DNA of 50,630 bases from an uncultured Bacteroidales bacterium (lineage in GTDB: Bacteria > Bacteroidota > Bacteroidia > Bacteroidales > Paludibacteraceae), in contig CACXYM010000016.1 in NCBI GenBank assembly GCA_902771935.1, positions 1 through 50,630 on the forward strand. The letters run 5' to 3'. How positions within the stretch are numbered: the stretch's first letter is position 1; the number at the start of each line of letters is the position of its first letter. The translations under genes and the position numbers were made by a program. The notes under the pieces are model-generated. The model searched no databases. It was not told the DNA's origin and worked only from the letters and a program-made list of their open reading frames with translations. Shown here in pieces: positions 1-50,630 of this stretch.

Positions 1-182
1 AGAATGAGGGACTCTGTATGTTGTCCGTCTTCCCAAGGGATATTATGTTGGTTGAGCAAGGCGCGATATGGTTCTTTGATAGTTCCCATATCGGAGACAA
101 AGACATCAAAGCCTTTTTCTTTCGCCAAGATAGCAGCTCCGCTGCCACTTTCTCCTGCGCCTAAAATAACTATTCTTTTCAT
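1..182 (-). CDS. murD: UDP-N-acetylmuramoylalanine--D-glutamate ligase, N-terminal part (runs off the window)
   Basis: This is the first 60 codons of MurD, the cytoplasmic ligase that adds D-glutamate to UDP-MurNAc-L-Ala in peptidoglycan precursor synthesis. The visible start MKRIVILGAGESGSGAA carries the N-terminal nucleotide-fold glycine motif typical of MurD. Its ATG (182-180) overlaps the mraY TGA as ATGA, so the two genes are translationally coupled. This position directly after mraY is the standard dcw-cluster order in Bacteroidetes. The family assignment rests on this short stretch plus synteny; the catalytic domains lie outside the window. Confidence 0.9.
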   Translation of the reverse strand, partial: MKRIVILGAGESGSGAAILAKEKGFDVFVSDMGTIKEPYRALLNQHNIPWEDGQHTESLI

Positions 183-1450
183 CGTATCTTGAGTGTTAGA
201 ATGGTGAAAGCCGCCAAAATAAGTGTTACGAGACAGAATCGCAAAACGATTTTCTGTTCGTGGTCGAGTTTGGTTCTGCCTTTGAAGATGATTTGGCAAG
301 TTGGGTCAATATTAAGCACCTGCTCTACGGAAGTACGGAAGTGGTCGTGCAAAGGTGTTCTTTTCCAAATGCGAACGTGTCGGTTGCGCTTTTTATAGAA
401 TTTGTACACTTGCGTTTGCAGAATAACCGAGACGCTCTCCATGAGAAATACTCCGCAAAGAATAGGAATAAGTAACTCTTTGTGAATTATGATAGCAGAA
501 ACGGCAATTATACCGCCGATGGTAAGACTTCCGGTATCTCCCATGAATACTTGCGCCGGGAATCCGTTCCACCAGAGGAAGCCAAGTAGCGCACCGACGA
601 ATGCAGCGAGGAAAACGACCAGTTCTTCGCTACCAGGGATGTACATGACATCGAAATAATCCGCCCAAACAGTTGAGCCGCTAACGTAAGCAAGAACAAT
701 CAGAGCTATGCCAATAATTGCAGAGTTGCCGGCACACATACCATCCATACCATCGTTGAGATTGGCACCATTGCTGACCGCTGCTACAACAAAGATAGTG
801 AGCAAGACAAAGAAAATCCATCCTGCACGGTACATGTTTTCCTCCCCGAGGAAACGGAACATATCCGCATAGTTTGCGTTGTGATTCTTAATAAAGGGGA
901 TAGTGGTCCGTGTGGATTTGACATCGGGCGTTTTGTACACCACTTCAACATTGTTTTCGATACGTGTTTCCACCACCTCGTTCATCGTTGTGACTGGGCT
1001 GTAACGTAGCGTAAGACCAATGATTAGTCCGAGTAGGACTTGTCCGGCAATCTTAATCCATCCGTTTAGACCATCTTTGTTGTGCCGGAACGTCTTTATG
1101 TAGTCGTCTGCAAAGCCGAGTGTACCGAGGATAAGCGTTGTGGCAAGCATCAAGATCATGTAGATATTGGTGAGATTGCCGAGCAGCAGAACAGCAATCA
1201 GCATGGATGCGATAATGACAATACCACCCATAGTTGGTACGCCCTTTTTAGCCACGTTGAACGGATCGAGCTTTTCGTCACGCTGCGTTTCGGATATGTT
1301 TCTGCGTTTGAGCAGGTTGATGAAGTAATCACCAAAAAAGACACTGACAAGCAGGGCAATCACTCCTGCAAGAATGGCTCTGAACGAGATGTACGTGAAG
1401 AGTCGTGCTCCGAGTACATCATTAAAATGATTGAAGAGTGAATATATCAT
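179..1450 (-). CDS. mraY: phospho-N-acetylmuramoyl-pentapeptide-transferase
   Basis: MraY transfers phospho-MurNAc-pentapeptide to undecaprenyl phosphate at the inner face of the cytoplasmic membrane, giving lipid I. The 423-residue protein is polytopic. Family motifs are present: DDYIK (115-119), NLNDGMDG (230-237, catalytic-site Asp), GDTGS (304-308) and the HDH motif (368-370). An extended loop at about 150-205 fits the longer MraY of Bacteroidetes compared with about 360 residues in E. coli. It follows murE after a 100-bp gap that holds a tandem repeat, and its stop overlaps the murD start. Confidence 0.97.
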   Translation of the reverse strand: MIYSLFNHFNDVLGARLFTYISFRAILAGVIALLVSVFFGDYFINLLKRRNISETQRDEKLDPFNVAKKGVPTMGGIVIIASMLIAVLLLGNLTNIYMILMLATTLILGTLGFADDYIKTFRHNKDGLNGWIKIAGQVLLGLIIGLTLRYSPVTTMNEVVETRIENNVEVVYKTPDVKSTRTTIPFIKNHNANYADMFRFLGEENMYRAGWIFFVLLTIFVVAAVSNGANLNDGMDGMCAGNSAIIGIALIVLAYVSGSTVWADYFDVMYIPGSEELVVFLAAFVGALLGFLWWNGFPAQVFMGDTGSLTIGGIIAVSAIIIHKELLIPILCGVFLMESVSVILQTQVYKFYKKRNRHVRIWKRTPLHDHFRTSVEQVLNIDPTCQIIFKGRTKLDHEQKIVLRFCLVTLILAAFTILTLKIR

Positions 1451-1505
1451 AATCTCTGTTGTTTATAGGCTTTCGGTTATCTTTAGATTGGCTTAATGTT
1501 TCGTG

Positions 1506-1538
1506 TATCTATCGTATATCTATCGTATATCTATCGTA
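1506..1538. repeat. 11-bp tandem repeat (3 perfect copies) between murE and mraY
   Basis: Three perfect copies of TATCTATCGTA sit in the only sizeable gap (1451-1550) of the cell-wall operon. Nothing else is recognisable in the gap. The unit length is close to one helical turn. No function can be assigned from sequence. Confidence 0.9.
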
Positions 1539-1550
1539 GTTATCGGGAGA

Positions 1551-2996
1551 CTATATGCATTTTCGAACGATTTCGTGGTCATCAAAGTGGTGCTTGACGC
1601 CTTTGATGATTTGGTAGTCTTCATGTCCTTTTCCTGCTACGAGTATGACATCTTCGGCTTGAGCCAGTGTGCATGCGGTTTTAATAGCGGACTCACGGTC
1701 GGTAATGATAAGTGTTGAGCGGAGTTCATCTTCGGTGAGACCTGCAGCCATGTCGCGCAAGATATCTTCCGGCTCCTCGTCTCGCGGGTTGTCGGACGTG
1801 AGGATGAGTTGGTCTGAACCGTGTTTCGCTATTTGGGCCATCATAGGACGTTTGCCTTTATCGCGGTTTCCACCACATCCGACAACAGTAATGAGTTTGC
1901 CTTTCCTTATTTCGTTGATGGTTTGAATTACATTATCTACTGCATCAGGTGTGTGCGCATAATCGATGATGGCCGTCCAACCTTTGGGTGAATGAATGGT
2001 CTCAAATCGTCCGTTAACAGGCTTGAGCGTGGAGAGAACTCGGAGCACTTCCATCTTATCAAAGCCAAGATTAATAGCTGCGCCATAGATGCAGAGGAGG
2101 TTGCTTACATTGAATCGGCCTACCAATGGAACAAAAACCTCTTGTCCATCGAGTTGCAAGAGCATGCCATCAAAGCCTTCTTCGAGTATCTGAGCACGAT
2201 AATCAGCCATCATCCGCACCGAATAAGAATAGACTTTCGCCTTCGTATTTTGCGTCATTACGAGCCCGTTCTTGTCATCCTTATTCGTTACGGCAAAGGC
2301 TTCTTTCTTTAGATTGTCGAAGAGTTGTTTTTTCGTATCACGGTAGTTGTCAAAGGTCTTGTGATAGTCAATATGGTCGCGCGTAAGATTGGTGAAGAGT
2401 GCGCCATCAAAGTCAAGTCCTGCAATGCGCTTTTGTGCGATAGCGTGGCTGCTGACTTCCATGAAAGCGTGAGAACAACCGGCATCCACCATTCGTTTGA
2501 GCAGACCATTCAATTCCAGAGCATCCGGTGTGGTGTGCGTAGCGGGAATAGATTCCTCATCGATGTAATTGACAACGGTGGATAGTAAGCCGGTTTTGTG
2601 TCCTAAGGCGCGCGCGAGTTTATATAATAAGGTGGCGATAGTGGTTTTTCCGTTCGTGCCGGTTACGCCGACCAGCGTCAGTTTCTTGCTCGGTTCTTCA
2701 AACCATTTGCTTGCCATGCGACCTAATGCCTCATCCGTATTTTCAACCAAGATATAGGTCACGTTATTGCTTCCGGAAGGCAAATAGTCCGGATTAGACA
2801 GAACAACCGCCTTTGCACCTTTTTGGATGCAAGATGCGATGTATTCGTGTCCATCCACAGCCGTTCCTACTTGGGCCACAAAGAGGTTCCCTTCGTTCAC
2901 CTTGCGAGAGTCGAACTGAATAGCTGTGATGTCGATATCCGTGCAACCGATGATTTGTTTCGGCGTGATGACGGAGAGTAATTCGTTGAGTATCAT
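1551..2996 (-). CDS. murE: UDP-N-acetylmuramoyl-L-alanyl-D-glutamate--2,6-diaminopimelate ligase
   Basis: MurE adds the third stem-peptide residue to UDP-MurNAc-L-Ala-D-Glu in the cytoplasm. The 481-residue protein has the Mur ligase order: N-terminal uridine-binding domain (about 20-95), central ATPase with the P-loop TGTNGKTT (112-119), a candidate carbamylated lysine at TKKQLF (221-226), and a C-terminal domain. DNPR (402-405) is the signature of meso-diaminopimelate-specific MurE, so a DAP-type peptidoglycan is expected. The gene starts 4 bp after ftsI ends, in the same operon. Confidence 0.97.
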   Translation of the reverse strand: MILNELLSVITPKQIIGCTDIDITAIQFDSRKVNEGNLFVAQVGTAVDGHEYIASCIQKGAKAVVLSNPDYLPSGSNNVTYILVENTDEALGRMASKWFEEPSKKLTLVGVTGTNGKTTIATLLYKLARALGHKTGLLSTVVNYIDEESIPATHTTPDALELNGLLKRMVDAGCSHAFMEVSSHAIAQKRIAGLDFDGALFTNLTRDHIDYHKTFDNYRDTKKQLFDNLKKEAFAVTNKDDKNGLVMTQNTKAKVYSYSVRMMADYRAQILEEGFDGMLLQLDGQEVFVPLVGRFNVSNLLCIYGAAINLGFDKMEVLRVLSTLKPVNGRFETIHSPKGWTAIIDYAHTPDAVDNVIQTINEIRKGKLITVVGCGGNRDKGKRPMMAQIAKHGSDQLILTSDNPRDEEPEDILRDMAAGLTEDELRSTLIITDRESAIKTACTLAQAEDVILVAGKGHEDYQIIKGVKHHFDDHEIVRKCI

Positions 2997-3000
2997 AATA

Positions 3001-4830
3001 TTACCGTTTTTCTAAAAACAAGTTGCCTTCCACTATATCGTAGCAATCGCTATATGCGATGGTTTTTTCGGCTATCTGTCTAACCACATTACCGCAATCA
3101 AATCCGGCATCATAGAGAGGGTAGTTCTTCGGATTTTCAATCATGCAGAGGCAGGTGTACTGAGGATTTTCTTCTGGGAAGTATCCCACGAAAGTCATGC
3201 GGTGGTTTTTGCCTGAATAGCCACGCCGCGGGATGAACATCTGTGCCGTTCCTGTCTTGCCGGCTATGTGTACGAGATCTGATTGCGCTTTGTAGGCAAC
3301 AATTGTATTTCCCCATTTGCGCACAGAAGCCGTACCGAGTTTGTTGTCCCAAACGACATCGTGCAAGCACAGTTTTATGTCGTTAAGGGTAGATTTTTTG
3401 CACATGGACGATTTGATGGTTTCTGTTCTGAACTCCTTCACGGTCATGCCGTCTTTGCGCAATTCGGTCACTAACATCGGACGGACCATCTTGCCGTTGT
3501 TGGCAATACCATTATAGAAGGCGATGATCTGCATTGGACTCAGTTCCACAGAGTAACCGTAAGCCATCTTACTTATAGTAACGGCATCTTCTGGAATCTG
3601 TATTCTCGGACCATCTGCGCCAGGAATCTCGCTGTAGAAACTGTCACGCAGATTCATTTTCTCCAACTTGCGGACGAACTTCTCTGCATTGCCGTCATAG
3701 GCTTTGGTGATAATCTTAGCCAGTGCGATATTCGAACTGATAGCCAGCGCTGAACGCACGGTGTAGATGGTATCTTTTGGGTGCGAATCCGTGTGCTTGG
3801 ACTTGCCGAGGTACATCCATCCGTCGCGGTACACTTTGATCGTGTCGTCCAACTTGATTTTGTTGTCATCAAGCGCTGCCATTAGTGCTATGGTCTTGAA
3901 AGTGGACCCGGGCTCAACGCGTGTGACTGCATGGTTCATCATCTCTGCATACGTGCCATCTTTGCATCGGTCAAGGTTCGAAATGGCTTTGATATGGCCA
4001 TTCTGCGTTTCCATCAAAATGCAACATCCCCAGTCACCCTGCACCATTTCCAGTCGCTCACGTAGTGCGGTCTCCACAATATCTTGCAGGTCGGTATTGA
4101 TAGTTGTTACCACATCGATACCATCTTCTTCCTCTTTAACAGTGATATTTTCCCAACGCCCACCGACGCGTTGACGAGTGCTTATTCCGTTGTGTCCCGC
4201 TAGTTCTTTGTCAAACTGTTTCTCCAAGCCGGCATTACCGTAACCTCCATCACCATAGATACTTCCAATAGTACGTGAAGCGAGACTACCAAACGGCTTG
4301 ACTCTGCGGTGTTGGTTGTCAAACGTTACACCAGATTTGTATACACCCCGTTTAATAAGCGGCAGTTGTTGGATCTCTTTCATCTCCGTATAGGTGATGC
4401 GGCGTTTGGTCAGTTTATGGATAATCTTTCCCTTGCCTTTATTCGCGCGAAAAGCAGTCATCATTACTTGCTTGTATTCAGCCGCACTGCGGTCGCCAAC
4501 GATGCGTGCCAAACCGCGAGCAATGGTGTCCACGTTATTGTAGAAAAGCGTGTCTTTCCCCTGATGCAGCGCTTCTACGCGAGTGTCCATCGAAACATAA
4601 TACTGCGGCATACTTGATGCGAGCAATCGCCCTGCGCTGTCTAATATATTGCCACGGGTCGCCGTAATAAGCTGGTTCGTCTGTATCTGCCCTTTGGCAA
4701 TTGCCAACCACTGTTCCCGCTCGCGGGTTTGAATAATTGCAATCTTGACAATAACGGCAACGAATCCTGCTGCAATCAGTAGGAAAATAATTGCAAATCG
4801 AAGAATTGTATGTCGCTGGTTGTCACTCAT
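3001..4830 (-). CDS. ftsI: division-specific peptidoglycan transpeptidase (PBP3/FtsI class)
   Basis: This class B penicillin-binding protein cross-links septal peptidoglycan in the periplasm as part of the divisome. It has a short cytoplasmic tail, one membrane anchor (about 10-32), a PBP dimerisation region and a transpeptidase domain. The active-site motifs are STFK (309-312, acyl-enzyme Ser309), SSN (365-367) and KTG (525-527). At 609 residues it ends soon after the transpeptidase domain. Many Bacteroidetes FtsI proteins are about 100 residues longer and carry a C-terminal PASTA domain, which is missing here. Its start overlaps the ftsL-like gene by 8 bp. Confidence 0.95.
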   Translation of the reverse strand: MSDNQRHTILRFAIIFLLIAAGFVAVIVKIAIIQTREREQWLAIAKGQIQTNQLITATRGNILDSAGRLLASSMPQYYVSMDTRVEALHQGKDTLFYNNVDTIARGLARIVGDRSAAEYKQVMMTAFRANKGKGKIIHKLTKRRITYTEMKEIQQLPLIKRGVYKSGVTFDNQHRRVKPFGSLASRTIGSIYGDGGYGNAGLEKQFDKELAGHNGISTRQRVGGRWENITVKEEEDGIDVVTTINTDLQDIVETALRERLEMVQGDWGCCILMETQNGHIKAISNLDRCKDGTYAEMMNHAVTRVEPGSTFKTIALMAALDDNKIKLDDTIKVYRDGWMYLGKSKHTDSHPKDTIYTVRSALAISSNIALAKIITKAYDGNAEKFVRKLEKMNLRDSFYSEIPGADGPRIQIPEDAVTISKMAYGYSVELSPMQIIAFYNGIANNGKMVRPMLVTELRKDGMTVKEFRTETIKSSMCKKSTLNDIKLCLHDVVWDNKLGTASVRKWGNTIVAYKAQSDLVHIAGKTGTAQMFIPRRGYSGKNHRMTFVGYFPEENPQYTCLCMIENPKNYPLYDAGFDCGNVVRQIAEKTIAYSDCYDIVEGNLFLEKR

Positions 4831-5137
4831 TTACTCGTATTGCTGGTATGGTGCTCTCTTGCAACAGGCTGCCTTGCTCTTTGAGCGATTTGACTATCTG
4901 TGATTGCCGCGTTTCGCGCACCAATTGGGATGAAATGGTTAAGTATTCAAACTTCTTATCACGCACTTCTTTGCGCAGGTCGGAGAGCTTATGTTGCTGT
5001 TGCATAGAATGATAGCCGGCAAGAATGTACACGAAGATGCATCCGCAAATTAAGGCAATCAGCCTATATTGCTTGCGGAGAAATTCGCTTCGCAGTTTCT
5101 CACCATTAAGCCAACCTTGTAAATCTGCTATCGTCAT
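4823..5137 (-). CDS. ftsL: FtsL-like cell-division protein
   Basis: This is a 104-residue bitopic membrane protein with a cytoplasmic N-terminus, one transmembrane helix (about 24-42) and a periplasmic heptad-patterned coiled coil (about 45-90). That is the architecture of FtsL, the scaffold joining FtsB/FtsQ to FtsW-FtsI. Primary-sequence similarity to FtsL is low, as usual. The call rests on topology, size and location between rsmH and ftsI, where Bacteroidetes encode their FtsL-like protein. It begins 1 bp after rsmH and overlaps ftsI by 8 bp, suggesting coupled translation. Confidence 0.85.
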   Translation of the reverse strand: MTIADLQGWLNGEKLRSEFLRKQYRLIALICGCIFVYILAGYHSMQQQHKLSDLRKEVRDKKFEYLTISSQLVRETRQSQIVKSLKEQGSLLQESTIPAIRVNE

Positions 5138-5138
5138 A

Positions 5139-6044
5139 CTATATCTTTTCCGCTACGCGTAATTTGGCGCTGCGGGCACGCGGGTTACGCTCTATTTCTT
5201 CTTCTGTGGCTGTACGCCCTTTTTCAATGAGACGGAAAGGTGCGAGTATGTTGCCGTAGAAGTCTTTTTCTATAATGCCTTCGAGGTTGCCGCTTCGCAG
5301 GAAATTCTTCACAATCCGATCCTCTAACGAATGGTACGTCAAAATAACTATTCGCCCGCCGGGACGAAGTAATTCTTTGGCAGCCACCAACATATCCCGT
5401 AAAGCACCTAATTCATCATTTACATCTATACGCAAGGCTTGAAACGCACATGTAACTTCTTTCTTTTTGCGCGGGTCGATGTCAACCGAAGTGGAGCCGG
5501 TTAATGCGCGCAGCAAATCCCATGTCGTCGCAATTGGTCGCGCAGCCTGAATTCGACGTGCCAACTGCTTAGCATTAGGTAACTCACCATATAAGTGCAA
5601 CACACGCGCCAGTGCTTCTTCCGAATAATTATTCACTATATCCGCTGCCGTTTGACCGCCTTGCCGGTTCATGCGCATATCCAAAGGCCCGTCAAAACGG
5701 AAACTGAATCCACGCTCAGCTTCGTCAAAATGGTGGAAACTAACACCTAAGTCGGCCAGCACCCCGTCTATCTGTTTCACACCATAATAATCCATGAAAT
5801 TCGCTAAGTAGCGGAAATTACTATGTATTATCTGCCAATTCTCCGGCACATCTTGCTGGCGCGAAATAGCCTCTAGGTCTTGGTCTAGCGAATATAGTTT
5901 GCCTTTTTTATTGAGATGCTTTAGAATCTCGCGACTATGTCCGCCTCCACCGAGCGTCACATCCACATACACTCCCTCAGACTTGATAGCCAAGCCTTCT
6001 ATTGTCTCTGTGAGCATTGCCGGTATGTGGTATACATTTTCCAT
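5139..6044 (-). CDS. rsmH: 16S rRNA (cytosine1402-N4)-methyltransferase
   Basis: RsmH (formerly MraW) is an S-adenosylmethionine-dependent methyltransferase that N4-methylates C1402 in the ribosomal P site. The 301-residue protein has the class I SAM-binding glycine motif LGGGGHS (31-37), a conserved start resembling YHIPVML, and the C-terminal basic motif RARSAKLRV. Its ATG overlaps the mraZ stop as TAATG. It is the second gene of the division and cell-wall operon. Confidence 0.97.
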   Translation of the reverse strand: MENVYHIPAMLTETIEGLAIKSEGVYVDVTLGGGGHSREILKHLNKKGKLYSLDQDLEAISRQQDVPENWQIIHSNFRYLANFMDYYGVKQIDGVLADLGVSFHHFDEAERGFSFRFDGPLDMRMNRQGGQTAADIVNNYSEEALARVLHLYGELPNAKQLARRIQAARPIATTWDLLRALTGSTSVDIDPRKKKEVTCAFQALRIDVNDELGALRDMLVAAKELLRPGGRIVILTYHSLEDRIVKNFLRSGNLEGIIEKDFYGNILAPFRLIEKGRTATEEEIERNPRARSAKLRVAEKI

Positions 6045-6493
6045 TAACCCCTCTTCATTCGCGCACGAATACGATCAGACAAATCGCGCGATTCCAGTTT
6101 CTTTTCTTCAAACTTATCAGGACTCCACAATGCAAAACGGTCGAAAAGACCGACAAACACGATGTCTTGCCCGATACCGATTGCTTCCAAGTCGCGTTTT
6201 TGAATTAGAATACGACCCTGATTATCCATTTCCAAGAATTCGGCGGCAGACATAAACTGCATCAGCAGCATCTGATCTTCCGGCTCCCAGTCGTCTAACG
6301 CATTGCGCAGTACCGTCACTTTCTCGTCCCATATATGTTCTGGGTAAAAAATAATGCACTCATTATCCATGTCGCGATGCATCACAATGCGTTTGGAATC
6401 CAAACCGGACAATAACTTGCGGTAGGTTGCAGGCACAAAAATGCGCCCTTTTTCATCAACACGACCCGCAATATGACCTATAAATGTACTCAT
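6044..6493 (-). CDS. mraZ: division/cell-wall cluster transcriptional repressor MraZ
   Basis: MraZ is an AbrB-fold DNA-binding protein that autoregulates the dcw operon by binding direct repeats at its own promoter. The protein begins MSTFIGHIAGRVDEKGRIFV, matching the family start, so the ATG at 6493 was chosen. An upstream in-frame ATG at 6565 would place the start upstream of the promoter box. Two AbrB-like repeats are seen, each with a DxKGRI-type core (DEKGRIFVP, and DNQGRILIQ in the second half). The length of 149 residues is normal. It is first in the operon and its stop overlaps rsmH. Confidence 0.95.
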   Translation of the reverse strand: MSTFIGHIAGRVDEKGRIFVPATYRKLLSGLDSKRIVMHRDMDNECIIFYPEHIWDEKVTVLRNALDDWEPEDQMLLMQFMSAAEFLEMDNQGRILIQKRDLEAIGIGQDIVFVGLFDRFALWSPDKFEEKKLESRDLSDRIRARMKRG

Positions 6494-6532
6494 TTTTTTG
6501 CGTTCTTCAGACCTTGTTTCTGAAAAACGCCG

Positions 6533-6575
6533 CAAAGGTACAAAAAATATTTGATATTTCACCACTTTTCACCAC
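6533..6575 (-). promoter_or_regulatory. mraZ promoter -7 box with overlapping MraZ-box-like direct repeats
   Basis: On the minus strand TACCTTTG (6540-6533) matches the Bacteroides -7 element TAnnTTTG about 40 bp before the mraZ ATG. The -33 region at 20-bp spacing is poor. It is overlapped by two direct repeats of GTGGTGAAA (6575-6567 and 6565-6557) with a 10-bp period, the arrangement of MraZ operators in other bacteria. A further pair (GTGGTGAAAA and ATGGAGAAAA, plus strand 6672-6691) lies upstream. Apart from these repeats, nothing else is recognisable in the AT-rich gap 6576-6724. Operator function is inferred. Confidence 0.6.
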
Positions 6576-6724
6576 AAAAAAATAATAAACATGCTTTTTA
6601 ACATGTTTTCGACAATTCTAAAAGCCGTGTAAGTGTGTAATGTACAGTGATTTACGCAGGTTTTCAACAAAGTGGTGAAAAATGGAGAAAAAATGCGACT
6701 TTTAGTTGTTTTGAATGAAAAATG

Positions 6725-7195
6725 CTATTCGTGGTGGTAAGATTCGCCCCGAAGAATAGTGCAAGCACGATACAATTGCTCAACAAAAAAGAGTCGGACC
6801 ATCTGGTGCGAAAATGTCATTTTGGACAAACTGATCATACCATTGGCTCGGTCATATACTTCTTTTGAGAAACCGTAGGGCCCACCGACGACAAAAATAA
6901 TATCCCGTCCCGAACTCATCTGTTTTTGTAAATAATTGGCAAACTCCAAAGAGCGGAACTGTTCGCCGCGTTCGTCTAAGAGAATAAGTGCAGCCGAAGG
7001 AGAAATAGCCTTTAAAATCAGTTCTCCTTCTTGCTTTTTTTGCACATCTTGAGAAACTTTCCCCTTGCCATTAAGTTCCGGAATAACGCGCAGCTCAAAT
7101 GGTGCATAGTGTGTTAGACGTCCGCAATAGTCGCCTATAAGCGTATCTAAATGCTTGTCTGCGGTTTTGCCTACCACTAAAAGGGTTATCTTCAT
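6725..7195 (-). CDS. rlmH: 23S rRNA (pseudouridine1915-N3)-methyltransferase
   Basis: RlmH is a SPOUT-fold methyltransferase that methylates pseudouridine 1915 in helix 69 of 23S rRNA within the 70S ribosome. The start MKITLLVVGKT (ATG at 7195) gives 156 residues, the family norm. The SAM-pocket motif GGPYG (104-108) and the C-terminal segment with the FSHQMVR motif and the ending ESYHHE are diagnostic. Its ATG overlaps the thioesterase stop as ATGA, making it the last gene of a six-gene minus-strand run that starts at yihY. Confidence 0.96.
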   Translation of the reverse strand: MKITLLVVGKTADKHLDTLIGDYCGRLTHYAPFELRVIPELNGKGKVSQDVQKKQEGELILKAISPSAALILLDERGEQFRSLEFANYLQKQMSSGRDIIFVVGGPYGFSKEVYDRANGMISLSKMTFSHQMVRLFFVEQLYRACTILRGESYHHE

Positions 7196-7923
7196 GCTAT
7201 AATGGTGATTTTTGCAGCGCACGACGTCTCGCCGTTAGCGTTTTTCTGTTGGTATTGGATGCCATCGGGTAGTTCTAAATAGAGTGTATCAATCTGTTCG
7301 CCAAGACGCGCTTCACGTTGGTAGTTGATGTCTAAACGTACGCGTTTGCCCAAATAGTCCGGCTTGGCGGCATTAACCATCGCTGCGAGATATTTGCAGG
7401 AATTACAATGGTCATTGTAATCCACGTCCGTATATTGTACGATATGAGAAACCAAGCCCGTCGGCTCTGTAATCGGCAGCAAGCGCGGAGCGCGGGGAAT
7501 ATCTAATTTTTCGCCATCAATAGCACCCTCGAACATCGGGCGGTCGAAGATATTAACGATTTCACGCTTGTCCATATCCAGAACTGCCCACTGACTGGTA
7601 CATTCGCCGATTTGACGCCGCACACCATCTTTATCTGTGATATAAATGCGGAAGTCACGCGTGGACAACATATGTGCCTGCGACTCAATCCATGTCTCAA
7701 TAGTCATCTTTTCCAAATACGAAGGCATGTAATCCATGATTAGCGACAGCCGTGTCAATACCCACGTCTTGCGCTCCGGATGCAAGCGAATAATACCGTA
7801 ACCGAGTTGGTCTGCCACTGTTCCTGCTACTTCTAACAGGTAATTTTCCATATCCGGCAGACGCAGACGTTTCGCTGCATCTACTTCTTGATATTTAATC
7901 TCGTAGTCGAAATAATACTTCAT
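7192..7923 (-). CDS. acyl-ACP thioesterase (FatA/FatB family)
   Basis: This protein is predicted to hydrolyse acyl-acyl carrier protein in the cytoplasm, releasing free fatty acids. The 243-residue protein is a double hot-dog protein. The first half begins YEIKYQEVD and contains the family-like WVLTRLSLIMD. The second half has DVDYNDHCNSCKYL, matching the catalytic-region consensus D-x-N-x-H-x-N of bacterial acyl-ACP thioesterases. It sits 13 bp after the S9 peptidase gene and overlaps rlmH. Chain-length preference cannot be read from sequence. Confidence 0.9.
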   Translation of the reverse strand: MKYYFDYEIKYQEVDAAKRLRLPDMENYLLEVAGTVADQLGYGIIRLHPERKTWVLTRLSLIMDYMPSYLEKMTIETWIESQAHMLSTRDFRIYITDKDGVRRQIGECTSQWAVLDMDKREIVNIFDRPMFEGAIDGEKLDIPRAPRLLPITEPTGLVSHIVQYTDVDYNDHCNSCKYLAAMVNAAKPDYLGKRVRLDINYQREARLGEQIDTLYLELPDGIQYQQKNANGETSCAAKITIIA

Positions 7924-7936
7924 TATGCTTAATTAT

Positions 7937-10144
7937 CTACTCTTTCAGCCACTTATCTAGCCATTCTCTAAACGTTCGTTGCCATAATATACCGTTTTGC
8001 GGTTTCAGCACCCAGTGATTCTCATCAGGATAGATGAGCAACTCTGCCGGTACACCTCTCATGATAGCCGCATCGAAAGCTGCCATGCCTTGATTAGCCA
8101 AAATGCGGTAGTCTTTTTCACCATGGATACAGAGTATCGGTGCATCCCATTTGTCCACGAACTTGTGCGGACTATTGGCAAAAGTGCGTTGTGCGATGGT
8201 GTTGTTTTTCTCCCAATATGCACCTCCCATATCCCAGTTGGCGAACCATTTCTCCTCGGTCTCAAGATATTGCATTTCCATGTTAAAGATTCCGTCATGC
8301 GCAATAAAGGCCTTAAATCGACCGTTATGATGTCCTGCTAACCAATAGACGCTGAATCCACCAAACGAAGCGCCCACACAACCAAGATGTTTTTTATCTA
8401 CGTATGGTTCGGTGCAGAATTCATCAATAGCGGTCAAATAGTCGCGCATGCATTGGCCACCATAGTCGCCGGAAATTTCTTCGTTCCATGCTTTGCCGAA
8501 ACCGGGCAAACCGCGTCTGTTTGGCGCAACAATGATATAATCACCGGCACTCATCATCATGAAGTTCCAGCGGAATGACCAGAACTGACTTACAGGACTT
8601 TGCGGGCCGCCTTCGCAATATAAAATAGTCGGATATTTCTTTTTGGGATCGAAATGCGGCGGATAGATAATCCAAGTCAGCATATCTTTTCCGTCCGTTG
8701 TCTTTTGCCAGCGCGGCACTACTTTCGAACGTTCAATCTGGTTATAGATGTTATCGTTCTCATGCGTCAGTTGATCCATCGCTACCTCGAGTGCCGTGTG
8801 TGGTTGGTCCCATTCAAGACCTCGTGGTCCATATTCGCGACTCGGGTCTTTGAGATATTGTTCTACATCCATCCGGTAAATCTCATTTGCTTGACGCATT
8901 GAGTGTCCCAACAGATATGCATAATGGTCGCATATATCACCTAAACCTAAATCATATTGGCCTTCAGTCATCCGTTCAGCCCAACCTTCGAGCGTTATGA
9001 GATACAGGTTAATTGTTCCCGACCAGCAGGCCGTATAGAGAATGGTTGTGTCATTGTACCACGCGAACTCTTCCACAGGATCTTCGATGCGTTTCGTCAG
9101 CCAGTCCGTTTTGCCCGTCTGAAGATCCATCACCATCAGCCTGTTCAGATCACTCTCATACCCGTCACGCTCCATCGATTGCCAAGCAATCCGCTTGCCG
9201 TCAGGCGAATACGCGGGATTCGTGTCGTAGCCCTTATTACCTTCCGTTATGTTTTTATGTGTTTGTTTTTCCACGTCATACAAGAAGATATCGCTATTGG
9301 TCGAAACGGCATACTCTATGCCGATTTTTTTACGGCATGTATACGCTAATTCCTTATTATTCGGATTCCATGCCAACTGCTCCATGCCGCCAAACGGACG
9401 CATCGGGCACTCGTAAGCTGTTCCTTCTAAAATGTTTACACCATCGCTTACTTGTGCAGACTTGATGCGCAGGCCTTCTCCTATATAGTCGACTGATAAT
9501 TGATACACAAACGGCTGCGGCACTTCATCAACCCATTCGTCCCAATGTTTGTACATTAAGTCAGTCACTATACGACCTGTCGCCAATGGCAAGTCCGGAT
9601 ATTTGTCAGCCGTAGTAGGGTGCGCTTTAACAGGCTTAACCAGTACGACCTTATCACGCATCGGTGAAAGTAAGAATCCTTCGATGTCATCTGCACCTTC
9701 AACGGCAACATCTTTGCCATCAAAACGCAAATACAGTTTACCTCCTTTTAGATATGCCAATGTCCCGCTGTTGCCAAACCACGCTGGGTCAGAACCCACA
9801 AACTCGTCCAGCACGGTCATCTCACCGCATGGCTTTCCGTCTCCGGCGACTCGCCGGTCGAACGGATTGCAGATACGTATCCAACTTGTCGAGCGGTTCT
9901 CCTCTACGCTATAATAACTGACAGTATAGGCAACCCAACCTGTCTCGATATCGCTCACCACGCTGCCGATACGGCCCATTGCCCACAATCCTTCCGGAGT
10001 CAGACGACCGCCTTCTATTTTGATTGTAGGTTTACTAATCGGCGCTTTGTCCGGCTCTGTAGAACCGCAACCGCCGTTACCCTTTGTTCCGCAACTTGCT
10101 AATAATAAGCCTACTGCAGCCATAATAACATATCTAAGTTTCAT
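7937..10144 (-). CDS. S9-family prolyl oligopeptidase-like lipoprotein (DPP IV type)
   Basis: This 735-residue exported serine peptidase probably removes dipeptides or short peptides outside the cytoplasm. It has a lipoprotein signal (LLASC, lipidated Cys18), a long beta-propeller with Tol-like repeats (for example NPAYSPDGKRIAW) and a C-terminal alpha/beta-hydrolase domain. The catalytic triad is Ser593 in GASFGG, Asp678 in HGEKD and His710 in DENHW. It is 24 bp after the BspA-like gene and 13 bp before the thioesterase gene. Residues 92-102 (RRVAGDGKPCG) are encoded by a palindromic DNA element also found inside pheT. Substrate specificity is not determined. Confidence 0.92.
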   Translation of the reverse strand: MKLRYVIMAAVGLLLASCGTKGNGGCGSTEPDKAPISKPTIKIEGGRLTPEGLWAMGRIGSVVSDIETGWVAYTVSYYSVEENRSTSWIRICNPFDRRVAGDGKPCGEMTVLDEFVGSDPAWFGNSGTLAYLKGGKLYLRFDGKDVAVEGADDIEGFLLSPMRDKVVLVKPVKAHPTTADKYPDLPLATGRIVTDLMYKHWDEWVDEVPQPFVYQLSVDYIGEGLRIKSAQVSDGVNILEGTAYECPMRPFGGMEQLAWNPNNKELAYTCRKKIGIEYAVSTNSDIFLYDVEKQTHKNITEGNKGYDTNPAYSPDGKRIAWQSMERDGYESDLNRLMVMDLQTGKTDWLTKRIEDPVEEFAWYNDTTILYTACWSGTINLYLITLEGWAERMTEGQYDLGLGDICDHYAYLLGHSMRQANEIYRMDVEQYLKDPSREYGPRGLEWDQPHTALEVAMDQLTHENDNIYNQIERSKVVPRWQKTTDGKDMLTWIIYPPHFDPKKKYPTILYCEGGPQSPVSQFWSFRWNFMMMSAGDYIIVAPNRRGLPGFGKAWNEEISGDYGGQCMRDYLTAIDEFCTEPYVDKKHLGCVGASFGGFSVYWLAGHHNGRFKAFIAHDGIFNMEMQYLETEEKWFANWDMGGAYWEKNNTIAQRTFANSPHKFVDKWDAPILCIHGEKDYRILANQGMAAFDAAIMRGVPAELLIYPDENHWVLKPQNGILWQRTFREWLDKWLKE
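9825..9860. repeat. 36-bp palindromic element within the S9 peptidase gene (copy 1)
   Basis: The element consists of CCGCATGGC, three variable bases, CCGTCT, then the palindrome CCGGCGACTCGCCGG (9843-9857) and three flanking bases. The same arrangement recurs at 37761-37796 inside pheT. There the palindrome differs at two positions that pair with each other, so the stem is kept. Both copies lie in the same orientation and reading frame, encoding RRV(A/S)GDG(K/S)PCG. It resembles protein-coding palindromic elements such as those of Rickettsia; that relation is inference. Confidence 0.85.
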
Positions 10145-10168
10145 ACCAACATATATTTTCTCAAGAAA

Positions 10169-12418
10169 TTATTTCACTTCCTGTCCGGTTATCGTATAGA
10201 GTTTTTCGCCTCGTTGGATAAGTAGCACGCCGTTGCGCAACACTTTGGTGCCGCTTACTTTCTCTGCCGCTACATTGTCCACACCTGTACGGACTTTGGT
10301 GAAGTACCCCTTAATGGACGCACTTTGTTCCGGACGAGCGTACGAGATATCTACGTGCTCTGCGTCGTATTTGCTGCGGCTGCCGCCAACAAGCAACTTG
10401 GAATCGAGGAACATATTTGCTGATTTTGGTATGCCCAAAGTTGTCCAGTCGTTGTTGCAATAGATGGTTCGGAGGTTGTCGCAGAAAGCGAACATCCGCG
10501 TCGTCGTTTCAATCGCATTCACAGCCTCGTCCGAAAAGTCAAAGAAATTATTGACATTAATGTTTCTCAGTGCTTTGCATCCCATAAACATCGCATCCAT
10601 CGATTTCACTTTGCTGGTCTGGAAATTCGTTACGTCCAGTTTTTCCAGAGCATAGCAGTTGGCGAAGGTCTCGGTCATATCGGTTACTTGGTCTGTGTGC
10701 AAGTTCTTCATACCCGAGATTTCTGTCAGTACAGTATAGTCGGAGAACCAGCGTGCTATAGATGTCGGGTGGTAGTTATCTATACTTGCGTCAAACATGA
10801 CTATAAGCACTTTGTCTCTATACTTGCCGGCGTTTTTGGTGTTCCAATAGATATCACCATCGGATATGTCGCATTTATCATCATAATAAAGAATAAGCAC
10901 AGTGGTGTCCGAACTGCATCTAGAGTACAACTCTTTCAGTTTACCGGTGAAGTATCCCGGAGCAATCGTTCCACCATCCGGACGGGCGTACGAAGCATCG
11001 GTATGAGACGAATTATACGTCGTGCCTCGATTACCCTGTAACGAACTACAGCCGTAAAACATCTGTGTTGACGACGCGAGGGTAGAAGTGTAGTCCTCGT
11101 CGCAATAGATAGTCTTGAGGGAAGAGCAATTCTGGAACATGTGCTCACACTTCTTGCCGGTAAGGTTGACATCGCGTAAATCTATTGACTGCAGTTTGAC
11201 ATCATCGGCAAACATGTAGGAAGCGTCTGTGACGTTGCTCCAGTTAATATATCCCAAACCTTCTATAGTTGTCAGCTTCGGCATGGAACAGAACCACATA
11301 TAAGTTGAATTTATTGTAGCATTCTTAACTGCCGATTCTATTTTAACGGAGGTTATTTTTTCAGCATCATCGTAGCTCAAGTCTGTGATTTTTGTTAAGC
11401 CGCCTCGGATGGTACATTCTTTGTCATAGCGGATATTGAATGTTGTACCAATGACTGTACCGTAGAGTTTGTCCCACGAGTCCATATCTCCGGTAAAGAA
11501 ACCCGGAACACCGGCGTTATCGGGATGGGCCATAGCCAGACCGGTCGAACTGGCAGAACTATAAGTAGTGCCTTGTCCGCCCTTCAAACTCGTGCAGCCA
11601 TCAAACATTGAATTGCCACTCGTAATAGCTTTCTTGCTCCAGTCGTCATTGCGGTAGATAGTGGTCAAGTTGGAGCAGTTTTGGAACATGCAATAAGTCT
11701 TGGTCACTTTGCTCATGTCCCAATTTTTCAAATTAAGGCTTTTGAGCGCTTTGCAATTGTAGAACATATGCTCCATATCCGTTACTAATCCGGTGCTGAA
11801 GTCCTCAGCCAATGCCGACATGTCCCATTTCTCGCAACCATAGAACATATACGCTAAATTGGTTGCTGAGGAGGTGGAGAGTCTACCTCTGTTTTTGATG
11901 GTTGTCAGTGCCTTGCAGGAATAGAACATACTATTCAAGTCGGTTACATCCATCGTATTGAAATTAGGACCGAACTCAATACTCGTCAGAGCCCAACACT
12001 CTTGGAACATACCCGCCATAGATTTGACCTTGTAGGTATTAAAAAAAGTCAAATCCAAGGAAGTGAGATGTTGACAGCCGTAGAACATATCTTCCATAGT
12101 AGTCATCTCGGAGGTATTGAGATTACTCAATTCTTCAATGTCTGTAATATATAGGAAACCCTTAAAGAAATCTTTACCGGAGGTGAGTTTTACATTCTTC
12201 ACTGACGAATGGATGGCAATCTTAGTAGGATAAGATCGGTAGGCGTATGTTTCCCGCCACGTGGTTGTACCGCCACGGCTGGACATGTTGTCGTCGTAGT
12301 AAATAGTTAGTTTTGATTTATCGCTGCTTAACACGCCATACAAGGTGGCAGCTGACAGTTTCTGTACTCCTGCATAGCCGAATACAACGGCGAATACCAA
12401 TGCTAAAAACTTTCTCAT
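10169..12418 (-). CDS. secreted BspA-like surface protein with DUF285 repeats
   Basis: This is a 749-residue exported protein with a signal peptide (about 1-23, ending LSAA). It is built of DUF285/BspA-type leucine-rich units with the recurring pattern MFYGC..L..L....F.T..V..M. At least three blocks are seen (about 65-310, 345-480, 540-700), separated by spacers with YxRPDGGTIAPGYFTG-like segments. BspA-like proteins are adhesins or host-interacting surface proteins in several Bacteroidetes; a role here is inferred. The last 25 residues (KVLRNGVLLIQRG to GQEVK) match the tails of two other secreted proteins in this window and may be a sorting signal. It lies 5 bp after the amylase gene. Confidence 0.88.
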   Translation of the reverse strand: MRKFLALVFAVVFGYAGVQKLSAATLYGVLSSDKSKLTIYYDDNMSSRGGTTTWRETYAYRSYPTKIAIHSSVKNVKLTSGKDFFKGFLYITDIEELSNLNTSEMTTMEDMFYGCQHLTSLDLTFFNTYKVKSMAGMFQECWALTSIEFGPNFNTMDVTDLNSMFYSCKALTTIKNRGRLSTSSATNLAYMFYGCEKWDMSALAEDFSTGLVTDMEHMFYNCKALKSLNLKNWDMSKVTKTYCMFQNCSNLTTIYRNDDWSKKAITSGNSMFDGCTSLKGGQGTTYSSASSTGLAMAHPDNAGVPGFFTGDMDSWDKLYGTVIGTTFNIRYDKECTIRGGLTKITDLSYDDAEKITSVKIESAVKNATINSTYMWFCSMPKLTTIEGLGYINWSNVTDASYMFADDVKLQSIDLRDVNLTGKKCEHMFQNCSSLKTIYCDEDYTSTLASSTQMFYGCSSLQGNRGTTYNSSHTDASYARPDGGTIAPGYFTGKLKELYSRCSSDTTVLILYYDDKCDISDGDIYWNTKNAGKYRDKVLIVMFDASIDNYHPTSIARWFSDYTVLTEISGMKNLHTDQVTDMTETFANCYALEKLDVTNFQTSKVKSMDAMFMGCKALRNINVNNFFDFSDEAVNAIETTTRMFAFCDNLRTIYCNNDWTTLGIPKSANMFLDSKLLVGGSRSKYDAEHVDISYARPEQSASIKGYFTKVRTGVDNVAAEKVSGTKVLRNGVLLIQRGEKLYTITGQEVK

Positions 12419-12423
12419 ATCTC

Positions 12424-14286
12424 TTATTTGTTTAATTTAATCACTATTGCAGAAAGCGGTTTAACGGTCACGTCTGTGCGGGACAAGTCATACTTCTCGC
12501 CCGACAGAATATCCTTGCCTGTCTTTTGGTATTTATCAAGAATCTCTGCATAGTGGGTAGTAGGAATCGTTCGTGGTTGGTCGGCTGCATTGAGGAAGAC
12601 AAAGACTGCGCCTTCGTCCGTGTAGCGGAAATACGAATAAGTATTATCGCGCGAGAAGAAATGCATCGTCTTGCCGTTGTGGATAATCGGCTCTGTCTTG
12701 CGGAACTGGAATAGTTTAGATTGGAAGTCAAACATATCTTTTTCCTCTGCTGTCAGTTCGTTTGCTTGTGGCAGCGGACGACGTAGCGTCGAGTGACCGA
12801 GTGACATATCGGTTGATTTCATAGCGTACTCGTCGCCTGCGAAAATCTGCGGAATACCGCGCATCGTAGCCATCATCACATTGCCCAGTTTCACGCGACG
12901 TAAATCTTTGTCTTTCACCACATCGGCTAAGCGGTCCATATCATGGTTGCCGACAAAGATGAGCAGTTTATTCACATCGGCATAGAGATAGTCCATCGCT
13001 AATGCATCATAAACACGTGTCAAACCATTGCCCCAACCTGAACCATCATTCTCCAACGCTTGACGAATAGCCTCTTCTAAAGGAAAGTCCATCACAGTCG
13101 GCAGATGGCTGTCAAAACCGTCGTAGTTCATCGCGCCCGATTGCCAGTAAGCTACTGCCGAAGCCGGACGAGTCCAGCATTCGCCAACGATATTGATATT
13201 CGGATACTCTTCGCGAATAGCTTTCAGCCACTCTGCACCCGGCAGACGCTCAATATACGGATAAGTATCCACGCGCAAACCGTCTAAGTCCGCATACTCA
13301 ATCCACCAGATCGCCCATTGTTGGAAATACTTGAGCAAGTCTTTGTTCTCAAGATTCATATCCGGCATCGGTTTGTCGAACCAGCCGCGATTACTCATCA
13401 AACGGTCGTATTCGGATGCATTGATATCGTAGTTGGCAGAGAACACGTTCGGCGTATTCGTGAATTCGTCAAACTGATTAATCCAGTCATGATAAGGCAG
13501 ATCTTTCATCCACCAGTGCTGGCTGCCACAGTGGTTGGGCACCATGTCCATCAATATCTTCAGACCTTTTTTGTGCGCTTTCTGCACCATCTCGCAGTAT
13601 AGTTCATTCGTGCCAAAGCGCGGATCCATGTGGTAGTAGTCTGAGCATGCATAGCCGTGATATGACCACGCTGCCTCGTTATCTTCTAACATCGGAGTCG
13701 GCCAAATGGCTGTCGCACCGAGTTTCGTAATATGGTCGAACGAGTTGATGATGCCTTGAATATCACCTCCCCAGCGGCCGTGAACATTGTTCTTGTCGGC
13801 TTTTTCTTTGGTGTTTTTGGTGGAGTTATTACTTGGGTCACCATCTACAAAGCGGTCACTCATAATCAGATAAATAACATCCGCCGAAGTAAACGATTGG
13901 CGGTCTCTGCTGCCTTCCCGACGAGTGTTGATTACATAGTCATAAACAGCGCGTTTACCATTTTTCTGAATCAGAAAACGATAATTCCCCGGCTCGTTAA
14001 CTTCCATATCCACAAACAGATAGTTCGGTGACTCGGCATTGTGCTGCCCTTTAACGATTAAACCTTTGGTGGTAGTGTCCCACTTACCTTTCGCGGTCAT
14101 TTTACTTACGGTTACTTGTGCGTCGGCAAGATCTTCGCCATTAAACATCAGCGTCAGCGGACAATTCATGTTCGTCCACCAACTCAGCGGTTCAACACGC
14201 TTAACTGCCGGAGCAGCTTTCAAACTCGAGATAGCGAAAGCTACGGAACAAACGGCCGAAAGGGCCAAGATAAAAATGCGTTTCAT
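12424..14286 (-). CDS. exported GH13 alpha-amylase (neopullulanase/cyclomaltodextrinase type)
   Basis: This 620-residue glycoside hydrolase is predicted to cleave alpha-1,4-glucans outside the cytoplasm. It has a signal peptide (about 1-24) without lipobox Cys, an N-terminal beta-sandwich (about 26-122) like the cyclomaltodextrinase N domain, a (beta/alpha)8 barrel and a C-terminal beta domain. GH13 residues are the nucleophile Asp340 in DGLRVD, the acid/base Glu369 in VGECW and Asp449 in GNHD. The lack of a lipidation signal argues for a periplasmic SusA-like enzyme rather than a surface SusG-like one. No SusC/D genes are adjacent. It follows yihY by 1 bp. Confidence 0.93.
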   Translation of the reverse strand: MKRIFILALSAVCSVAFAISSLKAAPAVKRVEPLSWWTNMNCPLTLMFNGEDLADAQVTVSKMTAKGKWDTTTKGLIVKGQHNAESPNYLFVDMEVNEPGNYRFLIQKNGKRAVYDYVINTRREGSRDRQSFTSADVIYLIMSDRFVDGDPSNNSTKNTKEKADKNNVHGRWGGDIQGIINSFDHITKLGATAIWPTPMLEDNEAAWSYHGYACSDYYHMDPRFGTNELYCEMVQKAHKKGLKILMDMVPNHCGSQHWWMKDLPYHDWINQFDEFTNTPNVFSANYDINASEYDRLMSNRGWFDKPMPDMNLENKDLLKYFQQWAIWWIEYADLDGLRVDTYPYIERLPGAEWLKAIREEYPNINIVGECWTRPASAVAYWQSGAMNYDGFDSHLPTVMDFPLEEAIRQALENDGSGWGNGLTRVYDALAMDYLYADVNKLLIFVGNHDMDRLADVVKDKDLRRVKLGNVMMATMRGIPQIFAGDEYAMKSTDMSLGHSTLRRPLPQANELTAEEKDMFDFQSKLFQFRKTEPIIHNGKTMHFFSRDNTYSYFRYTDEGAVFVFLNAADQPRTIPTTHYAEILDKYQKTGKDILSGEKYDLSRTDVTVKPLSAIVIKLNK

Positions 14287-14287
14287 G

Positions 14288-15598
14288 TTATAGTTCGTTT
14301 ACAAGTATATCGTTAACATTACGTTCGTTTTTGCGCAGTTCGAGGAAATGTTGCCACATCGCCTGTTGATGCTTGGTGCTGGCGTCCAAGAAGTCTTCTG
14401 TGCCTTGGGCATCGATACGCTCAAAGACTTTACCAATAGTGATAATATGCGTATCCATAGCGGGCTGGAAGGTCTTGTCTTCTTTTCCTTCCACGTACAC
14501 CTCGCGCACAAAACCGACCTCCACAAGTCGCGAGAGCAGAAGCGTTGCCTGACGGACTGGAATACCGTTATGCAAAGCCAATTCTCGCGCAGTAAGAGGC
14601 TTCTCGTCATTCTCAAAACGCTTAATCACATCGTACAACAACGCAAGCGTCAGAAAATCCTTATACCGGCGAGACATAGTCTCGAGGTCATGTTCAAATG
14701 CAAACATCTCATTGTTCTGAATCGCATAAGCCAACTCCGCGCCAATCAGGATAATCAAACTGATCCACTTCACAATAATCAGTAGCAACGGAATAAACGC
14801 AAACGCGCCGTAAACCAGACTCGTGCGAGACAAAAAGGCTACAACAAAGACGGACAATGCCTCAATAGCCATCAATAAAGCGGCTGTGATAATTCCGGGT
14901 ATCAAAGCCGGAAGAAAACGCACTTTCGTGTTCGGAATGGCAATGTACATCCACGTAAACACAAACGTGATAACCAGGAACTGGAAGAAGTTCAGAAATC
15001 CATCGCGATACTGCGTCAGAAAACTGAAAAACTGCAAGTGATCTGCTGCTGTGTGCAGGTAGATATTCAAACCGGTCGTCACAATAATCATCACCGGAAT
15101 AAGGAACAATATCGCAATATAAGTCACCGATTGACGCATCAGCGAGCGGCTCTGTTGCACGTTCCAAATCTCATTGAATGATGTTTCTACACTCCGGAAA
15201 AATGTATATACAGCCGAGATAAGAATAATGATTCCCACGCCGATAAAAACGCCTCCGGTACTGGTGTCCAGGTAACGATGCACAACTTCCATAACAGTTG
15301 GCATAAACTCCGACTGTCCGACAGGTGTTTTAAGTAACTGCTGCTCAATCAGTTCCGAGAAACCAAATCCTTTCGCTACGGCCAAAACCATAGCCAATAA
15401 CGGCACAATGGCAAAAAGAAGAGAGTAGGTGAGATGGTCCGCTCGAACACTCAAGGCCTTGCTGCCAAATGAACGGATAACCAGCACTATCGTGCGCATC
15501 AATTTTACGCCAAAACGGTGCATCTTGCCCATTTCAGCCGCATTCTTACGCCATAAATCGTAATCAATATACTCTTGAATCCTTTGCCTCTTTGCCAT
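14288..15598 (-). CDS. YihY/BrkB-family inner-membrane protein
   Basis: This is a 436-residue integral membrane protein of the YihY/virulence factor BrkB family. The conserved N-terminal segment RADHLTYSLLFAIVPLLAM and about six hydrophobic helices span residues 30-290. A soluble C-terminal region (about 295-436) looks like a winged-helix segment (ALLYDVIKRFENDEKPLTARELA). The family was once mislabelled ribonuclease BN; its biochemical role is unknown. It heads the minus-strand run down to rlmH and begins 44 bp after RNase P RNA, behind a 7-bp repeat array. Confidence 0.92.
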   Translation of the reverse strand: MAKRQRIQEYIDYDLWRKNAAEMGKMHRFGVKLMRTIVLVIRSFGSKALSVRADHLTYSLLFAIVPLLAMVLAVAKGFGFSELIEQQLLKTPVGQSEFMPTVMEVVHRYLDTSTGGVFIGVGIIILISAVYTFFRSVETSFNEIWNVQQSRSLMRQSVTYIAILFLIPVMIIVTTGLNIYLHTAADHLQFFSFLTQYRDGFLNFFQFLVITFVFTWMYIAIPNTKVRFLPALIPGIITAALLMAIEALSVFVVAFLSRTSLVYGAFAFIPLLLIIVKWISLIILIGAELAYAIQNNEMFAFEHDLETMSRRYKDFLTLALLYDVIKRFENDEKPLTARELALHNGIPVRQATLLLSRLVEVGFVREVYVEGKEDKTFQPAMDTHIITIGKVFERIDAQGTEDFLDASTKHQQAMWQHFLELRKNERNVNDILVNEL

Positions 15599-15605
15599 AT
15601 AAAAG

Positions 15606-15633
15606 CTTTCGACTTTCGACTTTTGACTTTCGA
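15606..15633. repeat. 7-bp tandem array just upstream of yihY
   Basis: Four consecutive heptamers (CTTTCGA twice, CTTTTGA, CTTTCGA) lie between the RNase P RNA 3' end and the yihY ATG at 15598. Arrays with the same 7-bp period but different units occur elsewhere in the window. Confidence 0.85.
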
Positions 15634-15641
15634 CTAAAAAA

Positions 15642-16020
15642 AATAGCAGGCCTATAAGCCGGGTTCTGTACGCTCGCGCGCGTTAGCCATTAATCTCGAG
15701 GAGTAAATTGTACAATATACACTTTACATTTTACACTTTGCAGTGTCCTTCTCTCGCTTCCTACCCTCCAACTCAGCCGAGTAAGCCTCAAACGTCGGTA
15801 TACTTGGAATTGCAGCCCACAGTGTAGTCGTTTCACCTCGCGTCAACCTTTCCCATAAGAACGGCGAACGCGATCTCGTCTCTGTACCAGTGACCAAACA
15901 TTACTGCCTGACGGCCATTAACCGCTGTGGTACTCTATGCTGCCCGGACTTTCCTCTACCGCGGGGGAACAAAATAAATCTTGCCCTGCCCAACCGTAGC
16001 GACTAACCGGCCTACTATTA
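15642..16020 (-). ncRNA. rnpB: RNase P RNA (bacterial class A)
   Basis: This is the catalytic RNA of RNase P, which matures tRNA 5' ends. On the minus strand the 5' part contains GAGGAAAGTCCGGGC and the 3' end contains ACAGAACCCGGCTTAT, the two universally conserved P4-forming regions. The ends were set by the P1 helix: AATAGTAGGCC (5' end near 16020) pairs with GGCCTGCTATT (3' end near 15642). The length is about 380 nt, normal for type A. A short AT-rich 7-bp-repeat array at 15712-15739 sits in the 3' third, probably in a variable helix. It appears to be co-transcribed with the upstream tRNA-Gly. Confidence 0.95.
15712..15739. repeat. 7-bp repeat array inside RNase P RNA
   Basis: On the minus strand the units AAAGTGT, AAAATGT, AAAGTGT and ATATTGT follow one another in an AT-rich patch that contrasts with the GC-richer RNase P core. 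It probably expands a tolerant peripheral helix. Confidence 0.75.
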
Positions 16021-16170
16021 TATCTTTTTTCCTCTTTCCTTTCCCCTCGCAATCTCGTTGCCCGTTTTTCGGGGTCCCCGGAAAATTGTATTTTCTGGGG
16101 AGAGGAGGAAGTGCAAGCCGCCCAATTTCGACGGGGTCGAAATTCTTTTAGGCGAGCCACTTCCGACGAC
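16021..16170 (-). ncRNA. unassigned structured RNA between tRNA-Gly and RNase P RNA
   Basis: This 150-bp gap lacks a convincing gene but is rich in inverted repeats. A perfect 9-bp stem AATTTCGAC/GTCGAAATT (16124-16132 with 16136-16144) is extended by GCCGCC/GGCG and GGAAGTG/CACTTCC pairing. A second hairpin pairs CCCCGGAAAA with TTTTCTGGGG at 16077-16100 with one mismatch. The leftward part is a purine-rich run on the transcript. It may be a spacer processed from a common precursor, or an independent small RNA; no known family is recognised. Confidence 0.5.
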
Positions 16171-16172
16171 TG

Positions 16173-16243
16173 AGCGGCTTACGGGAGTCGAACCCGCCTC
16201 CTCAGCTTGGGAAGCTGATGCACTACCGATGTGCTAAAGCCGC
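16173..16243 (-). tRNA. tRNA-Gly (anticodon CCC)
   Basis: A cloverleaf can be drawn. The acceptor stem GCGGCTT/AAGCCGC is perfect, a D arm is present, the anticodon stem TCAGC/GCTGA encloses loop TTCCCAA, and the T arm CGGGTTCGACTCCCG is complete. The loop gives anticodon CCC, decoding GGG. The CCA end is not encoded. Its promoter lies at 16261-16292 and RNase P RNA follows on the same strand. Confidence 0.95.
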
Positions 16244-16260
16244 ATTTCTAAAAAGCCGCG

Positions 16261-16292
16261 CAAAATTACTACATTTTTTGCATGTATGCAAA
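16261..16292 (-). promoter_or_regulatory. promoter for the tRNA-Gly/RNase P RNA unit
   Basis: On the minus strand TTTG (16292-16289), 20 bases, then TAATTTTG (16268-16261) exactly fit the Bacteroides primary-sigma consensus. The box lies 17 bp before the tRNA. No closer promoter is seen for RNase P RNA or yihY. Confidence 0.8.
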
Positions 16293-16328
16293 TATTTTTA
16301 TATATTTCGTGAAAAAAATATCGTTTTT

Positions 16329-16360
16329 CTTGCGATATTAAGAAATTTGATGTACCTTTG
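16329..16360 (+). promoter_or_regulatory. promoter of the toxin-antitoxin pair
   Basis: CTTG (16329-16332), 20 bases, then TACCTTTG (16353-16360) fit the Bacteroides consensus and end 29 bp before the antitoxin ATG. It is divergent from the tRNA-Gly promoter, 36 bp away. Confidence 0.75.
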
Positions 16361-16389
16361 CAGCGTGAAATGATTAAAAGGAGAAAATT

Positions 16390-16620
16390 ATGGAACCAAC
16401 ATTAAGGACATTACAAGTTACATTGCCTATAGCTGACGCTTCATTTCTGCGTCGCCTGTCGGGTAATATGGGCTGGCAAGTAAGGACGCAACGTGCGTCC
16501 CGCCGCTACTATGAAAGCCCCGCGTTTTATCGTGACTTGAAGGCCGCGGAGAAAGATATTGCTGATGGCAAGGGACTACGCGTGGACAGTAAAGAGGCTT
16601 TAGATGCAATGTTCTCATGA
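16390..16620 (+). CDS. putative antitoxin of a YoeB-type toxin-antitoxin pair
   Basis: This 76-residue protein is encoded directly before, and overlapping by ATGA, a YoeB-like toxin gene. That gene order and coupling is typical of type II antitoxins that neutralise the toxin and repress the operon. The N-terminal part (LQVTLPIADASFLRRLSGNMGW) could form a small DNA-binding or dimerisation fold. The C-terminal part (AAEKDIADGKGLRVDSKEALDAMF) resembles the toxin-binding tail of YefM/DUF-type antitoxins. It is not a clear YefM, so the assignment rests mainly on context. Confidence 0.8.
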   Translation: MEPTLRTLQVTLPIADASFLRRLSGNMGWQVRTQRASRRYYESPAFYRDLKAAEKDIADGKGLRVDSKEALDAMFS

Positions 16621-16892
16621 TGTACACGCTTATTTTTGCACCTCGCGCATTAGAGGACTTTGAGAAAATTAAGAAGTCTGGTGACCAAGCCAGACTTAAG
16701 AAGTTACGTGCTATTCTAGAGGAGTTGCGTGAGCATCCTTTAACAGGAATCGGTAATCCGGAGCGTTTAAGATATAAGGAAAATACGTATTCTCGTCGCT
16801 TATCAGGCAGAGATCGTGTCGTTTATTCTGTTCATGAAATGGTCGTAGAAGTCAATATACTTCAGATGCTTGGCCATTACGACGATAAATAA
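16617..16892 (+). CDS. yoeB: YoeB/Txe-family mRNA-interferase toxin
   Basis: This 91-residue RelE-superfamily toxin is predicted to cleave mRNA in the ribosomal A site. The alignable core with E. coli YoeB includes GIGNPERLRY (Glu49), YSRRLSGRDRVVYSV (Arg67) and the C-terminal GHY (His87, Tyr88), matching the catalytic Glu, Arg, His and Tyr. The overlap with the antitoxin stop favours the first of two adjacent ATG codons, although the second (16620) is also possible. Confidence 0.93.
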   Translation: MMYTLIFAPRALEDFEKIKKSGDQARLKKLRAILEELREHPLTGIGNPERLRYKENTYSRRLSGRDRVVYSVHEMVVEVNILQMLGHYDDK

Positions 16893-16975
16893 CCCGCCGC
16901 GAGGTTTTTGCGACCGTCAGATCTTAGACGTAAAATGGGATGACATAGTAAAATTTGGCGTTTGCTATATTTGAG

Positions 16976-17091
16976 GATTCATTCAATCTACCACAATTTG
17001 AACCATCTTTCCGAAAATATTGCACGACGCTTACGTTATACGCGTGAGTCGTCTGCAAATTGGAAGATGGAGGTGTGGTAGCCCGAATGAA
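16976..17091. repeat. 116-bp long imperfect palindrome
   Basis: The 330-bp gap between the toxin and the BspA-like gene is dominated by nested complementary blocks. ATTCATTC pairs with GAATGAA, CTACCAC with GTGGTAG, CCATCTTTCC with GGAAGATGG, and TTGCACGAC with GTCGTCTGCAA, closing on a TTATA loop at 17036-17040. It could be a structured RNA, a 5' leader or a small non-autonomous element. A TATATTTG box (16966-16973) lies immediately before it. A smaller hairpin CTCAC/GTGAG with a T-rich loop follows at 17105-17122. The rest of the gap is AT-rich without further signal. Confidence 0.7.
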
Positions 17092-17221
17092 CCAATAGCA
17101 GTTGGCTCACGTTTTTTTGTGAGTATCCGAAAATAATAAATATCATAATAAATATCAAGTAATAAAAAAATAGGAGTATGCCGAAAATCCGATAAAGAGT
17201 AGGCACTAAAAGAATTACAAC

Positions 17222-18811
17222 ATGAAAAAACTTTTTACCCTTTTCCTCGCGCTGGTAGCAAGCATAGGAACCCTATTCGCTGAGAGTGGCACTTGTGGTG
17301 ATAATCTTACATGGGATTTAACTGATGGTGTTCTTACCATTAGTGGCGAAGGTGAAATGACGGATTGGGCATATGATGCGTTTGCCCCATGGTATTCGTA
17401 TAGAAAAGAAATTGCTAATGTGACTATCGGCAATGGTGTCACAAACATTGGGGATTATGCCTTCTATGATTGCAGTTATCTCCTAACAAATATGACCATC
17501 CCTAACAGCGTCACAAGCATTGGAAAGTGGGCTTTCTCGAATTGCAGCAGTTTGACCTCTGTGACGATTCCCAATAGCGTCACAAGCATTGGATGGGAGG
17601 CTTTCTCTGGCTGCAGCGGTTTGACATCTATAGTAATTCCAAACAGCGTTACAAACTTTGGAGATTATGCTTTCGCTGGTTGCACCGGTTTGACCTCTCC
17701 GGTTTATAATGCGCATCTATTTGCGAAGATGCCCACCTCTTATTCCGGAGCATATACGATACCAGACGGAATAGAGTCCATAGCAGGTGGTGCTTTCTAT
17801 AATTGCACCGGTTTGACCTCTATAACCATTGGTAATAGCGTCACAAGCATTGGAGAAGGAGCTTTTCAGGATTGTGTAGGTCTTAAAAGTATAATTATCC
17901 CAAGTAACGTCACACGTATTGCTCCAGACGCCTTCAGTGGCTGTTCACATCTAACGAGTATAGTCGTACTGAAAGGGAATTCTGTGTACGATAGTCGCAA
18001 TAATTGTAATGCCATAATAAAAACGGCATCCAATACTCTCATGATAGGTTGTAACAGCACTATTATTCCTAACAGCGTCACGTGCATTGGAGATGGTGCT
18101 TTTGCACGTTGCGAAAATCTTACGAGTATCACCATCCCCAACAGCGTCGATAGCATCGGATTAAGAGTTTTCTCAGGATGCTCTGGTCTAACAAGTATTA
18201 CATGTGAGGCTGTTACACCTCCCACGTGTAGAGGGAGAGTGTCCGATGATTTAGATAAAACAATTCCTCTTTACGTCCCCGTTGGCAGTATTGATGCATA
18301 CAAAGCTGCTGAACAATGGAAAGACTTTGGTGAAAATATCAAGCCCATTCAAGCCACCCCGATTGACGTCACTACAATTGTTGCGATTCCTACAGACAAC
18401 AGTGTCGAGATTAAGTGGCCAGCGATAACAAATGCGACTACCTATACGATTAAAATATGGAAGGGTAGTGAGCTAATTTGCACAATAATCTTTAATGAGC
18501 AAGGACAACTAACTATCGTTTTCAATGCTCCGACGCGTACTAATGAAACAGAACAAACACAAATCGCGGGATTTGCCTTTACGGTAAAAGGACTTGAGTC
18601 AGGTACTATGTATTCATATACTGTGACTGCAGAAGATTCTTCTGGCAATGTAATCAATGAGGAAAAAGGTGATTTTACAACTAAGATGTTTGATGACGTA
18701 AGCATTGTGCAAAGCGAAAAGATGCCAAGTGTAAAATACATCCGTAACGGCCAACTCTTCATCCAGCGTGGCAACGAAGTGTTTAATGCACAAGGAGCGA
18801 GAGTAAGGTAG
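17222..18811 (+). CDS. secreted BspA-like leucine-rich repeat protein
   Basis: This 529-residue exported protein has a signal peptide (1-20, ending TLFA). About nine LRR_5/BspA-type repeats (about 60-345) carry the pattern IPNSVTSIGxxAFxxCSxLTS, interrupted around residues 160-180. A fibronectin type III-like beta domain (about 377-495) follows, then a 25-residue C-terminal tail (KYIRNGQLFIQRG to ARVR) shared with two other secreted proteins here. BspA-like proteins often act as adhesins; that role is inferred. Near-identical DNA repeats around AACAGCGTCACAAGCATTGG make the gene prone to length change. Confidence 0.9.
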   Translation: MKKLFTLFLALVASIGTLFAESGTCGDNLTWDLTDGVLTISGEGEMTDWAYDAFAPWYSYRKEIANVTIGNGVTNIGDYAFYDCSYLLTNMTIPNSVTSIGKWAFSNCSSLTSVTIPNSVTSIGWEAFSGCSGLTSIVIPNSVTNFGDYAFAGCTGLTSPVYNAHLFAKMPTSYSGAYTIPDGIESIAGGAFYNCTGLTSITIGNSVTSIGEGAFQDCVGLKSIIIPSNVTRIAPDAFSGCSHLTSIVVLKGNSVYDSRNNCNAIIKTASNTLMIGCNSTIIPNSVTCIGDGAFARCENLTSITIPNSVDSIGLRVFSGCSGLTSITCEAVTPPTCRGRVSDDLDKTIPLYVPVGSIDAYKAAEQWKDFGENIKPIQATPIDVTTIVAIPTDNSVEIKWPAITNATTYTIKIWKGSELICTIIFNEQGQLTIVFNAPTRTNETEQTQIAGFAFTVKGLESGTMYSYTVTAEDSSGNVINEEKGDFTTKMFDDVSIVQSEKMPSVKYIRNGQLFIQRGNEVFNAQGARVR

Positions 18812-18861
18812 GGTGAAGAGCGAATACAATTCGCCGGTAATAGACGAAGGGATTAAAGAAA

Positions 18862-18896
18862 GCAAGCGTAGGTTTGAGAGACCTGCGCTTGTTTTG
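18862..18896. terminator. bidirectional terminator between convergent genes
   Basis: The hairpin CAAGCG-t-AGGT / ACCT-g-CGCTTG is followed by TTTTG on the plus strand, with an A-rich or T-rich flank on the other. It separates the BspA-like gene from the convergent small-protein gene. Confidence 0.75.
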
Positions 18897-18907
18897 TGGT
18901 AACGACA

Positions 18908-19411
18908 TTATTGTTGGTGGCGGGCTTTGAGTTGGGCGCGGAGGGCAGCGGCTTGGGCTTCGAGGATTTCGGCTTGGTGGCGGAGCATATAGTCTGACGT
19001 GTCTTCGGAAGCGGTTTTCTCTGCGGCTTTCTGCGAGATTTCGGCGAGGTATTGCTCGTACCATGCTTCGAAAGGATTATCGAGCTTCCATTGCTTTTGC
19101 AACATGGCGAGCTTCCAGCCTTTGGCGGTTGGGTAGGATCGGTTGTTTGGTCCGATACGCATGGCATCTTTCCACTCTTGGACGATGAGAGCTGCCTGTT
19201 GTTCGTTGTTCCAGAGGGGAGTTAGTTGTTTTTGGGCTGCAGCAAAGGAGAGAGAGTTCCATTTCTGTTTTGGGGATTGGTTCTTCTGATAGTCTTCGCG
19301 TCTTGTTCGGAAGAGTTGTTGTCCTTGTGGGCCTTCGTAGTAATAGCCCCTGCTGTGTTTGCCATCTTTGCCGTGCTTAACAATGATGGAGGTTTCATTC
19401 GTTACTTTCAT
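18908..19411 (-). CDS. small protein of unknown family, related in pattern to two accessory-block proteins
   Basis: This 167-residue basic protein has no signal peptide or membrane segment. The N-terminal 50 residues look beta-rich (YYYEGPQGQQLFRTRRED). A helical region follows with N-x-L-S-F-A-A-A-Q-K-Q-L and aromatic Trp positions (W52, W67, W81), and the Ala/Gln-rich tail (about 125-167) is probably coiled. The plan of a beta-hairpin head, an Arg-rich strand and an FAxAxxxL helix resembles the proteins at 39735-40064 and 40283-40603. Function is unknown. No promoter matching the consensus was found upstream. Confidence 0.7.
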   Translation of the reverse strand: MKVTNETSIIVKHGKDGKHSRGYYYEGPQGQQLFRTRREDYQKNQSPKQKWNSLSFAAAQKQLTPLWNNEQQAALIVQEWKDAMRIGPNNRSYPTAKGWKLAMLQKQWKLDNPFEAWYEQYLAEISQKAAEKTASEDTSDYMLRHQAEILEAQAAALRAQLKARHQQ

Positions 19412-19524
19412 ATTGCTATCAATTAGGTTGTTTTTATTTGTCGAGTATTTGTAGAGTATTCTGTGATCACGGTGTGATCAGGCATGACCGCTGTTTCACT
19501 GCCGTTTGAGTGTTGTCTATTTTT

Positions 19525-19579
19525 CGCTCGACTGTCGTTCGACCGTCGTTCGACCGTCGTTCCACCGTCGTTATCGACG
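19525..19579. repeat. 11-bp tandem repeat (about five copies)
   Basis: Five consecutive 11-bp units are related to CGTTCGACCGT (two perfect copies at 19536-19557, three diverged). They sit in the 490-bp gap between the small-protein gene and metK. Confidence 0.85.
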
Positions 19580-19623
19580 GGTAACGAATTGGAGTTGTGA
19601 AGTGGATGGATACCATCCTGGGC

Positions 19624-19678
19624 GGAAGCTACTCTTTCCGGAAGCTACTCCTTCCGAAAGCTACTCCTTCAGAAAGCG
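19624..19678. repeat. 16-bp tandem repeat (three copies)
   Basis: Three imperfect copies of GGAAGCTACTCCTTCC lie 45 bp after the 11-bp array, in the same gap upstream of the metK promoter. Each unit has inner symmetry (GGAAG and CTTCC). Function is unknown. Confidence 0.8.
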
Positions 19679-19763
19679 GAAGGACGTTCCGGATGCAAAA
19701 GTAGTGCAAAAAAATGGATTGTGCAAATATTTTGCAATTTTTTTGGAAGAAAAGTGCAATTTA

Positions 19764-19795
19764 TTTGTGTATGTCGGAAAAAAGCAGTACTTTTG
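19764..19795 (+). promoter_or_regulatory. metK promoter
   Basis: TTTG (19764-19767), 20 bases, TACTTTTG (19788-19795) exactly fit the Bacteroides consensus. The spacer end AAAAAAGCAG is shared with the rplM and tRNA-Arg promoters. Transcription would begin just before the riboswitch-like leader. Confidence 0.85.
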
Positions 19796-19819
19796 CAGCC
19801 GCTTTTGAAAAAAGTGAAT

Positions 19820-19879
19820 GATCGTGGATTGATTTGGACTGCTTGCAACCACGTAAAAATAAAGGCTAAAAAGCGGCCT
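19820..19879 (+). promoter_or_regulatory. SAM-II-type riboswitch in the metK leader
   Basis: The leader has the SAM-II layout. P1 pairs CGTGG (19823-19827) with CCACG (19849-19853). TGATTT (19830-19835) follows P1, TTGCAA (19843-19848) precedes the P1 3' strand, and GGCTAAAAAGC (19864-19874) closes the element. CTGCTT (19839-19844) can pair with AAGCGG (19871-19876), giving the required pseudoknot. It ends 24 bp before the metK ATG, so ligand binding could mask the initiation region. SAM synthetase is the expected target of feedback by SAM. No binding evidence is available. Confidence 0.8.
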
Positions 19880-19902
19880 AACTAATTAATTAACATTAAG
19901 TT

Positions 19903-21135
19903 ATGGCTTATTTATTTACTTCTGAATCGGTGTCGGAAGGACACCCTGACAAGGTCGCAGATCAGATTAGCGACGCAGTATTAGACAATTTTCTGGCGCA
20001 GGACGCAAATGCGCATGTGGCGTGCGAAACATTAGTTACCACCGGACAAGTCGTGATTGCCGGCGAGGTAACCGCTTCGGGTTATGTGGATGTGCAACAA
20101 GTGGCACGTGAGACGATTCGTAAAATCGGCTATACCAAGTCCGAGTACAAGTTTGAGGCGGACAGTTGCGGTATCTTAACCGCTTTGCATGAGCAGAGTG
20201 CCGATATCGCCCGCGGTGTTGTTCGCAAGGAGGAAGAGCAAGGCGCCGGAGATCAAGGAATCATGTTCGGTTACGCCACCAACGAGACGGATAACTTCAT
20301 GCCGCTCACACTTGACCTTGCGCATACCTTAGTATTTACGCTTGCGCGTATACGCAAAGAAGGTAAGAAAATGCGTTATCTTCGTCCGGATGCGAAGAGC
20401 CAAGTGACAATAGAGTATTCCGACAACGGAGAACCGCTCCGTATCGATACCATTGTCGTTTCCACGCAGCATGATCCCGATGTGACGCAAGCGCAGATTA
20501 CGGAAGATATACGGACTATTCTTCTTCCGCAAGTTGCCAAACGCGACAAACGGTATGGCAAACTGCTGCAAGGCGATTATCGCCTGTTAGTCAATCCTAC
20601 AGGACAGTTCGTTATCGGTGGTCCTCATGGCGACACAGGTCTTACAGGCCGTAAAATCATTGTCGATACCTACGGCGGTCGCGGCGCTCACGGCGGTGGA
20701 GCGTTCTCAGGCAAGGATCCGTCGAAAGTGGATCGCTCGGCTGCGTATATGGCTCGCTATATCGCCAAAAATATGGTTGCGGCAGGAGTGGCGCGCGAAT
20801 TACTCCTGCAACTCAGTTACGCTATCGGCGTAGCTGAACCCGTGTCGGTCTATGTAACCGGAAGTGGCCTAAGAGTGGCGCAAGATACGCTGACGGATTA
20901 TATCCGCAAACACTTCGATTTGACGCCTGCCGGAATAACTAAAGCACTCAAACTCAAGGAGCCAATTTACGAAGAGACAGCCCGTTACGGCCATGTGGGA
21001 CGTACAAACGAAGTGGTGACAAAAACCTTCCACGACGAGAATGGCAATGCTTTCACTCGCGAAGTGGAACTGTTCACATGGGAAAAACTGGATTGCGTTG
21101 ACAAAATCCGGCAAGAGCTAATGAATAATAATTAA
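19903..21135 (+). CDS. metK: S-adenosylmethionine synthetase
   Basis: MetK makes S-adenosylmethionine from methionine and ATP in the cytoplasm. The 410-residue protein has the family start [13 protein letters not shown], the conserved [12 protein letters not shown] hexapeptide region (about 112-123) and the glycine-rich [19 protein letters not shown] loop. The length is normal for Bacteroidetes. It is preceded by its own promoter and a SAM-II-like leader, and its stop overlaps the lspA ATG as TAATG. Confidence 0.98.
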
Positions 21136-21722
21136 TGAAAATGAATATTTCGAAGGAAGTTAAGCAAAGCATATTAGTGCCGGCAATCATTGTTGTAGCG
21201 TTGGTCTTGGATCAATGGCTAAAGCTCTATGTAGCAACGCATTTCGAGCTTGGAGAGTCTGTACCGGTTACCTCTTGGTTCTGGCTCTGTTTCGTCGAAA
21301 ATAACGGCATGGCTTTTGGTATAGAGTGGTTCTCTAAGTTCGTGCTTACTTCCTTCCGAATTATTGCAGTCGGCGTGCTTTGCTGGTACATGTGGCGCCT
21401 TATTCATGTGAACAATGTTCGGACGTCGTATCTTACTATGGTTGCGTTAGTTACGGCCGGAGCAATAGGCAATATCATCGATTGCGTTTTTTATGGCAAA
21501 CTGTTCGGTTATGCCGATTGGTTTTATGGCAAAGTGGTAGATATGCTCTACTTCCCATTGATTACCAATTCAGCAGGTGAGTGCATCTTCTTTAGACCCG
21601 TCTTTAACCTTGCCGATTCGTGTATTACAGTTGCCGTAATAGCCATACTTCTTTTCTTCAGAAAAGATTTGGACGATAGCTTGAAGAAAATTGAACCATC
21701 TGCAACCGAGACAGACAAATAA
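21135..21722 (+). CDS. lspA: lipoprotein signal peptidase
   Basis: This inner-membrane aspartyl peptidase removes the signal peptide from diacylglyceryl-prolipoproteins. The 195-residue protein has four transmembrane helices. Conserved motifs are DQWLK (26-30), GNIID (112-116) and the catalytic aspartates Asp136 (KVVDM) and Asp161 (FNLAD). It is coupled to metK by TAATG and is followed 2 bp later by a lipoprotein gene, a likely substrate. Confidence 0.96.
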   Translation: MKMNISKEVKQSILVPAIIVVALVLDQWLKLYVATHFELGESVPVTSWFWLCFVENNGMAFGIEWFSKFVLTSFRIIAVGVLCWYMWRLIHVNNVRTSYLTMVALVTAGAIGNIIDCVFYGKLFGYADWFYGKVVDMLYFPLITNSAGECIFFRPVFNLADSCITVAVIAILLFFRKDLDDSLKKIEPSATETDK

Positions 21723-21724
21723 TC

Positions 21725-22201
21725 GTGAAAAAATCGTGGCTCATACTATTCGTAGTGTTGATAGCCTTTGTAGGCTGTCGTCCGAAGGGCATTTTGTCCT
21801 CTCGGCAGATGCAGGATGTCCTCTACGATCTGCATCGTGCGGATGCTATCTTACGTCAGTATAATTTGGAGTTGGGGCACGATGAAGCTCTTGCTAAGTA
21901 CTACGAAGTAGTATTGGAGAAACATGGCATCACCCAAGCGCAGTTTGATTCCTCCCTTGTTTGGTACACGGACCATCCGTCTCGTTTTGACAAAATCTAC
22001 CCGAAAATAGAGAAACGTTGCAAGCAAGAACTTGACGAAATCATGAAAACGCTTGAAACAGAAGAGGTACCTGATCAACCTGAACGTGAACTGCCGCCGT
22101 TTGAAGACGTTGTGCAACGCAATCTGTATGGCCTTCCGACGGACTTGTGGCAGGAGCCGAAATTAGCGGTGGAAGTGCCTTATTCTGTGGAAAAAGACTA
22201 A
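21725..22201 (+). CDS. DUF4296 lipoprotein
   Basis: This 158-residue exported protein has a lipobox-like VGC (Cys18) after a hydrophobic signal. The DUF4296 pattern is clear: LSSRQMQDVLYDLHRADAI followed by YYEVVLEKHGITQAQFDSSLVWY. The family is restricted to Bacteroidetes and its function is unknown. A GTG start at 21725 was chosen because it is 2 bp after the lspA stop and gives the signal peptide its basic N-terminus. Confidence 0.88.
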   Translation: MKKSWLILFVVLIAFVGCRPKGILSSRQMQDVLYDLHRADAILRQYNLELGHDEALAKYYEVVLEKHGITQAQFDSSLVWYTDHPSRFDKIYPKIEKRCKQELDEIMKTLETEEVPDQPERELPPFEDVVQRNLYGLPTDLWQEPKLAVEVPYSVEKD

Positions 22202-22236
22202 AAAAGTCTTAAATATTGCATTTTTATTCGAAAAAA

Positions 22237-22268
22237 TTTGCACAATCCAAAAAAAAGCAGTACCTTTG
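22237..22268 (+). promoter_or_regulatory. promoter of the rplM-rpsI operon
   Basis: TTTG (22237-22240), 20 bases, TACCTTTG (22261-22268) exactly match the Bacteroides consensus, with the AAAAAAGCAG spacer end also found at metK and tRNA-Arg. Confidence 0.85.
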
Positions 22269-22270
22269 CG

Positions 22271-22381
22271 CGCTCTTTTAAAAAAGAGCACGAATTAACT
22301 TATATTTAACCGTCAAGCTGGGCAGTGGACTTTAAGTCGTAAATGATGTCTGTCGGCTTGGCCCAAAACAAACTAATTTTA
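22271..22381 (+). promoter_or_regulatory. structured 5' leader of rplM, candidate ribosomal-protein autoregulatory element
   Basis: Right after the promoter, GCTCTTTT (22272-22279) and AAAAGAGC (22282-22289) form an 8-bp hairpin. CAAGC (22314-22318) pairs with GCTTG (22356-22360), enclosing a smaller GAC/GTC stem. L13-S9 operons are commonly autoregulated through their leaders; this leader's role is inferred. Confidence 0.5.
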
Positions 22382-22840
22382 ATGGATACTTTATCTTACA
22401 AAACTGTATCAGCTAACAAAGCGACCGTTACTAAAGACTGGGTCGTTGTTGATGCTGATGGCCAAATCTTAGGCCGTATGTGCACGAAGGTAGCAAAGCT
22501 CCTCCGCGGCAAGTACAAACCCAATTTCACTCCGAACGTGGATTGTGGTGACAATGTAATTATCGTAAACGCTGAGAAGGTTCAGCTTACAGGTAACAAA
22601 TGGGAAGGACGTGAGTATGTTCGCTACACAGGCTATCCTGGTGGACAACGCTTTACCACGCCGAAAGCTATGTTGGAAGAGAAAGGCGCTGAGCGTCTCA
22701 TCCGCAAAGTCGTTAAAGGCATGTTGCCTAAGAATCGTCTTGGCAGCCAGCTCATCAACAACCTTCACGTCTTCGAAGGTCCGGAGCATAACATGCAAGC
22801 ACAAAAACCGAAAACTATTGACATCAACACCCTTAAATAA
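22382..22840 (+). CDS. rplM: 50S ribosomal protein L13
   Basis: This is a 152-residue large-subunit ribosomal protein. The motifs WVVVDADGQILGRMCTKVA and GMLPKNRLG are diagnostic of L13. The ATG at 22382 (MDTLSYKT) was preferred over one 39 bp upstream because family members start here and the earlier one would fall in the structured leader. It is followed 10 bp later by rpsI, the conserved L13-S9 pair. Confidence 0.98.
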   Translation: MDTLSYKTVSANKATVTKDWVVVDADGQILGRMCTKVAKLLRGKYKPNFTPNVDCGDNVIIVNAEKVQLTGNKWEGREYVRYTGYPGGQRFTTPKAMLEEKGAERLIRKVVKGMLPKNRLGSQLINNLHVFEGPEHNMQAQKPKTIDINTLK

Positions 22841-22850
22841 TTGAAGAAGT

Positions 22851-23237
22851 ATGGAAACTATTAATGCATTAGGTCGTCGTAAAGCTGCTGTTGCACGCGT
22901 TTACGTTAAAGAAGGTGCTGGTCAAATCGTTATCAACGATCGTCCGCTCGACGTATATTTCGCAAGCCCGATTCTTCAATACATCGTTAAGCAACCGCTT
23001 GCTAAACTTGGTGTTGAAGAGAAATATGATATCAAGGTTAACCTTGATGGTGGCGGTTTCAAAGGACAAGCTGAGGCTCTCCGTCTCGCTATTGCCCGCG
23101 CTCTCGTAAAAATCAATCCGGAAGACAAAGCAGCTCTTAAGGCTGAAGGCTTCATGACTCGTGACGCACGTGAGGTAGAGCGTAAGAAACCAGGTCAACC
23201 CAAAGCACGTAAACACTTCCAATTCAGTAAACGTTAA
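22851..23237 (+). CDS. rpsI: 30S ribosomal protein S9
   Basis: This is a 128-residue small-subunit protein. The N-terminal ALGRRKAAVARVYV and the basic C-terminal KARKHFQFSKR, which reaches into the P site, identify S9. The length is normal. It is translated from the same operon as rplM. Confidence 0.98.
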   Translation: METINALGRRKAAVARVYVKEGAGQIVINDRPLDVYFASPILQYIVKQPLAKLGVEEKYDIKVNLDGGGFKGQAEALRLAIARALVKINPEDKAALKAEGFMTRDAREVERKKPGQPKARKHFQFSKR

Positions 23238-23445
23238 TGGCGCGTTCGGCAACAAGATCGCAAGGGTTTGTACCACTACGTTAAACAAACAGGCGACTTG
23301 TGCCTCCGCTCTCCCCATGCGAAACACTACGCTGGTTTCTGTGGGGGCCCCATTGACAAAAACTGAATCTCTTGTGCCGCGACTCTCTGCGGCATAAGGG
23401 CACGGAATAATTATTGAAAGAATAATTCAAACTAAACAAAACAAA
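23238..23445 (+). promoter_or_regulatory. structured leader upstream of rpsB
   Basis: This 208-bp non-coding gap contains a strong nested hairpin. CCCCA (23313-23317) pairs with TGGGG (23342-23346), and GAAAC (23321-23325) pairs with GTTTC (23335-23339). A second stem is TGCCGC/GCGGCA (23375-23380 with 23389-23394), framed by GTGCC/GGCAC. Position and structure suggest an S2-responsive leader; that is inference. No consensus promoter was found in the gap. Confidence 0.5.
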
Positions 23446-24315
23446 ATGAGAACATCTTTTGAACAATTACTCGAGGCTGGCTGCCACTTCGGCCACCTCA
23501 AACGTAAATGGAATCCCGCAATGGCTCCGTACATCTTCATGGAGCGTAACGGTATCCACATCATCGACCTCAACAAAACGGCCCTCAAAATCGACGAGGC
23601 TGCTGAGGCACTTAAAAACATTGCTAAATCCGGCCGTAAAATTTTGTTCGTGGGAACAAAGAAACAAGCACAAGAAGTTGTTGCTGCAAAGGCTCAAGAG
23701 GTCGCAATGCCTTATATCACAGAGCGTTGGGCTGGTGGTATGCTCACCAACTTCCCTACCATTCGTAAGGCTGTGAAGAAAATGTCGAACATCGACAAAA
23801 TGATGACCGACGGTACATTTGACAACATCTCCAAACGTGAGAAACTGCAAATTACCCGCCAACGTGAGAAACTCGAGAAGAACCTCGGTTCTATCGCTGA
23901 CCTCACACGTCTGCCGAGCGCTATCTTCGTTGTGGACGTAATGAAAGAGCATATCGCAGTGGCAGAAGCTAACCGTCTGGGTATTCCGGTATTTGGTATT
24001 GTTGATACCAACTCCAACCCGAACAATATTGACTTCGTTATCCCTGCTAACGACGATGCTACCAAGTCTATCGACGTAATCCTTGCCGCTGTGTGCGAGG
24101 CTATCAAGGAAGGTCTTGAAGAGCGCAAAGTAGAAAAGGCTGACGAAGAAGCTGCTGCTCAACAACAGGCCGAAGAGGCTAAAGAAGGCGAAGCTGCTCC
24201 TGCTACTAAAGAGCGCCGCACTCGCGTTCGTAAAGCCGCCCCAAAAGCAGAGGCTGAGAAAGTTGCTGAAGTAAAAGAAGAAGCTCCTGCAGAGGAGACA
24301 AAAGAGGAGGCATAA
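23446..24315 (+). CDS. rpsB: 30S ribosomal protein S2 with acidic/basic C-terminal extension
   Basis: This 289-residue S2 has the family start FEQLLEAGCHFGHLKRKWNP and conserved NLGSIADLTRLPSAIFVVD and PVFGIVDTNSNP segments. The S2 core ends near residue 225. The remaining roughly 65 residues form an Ala/Lys/Glu-rich tail (EEAAAQQQAEEAKEGEAAP and similar), predicted to be disordered or helical. It sits 2 bp before tsf, the conserved S2-EF-Ts operon. Confidence 0.97.
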   Translation: MRTSFEQLLEAGCHFGHLKRKWNPAMAPYIFMERNGIHIIDLNKTALKIDEAAEALKNIAKSGRKILFVGTKKQAQEVVAAKAQEVAMPYITERWAGGMLTNFPTIRKAVKKMSNIDKMMTDGTFDNISKREKLQITRQREKLEKNLGSIADLTRLPSAIFVVDVMKEHIAVAEANRLGIPVFGIVDTNSNPNNIDFVIPANDDATKSIDVILAAVCEAIKEGLEERKVEKADEEAAAQQQAEEAKEGEAAPATKERRTRVRKAAPKAEAEKVAEVKEEAPAEETKEEA

Positions 24316-24317
24316 TT

Positions 24318-25307
24318 ATGGCTGTAACACTTGCTGATATTAAGAAACTGCGCGATTTGACCGGCGCAGGTATGATGGATGTTAAAAAAGCGCTCGAAGA
24401 AGCAAATGGCGACTTCGAAGTAGCTAAAGACTTACTCCGTAAACGTGGACAAGCAATTGCTGCAAAACGTAGTGACCGTGAGGCTTCTGAAGGTTGCGTG
24501 CTCGCTAAAGCAGTAGATGGCTTTGGTGCTATCGTAGCTGTTAAATGCGAAACCGACTTCGTGGCTAAGAACGAGGACTTTGTTGCTATGGTTAAGCTGT
24601 TGCTTGATGCTGCTATCGACAACCGTCCTGCAGACCTTGCTGCTCTTAAGGCTCTCAAGATCGGTAACTTTACCGCAGAGGAAATTGTTACAGAGCGTAG
24701 TGGTGTAACCGGTGAGAAGATGGAATTGAGCGATTACGCTTTCCTCGCAGCTCCGAAAGTAGATGCTTACAACCACCTTGGAAATAAACTCTCTTCGTTG
24801 GTTGCTGCCGATGACGCTAACGCTGACCAAGAGACCGTTCACGGCATGAACATGCAAGTGGCTTCCATGGCTCCTGTGGCGCTCGACGCTGATCATGTAG
24901 CCCAAGAGATTAAAGACCGCGAGCTCGCTGTGGCTATCGACAAAACCAAACAGGACGAAATCAACAAGGCTGTTGAGAACGCGCTGCGCAAAGCCGGTAT
25001 CAACCCTGCACATGCTGACAGCGACGACCATATCGCTTCCAACACGGCAAAGGGCTGGCTGACAGAAGAACAAGCACAACTCGCTCGTGACATCCGCGCT
25101 AATGTGCCTGCTGAAGCTGAGGCTAACATGAACATGAAGAAAGTCGAGATGATTGCTCAAGGTCGTCTGCAGAAGTTCCTCAAAGAGTCCACGCTCGTTG
25201 AGCAACAATATATCCTCTCAGACACGAAAGAGCTGGTTAAAGACGTACTCAAAAAACAAAACGTCCGTATCATCGACTTCAAACGTGTAACACTTAATCA
25301 AGAATAA
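24318..25307 (+). CDS. tsf: translation elongation factor Ts
   Basis: EF-Ts is the guanine-nucleotide exchange factor for EF-Tu. The 329-residue protein has the UBA-like N-terminal domain (ADIKKLRDLTGAGMMDVKKAL) and the EF-Tu-contacting motif KCETDFVAKNEDF (about 75-87). The length fits the Bacteroidetes form, longer than the E. coli protein. It follows rpsB by 2 bp and a stable hairpin lies 8 bp downstream. Confidence 0.97.
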   Translation: MAVTLADIKKLRDLTGAGMMDVKKALEEANGDFEVAKDLLRKRGQAIAAKRSDREASEGCVLAKAVDGFGAIVAVKCETDFVAKNEDFVAMVKLLLDAAIDNRPADLAALKALKIGNFTAEEIVTERSGVTGEKMELSDYAFLAAPKVDAYNHLGNKLSSLVAADDANADQETVHGMNMQVASMAPVALDADHVAQEIKDRELAVAIDKTKQDEINKAVENALRKAGINPAHADSDDHIASNTAKGWLTEEQAQLARDIRANVPAEAEANMNMKKVEMIAQGRLQKFLKESTLVEQQYILSDTKELVKDVLKKQNVRIIDFKRVTLNQE

Positions 25308-25314
25308 AACTAAT

Positions 25315-25342
25315 GATACCGGTGGGCTTGCCTGCCGGTATC
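25315..25342 (+). terminator. hairpin after tsf
   Basis: GATACCGG (25315-25322) and CCGGTATC (25335-25342) form an 8-bp perfect stem 8 bp after the tsf stop. There is no long T tract, so it may be a weak terminator or a 3'-end stabiliser. Confidence 0.6.
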
Positions 25343-25390
25343 AGTAGTTAATAATAACAACATTTATTAATTATTTAAAACTACAAAACA

Positions 25391-25921
25391 ATGAAAAAAA
25401 CTTTCATTATGGCTGCCGCTCTTGCAATCGCAGCAACATTCGCTTCTTGCGAAAAAGAACCCACGGCTCTCCAGCCTGAAAACTTGAATGGTAAAGCTAC
25501 CATTTGCGGTTTCGTGCAAATTCAAACTTACAAAGAGGACGGCGGAGCCCTCGTAGGTAATGATTTGCAACCTATGTCTGACCAACAGATTACTGTTCTC
25601 TATGGTACAGATGACGGTACAGGTAACATCACTTATATAGAGTACAATGCTACCACCAACAGAGACGGTTACTATACCATCGACCTGCCAGTTGCAATCG
25701 GCAAAACTATTGATGACGTAAAAGTACAACTGAAGCTCTTTAAAGAGAATGCTACAGCCGCTTATTACAAAAATAGTAAGGGTGAAGATGTATTCATCAC
25801 GACCGACGCTTGGTTTGAGGCTGTTAAAAATGCTGCAGCACCTGCTGGTCAGACCACCGTTCTTGACCTCACTCTGGAACCTGTTGAAGGAACCTCTCAC
25901 GCTGACCTCACTGTTAAGTAA
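25391..25921 (+). CDS. exported lipoprotein with carboxypeptidase-regulatory-like beta domain
   Basis: This 176-residue lipoprotein has signal and lipobox FASC (Cys20). The rest looks like a single beta-sandwich, with KATICGFVQIQTY followed by DGYYTIDLPV, the pattern of transthyretin/carboxypeptidase-regulatory-like domains in Bacteroidetes surface proteins. It is 58 bp before an outer-membrane barrel gene in the same orientation, so the two may act together in the outer membrane. Function is unknown. Confidence 0.8.
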   Translation: MKKTFIMAAALAIAATFASCEKEPTALQPENLNGKATICGFVQIQTYKEDGGALVGNDLQPMSDQQITVLYGTDDGTGNITYIEYNATTNRDGYYTIDLPVAIGKTIDDVKVQLKLFKENATAAYYKNSKGEDVFITTDAWFEAVKNAAAPAGQTTVLDLTLEPVEGTSHADLTVK

Positions 25922-25979
25922 TTAGAGGGTAAGTATTTGACAATTAATTATTTAAGCAACTTAATTAGAATTAATTAGT

Positions 25980-26900
25980 ATGAAACGTTTAATGATAGTT
26001 TTAGGTGCATTGGTACTTTCTACTAGTGTACTTATGGCTGAAAGAGAGTGGACGAACAAAGTTCCTGAAGTTGGTACCGTTGGTGTAGGTATCACCTTCA
26101 ACGTTGCTTCGATGGCCACTCAAATGCAATCTCAGCCTAATGCAAATACGCACCTCGGCCCGTTCTTATTTGACGCTACTGATGGTTTGTTCAACACTCC
26201 TGCCAGCATGTATATCCTGTCGCAAGACCCGGTTGCTGCTCTCCGTATTAAATATCGTATGACTGAGCACTGGAACATCCGCGCTTCTATCGGTTTCAAC
26301 GGTAGCCACCTTGACTACTCCGAGTATGTACGCGATGACCTTGCTTTTGCTCTGGATCCTAACTCTGAGAACAAAGTGGTTGACCATATCAAAGCTGACC
26401 TCAACTCATCTAACTTCGCTGTTGGTGCTGAGTTCACAGCTGGTCCGCGTAACCTCAAATTCGTTGCTGGTGTAAACTTGCTCTACGCTTTTGCAGGTGG
26501 TAAAATGAACTTCTCTTATGGTAACGAAATTACCGCTGCTAACCAAACTCCGACTTCTCGGATTACTGGTACCGGTTATGATGATTTCCCTGGTGGAATG
26601 GGTATCGCTTGGGGTCGTCCATTAGAGCGCAAAAACGCTGGTTTCACACACGGTATCGGTATCCAAGCTGACCTGGGTATTGAGTGGTTCTTCGTTCAGA
26701 ACCTCTCTCTCGGTGCAGTGGCTACCTTCACTCCGATTATGTTCATGAAACAATGCCAAACCTACACAACCTACGAAGGCTTCTCAGCTAAGACTGGTCA
26801 AGTAGAACAATACAACAAGCTGGTTTCTCCGGGTTCATGGGCTTGCCTCTATGGCATCCGCAACCTTGGTCTCCAACTCTCGTTGAACTACTACTTCTAA
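25980..26900 (+). CDS. outer-membrane beta-barrel protein
   Basis: This 306-residue protein has a signal peptide (about 1-20, ending VLMA), amphipathic beta-strand alternation throughout and a C-terminal aromatic residue (LNYYF), the usual barrel-assembly signal. It is similar in layout to Bacteroidetes porin-like proteins, but no specific family is recognised. It lies downstream of a lipoprotein gene and upstream of a terminator at 26931-26963. Confidence 0.8.
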   Translation: MKRLMIVLGALVLSTSVLMAEREWTNKVPEVGTVGVGITFNVASMATQMQSQPNANTHLGPFLFDATDGLFNTPASMYILSQDPVAALRIKYRMTEHWNIRASIGFNGSHLDYSEYVRDDLAFALDPNSENKVVDHIKADLNSSNFAVGAEFTAGPRNLKFVAGVNLLYAFAGGKMNFSYGNEITAANQTPTSRITGTGYDDFPGGMGIAWGRPLERKNAGFTHGIGIQADLGIEWFFVQNLSLGAVATFTPIMFMKQCQTYTTYEGFSAKTGQVEQYNKLVSPGSWACLYGIRNLGLQLSLNYYF

Positions 26901-26930
26901 TCGCGTAGAGTCGGTTTGACCGATTAAATA

Positions 26931-26963
26931 GTGCAGCTTTCAAAAAAAGTTGCACTTTTTTTT
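26931..26963 (+). terminator. intrinsic terminator after the outer-membrane protein
   Basis: AGTGCA (26931-26936) pairs with TGCACT (26951-26956), with added A/T pairs in the loop, and is followed by a T-run. Confidence 0.85.
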
Positions 26964-26970
26964 ATATTTA

Positions 26971-27002
26971 TTTGCGTATATGCAAAAATAGTTGTAATTT
27001 TG
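26971..27002 (+). promoter_or_regulatory. promoter of the fumarate reductase operon
   Basis: TTTG (26971-26974), 20 bases, TAATTTTG (26995-27002) exactly fit the Bacteroides consensus, 76 bp before sdhC. Confidence 0.85.
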
Positions 27003-27078
27003 CAGCGTAAATCAAAGATGCTGAATAATTCTTCGGAAAGTGTTCAATGCGAATCAATATAATTAAAACTAATACAAT

Positions 27079-27789
27079 ATGTGGTTAAAAGATTCATCTA
27101 TTGGCCGTAAGTTCATCATGAGTATTACCGGCCTATTCTTAGTCCTTTTCCTGCTGTTCCACGGTTCGATGAACCTATGTCTGGTTATTGACGACATCTT
27201 TGGAACACAGGCTTACAACTGGATCTGCGCTATGTTGGGTGCTAACTGGTATGCTATCATTGGCACACTCGTTCTTGCCCTTGGCGTGTTGGTGCATTTC
27301 AGCTATGCTATCTATCTCACCATCCAGAACCGTGCAGCTCGCGGCAAAGACCGTTATGCTATTGAAGCACGTCAGGAAGGTGTTGATTGGGAGAGCAAGA
27401 ACATGCTCGTTCTCGGTATCATCGTTATTGGTTTCCTGTGCTTGCACCTTGCCAACTTCTGGTACAAGATGCAGTGGGCGGAGCTCACGGGCATTGAGAC
27501 TTCGATGTTCGACCCGCAAGACGGTTCGGCTATTGTGAAAGGTCTGTTCACCAACGGCTGGTGCGGTATCATTTACTGCCTGTTGTACATCGTTTGGCTT
27601 GTAGCACTGTGGTTCCACCTCAATCACGGAATCTGGTCAGCTCTGCAGACTATGGGCTGGAGCAACCTGATTTGGCTGAAACGTATCCGCGTGATTGGTA
27701 CAATCTTTGCTACTATCGCTGTCGGACTCTTCATGATAGTGATTCTTTACTTCCTTGGTGTTAACATCGGTATGATGTGCGCCGCGTAA
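27079..27789 (+). CDS. sdhC: succinate dehydrogenase/fumarate reductase cytochrome b subunit
   Basis: This is the membrane anchor that binds heme b and menaquinone for the fumarate reductase/succinate dehydrogenase complex. The 236-residue protein has five hydrophobic helices with conserved histidines (LFHGSMN, HFSYA, HLANFW, HLNHG), as in the single-subunit diheme anchor (type B enzymes). It is the first gene of the C-A-B operon. In anaerobic Bacteroidales the complex mainly reduces fumarate. Confidence 0.95.
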   Translation: MWLKDSSIGRKFIMSITGLFLVLFLLFHGSMNLCLVIDDIFGTQAYNWICAMLGANWYAIIGTLVLALGVLVHFSYAIYLTIQNRAARGKDRYAIEARQEGVDWESKNMLVLGIIVIGFLCLHLANFWYKMQWAELTGIETSMFDPQDGSAIVKGLFTNGWCGIIYCLLYIVWLVALWFHLNHGIWSALQTMGWSNLIWLKRIRVIGTIFATIAVGLFMIVILYFLGVNIGMMCAA

Positions 27790-27818
27790 TTGTTTAACTG
27801 ACTAAATCGTTACATAAT

Positions 27819-30008
27819 ATGGCTAAGAAAGAAGAATTATTGGAAGCTGCTAAGCAGGCTGCGAAAAAAGTAGCCGCTAAAGCTGCTGAGGCTGCAGAGG
27901 AAATCAAAGCTCGTGCAGAGAAAGTAGCAGACCGCGCTGAAGTAAAAGAGGCTGTCGCTGCTGCTTCTGAAACCGCTAAGAAAGCTGCGAAAGCTGCAAA
28001 GGCTGCCGCTGAGACAATGGCTACTCCGTCGGGCAAGACGACTAAGATCATCACTCCGGAGATGGCTAAGATTCCTGCTGGTCCGCTCGCAGAGAAATGG
28101 ACGAACTACAAGGATCACCAGAAACTCGTTAACCCTGCTAACAAACGTCGTCTCGACATCATCGTTGTTGGTACTGGTTTGGCTGGTGCTTCCGCTGCTG
28201 CTACTTTGGCTGAACTCGGATTTAACGTGCTCAACTTCTGCATTCAAGATAGTCCGCGTCGTGCGCACTCTATCGCTGCACAAGGTGGTATCAATGCCGC
28301 TAAGAACTATCAAAACGATGGCGACTCTGTTTATCGTCTCTACTACGATACGATTAAAGGTGGCGACTATCGTGCTCGCGAAGCCAATGTTTACCGCTTG
28401 GCTGAAGTAAGTAATAACATCATCGACCAATGCGTAGCACAAGGTGTTCCTTTCGCTCGCGAATATGGTGGATTGCTCGACAACCGTTCTTTTGGTGGTG
28501 CGCAAGTTAGCCGTACTTTCTATGCAAAAGGACAAACAGGACAACAGCTCCTCCTCGGCGCTTATTCAGCACTCAGCCGCCAAATCGGTAAAGGCAAAGT
28601 GAAGATGTACACCCGCTATGAGATGTTGGATATCGTTCTTATTAAGGATGAGAATGGCGAACCACGTGCGCGTGGTATCATCGCTCGTAACCTTGTTACC
28701 GGTCGCATTGAGCGCTTCTTCGCTCACGCAGTCGTTGTAGGTTCAGGTGGTTACGGAAATACCTTCTTCCTGTCAACTAACGCTATGGCTTCTAACGGTT
28801 CTGCTGCAATGCAGATGTACCGTCATGGCGCATACTTCGCTAACCCATGCTACGCACAGATTCACCCGACTTGTATTCCTAAGCACGGTGACTTCCAGTC
28901 CAAATTGACACTTATGTCCGAGTCTCTCCGTAACGACGGACGTATCTGGGTGCCGAAGAAACTTGAAGATGCTAAACGCCTCCAAGCTGGTGAAATCAAA
29001 GGACGTGATATCCCTGAAGAAGACCGCGATTACTATCTGGAGCGTCGCTATCCGGCTTTCGGTAACCTCGTTCCCCGTGACGTTGCTTCTCGCGCTGCTA
29101 AAGAGCGTTGCGACAAAGGATATGGCGTAAACAATACCGGTCTGGCTGTGTTCCTTGACTTCAGCGATGCTATTCAACGCCTTGGTAAAGATGTTGTGGC
29201 TCAGAAATATGGTAACCTGTTCCAAATGTACGAGAAAATCGTTGACGAGAACCCGTATGAGAACCCGATGATGATCTTCCCGGCTATCCACTACACAATG
29301 GGTGGTATTTGGGTTGACTATGAGCTGCAAACATCTGTTAAGGGTCTGTTCTGTATCGGTGAGGCTAACTTCTCCGACCACGGAGCTAACCGTCTCGGCG
29401 CTTCTGCTTTGATGCAAGGTCTTGCTGATGGTTACTTCGTACTTCCTTATACCATTCAAAACTACCTCAGCGATCAAATCGGCGTACCACGTATGTCCAC
29501 CGATCTGCCTGAGTTCGCTGAAGCAGAGAAGAAAGTACAAGAGAAGATAGACCGCTTGATGAAGATTCAAGGTAAACGCTCTGTGGATAGCATCCACAAA
29601 GAGTTGGGTCTTATCATGTGGGACTTCGTTGGTATGGGACGTACAGCTGAAGGACTCAAAACAGCTATCGCTAAGATTGATGCTATCAAGAAAGAATTCT
29701 GGACCAACGTCTATATCCCGGGCGAAGCTGGTGCTCTCAATAACGAATTGGAGAAAGCTCTCCGTCTGGCAGACTTCATCGAGATTGGTCGTCTGATGGC
29801 TGTGGATGCACTTAACCGCGAAGAGTCTTGCGGTGGTCACTTCCGCGAGGAGTATCAGACCGAAGAAGGTGAAGCACTCCGTCAGGATGATAAGTTCAGT
29901 TATGTCGCTTGCTGGAAATACACAGGCGAAGATAGCGAACCTGAACTCATCAAGGAGCCGCTCGATTATGAATTCACGGAACGTAAAACTCGTAACTACA
30001 AAGCATAA
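27819..30008 (+). CDS. sdhA: fumarate reductase/succinate dehydrogenase flavoprotein subunit with Ala/Lys-rich N-terminal extension
   Basis: This is the FAD-containing catalytic subunit on the cytoplasmic face. Core motifs are the dinucleotide-binding [10 protein letters not shown] (118-127) and [11 protein letters not shown], whose His150 is the expected covalent FAD attachment. The core begins near residue 84 ([11 protein letters not shown]), where homologues normally start. The preceding roughly 80 residues are almost only Ala, Lys, Glu and Val, a predicted long amphipathic helix. At 729 residues it exceeds the usual 640-660. Internal ATGs at residues 68 and 82 could also start the core. 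The first ATG lies 29 bp after sdhC and keeps the frame open. Confidence 0.95.
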
Positions 30009-30064
30009 GTGAAATCAGAATCCAATTCTGAATTCATCTGCTTAAAACAGAAAGTTTAAGTATT

Positions 30065-30820
30065 ATGGATAGCTATATTAATATTAAGGTGCGCGTTTGG
30101 CGTCAAGCCGGCCCTAAAGCGCAAGGTCATTTTGAGACCTATGAACTCAATCACATTTTCCAAGGGGCATCGTTCCTTGAAATGATTGATATCCTCAACG
30201 AACAACTTATCGCTGAGCATAAAGACCCGATAGCTTTCGACCACGATTGCCGTGAAGGTATATGCGGTATGTGCTCCATGTACGTGAATGGTCATCCACA
30301 CGGACCAGACAGCGCTATTACAACTTGTCAGCTCCACATGCGTAAGTTCAAAGATGGTGAGACGATTACCGTTGAGCCGTGGCGTAGCCGTGCTTTCCCT
30401 GTAATCAAAGACTTGATGGTTGACCGTCAGGCTTACGACAAGATTATGCAAGCCGGCGGTTTCGTAAGCGTTAATACCGGTGGCGTACCGGATGCCAACG
30501 CAATCGCTATACCGAAGCCTGTAGCAGACGAGGCTATGGATGCTGCATCATGTATTGGTTGCGGCGCTTGTGCTGCGGCTTGTAAGAATGGTTCCGCTAT
30601 GCTCTTTGTGGCTGCTAAAGTGAGTCAGCTTGCTCTCTTGCCACAAGGTAAAGTGGAAGCTGCTCAACGTGCGAAAAACATGTTGGCTAAGATGGACGAA
30701 CTCGGATTTGGTAACTGCACCAACACCGGTGCTTGTGCTGCCGAGTGCCCGAAGTCGGTAAGTTTGGCTAATATTGCACGCTTGAACCGTGAGTTCATCT
30801 GTGCTAAATTCAAAGACTAA
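30065..30820 (+). CDS. sdhB: fumarate reductase/succinate dehydrogenase iron-sulfur subunit
   Basis: This subunit carries electrons between the flavin and the membrane anchor. The 251-residue protein binds [2Fe-2S] through Cys62, Cys67, Cys70 and Cys88 (CREGICGMC). The C-terminal clusters use Cys163, Cys166, Cys169 and Cys173 ([11 protein letters not shown]) and Cys218, Cys224 and Cys228 ([11 protein letters not shown]). It is the last catalytic subunit of the operon, 56 bp after sdhA. The DUF975 gene starts 1 bp after its stop. Confidence 0.97.
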
Positions 30821-30821
30821 G

Positions 30822-31490
30822 ATGAGACTATATTCCGAATATCGTGCCATGGCACGTGAGACCTTGGAAGGTCGCTGGAGTGAAGGTGTGCTGATGAGCC
30901 TGGTGATTCTGGCTATCGCTGTCGTATCCGCAGCTCCGTCGGTTATTTATCCGTTCATTGGACTGAATGATGCGGTGGCTATCTGGTTAAGTCCTTCAAC
31001 GGACAGTTTGACGACACTGATTTCGTTATTGATTCTTTCTCCGCTGGAGTTTGCTATGTACAATGCCTTTATGGGTATGGTTCGTGGCTCACTTGGAGAG
31101 AAAACTCCGATTGCAGCGATGTTCAGTTTCTTCTCTATGGATTGGGTGCGTTATGTAAAAGCAATCCTTTTGGAGATGGTGATTATTATTCCTGTATCGC
31201 TCGTTACATTGGGTATCGGAGGTATTATCTTGTCCTATGCTTATCAAATGGTTCCTTTCCTAATGCGTGACTATCCTGAATTAGGCGCTCGCGAAGCTCT
31301 GAAACTGAGTCGTGAACTGATGAAAGGTCATAAGTGGGACTTGTTTGTACTTCAATTAACTTTCCTTGGCTGGATAATCCTTTCTGTTTTGACAGCAGGA
31401 TTAGGTTTCCTTTGGTTATTACCTTATATGACCACAGCAGAGGCACATTTCTATCAGGACTTGAAGGATTCGCTCATCGAAGAAGAGTGA
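30822..31490 (+). CDS. DUF975-family membrane protein
   Basis: This 222-residue polytopic protein starts MRLYSEYRAMARETLEGRW, matching the amphipathic N-terminal helix of DUF975. Four or five hydrophobic segments follow, with the conserved cytoplasmic region MRDYPELGAREALKLSRELMKGHKWD typical of the family. The ATG at 30822 was chosen because it lies 1 bp after the sdhB stop; an earlier ATG lies inside sdhB. Function is unknown. A strong terminator at 31526 ends the operon. Confidence 0.88.
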   Translation: MRLYSEYRAMARETLEGRWSEGVLMSLVILAIAVVSAAPSVIYPFIGLNDAVAIWLSPSTDSLTTLISLLILSPLEFAMYNAFMGMVRGSLGEKTPIAAMFSFFSMDWVRYVKAILLEMVIIIPVSLVTLGIGGIILSYAYQMVPFLMRDYPELGAREALKLSRELMKGHKWDLFVLQLTFLGWIILSVLTAGLGFLWLLPYMTTAEAHFYQDLKDSLIEEE

Positions 31491-31525
31491 TGCTTAAAAC
31501 ACCGAATTAGGGTGCAAAATAGATG

Positions 31526-31564
31526 AAAAAAGTGCAAAAGTGAACATTTTTGCACTTTTTTTAT
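31526..31564 (+). terminator. intrinsic terminator of the fumarate reductase operon
   Basis: AAAGTGCAAAA and TTTTTGCACTTT form an 11-bp stem around a 7-base loop, followed by a T-run. Confidence 0.9.
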
Positions 31565-31571
31565 AGAAAAA

Positions 31572-31603
31572 TTTGGTCAGTTCAAAAAAAAGCAGTACTT
31601 TTG
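31572..31603 (+). promoter_or_regulatory. tRNA-Arg promoter
   Basis: TTTG (31572-31575), 20 bases, TACTTTTG (31596-31603) exactly fit the Bacteroides consensus, 10 bp before the tRNA, with the AAAAAAGCAG spacer end. Confidence 0.85.
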
Positions 31604-31613
31604 CACCCGCTTT

Positions 31614-31687
31614 GGTCCATTAGCTCAACTGAATAGAGTACCACACTACGGATGTGGGGGTTGCAGGTTTGAATCCTGCATGGATCA
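31614..31687 (+). tRNA. tRNA-Arg (anticodon ACG)
   Basis: A 74-nt cloverleaf is formed: acceptor GGTCCAT/ATGGATC (one G-T pair), anticodon stem CCACA/TGTGG with loop CTACGGA, and T arm GCAGGTTTGAATCCTGC. Anticodon ACG, probably read as ICG, decodes CGU, CGC and CGA. The CCA end is not encoded. A secreted-protein gene starts 67 bp later and may be read from the same promoter. Confidence 0.95.
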
Positions 31688-31754
31688 CTAAACGATAGAA
31701 AATGCGTCTGAGGGTTGTTCTCATGCGCATTTTTTGCTAAAAAACAGTTGTACC

Positions 31755-32789
31755 ATGAAAAAATCTATCTTTTTACTATCCCTTATTGCTTTTAGTTTAC
31801 AACTCTTTGCGGAGACATCTGCCGAATTGGCGTATCCAAGTCTTCCTTCTAACACCCGTCTTCGCGTAGTGGCATCGAACGTGCTGAACTATCTCTCTGA
31901 TTTTGAAGCAAGCAATGCCTCATGTAAAACGCAAGGAGCTTTTGATACTAAGACCGACGAAATGGCTACAGTCTTTACCGGTTTGCAGGCTGATATCGTG
32001 GCCTTGTGCGAAGTGCAACAGGACGATGAGATATTGCGTTATATCGTCGATGCGATGAACAAGAAAATGGGTAAAAACGTTTATGACTATGTGCTTGATG
32101 GCTCACACTATAACAATCCTTCTCCGGGCAGTTATGGAAGTATCAAGTGTGGATATATCTACCGTTTCGATAAATTTTCAGAAGGCAACCGCTCCAGCAC
32201 CAACCCAAATGATGCCACTTTCAAACTGAGAATGCAAGTTATATCCTTCACGGAGAAATCTACCAAAGAAAAATTCGTCCTTTCGCTCAATCACTTCCAA
32301 GCAAAGACCAGCGATCCGAACGGCAGCAAGCGTCAGGAGCAGGCGAACACATTAGTCAAAGCACTTAAGACGAACTACGGCGACCCGGATATTCTGATTG
32401 TTGGTGACCTTAATGCTGACATAAGGGACGCAGAGACTACCATTCGCACCATCGTTGACGGCGGTTACGAAGAACAGTTGCTCAAATATGATGCCAATGC
32501 TTATTCCTATACCTATTATGGACAGCGTCAGCTTATTGACCACGCTATGGCGAATAGTACAATGGCTAATCAAATTACGGGTGCTTATGTGTACCACCTG
32601 ACTAATTATGACAACTTCTCGGACCATGATGTGGTTTTGGTGGGTTTGGATCTCAACAATAAATCGGCAATCGATTACGTTATGCCGGATGGTGACACCA
32701 CCACACGTCATAAATTCTATCGCAACGGTCAGTTGTTCATCCAAGTGGGTGAACACCTCTTCGATGTAATGGGTAGAAAAGTAGAGTAA
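31755..32789 (+). CDS. secreted endonuclease/exonuclease/phosphatase-family protein
   Basis: This 344-residue exported metal-dependent hydrolase has a signal peptide (about 1-19, LQLFA) from the ATG at 31755; an earlier ATG would spoil the signal. EEP-fold motifs are present: ASNVLNY, ALCEVQ (metal-binding Glu), LNHFQAK, VGDLNAD and the final SDHDVVL (catalytic His). Substrate (nucleic acid or phospholipid/sugar phosphate) is unresolved. The last 25 residues (KFYRNGQLFIQVG to GRKVE) match the tails of the two BspA-like proteins here. Confidence 0.88.
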   Translation: MKKSIFLLSLIAFSLQLFAETSAELAYPSLPSNTRLRVVASNVLNYLSDFEASNASCKTQGAFDTKTDEMATVFTGLQADIVALCEVQQDDEILRYIVDAMNKKMGKNVYDYVLDGSHYNNPSPGSYGSIKCGYIYRFDKFSEGNRSSTNPNDATFKLRMQVISFTEKSTKEKFVLSLNHFQAKTSDPNGSKRQEQANTLVKALKTNYGDPDILIVGDLNADIRDAETTIRTIVDGGYEEQLLKYDANAYSYTYYGQRQLIDHAMANSTMANQITGAYVYHLTNYDNFSDHDVVLVGLDLNNKSAIDYVMPDGDTTTRHKFYRNGQLFIQVGEHLFDVMGRKVE

Positions 32790-32831
32790 GACTTCACTCT
32801 CTTGAGTGACCCGAATAATGCATAAAAACTG

Positions 32832-32862
32832 AAAAAGGACGCTTCGCAGCGTCCTTTTTTCC
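32832..32862. terminator. bidirectional terminator
   Basis: AAAAAGGACGCT and AGCGTCCTTTTTT form a strong stem with loop TCGC, T-rich on both strands. It ends the secreted endonuclease gene and could also end leftward transcripts. Confidence 0.9.
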
Positions 32863-33005
32863 ATGGTATTAGTCTGTTAAATTTTAAGGTACAAAAAAGA
32901 TTGTGTTGTCTTGATTTCTCTTTTCGGGTGCAAAATTACTGCTTTGTCACCCCACCAAATTTTTTTATATGTTATACAACATGTTTTGGTAAAAAATGCA
33001 TTTTT

Positions 33006-33530
33006 TTATCGTTTTTGTCCCAATTCGACAACTTCTAAGTCCTTAATTTGGTCCTTATCGATAGCAAAACGCAGCAATGTTTGCACCGTTTGCCATCCTT
33101 GCAGTCCTGCTGCTCCCGGGTTCATGGTGAGCATTTTCCACGTGTCATCATACATGACTTTAAGGATGTGACTATGTCCGCAAACGAATAAGTCAATTCG
33201 TTGATTGGGGTCGTCTGAATGGGCTTTTGCTTTTTGGAACATTGGGATCAGCCACGGGTTATAATGTCCCGGGTAACCTCCGATATGTGTCATCAGCACA
33301 TTGATATCCTCCACACGGAAGCGGTAGAATTCGCTAAGACTGTAACGTACGTCGCCTCCGTCCATATTACCGAAGACCGCACGGGTGGGTTTAAATTCGC
33401 GCAAGGTTTGTAGCACTTCATAACTACCGATATCGCCTGCGTGCCAAATCTCGTCCACGTCGCGGAAATGTTCCTTAACTCGCGGGTCTAAGTATCCGTG
33501 TGTGTCTGATAGTACGCCTATACGCGTCAT
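33006..33530 (-). CDS. YfcE/MJ0936-family metallophosphoesterase
   Basis: This 174-residue cytoplasmic calcineurin-like phosphodiesterase has the metal-binding motifs DTHG (9-12), GDIG (33-36), GNMDG (around 55-59) and GHSH in VCGHSHIL. The compact size and motif spacing match the YfcE family of small phosphodiesterases; the physiological substrate is unknown. Its ATG overlaps the GldF-like stop as ATGA, so it is the last gene of the pheT-led run. Confidence 0.93.
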   Translation of the reverse strand: MTRIGVLSDTHGYLDPRVKEHFRDVDEIWHAGDIGSYEVLQTLREFKPTRAVFGNMDGGDVRYSLSEFYRFRVEDINVLMTHIGGYPGHYNPWLIPMFQKAKAHSDDPNQRIDLFVCGHSHILKVMYDDTWKMLTMNPGAAGLQGWQTVQTLLRFAIDKDQIKDLEVVELGQKR

Positions 33531-34192
33531 ATGCGAGAAATCTTATTAAGAATAACAACTGTTAGCGCTAAGCAGATAAGACCTACGCCAACGAAAACGA
33601 GTAAGTCCACGAGATCAATCACGCCACGAGAGACAGCGGAATAGTGATTCTGGAGCAGTACCCAATAGAGTACAAAGCAGCATAGCGCACCTAAGACGTA
33701 CGCAACGATTTGGCTTTTAGTGAATGAGCCTGCGAACATGCCAATAGCGAGGAAGGTGCCGCTCATCATTATCAGTCCGATAAACGAACCGGCAAATTGT
33801 CCTCCGTCGATATTGCCCACCGGTTCAGCAATCGTATAAACGATAAAGTAGTGGACGATATTAGGTAGAAGTGCTATCAGCATCAATGTCCATGCGGCAA
33901 GGAATTTACCGGCTACGATGCGCACCATAGAAACAGGTTGCACGATGAGCATGTCCCATGTGCCGCTTTGCCGTTCTTCGGCGAACAGACGCATCGTCAG
34001 GGCAGGGCAGAGTAGCATCAGCAGCCACGGGCTGAGTTGAAAGAGTCCGTCCGTTTGGGCATATCCCGAATCAATGATATTCCATTGACCCGGGATAACC
34101 CATAGGAACAAACTTACTGCCAATAGGTATAGCCCAATGACAATATACGCTATCGGCGTCGAGAAGTAATATGAGAGTTCCTTGCGGAACAT
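33527..34192 (-). CDS. GldF-like ABC transporter permease
   Basis: This 221-residue membrane protein has six hydrophobic helices. The GldF/ABC-2 pattern is seen in FRKELSYYFSTPIAYIVIG at the start and MRLFAEERQSGTWDMLIVQPVS before helix 3. In gliding Bacteroidetes GldF partners with GldA and GldG; neither is adjacent here, so the partner ATPase is unknown and a motility role cannot be assumed. Its start codon is preceded by a 7-bp repeat array that runs into the upstream gene's stop. Confidence 0.85.
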   Translation of the reverse strand: MFRKELSYYFSTPIAYIVIGLYLLAVSLFLWVIPGQWNIIDSGYAQTDGLFQLSPWLLMLLCPALTMRLFAEERQSGTWDMLIVQPVSMVRIVAGKFLAAWTLMLIALLPNIVHYFIVYTIAEPVGNIDGGQFAGSFIGLIMMSGTFLAIGMFAGSFTKSQIVAYVLGALCCFVLYWVLLQNHYSAVSRGVIDLVDLLVFVGVGLICLALTVVILNKISRI

Positions 34193-34193
34193 G

Positions 34194-34235
34194 GTTTAAC
34201 GTTTAGCGATTAACGTTTAGCGTTGAGCGTTTAGT
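34194..34235. repeat. 7-bp tandem array between the carrier and GldF-like genes
   Basis: Six consecutive heptamers related to GTTTAGC fill the whole gap, from just before the GldF-like ATG to the stop codon of the upstream carrier gene. On the minus strand the unit reads CTAAACG. Confidence 0.9.
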
Positions 34236-35535
34236 GCTTGACCTCGATATTTTTGTTAACCGGAGTCTTCGGGAAGAAGATCCAGAATGCGACAGCCACG
34301 ATGAGTGCGTAAGCGGCGAAGGTGAACCATGACATTTTCCAGCCTGCCCATACTTGCATGAACTCAGTTGTTTCGCTCAGCGAATAAACGTTGTGGTTCA
34401 CTACTGCTTGTGCGGCAAGTGTACCTATTGTAGCGCCGACACCATTGGTCATAACCATGAACAGACCTTGAGCGCTGGAACGCATCGAGTCATCAGTCTC
34501 TTGGTCCACATAGAGGGCTCCGGAGATATTGAAGAAGTCGAACGCGAAGCCGTAAACGATGCAGCTCAGAACGAAGAGCAGTACGCCCGGCATTCCCGGA
34601 TTACCCAAACCGAAGAAGGCGAAACGAAGTACCCAAGCGAACATTGCGAGCAGCATCACATTCTTGATACCGAACTTCTTAAGGAAGAACGGAATGAGCA
34701 GGATACAGCATGCTTCGCAAATCTGCGAGATGGAAACAAGCATCGTGCTGTGTTTAACGGCAAAGGTCTCAGCGAATAACTCGTGTGCGGCAAAGCTTCC
34801 GAGGAACGGTGTTGCAAAGCCGTTCGTGATCTGCAGGCTAACGCCGAGGAACATACAGAAGATGAAGAAGAGCGCCATCTTTTTCTGTTTGAACAGAGCG
34901 AATGCGCGCAGACCGAGTGCATCCACGAGATCCACTTTGCCTTCCACTTTCTTGATTTCGCAGTTCGGCAATGTGAGCGAGTAAGCGGCGAGCAAGAGGC
35001 TCAGACCACCACTGATAACAAACTGATGAGCTGTTGCTTGGAAGCCCATTAAGTCTATGGCCCACTCCATAGCGATGAAACCTACCGTACCAAATACACG
35101 GATAGGCGGGAAGTCCTTAACGGTATCCATTCCAGCTTTAACGAGTGCGTTGAATGCTACGGAGTTAGTGAGCGCAATCGTCGGCATATAGAACGCTACC
35201 GATATCGCATACAAGGAGAACAACGGACCAAATTGAACCATGTCGCCGGCACTAAGACCATAGATACCTGCTGCTCCCATGAATAAACCGGCCATCAAGT
35301 GGCACAGACTAAGACATTTCTGTGCAGGAATCCAGCGGTCGGCTACTATACCCATCAAAGCGGGCATAAAGATAGACACGATACCCTGAATAGAGTAGAA
35401 AATTCCAATGTGCGTACCCATACCATGTTCGGCGAGGTAACGACCCATACAAATCAAATACGCGCCCCAAACGGCGAACTCCAGGAAGTTCATCACAATG
35501 AGGCGGAACTGAAGAGATTTTTTGTTCATAATCAA
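34231..35535 (-). CDS. MFS transporter, nucleoside:H+ symporter (NupG/XapB-like) family
   Basis: This 434-residue protein has twelve predicted transmembrane helices. LQFRLIVMNFLEFAVWGAYL at the N-terminus and GTVGFIAMEW, FGLGNPG and DFFNISGALYVDQE later match the nucleoside:proton symporter family, so import of nucleosides is likely. An in-frame ATG two codons downstream (35529) is equally possible. It follows prfC by 36 bp in the same direction. Confidence 0.88.
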   Translation of the reverse strand: MIMNKKSLQFRLIVMNFLEFAVWGAYLICMGRYLAEHGMGTHIGIFYSIQGIVSIFMPALMGIVADRWIPAQKCLSLCHLMAGLFMGAAGIYGLSAGDMVQFGPLFSLYAISVAFYMPTIALTNSVAFNALVKAGMDTVKDFPPIRVFGTVGFIAMEWAIDLMGFQATAHQFVISGGLSLLLAAYSLTLPNCEIKKVEGKVDLVDALGLRAFALFKQKKMALFFIFCMFLGVSLQITNGFATPFLGSFAAHELFAETFAVKHSTMLVSISQICEACCILLIPFFLKKFGIKNVMLLAMFAWVLRFAFFGLGNPGMPGVLLFVLSCIVYGFAFDFFNISGALYVDQETDDSMRSSAQGLFMVMTNGVGATIGTLAAQAVVNHNVYSLSETTEFMQVWAGWKMSWFTFAAYALIVAVAFWIFFPKTPVNKNIEVKH

Positions 35536-35571
35536 TATATTTTGTTTATTACCTAATTACGTTATTATGAG

Positions 35572-37098
35572 CTAAAACTCACTTGTAAAGTGGAACTTGA
35601 TATGTTTGTAGTCATTCTGTGCCATGCTCAGTATATACGCACTATCTGCCATGAACACGTCGCGGCCTTCTTTGTCGGTAGCCATGTACTGAGCCTTGCG
35701 CGACTTAAAAGTGCGCAGTTCTTCCTCGTCGTCGGACTCTATCCAGCAGGCTTTGAACATCGCCATATTCTCCCAGCGGCATTTGGCGTTATACTCATGC
35801 TCAAGGCGGTATTGTATCACTTCGAACTGCAGTTGTCCGACGGTGCCGATAATCTTACGGCCGTTGAGTTGGCTGATAAAGAGTTGCGCCACACCTTCGT
35901 CCATAAGTTGGTGCACGCCCTTATCCAACTGTTTCTGTTTCATCGGGTCAGCGTTCTCGATGTACTTGAACATCTCCGGCGAGAAGGACGGCAGTCCTTT
36001 GAAGTGCAGTTCTTCTCCTGCGGTAAGGGTGTCTCCGATTTTGAAGTTACCTGTATCCGGAAGTCCGACGATATCGCCGGCAAAGGCTTCGTCCACGGTC
36101 TCTTTCTTCTGTGCCATGAAACAAGTCGGGGCAGAGAAACGCATCTGTCTATTCTCGCGCACGTGCTTATAATATACGTTACGTTCAAAGCGTCCGGAGC
36201 ATATCTTAAAGAACGCAATACAACTGCGGTGGTTCGGGTCCATGTTCGCGTGTATCTTAAAGCAGAAACCCGTGAAGTTGTCTTCCATTGGATCTACCTT
36301 ACGTTCCACGGCTTCGACGGGGCGTGGCGACGGAGCGTTCTTAACGAAGAAGTCCAGCAGTTCCTGCACGCCGATGGTCTTGTAGGCAGAGCCAAAGAAG
36401 ACCGGAGCCAAGTCGCCCGCCAAGTATTTCTCGCGGTCAAAGAGCGGATAAACACCGTCAATCAGTTCCATGTCCGCTTCCAGTTTCTCACTCAGTTTGA
36501 CGGGGCGGTCAGCAAGGCTGAATACGCTTTCGAACTTGAGTCCTTGTCCGTTAGCCCAAGTCACCGGCGTCACGGTAATGCCGAGTTCGCTCTCTACGTC
36601 ATCCATCAAATCGAACGGGTCTTTACCTTCGCGGTCCATCTTGTTCATAAACACCATCACCGGTGTTTTGCGCATGCGGCACACTTCCATCAAGCGGCGT
36701 GTCTGCGTCTCCACACCTTTGGCGCTGTCGATAACGATAATCACACTATCCACAGCCGTCAGTGTGCGGAAGGTGTCTTCTGCAAAGTCCTGGTGACCGG
36801 GAGTGTCCAGGATGTTAATGTGATACGTTACGTCCTGCTGTGAATTTACGGGTCCGGAGCCGCTCCGGTAATCAAAACCCATTACAGAGGTCGCAACCGA
36901 TATACCACGTTGTTTCTCTATCTCCATCCAATCGGACGTAGCGGTCTTACGGATTTTGTTCGACTTGACAGCTCCTGCCACGTGAATAGCGCCTCCGTAG
37001 AGTAGGAGTTTCTCTGTCAGTGTGGTCTTACCTGCGTCCGGGTGCGAGATAATCGCAAACGTGCGGCGGCGCAATATCTCATCAACGTAACTTGGCAT
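35572..37098 (-). CDS. prfC: peptide chain release factor 3
   Basis: RF3 is the GTPase that recycles RF1/RF2 after peptide release. The 508-residue protein has G1 SHPDAGKTT (18-26), G3 DTPGHQDF, G4 NKMDRE, a translational GTPase beta-barrel domain and the RF3 C-terminal domain. The length is near the 520-530 norm. Its start overlaps the end of pheT by 17 bp, which suggests translational coupling. Confidence 0.97.
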
Positions 37099-39586
37099 TA
37101 AATTTCTCCTCGAAGGTCTTTTGCAGGCGACCCATTATGTTTTCGATTTGTTTGTCTTTGAGTGTGTTCTCTGCGTCTTGCAGGATGAAGGACAGGGCAT
37201 ATGATTTCTTGCCTTCTTCGAGGTTCTTGCCCTCATAGACGTCAAACAGATAGACATTCTTCAGAAGCTTGCCTCCGGTCTCAAACGCAGCGCGTGCGAG
37301 GTCAGCGAATTGCACGCCTTTGTCCACGAGTAAAGCGAAGTCACGTTTTACTTCCGGATACTTAGGCAGGTCGCTGATAACCGGTTTGTATTGTTTATTC
37401 TGTTTGAGCAGTTCTTTCCAGTACAGGTCTGCGTAGTAAACAGGGTTATCAATATCGAACTGCTTGATCAGGTCTTTGGCTACTACTGCCATGTATCCTA
37501 ACACTTTACCGTTGGCAGCTTTGATAACGAGTCCGTCGCTGAAGCATTGTGCTATTCCGCAGCAGCAATCTTTAGTCGGGTCAATCGCCGGTTCGAGCAC
37601 CAGCTTGTCCATGTTCACACCCAGACGGCGCAGGATATTATTCACGTACGCGTGCAATTGGTAGAAGGTGGTTTTCTCGTCCTTCATTACCCAGCTCTGG
37701 AGAGTCTTATTACCGGTTATCCACAGACCGAGATGCGGTTCTTCCGTATATGCCTCTATGCCGCATGGCGAACCGTCTCCGGAGACTCTCCGGTGGTAGC
37801 AGTTACCGAACTCGTAGAACTTGAGGTCGGCATTCTTGCGGTTGGCATTGCGTTGAATAGACTCCAGTCCGCCGAAAAGCAGCGTTTGTCTCATTACGCC
37901 TAAGTCTTGCGAGAGCGGATTCATTATCTTCACGCAGGTCTCGAGCCATGTACCGTTTTGGTAGTAGGATGTCTTGGTCAGACTATTGTTCATGATCTCG
38001 TTGAAGCCTTGTGCGGTCAGCTGTTCAGAGATACGTTTTTGTAGTGCTTCAGGATTGGGTTTGGGGTTATAGGAAAGACTGGTGTTCAGTTTCTCGGGGA
38101 ACTCGACGTTATCGTAGCCGTAGATACGGAGGATATCTTCCACCACGTCGCACTCGCGCTGTACATCTACGCGGTAACGAGGAACGGCGAGTAACCACTC
38201 GTTGCCTTTCTTCTCGATAATTTCTATCTCCAAGGCACGCAGAATCGTCGTAACTGTCTCTTCGCCGATTTCCTTACCAATAAGTTTATATGCCCTGTCG
38301 AGGTTGAATGCTACTTCCCATGGTTTAAACTCTCCGTTCTTCACATCAACGATGTCCATCGCGATCTCTCCGCCTGCCAGTTCTTGGATCAGCATTGCGC
38401 AGCGTTTGAGGTTGTAGATAACGGCATTCGGGTCGCAGCCACGCTCGTATCGGAAGGAAGCGTCAGTGCTGAGTTGGTGACGACGAGCGGTCTTGCGGAT
38501 AGACACAGGGTCGAAGTACGCGCTCTCGAGGAACACGTTCTTGGTCTCGTTGGTTACGCCGGAGTCGAGTCCGCCGAATACGCCGGCAATACACATCGGT
38601 TCTTCGGCATTGCATATCATCAGGTCGGCAGCCGACAACGTATGTTCTGCGCCATCAAGGGTGACGAATTTAGTACCTTCGGCTACGTTCTTAACGATAA
38701 TCTGTTGACCTTTGATTTTGTCTGCATCGAACGCGTGCAGGGCTTGTCCCATCTCGTGAAGCACGAAGTTCGTGGCGTCCACGACGTTATTGATTGGACG
38801 CAGCCCAATCGTTGTGAGTGCTTTCTTGAGCCAGTCGGGTGACTCAGCCACTTGAACACCCTTGATGCTTACGCCTGAATAGCGCGGGCAAGCGTCGCTG
38901 TTCTCCACCGTCACCTTAATCGGCAGGGCGTTACTCTGCACTTTGAAGGCTTCCACATTCGGTTTTGTCAGCGCAATATTCTGTCCATGCGCTTGGTAGT
39001 AAGCGTATAGGTCGCGCGCTACGCCATAGTGCGAGGCTCCGTCGTTGCGGTTAGGCGTGATATCCACTTCGATGACATAGTCATCCTCTAAGTGGAAGTA
39101 CTCTTTAGCAGGTAGTCCGACCGGCGTGTCAGCAGGCAGCACCATGATTCCGTCGTGCGATGAACCAACGCCAATCTCGTCCTCTGCGCAGATCATACCT
39201 AATGACTCCTCGCCGCGGATCTTTCCGCGTTTGATGGTGATTTTACCGCTGTCGGGCGTTCCCGACTCTCCGCTGTAGAGAACCGTTCCGATTGTTGCCA
39301 CAATCACTTTCTGTCCTGCGGCAACGTTGGGCGCACCGCAGACTATCTGTATCGGCTCTTCGTTAGGCGCGATACGGGTGGTGGTGATGTGTAAATGGTC
39401 GGAATTAGGGTGCTCCACGCAAGTCACCACTTCGCCGACTACCAGACCTTCGAGTCCGCCTTTGATAGATTGTACTTTCTCAACAGTACCGACTTCCAAT
39501 CCGATGGAAGTCAGAATCTTTGCTACTTGTTCTGCATCGTCCTGCAGAGCGATGTAACGCTTTAACCAGTTGTACGATATATTCAT
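37082..39586 (-). CDS. pheT: phenylalanyl-tRNA synthetase beta subunit
   Basis: This is the beta subunit of the alpha2-beta2 enzyme that charges tRNA-Phe. The 834-residue protein has, in order, the N-terminal domain, a tRNA-binding OB domain (about 42-155), the B3/4 editing domain (about 215-400), B5 (about 410-485), the catalytic-like core and the C-terminal ferredoxin-fold anticodon-binding domain (about 740-834). Two variable loops carry unusual insert-like peptides: [11 protein letters not shown] (around 107) and [11 protein letters not shown] (around 600). The latter is encoded by a palindromic element shared with the S9 peptidase gene. pheS is not adjacent. Confidence 0.97.
37761..37796. 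repeat. 36-bp palindromic element within pheT (copy 2)
   Basis: CCGCATGGC, three variable bases, CCGTCT and the palindrome CCGGAGACTCTCCGG (37779-37793) repeat the arrangement found at 9825-9860. Relative to that copy the palindrome changed at two positions that pair in the stem. It encodes [11 protein letters not shown] in a loop of PheT between NCYH and IEAYTEE. Confidence 0.85.
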
Positions 39587-39615
39587 TGTTTTACGTATTT
39601 GCGCATATTAGCGTG

Positions 39616-39647
39616 CAAAGGTACTACTTTTTTCTCATCTATGCAAA
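39616..39647 (-). promoter_or_regulatory. promoter of the pheT-prfC run
   Basis: On the minus strand TTTG (39647-39644), 20 bases, TACCTTTG (39623-39616) exactly fit the Bacteroides consensus, 30 bp before the pheT ATG. Confidence 0.85.
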
Positions 39648-39655
39648 TATTTTGC

Positions 39656-39692
39656 ATAAAAAGTGCAGAATTAGTTAAAATCCTGCACTTTT
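39656..39692 (-). terminator. terminator at the end of the accessory block
   Basis: AAAAGTGCAG (39659-39668) pairs with CTGCACTTTT (39683-39692). On the minus strand the stem is followed by TTTTTAT, so it ends the accessory block just before the pheT promoter. Confidence 0.8.
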
Positions 39693-39696
39693 CCCG

Positions 39697-39724
39697 CTAA
39701 ACGCTAAACGCTAAACGTTAAACG
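39697..39724. repeat. 7-bp tandem array after the last gene of the accessory block
   Basis: Four heptamers (CTAAACG three times, TTAAACG) lie between the stop of the 109-residue protein and the terminator. The unit is the reverse complement of the array at 34194-34235. Confidence 0.9.
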
Positions 39725-39734
39725 TTCCAGGGCG

Positions 39735-40064
39735 CTATCCCTGATAATTTTCCCACTCACGGTGCCAAACGTAGTTGCGCAGTTTCTTGTAGGTCGTCTG
39801 AGCGTTGAACTCAGTCTGAGCCGTTGCAAGGCTTGCGGGGTTCTTCATTACAGCAGCGGTAGAGCGTGCGACAGCAGCGAACTTGTCGAAGCGTGCCAAC
39901 TCAGCAGCGGTGTACGGAGTAGAACGTTTGCCACGGATCTGTGTGTACTTGCGGTCTTCGCCAGCCTCGTTCGAGTTCGAACGGTAGCAGTACGTTACGC
40001 GGGATTTCTTGCTCAACTTACCACTCACGTGGTCAATCGGGTCTAAAAATACAACTTTTGACAT
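39735..40064 (-). CDS. small protein of unknown family, paralogue of 40283-40603
   Basis: This 109-residue protein has no signal or membrane segment. It aligns by eye with the neighbour at 40283-40603. Both start M(A/S)K, have a GK(L/I) turn near residue 15 and an Arg/Lys-rich beta-like region. Both then have P-Y-x-A-x-E-L-A-R-x-x-K-F-A-x-A, an Ala-rich helix, and end with an aromatic-rich helix (YVWHREWENY here, FIMHKEFAKLV there). A conserved KFA-type helix after a basic beta region suggests a small structural or nucleic-acid-binding protein. No function is known to me. Confidence 0.8.
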   Translation of the reverse strand: MSKVVFLDPIDHVSGKLSKKSRVTYCYRSNSNEAGEDRKYTQIRGKRSTPYTAAELARFDKFAAVARSTAAVMKNPASLATAQTEFNAQTTYKKLRNYVWHREWENYQG

Positions 40065-40282
40065 AATAGTTAAGGTTTTTTACTCGGCAGAGCCGGATGT
40101 CATCGCCCCTTAGACTGCGTCGGACAATACTCCTCGGCGAGCGTGGCCACCGGCCACTCGGGTTCGGGTTTCCCCAAAACCCTGCACATGTCGCTACGGA
40201 GTATATGTCCATCTCTACGAGGGGGCTTGACATCAAGCATCAACCAAATGAAAGTTAAACAATAAGGTTAAAGATTTAGGGT
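40065..40282 (-). promoter_or_regulatory. GC-rich structured leader between the two paralogous genes
   Basis: This 218-bp gap contains hairpins on the minus strand, including GAGTGGCC/GGCCACGCTC and GGGTTT/AAACCC. It shares an ordered set of short blocks (CGCAGT, GGGCG, ATCCG, GAGTA) with the leader of the upstream paralogue at 40604-40740. A 7-bp array (40266-40286) overlaps the upstream gene's stop. No promoter consensus was found. Confidence 0.45.
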
Positions 40283-40286
40283 TTAG
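40266..40286. repeat. 7-bp array overlapping the stop of the 106-residue protein gene
   Basis: Three heptamers (GGTTAAA, GATTTAG, GGTTTAG) span the stop codon at 40283-40285; on the minus strand the unit resembles CTAAACC. Confidence 0.65.
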
Positions 40287-40603
40287 ACGAGTTTTGCGAA
40301 CTCCTTGTGCATGATGAATGCAGAGAGGAATTGGTACTTGTCTTGTGCAAGCCACTCAGCTTTGTAAGCGGCTTTTTGCTCGGAGGTGAGAGCTTTGACA
40401 GCAGCTGCAGCTTGTGCGAACTTCGCTTGGCGAGCTAACTCGTCAGCGTCGTACGGGTTGGTCTCCAGGTTGCGCGGGTTGCACATCTTACCGGTGCAGA
40501 GGACTTTTTTGTCTTTACCGCGGCGTTGGAAGTACGTGTCCGAGTGCATGCAGATTTTGCCTTGGTAGTTCTTCACCATCTCAATTGGAGTGTACTTTGC
40601 CAT
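40283..40603 (-). CDS. small protein of unknown family, paralogue of 39735-40064
   Basis: This 106-residue soluble basic protein starts MAKYTPIEMVKNYQGKI. The ATG at 40603 was chosen over one 24 bp upstream because it aligns with the start of the downstream paralogue. Recognisable parts are a basic beta-like head (residues 12-50, with YFQRRGKDKKVL), then NPYDADELARQAKFAQAAAAVKAL and a C-terminal helix. It contains two Cys (CTGKMC) not shared by the paralogue. Function is unknown; location behind a lysis-like cassette suggests a phage-type role. Confidence 0.8.
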   Translation of the reverse strand: MAKYTPIEMVKNYQGKICMHSDTYFQRRGKDKKVLCTGKMCNPRNLETNPYDADELARQAKFAQAAAAVKALTSEQKAAYKAEWLAQDKYQFLSAFIMHKEFAKLV

Positions 40604-40740
40604 TCGTGTGCGGCTATCCTCGTACATGTACCAAAACTCCGTTTTAGTAGGGAGTACTCGGATGCGCCCACTCTTCGGTCCGCAAACACTGCGTTGGTTT
40701 ACGTCCCGAGGTAGACGCCCTCTAAGCCGCTCGAGAGGTT
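40604..40740 (-). promoter_or_regulatory. structured leader of the 106-residue protein gene
   Basis: On the minus strand this 137-bp gap carries CCTCT/AGAGG and ACTCC/GGAGT hairpins and the ordered blocks CGCAGT, GGGCG, ATCCG, GAGTA. The same blocks precede the downstream paralogue, so leader and gene seem to have duplicated together. Confidence 0.45.
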
Positions 40741-40757
40741 TTAAGGTTTAGGGTTAA
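40737..40757. repeat. 7-bp array overlapping the end of the holin-like gene
   Basis: Three loose heptamers (GGTTTTA, AGGTTTA, GGGTTAA) cover the last codons and stop of the membrane-protein gene. They resemble the array at 40266-40286. Confidence 0.55.
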
Positions 40758-40974
40758 TACTTTTTTTATTCTTACCATCCATGTGGGATAGTGTCTTGTG
40801 TTTGTAGTGATAGTCTACACCGATAACCGCACCGGCGAAAGTGAGTGCTTCTCCGAACGCGACCAATACGGTAGGGTCAATCACTCCTTCGGGGTCGATG
40901 TATAGAGAGCACATCACCATCACGATACCGCCAATGACGGTTAGTCCAGCCAATATCACCTGTGCAAATTTCAC
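40741..40974 (-). CDS. holin-like two-helix membrane protein
   Basis: This 77-residue protein has two hydrophobic helices (about 4-24 and 34-53) joined by a short acidic turn (DPEGVIDP). The charged C-terminal tail is rich in Lys and His (YHYKHKTLSHMDGKNKK). Size and topology match class II holins that permeabilise the inner membrane for lysis. It overlaps the preceding lipoprotein gene by ATGA, behind a DUF5675 gene, the order of a lysis cassette. Holin function is inferred from topology and context. Confidence 0.7.
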   Translation of the reverse strand: MKFAQVILAGLTVIGGIVMVMCSLYIDPEGVIDPTVLVAFGEALTFAGAVIGVDYHYKHKTLSHMDGKNKKSINPKP

Positions 40975-41162
40975 TTCTTTACAGCGTTATAAGACTCGAT
41001 GGTTTTGGTTTGGATGGTGCAGGTGGTGTCACCTCGTTGCATGTACTGCGATTGTGTCGTCACCGTACGTGTAACATTACAGCTTGTGAGCGTGGCAGAA
41101 GCTGCGATTATGCTTACCCAAAAGAGTAAGACAAATAGAAAGGAGTTGCAGAATTTTTTCAT
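40971..41162 (-). CDS. small lipoprotein of a lysis-like cassette (spanin-like candidate)
   Basis: This 63-residue protein has a signal sequence and lipobox LTSC (Cys28), leaving a 36-residue mature peptide rich in Thr and Gln (VTRTVTTQSQYMQRGDTT). Short lipoproteins with a TxTTxxxxxxRGDT pattern recur in Bacteroidetes phage-like regions. By position between an endolysin-like and a holin-like gene it could be an outer-membrane spanin; that is inference. Both neighbours overlap it by ATGA. Confidence 0.7.
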   Translation of the reverse strand: MKKFCNSFLFVLLFWVSIIAASATLTSCNVTRTVTTQSQYMQRGDTTCTIQTKTIESYNAVKK

Positions 41163-41503
41163 AATGGTTGTATGTCTATTAGGTTAGTTTCTTTGTTTTG
41201 TTCGGCTTGGAGTAGTAGTTGAATGAGTTTGTCTGTGTAGCCCGGCGGCAGAAGGATGCATCCTTGCGAGTGGCTTGGGCGTGTTCCTCCGTGGATGCGT
41301 ATTCCTTCTCTGCCCGGAACGCACTTTAAGATAGGCAGCAGCCGGTTGAATTTCGGTGAGTGTGTGACGCCTACTCTATAGATGAGAGCCGGAATTGCTT
41401 TGGACGCTCTTTCGATGGTCGAGCAAAAGGGCTTGCCGTCAACTAATAGGTTGCCATAGATTCCGTCGCCGGACTGCGTATTTCTCTTAAGTGTGATGTA
41501 CAT
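41159..41503 (-). CDS. DUF5675-family protein (endolysin or L,D-transpeptidase-like candidate)
   Basis: This 114-residue protein has a beta-rich N-terminal part (LKRNTQSGDGIYGNLLVDGKPFCSTIE) and the motif IRIHGGTRPSHSQGCILL (about 72-89), the hallmark of DUF5675. The HG-SxGC arrangement resembles the active site of L,D-transpeptidase-like enzymes, with His and Cys as candidate catalytic residues. Such genes are frequent in phage lysis regions. It begins a three-gene overlapping cassette behind its own promoter (41533-41565). Confidence 0.85.
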   Translation of the reverse strand: MYITLKRNTQSGDGIYGNLLVDGKPFCSTIERASKAIPALIYRVGVTHSPKFNRLLPILKCVPGREGIRIHGGTRPSHSQGCILLPPGYTDKLIQLLLQAEQNKETNLIDIQPL

Positions 41504-41532
41504 TTAATTATGGCTCAATTCAAAACACGATG

Positions 41533-41565
41533 CAAAGATAATAAAGGGAATTAGCGATTTGCAAA
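41533..41565 (-). promoter_or_regulatory. promoter of the lysis-like cassette
   Basis: On the minus strand TTTG (41565-41562), 21 bases, TATCTTTG (41540-41533) fit the Bacteroides consensus, 29 bp before the DUF5675 ATG. Confidence 0.75.
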
Positions 41566-41621
41566 TTTTTGTGGATTAAAATGCTTTTGGGTGTCGTTTT
41601 CATCCATTTTCTGTATTATGA

Positions 41622-41885
41622 TCACCACGTTGCTTTCACTTTTCCGCGCATCGACTTAACAATGTTTATATCTTTCGGTACGCCGTCCGGACTGATGACG
41701 CAGATTTTCCACGCGAGCATCCATCGGGCTGCGTTAGGGTACATTTTTTCCGTTTCCGGAGTTTTATACAAAAATATTCTTGGTGGGTTGCAGTTCTTAA
41801 ACATGCACCGAGTTCCAGACTGCGCGAGTAGTTGTCGTGTTCTCTTTTGGTCGAATGTCCAACCGGGTTTTAATTCTAAAGGCAT
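41622..41885 (-). CDS. small basic protein of unknown function
   Basis: This 87-residue protein is rich in Lys/Arg and Trp (WTFDQKRTRQLLAQ, ARWMLAWKICV), with Cys at two positions, no signal and no clear membrane segment. It lies 18 bp after the Rep-like gene in the same direction, which supports it over a longer hydrophobic reading frame on the opposite strand. It could be a small phage-type regulator; no family is recognised. Confidence 0.6.
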   Translation of the reverse strand: MPLELKPGWTFDQKRTRQLLAQSGTRCMFKNCNPPRIFLYKTPETEKMYPNAARWMLAWKICVISPDGVPKDINIVKSMRGKVKATW

Positions 41886-41903
41886 ATTTTTTGTGATTTG
41901 TTA

Positions 41904-42662
41904 TTAGGTTAGTTTGTTCTTTATTTGTAGCCCAAGCTTATTCGCTTGGTCGAGTGTTACGACGCCGTATTTCTTAGCGTCGGGATTCCAACATACTGCG
42001 AGTGGGATGTGCGCCTGTAGGCAGTTCGTTTGTTCGTCGCCATTGAGCCAATCCGGTTTGTCGCTCACCAGCTCGGCATCCATCACGCAGCCGTTATTGA
42101 GGAAGTCGTAGTCGTGTAGGAACCAATAGGGATTTCGGTCTGGGAGGTGGTTTTTAGCTTTTTCGGCGGCGCGGGTTCTCCAATCCTTTGTCATGTCCTT
42201 GGAGTTCCAGAATTTGCGACAAGCAGTTTTGTATTTTCTAAACGGCGCCGTAGGCGCAAAATTAGCCCAAAAGATATCAAAGTCCGTCTGTCCGTCTGTT
42301 CTATCAGTTTCTTTAGAAACGGACAGACTTTGACTATTATTTATTATATTTTTCTCTGTTACTCTCTTTGGATTTGGCACATTTTGTGCCGTTTGTGGCT
42401 CATTTTGTGCCAACGATGGCTCATTTTGTGCCAAAGTTAAGCCGTTCACCGTTCTAAAAACTAACCCTCTTTCGATAAGTCTCTCCAACGCTCTGCCCGC
42501 CGTCATTCTATTCCCGCATCGGCTGAGTTTGGCGAGTTGGTAGGTAGAACCTTTCCACGCGCTGTGTTTAGTGAGATAAACCAGTGCGGAATAGACGAGT
42601 AGCTCGGAGCCTGTAAGGTCGAGTTGTTGGGCGGAATTGATATCTACAAGGAAGTAGTTCAC
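41904..42662 (-). CDS. winged-helix replication-initiator-like protein
   Basis: This 252-residue protein has an N-terminal winged helix-turn-helix (about 15-72: LTGSELLVYSALVYL to MTAGRALERLIERGLVF), as in phage and plasmid replication proteins. A linker has three heptapeptide repeats (LAQNEPS, LAQNEPQ, TAQNVPN; 77-97). The C-terminal region (about 130-235) is rich in aromatic residues (FDIFWANFAP, WFLHDYDFLNNG) and resembles the accessory domain of phage Rep-type proteins. The linker DNA forms iteron-like palindromes, as in origins nested in initiator genes. Initiator function is inferred. Confidence 0.7.
   Translation of the reverse strand: MNYFLVDINSAQQLDLTGSELLVYSALVYLTKHSAWKGSTYQLAKLSRCGNRMTAGRALERLIERGLVFRTVNGLTLAQNEPSLAQNEPQTAQNVPNPKRVTEKNIINNSQSLSVSKETDRTDGQTDFDIFWANFAPTAPFRKYKTACRKFWNSKDMTKDWRTRAAEKAKNHLPDRNPYWFLHDYDFLNNGCVMDAELVSDKPDWLNGDEQTNCLQAHIPLAVCWNPDAKKYGVVTLDQANKLGLQIKNKLT
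42372..42434. repeat. three 21-bp iteron-like palindromes inside the Rep-like gene
   Basis: GGCACATTTTGTGCC (42376-42390) and two copies of GGCTCATTTTGTGCC (42397-42411, 42418-42432) recur at exactly 21-bp spacing. Each has GGC(A/T)C/GTGCC arms around ATTTT. They encode the linker heptapeptides of the Rep-like protein. The layout is like the iterons of phage lambda ori inside gene O. Confidence 0.8.
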
Positions 42663-42680
42663 GATTGGATGGTATAACCG

Positions 42681-42911
42681 CTATTGATTGACTTTGTTAG
42701 CCCCCCAAATGCCTTGTAGCAGTTTGTCAACTGACTCCGGCAGAAGGTGTACGCAGTGGTTGATTTCTTGGTTTTTGGGCATGAACTTTTTCATCACGCG
42801 GCAGTACAGGCAGACTTTATCGTTGCCAAATCTTTTCTTGCCGCCGGTGGTAGCAGTAGTAGCCACATAAACGGAGTTATGACATTGAGAGCAATATATT
42901 TTTTCAGTCAT
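42681..42911 (-). CDS. small zinc-ribbon protein
   Basis: This 76-residue protein has two CxxC knuckles (CSQC at 7-10 and CLYC around 34-37) separated by a basic turn (GGKKRFGNDK), the layout of a zinc ribbon. The rest is helical (LPESVDKLLQGIWGA). It lies 18 bp before the Rep-like gene in the same direction. It could be a DNA- or protein-binding accessory factor of the element; no family is recognised. Confidence 0.7.
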   Translation of the reverse strand: MTEKIYCSQCHNSVYVATTATTGGKKRFGNDKVCLYCRVMKKFMPKNQEINHCVHLLPESVDKLLQGIWGANKVNQ

Positions 42912-42955
42912 AGTAAAATGGATTAAAATGCGTTATGATATGGTCGGTGCAAAAT

Positions 42956-42977
42956 CTCGCAATAATCTCGCAATAAT
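42956..42977. repeat. 11-bp direct repeat upstream of the zinc-ribbon gene
   Basis: Two perfect copies of CTCGCAATAAT lie 45 bp upstream of the zinc-ribbon ATG, in the 277-bp gap 42912-43188. A promoter or operator role is possible but not shown. No TAnnTTTG box is placed correctly. Confidence 0.7.
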
Positions 42978-43102
42978 CAGGCAGTTAAAAGGATTGTATT
43001 TGGAATGCAATATGACTAAAAATGCAACTTCATTTCACATTCCTACGGAGTCCAGAAAAGCGGTTATTTCATCGGGTGAGTGGAAGCAATAATCCACACC
43101 GC

Positions 43103-43168
43103 AGAGCCTGCCAGTTATGCACCGAATGGGAGCGGAGCGCCACGCGTCACGAATGGCGCGCAGGCTCT
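43103..43168 (-). other. GC-rich hairpin downstream of the 165-residue protein gene
   Basis: AGAGCCTGC (43103-43111) pairs perfectly with GCAGGCTCT (43160-43168), with an inner GCGCCA/TGGCGC stem. It lies 20 bp beyond the stop at 43189. Without a T-tract it is an atypical terminator; it might protect the 3' end or be a structured RNA. Confidence 0.5.
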
Positions 43169-43188
43169 TGATCTCCTGAAGGTCGCGT

Positions 43189-43686
43189 TTACTTAACATT
43201 GGGTTTTACTCCAAAGAGGTTCATCAACTTGAAAGTCACACTTTTGATTTCAATTTTCATGTTCGGATGTGCTTCCCAGATTTTGATTTTGATGTCCTTG
43301 AGTTCTTTCTTGGCATCCTTCAAATCGGCATTACATTTGTCCATCTTTGCGACTGCACCTTTGTAGTCGAGTTTGACGCCATTTTTGTCGGTGTCATTGT
43401 CTGCATAATTAGGCTCAGTCCATGCGAATTGGCGGTTGAACCAGTAGCCTTTGTGGTAGAAGTCTTTGCCATCCCATCCGAGGTCATGTTTCTCGCAGAA
43501 GGAATTGGCGGCTGTACCGGCTTGGTCAGTGCCGTATTCAAAGGCATCGAAGAGAGCATGAGCAGCCACATAACGGAGCAGTGGGTCTTTCTCGGCTTTT
43601 AATTGGTTGTTGACTTGTGCTTTGAGTTTCTCAAGCACGGCGGGGGTGATGCATTTAGCATCGATTTGTAAATTAATTTGTAACAT
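43189..43686 (-). CDS. protein of unknown function
   Basis: This 165-residue soluble protein has a helical N-terminal half (VLEKLKAQVNNQLKAEKDP) and a central aromatic segment (FYHKGYWFNRQFAWTEPNY). A Lys-rich coiled region (about 110-140: MDKCNADLKDAKKELKDIKIKI) precedes a hydrophobic tail (VTFKLMNLFGVKPNVK). No family is recognised. It follows the HNH gene by 12 bp in the same direction. The spacer before its ATG consists of TTAAAC(A/G) heptamers (43689-43702). Confidence 0.65.
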   Translation of the reverse strand: MLQINLQIDAKCITPAVLEKLKAQVNNQLKAEKDPLLRYVAAHALFDAFEYGTDQAGTAANSFCEKHDLGWDGKDFYHKGYWFNRQFAWTEPNYADNDTDKNGVKLDYKGAVAKMDKCNADLKDAKKELKDIKIKIWEAHPNMKIEIKSVTFKLMNLFGVKPNVK

Positions 43687-43698
43687 AACGTTTAATGT

Positions 43699-44328
43699 TT
43701 AATGAATTAAGAAATTAAAGAATAAGTTAGTTAGTTGCGATTGGGAGAGGTTGGAAGGTTTGATGTCGTCCCTCTCGAGTTGTCGGAAGATGGTGAACCA
43801 ACGGTCCATCTGGGAGCCGGTGTAGGTAGTGGGGTCCATGTTTTTGGCCCGGAGTACTTTCAGGACGTGTATGGAGCGCCAACTATTTTCAGGGGGAGTT
43901 ACCTCTTCGAGGTTATCCACGCTGTAGTCGAGGACGTCGCCGTTTTTGTGGTCGATTTCCTTGAGGGGGTAATGCCTTTCGCCAATCCACGCTTCGTAAA
44001 CGAGGATGTGGCAGTTGATTTTAGAAAAATGGCGCATTTGAGGATAACAGCAGCCACGTTTGCCGTTGTGACAGTGCCTTCCAGGAATACGCAAAGCAGG
44101 GCTAAATAGATGTCTGATTTCGGTTAGTTTACCGTTAGACTTTAGATGGAACCATCGTTTGTTCCGCGAACAGAAGAGTTGACCTTTGCCGTTAGTGTCG
44201 GATTTGGCTCGTTGGCAGCGGTGTAGTTCGAGATCACCGTCTTGGAGGAAGATGACGTCCGTGCCTGTTACGGGGTCGGTGAGTTTGTCCGGATTACGGT
44301 AGTACTCAAAGAATTTACGCTTACTCAT
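43699..44328 (-). CDS. HNH endonuclease-like protein
   Basis: This 209-residue protein has a core (about 104-150) matching phage HNH nucleases: CHILVYEAWIG, then EIDHKNGDVLDYSVDNLEEVT, then ENSWRS. Key residues are His107, His127 (IDHKNGD) and Asn139. An N-terminal Cys/His-rich part (CHNGKRGCCYPQMRH) may bind metal or DNA. Such proteins are common as free-standing homing-type nucleases in phages. It overlaps the upstream gene by 8 bp. Confidence 0.85.
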   Translation of the reverse strand: MSKRKFFEYYRNPDKLTDPVTGTDVIFLQDGDLELHRCQRAKSDTNGKGQLFCSRNKRWFHLKSNGKLTEIRHLFSPALRIPGRHCHNGKRGCCYPQMRHFSKINCHILVYEAWIGERHYPLKEIDHKNGDVLDYSVDNLEEVTPPENSWRSIHVLKVLRAKNMDPTTYTGSQMDRWFTIFRQLERDDIKPSNLSQSQLTNLFFNFLIH

Positions 44329-44599
44329 GGCCGTCCTCCTTCCAATCTTCTAAACGCAGTTCCAGGCGTGCTTTAATAGGTTCGTCATGATAGCCCAACT
44401 TGCGCAGAATGTGAGTTGGTAGGTCGCACTTGAAGCCTTCCGCGTACCATTTTTGTTCGCGGTCGCTATCTGAGCGATGCGGTTTGTTAATAAAAAATCG
44501 GAGCTTGCGGTCTAACGGCATAGTGTAGAAGCCGTCCCGCGCTATCCAGCCTTCGAGTGAGAAGACTGCTCTGTTTTGTTGTTCGGAATTGTTTTGCAT
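44321..44599 (-). CDS. small acidic/basic protein of unknown function
   Basis: This 92-residue protein has mixed charge (RSDSDREQKWYAEGFKC) and a C-terminal helix (IKARLELRLEDWKEDGHE), with no signal or membrane segment. It overlaps the HNH gene by 8 bp and is the first gene after a -7-like box (44633-44626). No family is recognised. Confidence 0.6.
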   Translation of the reverse strand: MQNNSEQQNRAVFSLEGWIARDGFYTMPLDRKLRFFINKPHRSDSDREQKWYAEGFKCDLPTHILRKLGYHDEPIKARLELRLEDWKEDGHE

Positions 44600-44625
44600 A
44601 GGCGTAATAATTTTGAATTACGCCG

Positions 44626-44633
44626 CAAAAGTA
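44626..44633 (-). promoter_or_regulatory. -7 box upstream of the 92-residue protein gene
   Basis: TACTTTTG on the minus strand, 26 bp before the ATG, matches TAnnTTTG. The -33 region at 20-bp spacing does not match. A phased 10-bp repeat array lies about 40 bp further upstream. Confidence 0.6.
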
Positions 44634-44674
44634 GAGGTAATTTTCGGGGTAATAGGCAGATTTTGAGAGGCCTC

Positions 44675-44720
44675 CTAAAGCTATCTAAAGATTGCTAAAG
44701 CTATCTAAAGATTGCTAAAA
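44675..44720. repeat. 10-bp phased repeat array (CTAAAG five times)
   Basis: CTAAA(G/A) recurs five times at exact 10-bp intervals (44675, 44685, 44695, 44705, 44715) with alternating spacers CTAT and ATTG. It lies between a terminator and the -7 box of the 92-residue protein gene, so it may be an operator or a bent DNA site. Confidence 0.85.
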
Positions 44721-44724
44721 GAGA

Positions 44725-44757
44725 CAAAAAAAAATAGCACCCCAAAAGATGCTATTT
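44725..44757 (-). terminator. terminator after the 138-residue protein gene
   Basis: AAATAGCA (44732-44739) pairs with TGCTATTT (44750-44757). On the minus strand the stem is followed by a long T-run (44732-44725). Confidence 0.9.
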
Positions 44758-44779
44758 AGTAGAATTGTAGAAGATGTAT

Positions 44780-45196
44780 TTAGTCCGGTTTTGGGACCTT
44801 ATAATAGTACTGGAAATTTTTATTTGAAAAGCCCTCTTGGTCTTCAGACGGAAGCCCTAACCGGCGCAATTCTTTCAACATGGCATCCGGATTGATAGAG
44901 CACAGAACTTTGTGGTTTTTCATGAGTTTGTATAACTCGTCACATATTTGCGGCATTTTGGGCAAGAGGACAATATTGCAGATTGTTTTGTGGATCTGCT
45001 CCCGTTCCTTTTCATTGGTTACGGCCACGTGAATATATTTGAAGAGTTGGTCTGCCGGAATAGGTTCGTCCTGTACCGGTTCAACATCTTCAGCCATGAA
45101 GTTGCGGACGATTTCAGCGGCATTGGTAACGCCGTTGATAGTCATTTCTTTGTGATGGTCGTTGAACGTGTCAATTTTAATAAAAGTATTACCCAT
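44780..45196 (-). CDS. protein of unknown function, first gene of the accessory block
   Basis: This 138-residue soluble protein starts MGNTFIKIDTF (ATG at 45196). An earlier in-frame ATG at 45265 was not chosen because it lies inside the leader's long inverted repeat. The N-terminal half carries an acidic stretch (AEDVEPVQDEPIPADQL). The C-terminal half is helical and ends GLPSEDQEGFSNKNFQYYY, a conserved-looking tail. No family is recognised. It has its own promoter (45399-45430), a structured leader and a terminator, so it is expressed alone. Confidence 0.7.
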   Translation of the reverse strand: MGNTFIKIDTFNDHHKEMTINGVTNAAEIVRNFMAEDVEPVQDEPIPADQLFKYIHVAVTNEKEREQIHKTICNIVLLPKMPQICDELYKLMKNHKVLCSINPDAMLKELRRLGLPSEDQEGFSNKNFQYYYKVPKPD

Positions 45197-45231
45197 AATA
45201 GTTGCTAAAAAAGCATGAATAAGTGAGATAA

Positions 45232-45332
45232 CAAACCAGTCTGCAAACTCGTAACGATATCCCACCTACCCATGCAAACGGATATATGGGACATATTTCT
45301 TTTCGTTACTATTAGTTTTGCAGACTGGTTTG
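45232..45332. repeat. large inverted repeat in the leader of the 138-residue protein gene
   Basis: CAAACCAGTCTGCAAA (45232-45247) is the exact reverse complement of 45317-45332. The pairing continues inward through GTAACGA/TCGTTAC and ATATCCCA/TGGGACATAT. The transcript from 45399 would fold it into a long hairpin. An invertible segment is also possible, but no promoter was found between the arms and no recombinase gene is near. Confidence 0.8.
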
Positions 45333-45398
45333 TAAAGGAATATGCCTTACGATAATTATGTCCTTCTTTTTAACGTCAGTAAGTGACGAAAGCGGGTG

Positions 45399-45430
45399 CA
45401 AAAGTACAACAATAAATTGGATTGTACAAA
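45399..45430 (-). promoter_or_regulatory. promoter of the 138-residue protein gene
   Basis: On the minus strand TTTG (45430-45427), 20 bases, TACTTTTG (45406-45399) exactly fit the Bacteroides consensus. It lies 18 bp beyond the hsdR stop. Confidence 0.85.
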
Positions 45431-45447
45431 TTTAATTTGCGTTTTAC

Positions 45448-47934
45448 CTATTTCAAGGTCAAATATCGGCTATTATCGTTGTAGTTTTCTATATTGATAT
45501 TCAATGAGACACCAGATTTTGCTCCAAATGGTTTATACAATTCCCGTTGAAACTCGAGGTAGGAGTTTTGTATTTGCGGGATAGTCATATGAAGCTGATT
45601 CATGGCATCAACCGGACTTCCGTATTTCATGTTCAATAAGGTAGCGAGGTTGTCTTGAGCAATTTCTTTGTAGCCATTTCGCACGTACTGAGACATAAGG
45701 AAGTCAACTAGCTGTTGGAGTTGGCCATCCAGACGAGGATAATAGTCGCGTCGTACTAACTCAACACGTTTCGCGCGTTCGAGCGGAGTGGTCTCATACG
45801 CGAGGAAAGCGAGGATATCATACAGGTCGCAGTTCTCGCAACCCATCAGACGGCGCACCATATTGAGTTTTTCTTCCACGAAGCCTTCTCGAGCGAGGTG
45901 GTCGAGGAGTTCCTGGCGTGTGGTCGGATTTTGCCACTGAGTGCGCAAATCCTCCGGACTATTAAAGAATTTAGGCAGTTGACCGAATAGACGTTTAACG
46001 AATTCCTCGAGTGTAATTAGTTCGTCACCAAAATAGAATTTCTCCAACCACTCGGTATGAAGTGCCAATTCTCTTTTAGGCGATAGTTTGACGCGGATTT
46101 TGTTTTTAGTTTTACCTTCACAGGTGCATGGAAGATGTCCACAGACCGGACAAGGCTTGGGCGGTTCCGGCGGAGGTGTCTCGCAAACACAAGGATATTG
46201 ACCGCATTTGGGGCAAGGTTTGTGTTTATTGCAGGTACACGGGTAGTTGCCACAAATAGGGCAGAAGGGATCACCGTCCCACTCAGCATCTTTGAAGTTC
46301 TTATTTGCTCCTACAAAATCGTAGATGGTAAAGTAATACTTATCATCAAAGAGGCGTGTACCTCGTCCGATAATCTGTTTGAACTCCACCATATTATTGA
46401 TAGGACGCATCAGGACTATGTTGCGAACGTTACGCGCGTCAACTCCGGTAGAAAGTTTCTGCGAAGTGGTTAAGATTGTAGGCAGTGCACGTTCGTTGTT
46501 TTGGAACAGCTTGAGCATTTCGTCACCCTCTTTACCATCGTCAGCGGTAACACGTCTGCAGTAGAAAGGCGACGGGTTAGTCTTGAGTTGATTAACAAAA
46601 CTGCAGATGATTGCAGCGTGTGGTTGGCTGCAACAGAAAATTATAGTTTTGTCGTTGGGATTTATTTGTGAAAGCAATTCTTGTACACGATGTTTATCGC
46701 GCTGCTTGAGTTCTATGTCTCCATTGTAGAAATCTTTCTCCGTATAGGTTTTATTCGGGTCGATATCACCTTCCACATCGTCGTCTGGGTCATACTTGTA
46801 CGTATCGATATTACTATCGGAAATGCACACGCGGAAAGGTGTGAGATAACCGTCTTCAATACCCTGTTTGAGGGAATAGGAGTAAACCGGTTCGCCGAAA
46901 TACTTGTAGGTATTGGCGTTCTCTGTACGTTTAGGTGTAGCAGTCATACCAAGTTGATACGAGTCCGAGAAATACTCCATTAACTCCCGCCACTGACTTT
47001 CATCGTTAGCACCGCCACGGTGGCACTCGTCGATGATAATAAAGTCGAAGAAATTAGCCGGATATTGTTTATAGTACGATTGTCCTTTCTCGTCCACCGA
47101 CATAAAGGTCTGGAAGATAGTAAAGTAAATATGCCGAGACATAGGGACTTCTCTTCCGTGCTTACGCAGGTATTCGGGAGTTATACGCACCATGGCATCG
47201 TCATTGAACTGCTCGAAATCATTAGTGGCTTGATTGGCCAAGATGTTACGGTCGGAAATAAAGAGAATGCGAGGTTTTTTGCCGTCATGCCGTTTGTTCC
47301 AGTTTGTTTGGAAGAGCTTCCAGCATATTTGGAAAGCGACGTAGGTTTTACCTGTGCCGGTTGCCATGGTGAGAAGGATACGGTTCCGCTCTTTAGCGAC
47401 CGCATTGAGGACGTTATTGATGGCATTGACCTGGTAGTAACGCGGCTCGCGTCCTCCACCACGATTGAACGGCTCGAGATTAAACTTATCACGCCACTCG
47501 TCTTTTACGGGGAAGGTCATTTGCCATAACTCTTGCGGAGAGGGGAAATGATCTACGTAACCCTCGGTGGACGGAATAAGATATTCACCCACTTCGTCGC
47601 GGACACCCATATCGATGAAGTATATCTCGTCGCCGTTGGTAGAGTACGCGTAACGGATTTGCAGCATCTCGGCATACTGTTTGGCTTGTTTAATGCCGAT
47701 AGTTACATCTATCTCGTCAGATTTAGCTTCTATGACGGCGAGTTTGATACCCTTGTATTCAAGGATATAGTCCACTTTCTTCGGGTGGCGGTTCTCTTTG
47801 GCTTTCTCTACTCGACCAGGAGCAATGAGGTAGGCTCGTTGTTCGTTCAGTATTTCGCTACCTGGCACAGACTCCCAACCGACCTCATAGAGGGCAGGGT
47901 CAATTTTCTTTCGACGTGTTGTTGATTCGTCCAT
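45448..47934 (-). CDS. hsdR: type I restriction enzyme, restriction (R) subunit
   Basis: HsdR is the ATP-driven translocase and nuclease of a type I system. The 828-residue protein has a PD-(D/E)xK-type nuclease region (Asp55, Glu69, Lys71 in IEAK), SF2 helicase motifs ATGTGKT (191-197), DECH (302-305), TATPKR and GRGTRLF, and an EcoEI-like C-terminal domain. Residues 558-605 hold three Cys units of pattern CPxCGxxPCxC, separated by Pro-rich linkers, a likely zinc-binding insertion. Its ATG overlaps the hsdS stop as TAATG. No terminator was found after it. Confidence 0.95.
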   Translation of the reverse strand: MDESTTRRKKIDPALYEVGWESVPGSEILNEQRAYLIAPGRVEKAKENRHPKKVDYILEYKGIKLAVIEAKSDEIDVTIGIKQAKQYAEMLQIRYAYSTNGDEIYFIDMGVRDEVGEYLIPSTEGYVDHFPSPQELWQMTFPVKDEWRDKFNLEPFNRGGGREPRYYQVNAINNVLNAVAKERNRILLTMATGTGKTYVAFQICWKLFQTNWNKRHDGKKPRILFISDRNILANQATNDFEQFNDDAMVRITPEYLRKHGREVPMSRHIYFTIFQTFMSVDEKGQSYYKQYPANFFDFIIIDECHRGGANDESQWRELMEYFSDSYQLGMTATPKRTENANTYKYFGEPVYSYSLKQGIEDGYLTPFRVCISDSNIDTYKYDPDDDVEGDIDPNKTYTEKDFYNGDIELKQRDKHRVQELLSQINPNDKTIIFCCSQPHAAIICSFVNQLKTNPSPFYCRRVTADDGKEGDEMLKLFQNNERALPTILTTSQKLSTGVDARNVRNIVLMRPINNMVEFKQIIGRGTRLFDDKYYFTIYDFVGANKNFKDAEWDGDPFCPICGNYPCTCNKHKPCPKCGQYPCVCETPPPEPPKPCPVCGHLPCTCEGKTKNKIRVKLSPKRELALHTEWLEKFYFGDELITLEEFVKRLFGQLPKFFNSPEDLRTQWQNPTTRQELLDHLAREGFVEEKLNMVRRLMGCENCDLYDILAFLAYETTPLERAKRVELVRRDYYPRLDGQLQQLVDFLMSQYVRNGYKEIAQDNLATLLNMKYGSPVDAMNQLHMTIPQIQNSYLEFQRELYKPFGAKSGVSLNINIENYNDNSRYLTLK

Positions 47935-49073
47935 TAGTCAAATATAGATTTTAGCAAAGCCTGTTTAAGGTCATTGCATAGTGTTAGCGTTTGGTTATAG
48001 TTGGATTGGAGAGCTTTGACGCGGTCAGAGAGAGCGTCGAGATGTGCTACGATTGATTGTTGCTGTGAGAGAGGAGGTAGTGGGATGGGAATAGATAAAA
48101 ACTTATCATATTCAATATTGTGAATGCCAGTAGTAGCCTTCTGCATTAATCGAGTTACGCCTTCTCCATAAATAAACAAAAGATATTTATACAAAAACTC
48201 AGGGGACAAACACTCTTTATTATTTACGCGCAATATAGATGTAAAGTTACTAACCGAGAACTCACCTACCGCATCAAAAAGAACCGTTCTTCCGACGGGT
48301 TGTTTTTCACTACCACCGGACTTTTCTACAATCAAATCACCTTTTTGTAGTTTACGGGTTCTATATTGCTTTTCCTCAACATCTAAATATTCTATGTTAG
48401 AATAATTCAATGTGAAATCTTTGGTGAAGTTAGCATTCCTAATAACGCCGACATGCACGAACGGCTCTTTCTTACCTTTCCAAAGACCATTTATTGAAGT
48501 AGTCAAATCACCCAATGTTTTATAAATCCAGCCAACTTTTGAACCGAATGTTTCTTTTAAGCAGAAATGAAATAGTTCTTTTGCCGCTTGGACTTGATTT
48601 TCCGCGTTTCGTTTGAGGGTGTCTATTTTGGCGAACTCCACATCTAATAAATCAACGATGCGTTGCTGTTCGGAATCTTCGCGAGGATAAGCAAACTTGA
48701 TAGCCTTAAACTCATCAATACGCAAATTACGTTGTGCAGAACCCCGACCACATTTATAAATATCATCGTTGAGAGCTAAGATAAGTTTATCCAAAAGTAT
48801 TTGAGATAAATGGGAGCCTTCCTTGGGAGTAAGGGTGAGACCACTATCGTTCAAATAGAATTTACCATTTACATATCTCGTGCAGAGTTTAGACATTGCA
48901 AAGCGTGCTATTACAACACAACTCTCCCTATTATATGAGTCCATTTTAAAAGTCGCACCACCACCTCCATAAACATCGTATATGGACCCACCATCTCGAG
49001 CTCGAACGACACGAGTGCCATAGATTATGTCACAACAGTCTCCTATATTTGTGTAAATCCATCCCTCTTTCAT
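47934..49073 (-). CDS. hsdS: type I restriction-modification, specificity (S) subunit
   Basis: HsdS recognises the bipartite DNA target through two target-recognition domains. The 379-residue protein has TRD1 (about 1-135), a first conserved helix region (about 136-175: EQQRIVDLLDVEFAKIDTLKR), TRD2 (about 180-335) and a second helix region (about 340-379: QQQSIVAHLDALSDRVKAL). The TRD-coding DNA is more AT-rich than hsdM and hsdR, as expected for exchanged domains. It overlaps hsdM by ATGA and hsdR by TAATG. Only one hsdS is seen, with no recombinase or spare TRD nearby. Confidence 0.93.
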   Translation of the reverse strand: MKEGWIYTNIGDCCDIIYGTRVVRARDGGSIYDVYGGGGATFKMDSYNRESCVVIARFAMSKLCTRYVNGKFYLNDSGLTLTPKEGSHLSQILLDKLILALNDDIYKCGRGSAQRNLRIDEFKAIKFAYPREDSEQQRIVDLLDVEFAKIDTLKRNAENQVQAAKELFHFCLKETFGSKVGWIYKTLGDLTTSINGLWKGKKEPFVHVGVIRNANFTKDFTLNYSNIEYLDVEEKQYRTRKLQKGDLIVEKSGGSEKQPVGRTVLFDAVGEFSVSNFTSILRVNNKECLSPEFLYKYLLFIYGEGVTRLMQKATTGIHNIEYDKFLSIPIPLPPLSQQQSIVAHLDALSDRVKALQSNYNQTLTLCNDLKQALLKSIFD

Positions 49074-50515
49074 AGCAGTTCGCGGATTTCAGAGATTAAA
49101 CGTGCAGAGTCTTCGTTGAGGTCAGAGAGTGCTGCAAGGATATCGGCAGGTGTGCGGTCATCAACCACTTCCGGCTTGTTCGGGTTCTTAACTGAGAGGT
49201 CGCAGTCCTCGCCGAGGGAGTCCACATCAATAGACCAAGAGTTCACGGACTCAGCTTTAGTCTTTTGGAGTTTGATAAAGTCCGCCAAATCATCTTCGGA
49301 GAGAGGACTGGTTTTGCCCAACGTACGACCGAGGTTCAATTGGTAGTACCATATCTTGCGAGTGGGTTCACCTTTGGTGAAGAATAGCACAACGGTTTTG
49401 ACACCAGCACCAGTGAATACTCCGGAAGGCAGGTCTAATATAGTATGCAGGTTGCACTCCTCGAGCAGTTTGCGTCTTACACCTGCTGCGTCACCGTTAC
49501 TGAGGAAAGTATTCTTAATAACGATACCAGCGCGACCGTTGACCTTGAGCATCTTGATGAAGTGCTGCATGAACATATATGCAGTTTCGGAAGTCTTGAT
49601 ATCGAAGTTCTGTTGTACCTCAGCACGCTCACTACCGCCGAAAGGTGGATTGGCAAGGATAACGTTCTTGCGGTCTTTCTCCATGATACCAGTAAGGTTC
49701 TCCGCGAGCGTGTTACCGCGCACAATATTAGGAGCAGCTACGCCATGGAAAATCATATTCATAGTAGCGATGATATACGGCAGACCTTTTTTCTCCTTAC
49801 CGAAGTACGTAGATTTCTGCAATTTGTCGGCATCAGCAACGGATTTAACCTGTTCGGACATATAGTTGAACGCCTCACAGAGGAAGCCGGCAGAACCGCA
49901 AGCAGGGTCATAGACAGTTTCACCGATACGCGGATTGACTACTTGCACGATAGAGCGAATAAGTGGACGAGGGGTATAATACTCGCCACCATTACGCCCC
50001 GCGTTACCCATACGACGGATTTTGTCTTCATAGAGGACAGTCATTTCGTGCTTATCGTCGGCCGATTGGAATTGTAAGGTATCAATTTTATTGATAATCT
50101 CGCGCATATTGTAACCGCTGTTGATCTTATTGCGGAGCTCGGAGAATATCTCACCGATCTTATACTCGAGCGTATCGGCAGAAGGAGCAGAGTTTTTGAA
50201 CTGCTTGAGAGCAGGGAAGAGTTTCGTATTGACAAAATCCACGAGGTCGTCGCCTGTCATTGCATTGATAACGTCTAACTCGCCTTTGTCATTCTTAGGC
50301 GCAGCCCACGCAGACCAGCGGTTGAAGCCGGTAACTAAACGCTTATACTCTTTGCCGTTTAATTGTGCTTCCATTTCGCGCTCAGTCTCAAGGTCGTCTA
50401 AGTACTTGAGAAAAAGCAGCCAAGAGGTTTGTTCGATGTAGTCTAGCTCATTACTGCAGCCCGCTTCGTTGCGGAGAATGCCGTCGATGGCATTAAATGT
50501 GGATTCGTATTTCAT
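49070..50515 (-). CDS. hsdM: type I restriction-modification, methyltransferase (M) subunit
   Basis: HsdM methylates adenine N6 in the target bound by HsdS. The 481-residue protein has an N-terminal helical domain (about 1-150), the SAM-binding motif DPACGSAGF (203-211) and the catalytic NPPF (289-292), standard for gamma-type N6-adenine methyltransferases. The open-site motif GGEYYTPRPLI (about 176-186) is also conserved. It starts 3 bp after a partial upstream gene and is translationally coupled to hsdS. Confidence 0.96.
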   Translation of the reverse strand: MKYESTFNAIDGILRNEAGCSNELDYIEQTSWLLFLKYLDDLETEREMEAQLNGKEYKRLVTGFNRWSAWAAPKNDKGELDVINAMTGDDLVDFVNTKLFPALKQFKNSAPSADTLEYKIGEIFSELRNKINSGYNMREIINKIDTLQFQSADDKHEMTVLYEDKIRRMGNAGRNGGEYYTPRPLIRSIVQVVNPRIGETVYDPACGSAGFLCEAFNYMSEQVKSVADADKLQKSTYFGKEKKGLPYIIATMNMIFHGVAAPNIVRGNTLAENLTGIMEKDRKNVILANPPFGGSERAEVQQNFDIKTSETAYMFMQHFIKMLKVNGRAGIVIKNTFLSNGDAAGVRRKLLEECNLHTILDLPSGVFTGAGVKTVVLFFTKGEPTRKIWYYQLNLGRTLGKTSPLSEDDLADFIKLQKTKAESVNSWSIDVDSLGEDCDLSVKNPNKPEVVDDRTPADILAALSDLNEDSARLISEIRELL

Positions 50516-50518
50516 ATC

Positions 50519-50630
50519 CTATTCTCTATCCAAAAACTTACTATATAAAAACGCATCGGTGACTTTGCCGTTGGTCAGGTCGCAGACCACCTCGGCGGGA
50601 ACAAGTCCATCGTCATAGGGCTCGGACGCT
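50519..50630 (-). CDS. C-terminal part of an unidentified protein encoded upstream of hsdM
   Basis: An open frame enters from the window edge and ends with TAG at 50521-50519, 3 bp before the hsdM ATG. The visible end reads DGLVPAEVVCDLTNGKVTDA followed by a short tail FLYSKFLDRE. Tight spacing suggests it belongs to the restriction operon. The fragment is too short to assign. Confidence 0.55.
   Translation of the reverse strand, partial: ASEPYDDGLVPAEVVCDLTNGKVTDAFLYSKFLDRE

Follow-up and report, generated by a model that had tools for sequence, protein, structure and literature searches.

A 33-bp hairpin-forming element, probably mobile, within unrelated protein-coding genes of a Bacteroidales genus

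The S9 peptidase gene and pheT of an uncultured Bacteroidales bacterium share a palindromic 33-bp (11-codon) sequence that is very probably a short non-autonomous mobile repeat, one that would insert by way of a hairpin, be tolerated in protein loops and then decay. Its copies form a family with a usual unit length, lie in many genes and frames, face empty sites in relatives and covary at paired bases; that the element is mobile we infer from its distribution. The window, that is, the whole stretch of 50,630 nucleotides that was analysed, belongs to a genome of 2.06 Mb in 46 contigs (95.3% complete), and its features are collected in Table 1. As a preliminary description made from the sequence alone had proposed, the S9 peptidase gene and pheT carry one copy each, in the same orientation and reading frame. 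The pattern CCGCATGGC-N3-CCGTCTCCGG-N-GACTC-N-CCGG is exact at both copies and, with up to three mismatches, has these two matches in the window against none in 100 dinucleotide shuffles. The 18-base head, exact in both window matches, is not significant when taken alone, as a tolerance of three mismatches gives a chance mean of 0.93 matches and at least two matches in 25 of 100 shuffles. Read on the minus strand, the two copies encode RRV(A/S)GDG(K/S)PCG, as RRVAGDGKPCG at residues 97-107 of the S9 peptidase and as the matching 11 residues 599-609 of PheT. The preliminary description needs correcting on two points: it gave the unit as 36 bp, the repeating unit being 33 bp, and it knew of two window copies, a third, core-only copy being present in prfC, which adjoins pheT. 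No Rfam family matches the S9 copy, even at E values up to 1, and a known RNA family was rejected on this ground; the window has five Rfam matches, all away from this copy.

Table 1. Positions of the element copies, their host genes and neighbouring RNA features in the window.
Feature	Position	Strand	Details
Full 33-bp element in the S9 peptidase gene	9825-9857	+	CCGCATGGCTTTCCGTCTCCGGCGACTCGCCGG; R1 model E 3.0e-10
Stem-loop of the S9 copy	9843-9857	+	6-bp stem CCGGCG/CGCCGG, loop ACT; a seventh, A-T pair possible; DNA fold
Full 33-bp element in pheT	37761-37793	+	CCGCATGGCGAACCGTCTCCGGAGACTCTCCGG; R1 model E 9.0e-10
Core-only copy in prfC	36850-36868	+	GGGTCCGGAGCCGCTCCGG; 2 mismatches to the core
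S9 (prolyl oligopeptidase) family peptidase gene	7937-10144	-	735 aa; PF00326, E 5.6e-54
pheT, phenylalanyl-tRNA synthetase beta chain	37082-39586	-	834 aa; five Pfam domains
prfC, peptide chain release factor 3 (RF3)	35572-37098	-	508 aa; NF001964, 678 bits (cut-off 473)
RNase P class A RNA	15639-16018		Rfam
SAM-II riboswitch	19818-19879		Rfam, barely above cut-off
DUF805b RNA	17171-17205		Rfam

Three sites, in the S9 peptidase, LepA and lysyl-tRNA synthetase (LysRS), are longer than their empty counterparts in relatives by a net 33 bp exactly, or 11 codons. The preliminary description would have taken the same peptide at both sites in homologues from distant Bacteroidetes as evidence against a mobile element; in the alignments, which cover the genus, the S9 peptide is absent from all 29 relatives (best loci from 61 genomes). 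Flanks of this site could be placed in 24 relatives, where the gap between them is exactly 0 in 14, against 33 in the window, and 3 to 54 in the other ten. Similarly, 21 of 28 relatives have a LepA loop of two residues, compared with 13 where the element is present, and the remaining seven relatives hold other insertions. For LysRS, 21 of 30 rows show a stretch of 29 residues, compared with 40 where the element is present, and there the residues that precede the insert are also unlike the empty form. Homologues without the element are intact. In an AlphaFold2 model of the S9 peptidase (25 sequences, mean pLDDT 73.4), the insert at residues 97-107 is predicted to form the tip of a beta-hairpin between strands 84-99 and 105-116, residues 99-105 being placed at pLDDT below 50. 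Searches of the PDB recovered relatives of both host proteins, the S9 peptidase and PheT, and tblastn of the former (P0001) against plasmids showed its homologues to be widespread; in several members of the genus (L133-L162) the S9 peptidase match is split near query residues 424-457, a variable region. PheT carries the element at two sites. An alignment of 42 PheT ORFs, duplicates counted, shows the peptide of the window's site in just three genomes, this one, G084 and G092, which share the copy (flank identity 92-96%); PheT of G061 has the peptide in a different loop context. The loop at this first site is variable in relatives and of similar or greater length (gaps 27-78), its borders are not cleanly readable, and a clean insertion there was rejected. 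At the second site (G067, G111 and G127), 33 stands where most relatives have a gap of 3, a net gain of 30 rather than 33.

The 74 distinct copies found among genomes collapse to 36 sites, or 35 independent ones without a match in an Opitutaceae record (L058), and 31 of these 35 lie in ORFs of at least 150 codons. All six frames are used: on the same strand as the ORF, 11 sites fall in frame 0, six in frame 2 and two in frame 1; on the opposite strand, nine fall in frame 1, two in frame 2 and one in frame 0 (counts that take L089 as LysRS, re-read by hand, and leave out L058). Five of the six frames are covered by the 24 long-ORF sites whose genes match a Pfam family (for PheT site 2, by homology), the sixth, frame 1 on the same strand, being represented by two ORFs only, neither with a Pfam match; in all, seven of the 31 long ORFs lack Pfam support or fell outside the Pfam scan of site ORFs, in which 21 of 27 were matched. 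Beyond the window, the host genes encode an aminotransferase IV, a beta-CASP nuclease, QueH, LysRS, an AIR synthase-like protein, LepA, a QueE-like radical SAM protein (below the NCBIfam cut-off), a Mur ligase/alanine racemase fusion, a peptidase U32, an HD-domain protein, HflX, an esterase, an M20 peptidase, an NAD DNA ligase, a GSCFA protein, a GHMP kinase, a second metallo-beta-lactamase-fold protein, a dienelactone-hydrolase-family protein, Mfd and a 2-hydroxyacid dehydrogenase. One QueH gene (L079) has two copies in opposite orientations, at 6482-6514 and 6741-6773, 226 bp apart. Since several frames are used, it is the DNA and not one peptide that spreads. A functional peptide motif, conserved or acquired by selection on the protein, would account for the near-identical peptides of the two window copies and is very improbable: copies in other frames give unrelated peptides (for example PNGxxPAEALR and AWLxASGGSP), the homologues that lack the peptide are intact and the bases of the stem covary. 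A function at the peptide level was accordingly rejected, several reading frames being used in family-matched genes. It is also highly unlikely that the element is transcribed and then skipped by the ribosome, leaving proteins without the 11 residues; a bypass of this kind would suit a hairpin-forming sequence located in essential proteins, but it would require neither a length that is a multiple of three nor a host frame that stays open through the element, both of which are seen in the long ORFs. No stop occurs in any frame in 36 of 48 copies, compared with 32% of shuffled sequences, and this poverty in stops may reflect survival within genes.

Each unit consists of a conserved head (CCGMATGGCTGT-like) followed by a GC-rich core, xCTsCGGAGx'CTCTsCGs. 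With positions numbered 1-33, a first hairpin pairs 19-33 through 24-28 around a 3-nt loop, and single-strand DNA folding of two copies predicts that it forms on both strands. Compensatory changes that conserve the stem had been suspected from the two window copies and are borne out as covariation over the copies from relatives. Stem cells are paired in 98.6% of cases and there are 24 double changes, neither figure being reached in any of 500 shuffles; double changes affect three stem pairs, a number that 147 of the 500 shuffles also reach and that therefore does not rise above chance. Counted over the 35 sites, with one copy per independent site, pair 19-33 is C-G in 26, G-C in eight and T-A in one, and pair 23-29 is A-T in 29, C-G in four and unpaired in two. 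A second helix joins 15-18 with 23-26; because it uses bases in common with the first, the two hairpins are mutually exclusive. Its covariation is found at pair 16-25 only, the other pairs being invariant, and that pair is C-G in 13, G-C in 11, T-A in 10 and unpaired in one of the 35 sites (on A1: C-G 17, T-A 16, G-C 12, G-T 1 and two unpaired). Fixed ends, distribution, covariation and the use of several frames together indicate that what is copied is a DNA capable of forming a hairpin. In some genomes (G118, G139, G140, G110 and G137; L163-L186), the core is joined to other heads, and these are lineage dialects of the element; G118, in which the head is TATCCGGCTCCGGAGCCACTCCGG, has 45 core matches against two for the reversed pattern.

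The first pattern was found in five of 61 genomes, and a broadened one, generalised from the copies thus found, in 25 of the 121 genomes of the genus with up to nine copies each, the window's genome being included in both sets; the reversed broadened pattern, used as a control, had no match among the 121. R1, a covariance model made from 48 distinct copies and including copies that R1 itself finds, matches 71 of the 121 genomes at least once at E<=0.1, with many of these matches weak or partial. The preliminary description had held that only two copies in the genome would speak against mobility. Two is indeed the number of full-length copies in the entire genome of the window (up to three mismatches), but relatives carry up to nine by pattern and up to 33 by model, many of the latter weak, so that this count does not refute a mobile element; the proposal that a mobile palindromic element enters coding regions is supported by the many copies in relatives, by loops absent from homologues and by the covarying stem. 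With only two full copies in this genome, one of them shared by descent with sister species, activity in the window's lineage is at most low. In a scan of genome_contigs (84,980 species), the exact pattern occurs in 56 stretches, 55 of them in Bacteroidales or Paludibacteraceae records and none in Rickettsiales records; the remaining one, in an Opitutaceae record, was taken as a chance match. Among the matches listed for 247 genomes of the order at E<=1e-4, in a model search with stricter filters, only G000 and G137 appear, both of this genus, and none from 172 other genera, two of which belong to the same family. Spread by phage was rejected, as the exact pattern has no match in viral_contigs. 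The animals named in the titles of the genome_contigs records are ruminants and, as far as tested, the element is confined to one genus, mainly of rumen gut bacteria. Named records with the element are MAGs or isolates from metagenome projects, which could raise the suspicion of an assembly or binning artefact; the probability of this is close to nil, given that assemblies from different projects and animals have the element at the same sites, with diverged flanks.

A search of the window's genome for the core with up to two mismatches returned five places, against none for the reversed control; one of them, on contig C4, lies upstream of the first methionine of an ORF (L225), and another is the core-only copy, which encodes part of an RF3 loop beginning GFDY. 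This loop measures two residues in 15 distinct homologues of the genus. Two others (L107 and L109) hold R(S/R)ASGGDNSTV in its place, apparently a decayed element, and two more (L114 and L123) hold something else. A plausible age series runs from the S9 copy, seen in this genome only, through the PheT copy, found in close relatives too, to the prfC copy, shared and degraded.

The base directly after the element is T at 25 of the 35 sites, C at nine and A at one, thus a pyrimidine at 34 of 35, and the excess of T over neighbouring positions has a P of about 4e-7. This pyrimidine belongs to the target, because it is already in place at the empty S9, LepA and PheT-2 sites. Position -2 never holds G (P about 0.001, one among several positions examined). 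Target duplication does not exceed chance: 22 of 36 sites have no flanking direct repeat (22.1 expected) and five of 36 have repeats of two bases (2.95 expected). Two copies are adjacent in G125, with a period of 33; G137 has a repeated pair with a period of 39 rather than 33, six bases lying between the two. In the reading that we prefer, the hairpin form of the element would probably be recognised by an enzyme, and transposition would place a new copy immediately 5' of a pyrimidine, mostly T, with no detectable duplication of the target. As the length of the unit is divisible by three and stops are seldom encountered, an insertion within a gene would add 11 residues in any frame of landing, and those in tolerant loops, their peptides presumably neutral, would survive selection and then drift and decay as loop sequence. 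A dedicated enzyme, none having been found so far, is most likely behind the copying, its rivals being an HUH nuclease and template switching by the host.

The first rival, a REP-like element moved in trans by a RAYT or another Y1 (HUH) transposase, appears unlikely. Size, hairpin and dispersed copies recall REPs as portrayed in the portions consulted of PMC3733652, the pyrimidine at the 3' junction and the lack of target duplication suit a nuclease that acts on single strands and chooses its site, and 42 of the 121 genomes of the genus have a Y1_Tnp match, 34 of them above the cut-off. The window's genome, however, has no Y1_Tnp match, nor do 10 of the 17 genomes with at least nine R1 matches. 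In 30 Y1 loci, each taken with flanks of at most about 1.5 kb, a single R1 match was obtained, with an E value of 0.93, and a hairpin scan of 15 Y1 loci found none. Neither REP tag is a regular part of the element: none of 48 copies has GTAG or CTAC at an end, and 12 of the 48 have CGTC at positions 14-17. The cognate transposase of a RAYT system, usually flanked by its repeat, was looked for and is not supported by the Y1_Tnp, R1 and hairpin scans, by which incomplete genomes or divergent enzymes could be missed. We also regard it as improbable that host processes act alone, whether by template switching at hairpins or by repair in which a hairpin-bearing strand serves as a patch, with no dedicated transposase. 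The unit is very short, adjacent copies follow a period of 33 and the same loops gather several other short repeats, as if the host tended to insert short sequences; a specific enzyme, such as our preferred reading involves, would nevertheless account more readily for the pyrimidine junction and for ends that are fixed at 33 bp in unrelated sites.

These other repeats are found in the loops of LepA, LysRS and the beta-CASP protein in other species, and include GGGAGGG-type palindromes, GTTACCGGTTACGGG repeats, GTCGAAA arrays and CAGTCAG arrays. The LepA loop, which has the element in G002 and G004, holds other insertions in seven of 28 relatives (L258, L259, L261, L270, L271, L274 and L275), among them an CCTTCCATAAAAGGAAGG palindrome, an GGGTGACGGGTTACCGGTTACGGG repeat and an GTCGAAAGTCGAAAGT array. 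In LysRS, several species (L278, L281, L283, L284 and L292) have other sequences that extend the loop, such as GGGTTACCGGTTACGGG in L278 and CAGCAGTCAG arrays in L292. One loop of the beta-CASP metallo-hydrolase has the element in six loci, and four (L140, L143, L147 and L149) have other repeat-like inserts there. Elsewhere in LysRS, residues 46-78 (L059:5543-7198) match many short places in G065, G018, G026, G034 and others, with about 50-85% identity along some 25-60 residues, and are probably another dispersed repeat in the same protein. On the strength of several repeat families in the same loops and of two mutually exclusive, covarying hairpins, we tentatively suggest that unrelated families of short repeats insert in frame, throughout the genus, into the same surface loops of essential proteins, where an undescribed mechanism of hairpin copying might feed the evolution of loops. 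The element is attractive for such questions through its 11-codon unit, several sites with clean empty relatives and hosts that include LysRS, PheRS, DNA ligase, LepA and Mfd; its young, shared and decayed insertions offer a series for studying how proteins gain loops, and the covarying second helix and pyrimidine junction are clues to its movement.

Among the titles and opening lines of abstracts searched, with subscription papers mostly outside the search, we recognised no report of coding palindromes in Bacteroidales. The known systems are compared here as parts of the cited papers describe them. MITEs measure 70-300 bp with terminal inverted repeats of 15-30 bp (PMC3733652) and mostly have target duplications (PMC2229807). 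Those such as ERIC, Correia and RUP are likewise non-autonomous and sometimes in frame within genes (PMC2229807, PMC10969869), whereas our element has only a CCG/CGG pair at its ends and no duplication was seen, so that it lacks both marks of a MITE. REPs are 20-40 bp long with one hairpin and complementary stem changes and fall into GTAG and CGTC superfamilies, and CGTC repeats are reported from five phyla, Bacteroidetes among them (PMC3733652). The element resembles them as a short, dispersed, single-hairpin repeat with complementary stem changes and some intragenic copies; some REPs fall within ORFs, DNA repair and tRNA synthetase genes among them, but most are intergenic (PMC3733652), in contrast to the long-ORF location of nearly all sampled sites here. 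CGTC REPs have a stem of 8-9 bp that almost always opens with two A-T pairs, loops of 4-5 and a mostly CCA tail (PMC3733652), while the present stem is of 6 bp with a 3-nt loop and a first pair that is C-G or G-C at 34 of 35 sites; together with the tag counts above, this places the element outside both superfamilies. Rickettsia palindromic elements (RPEs), of 105-146 bp (PMC2229807) or about 150 bp (PMC10969869), with similar elements in Wolbachia and with RPE-4 and RPE-6 placed among the CGTC REPs (PMC3733652), are likewise palindromic, dispersed, in frame within unrelated conserved genes and tolerated there (PMC2229807, PMC10969869). The element shares with them a palindromic unit in frame in several unrelated genes and absent from homologues; it is 33 bp long and comes from another phylum, and the likeness drawn here is between descriptions. 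The element, free of REP tags and of a visible link to a Y1 transposase, works like RPEs and intragenic REPs. Coding palindromes are best known from the intracellular Rickettsiales, and the gut bacteria described here, which belong to another phylum, provide an independent case.
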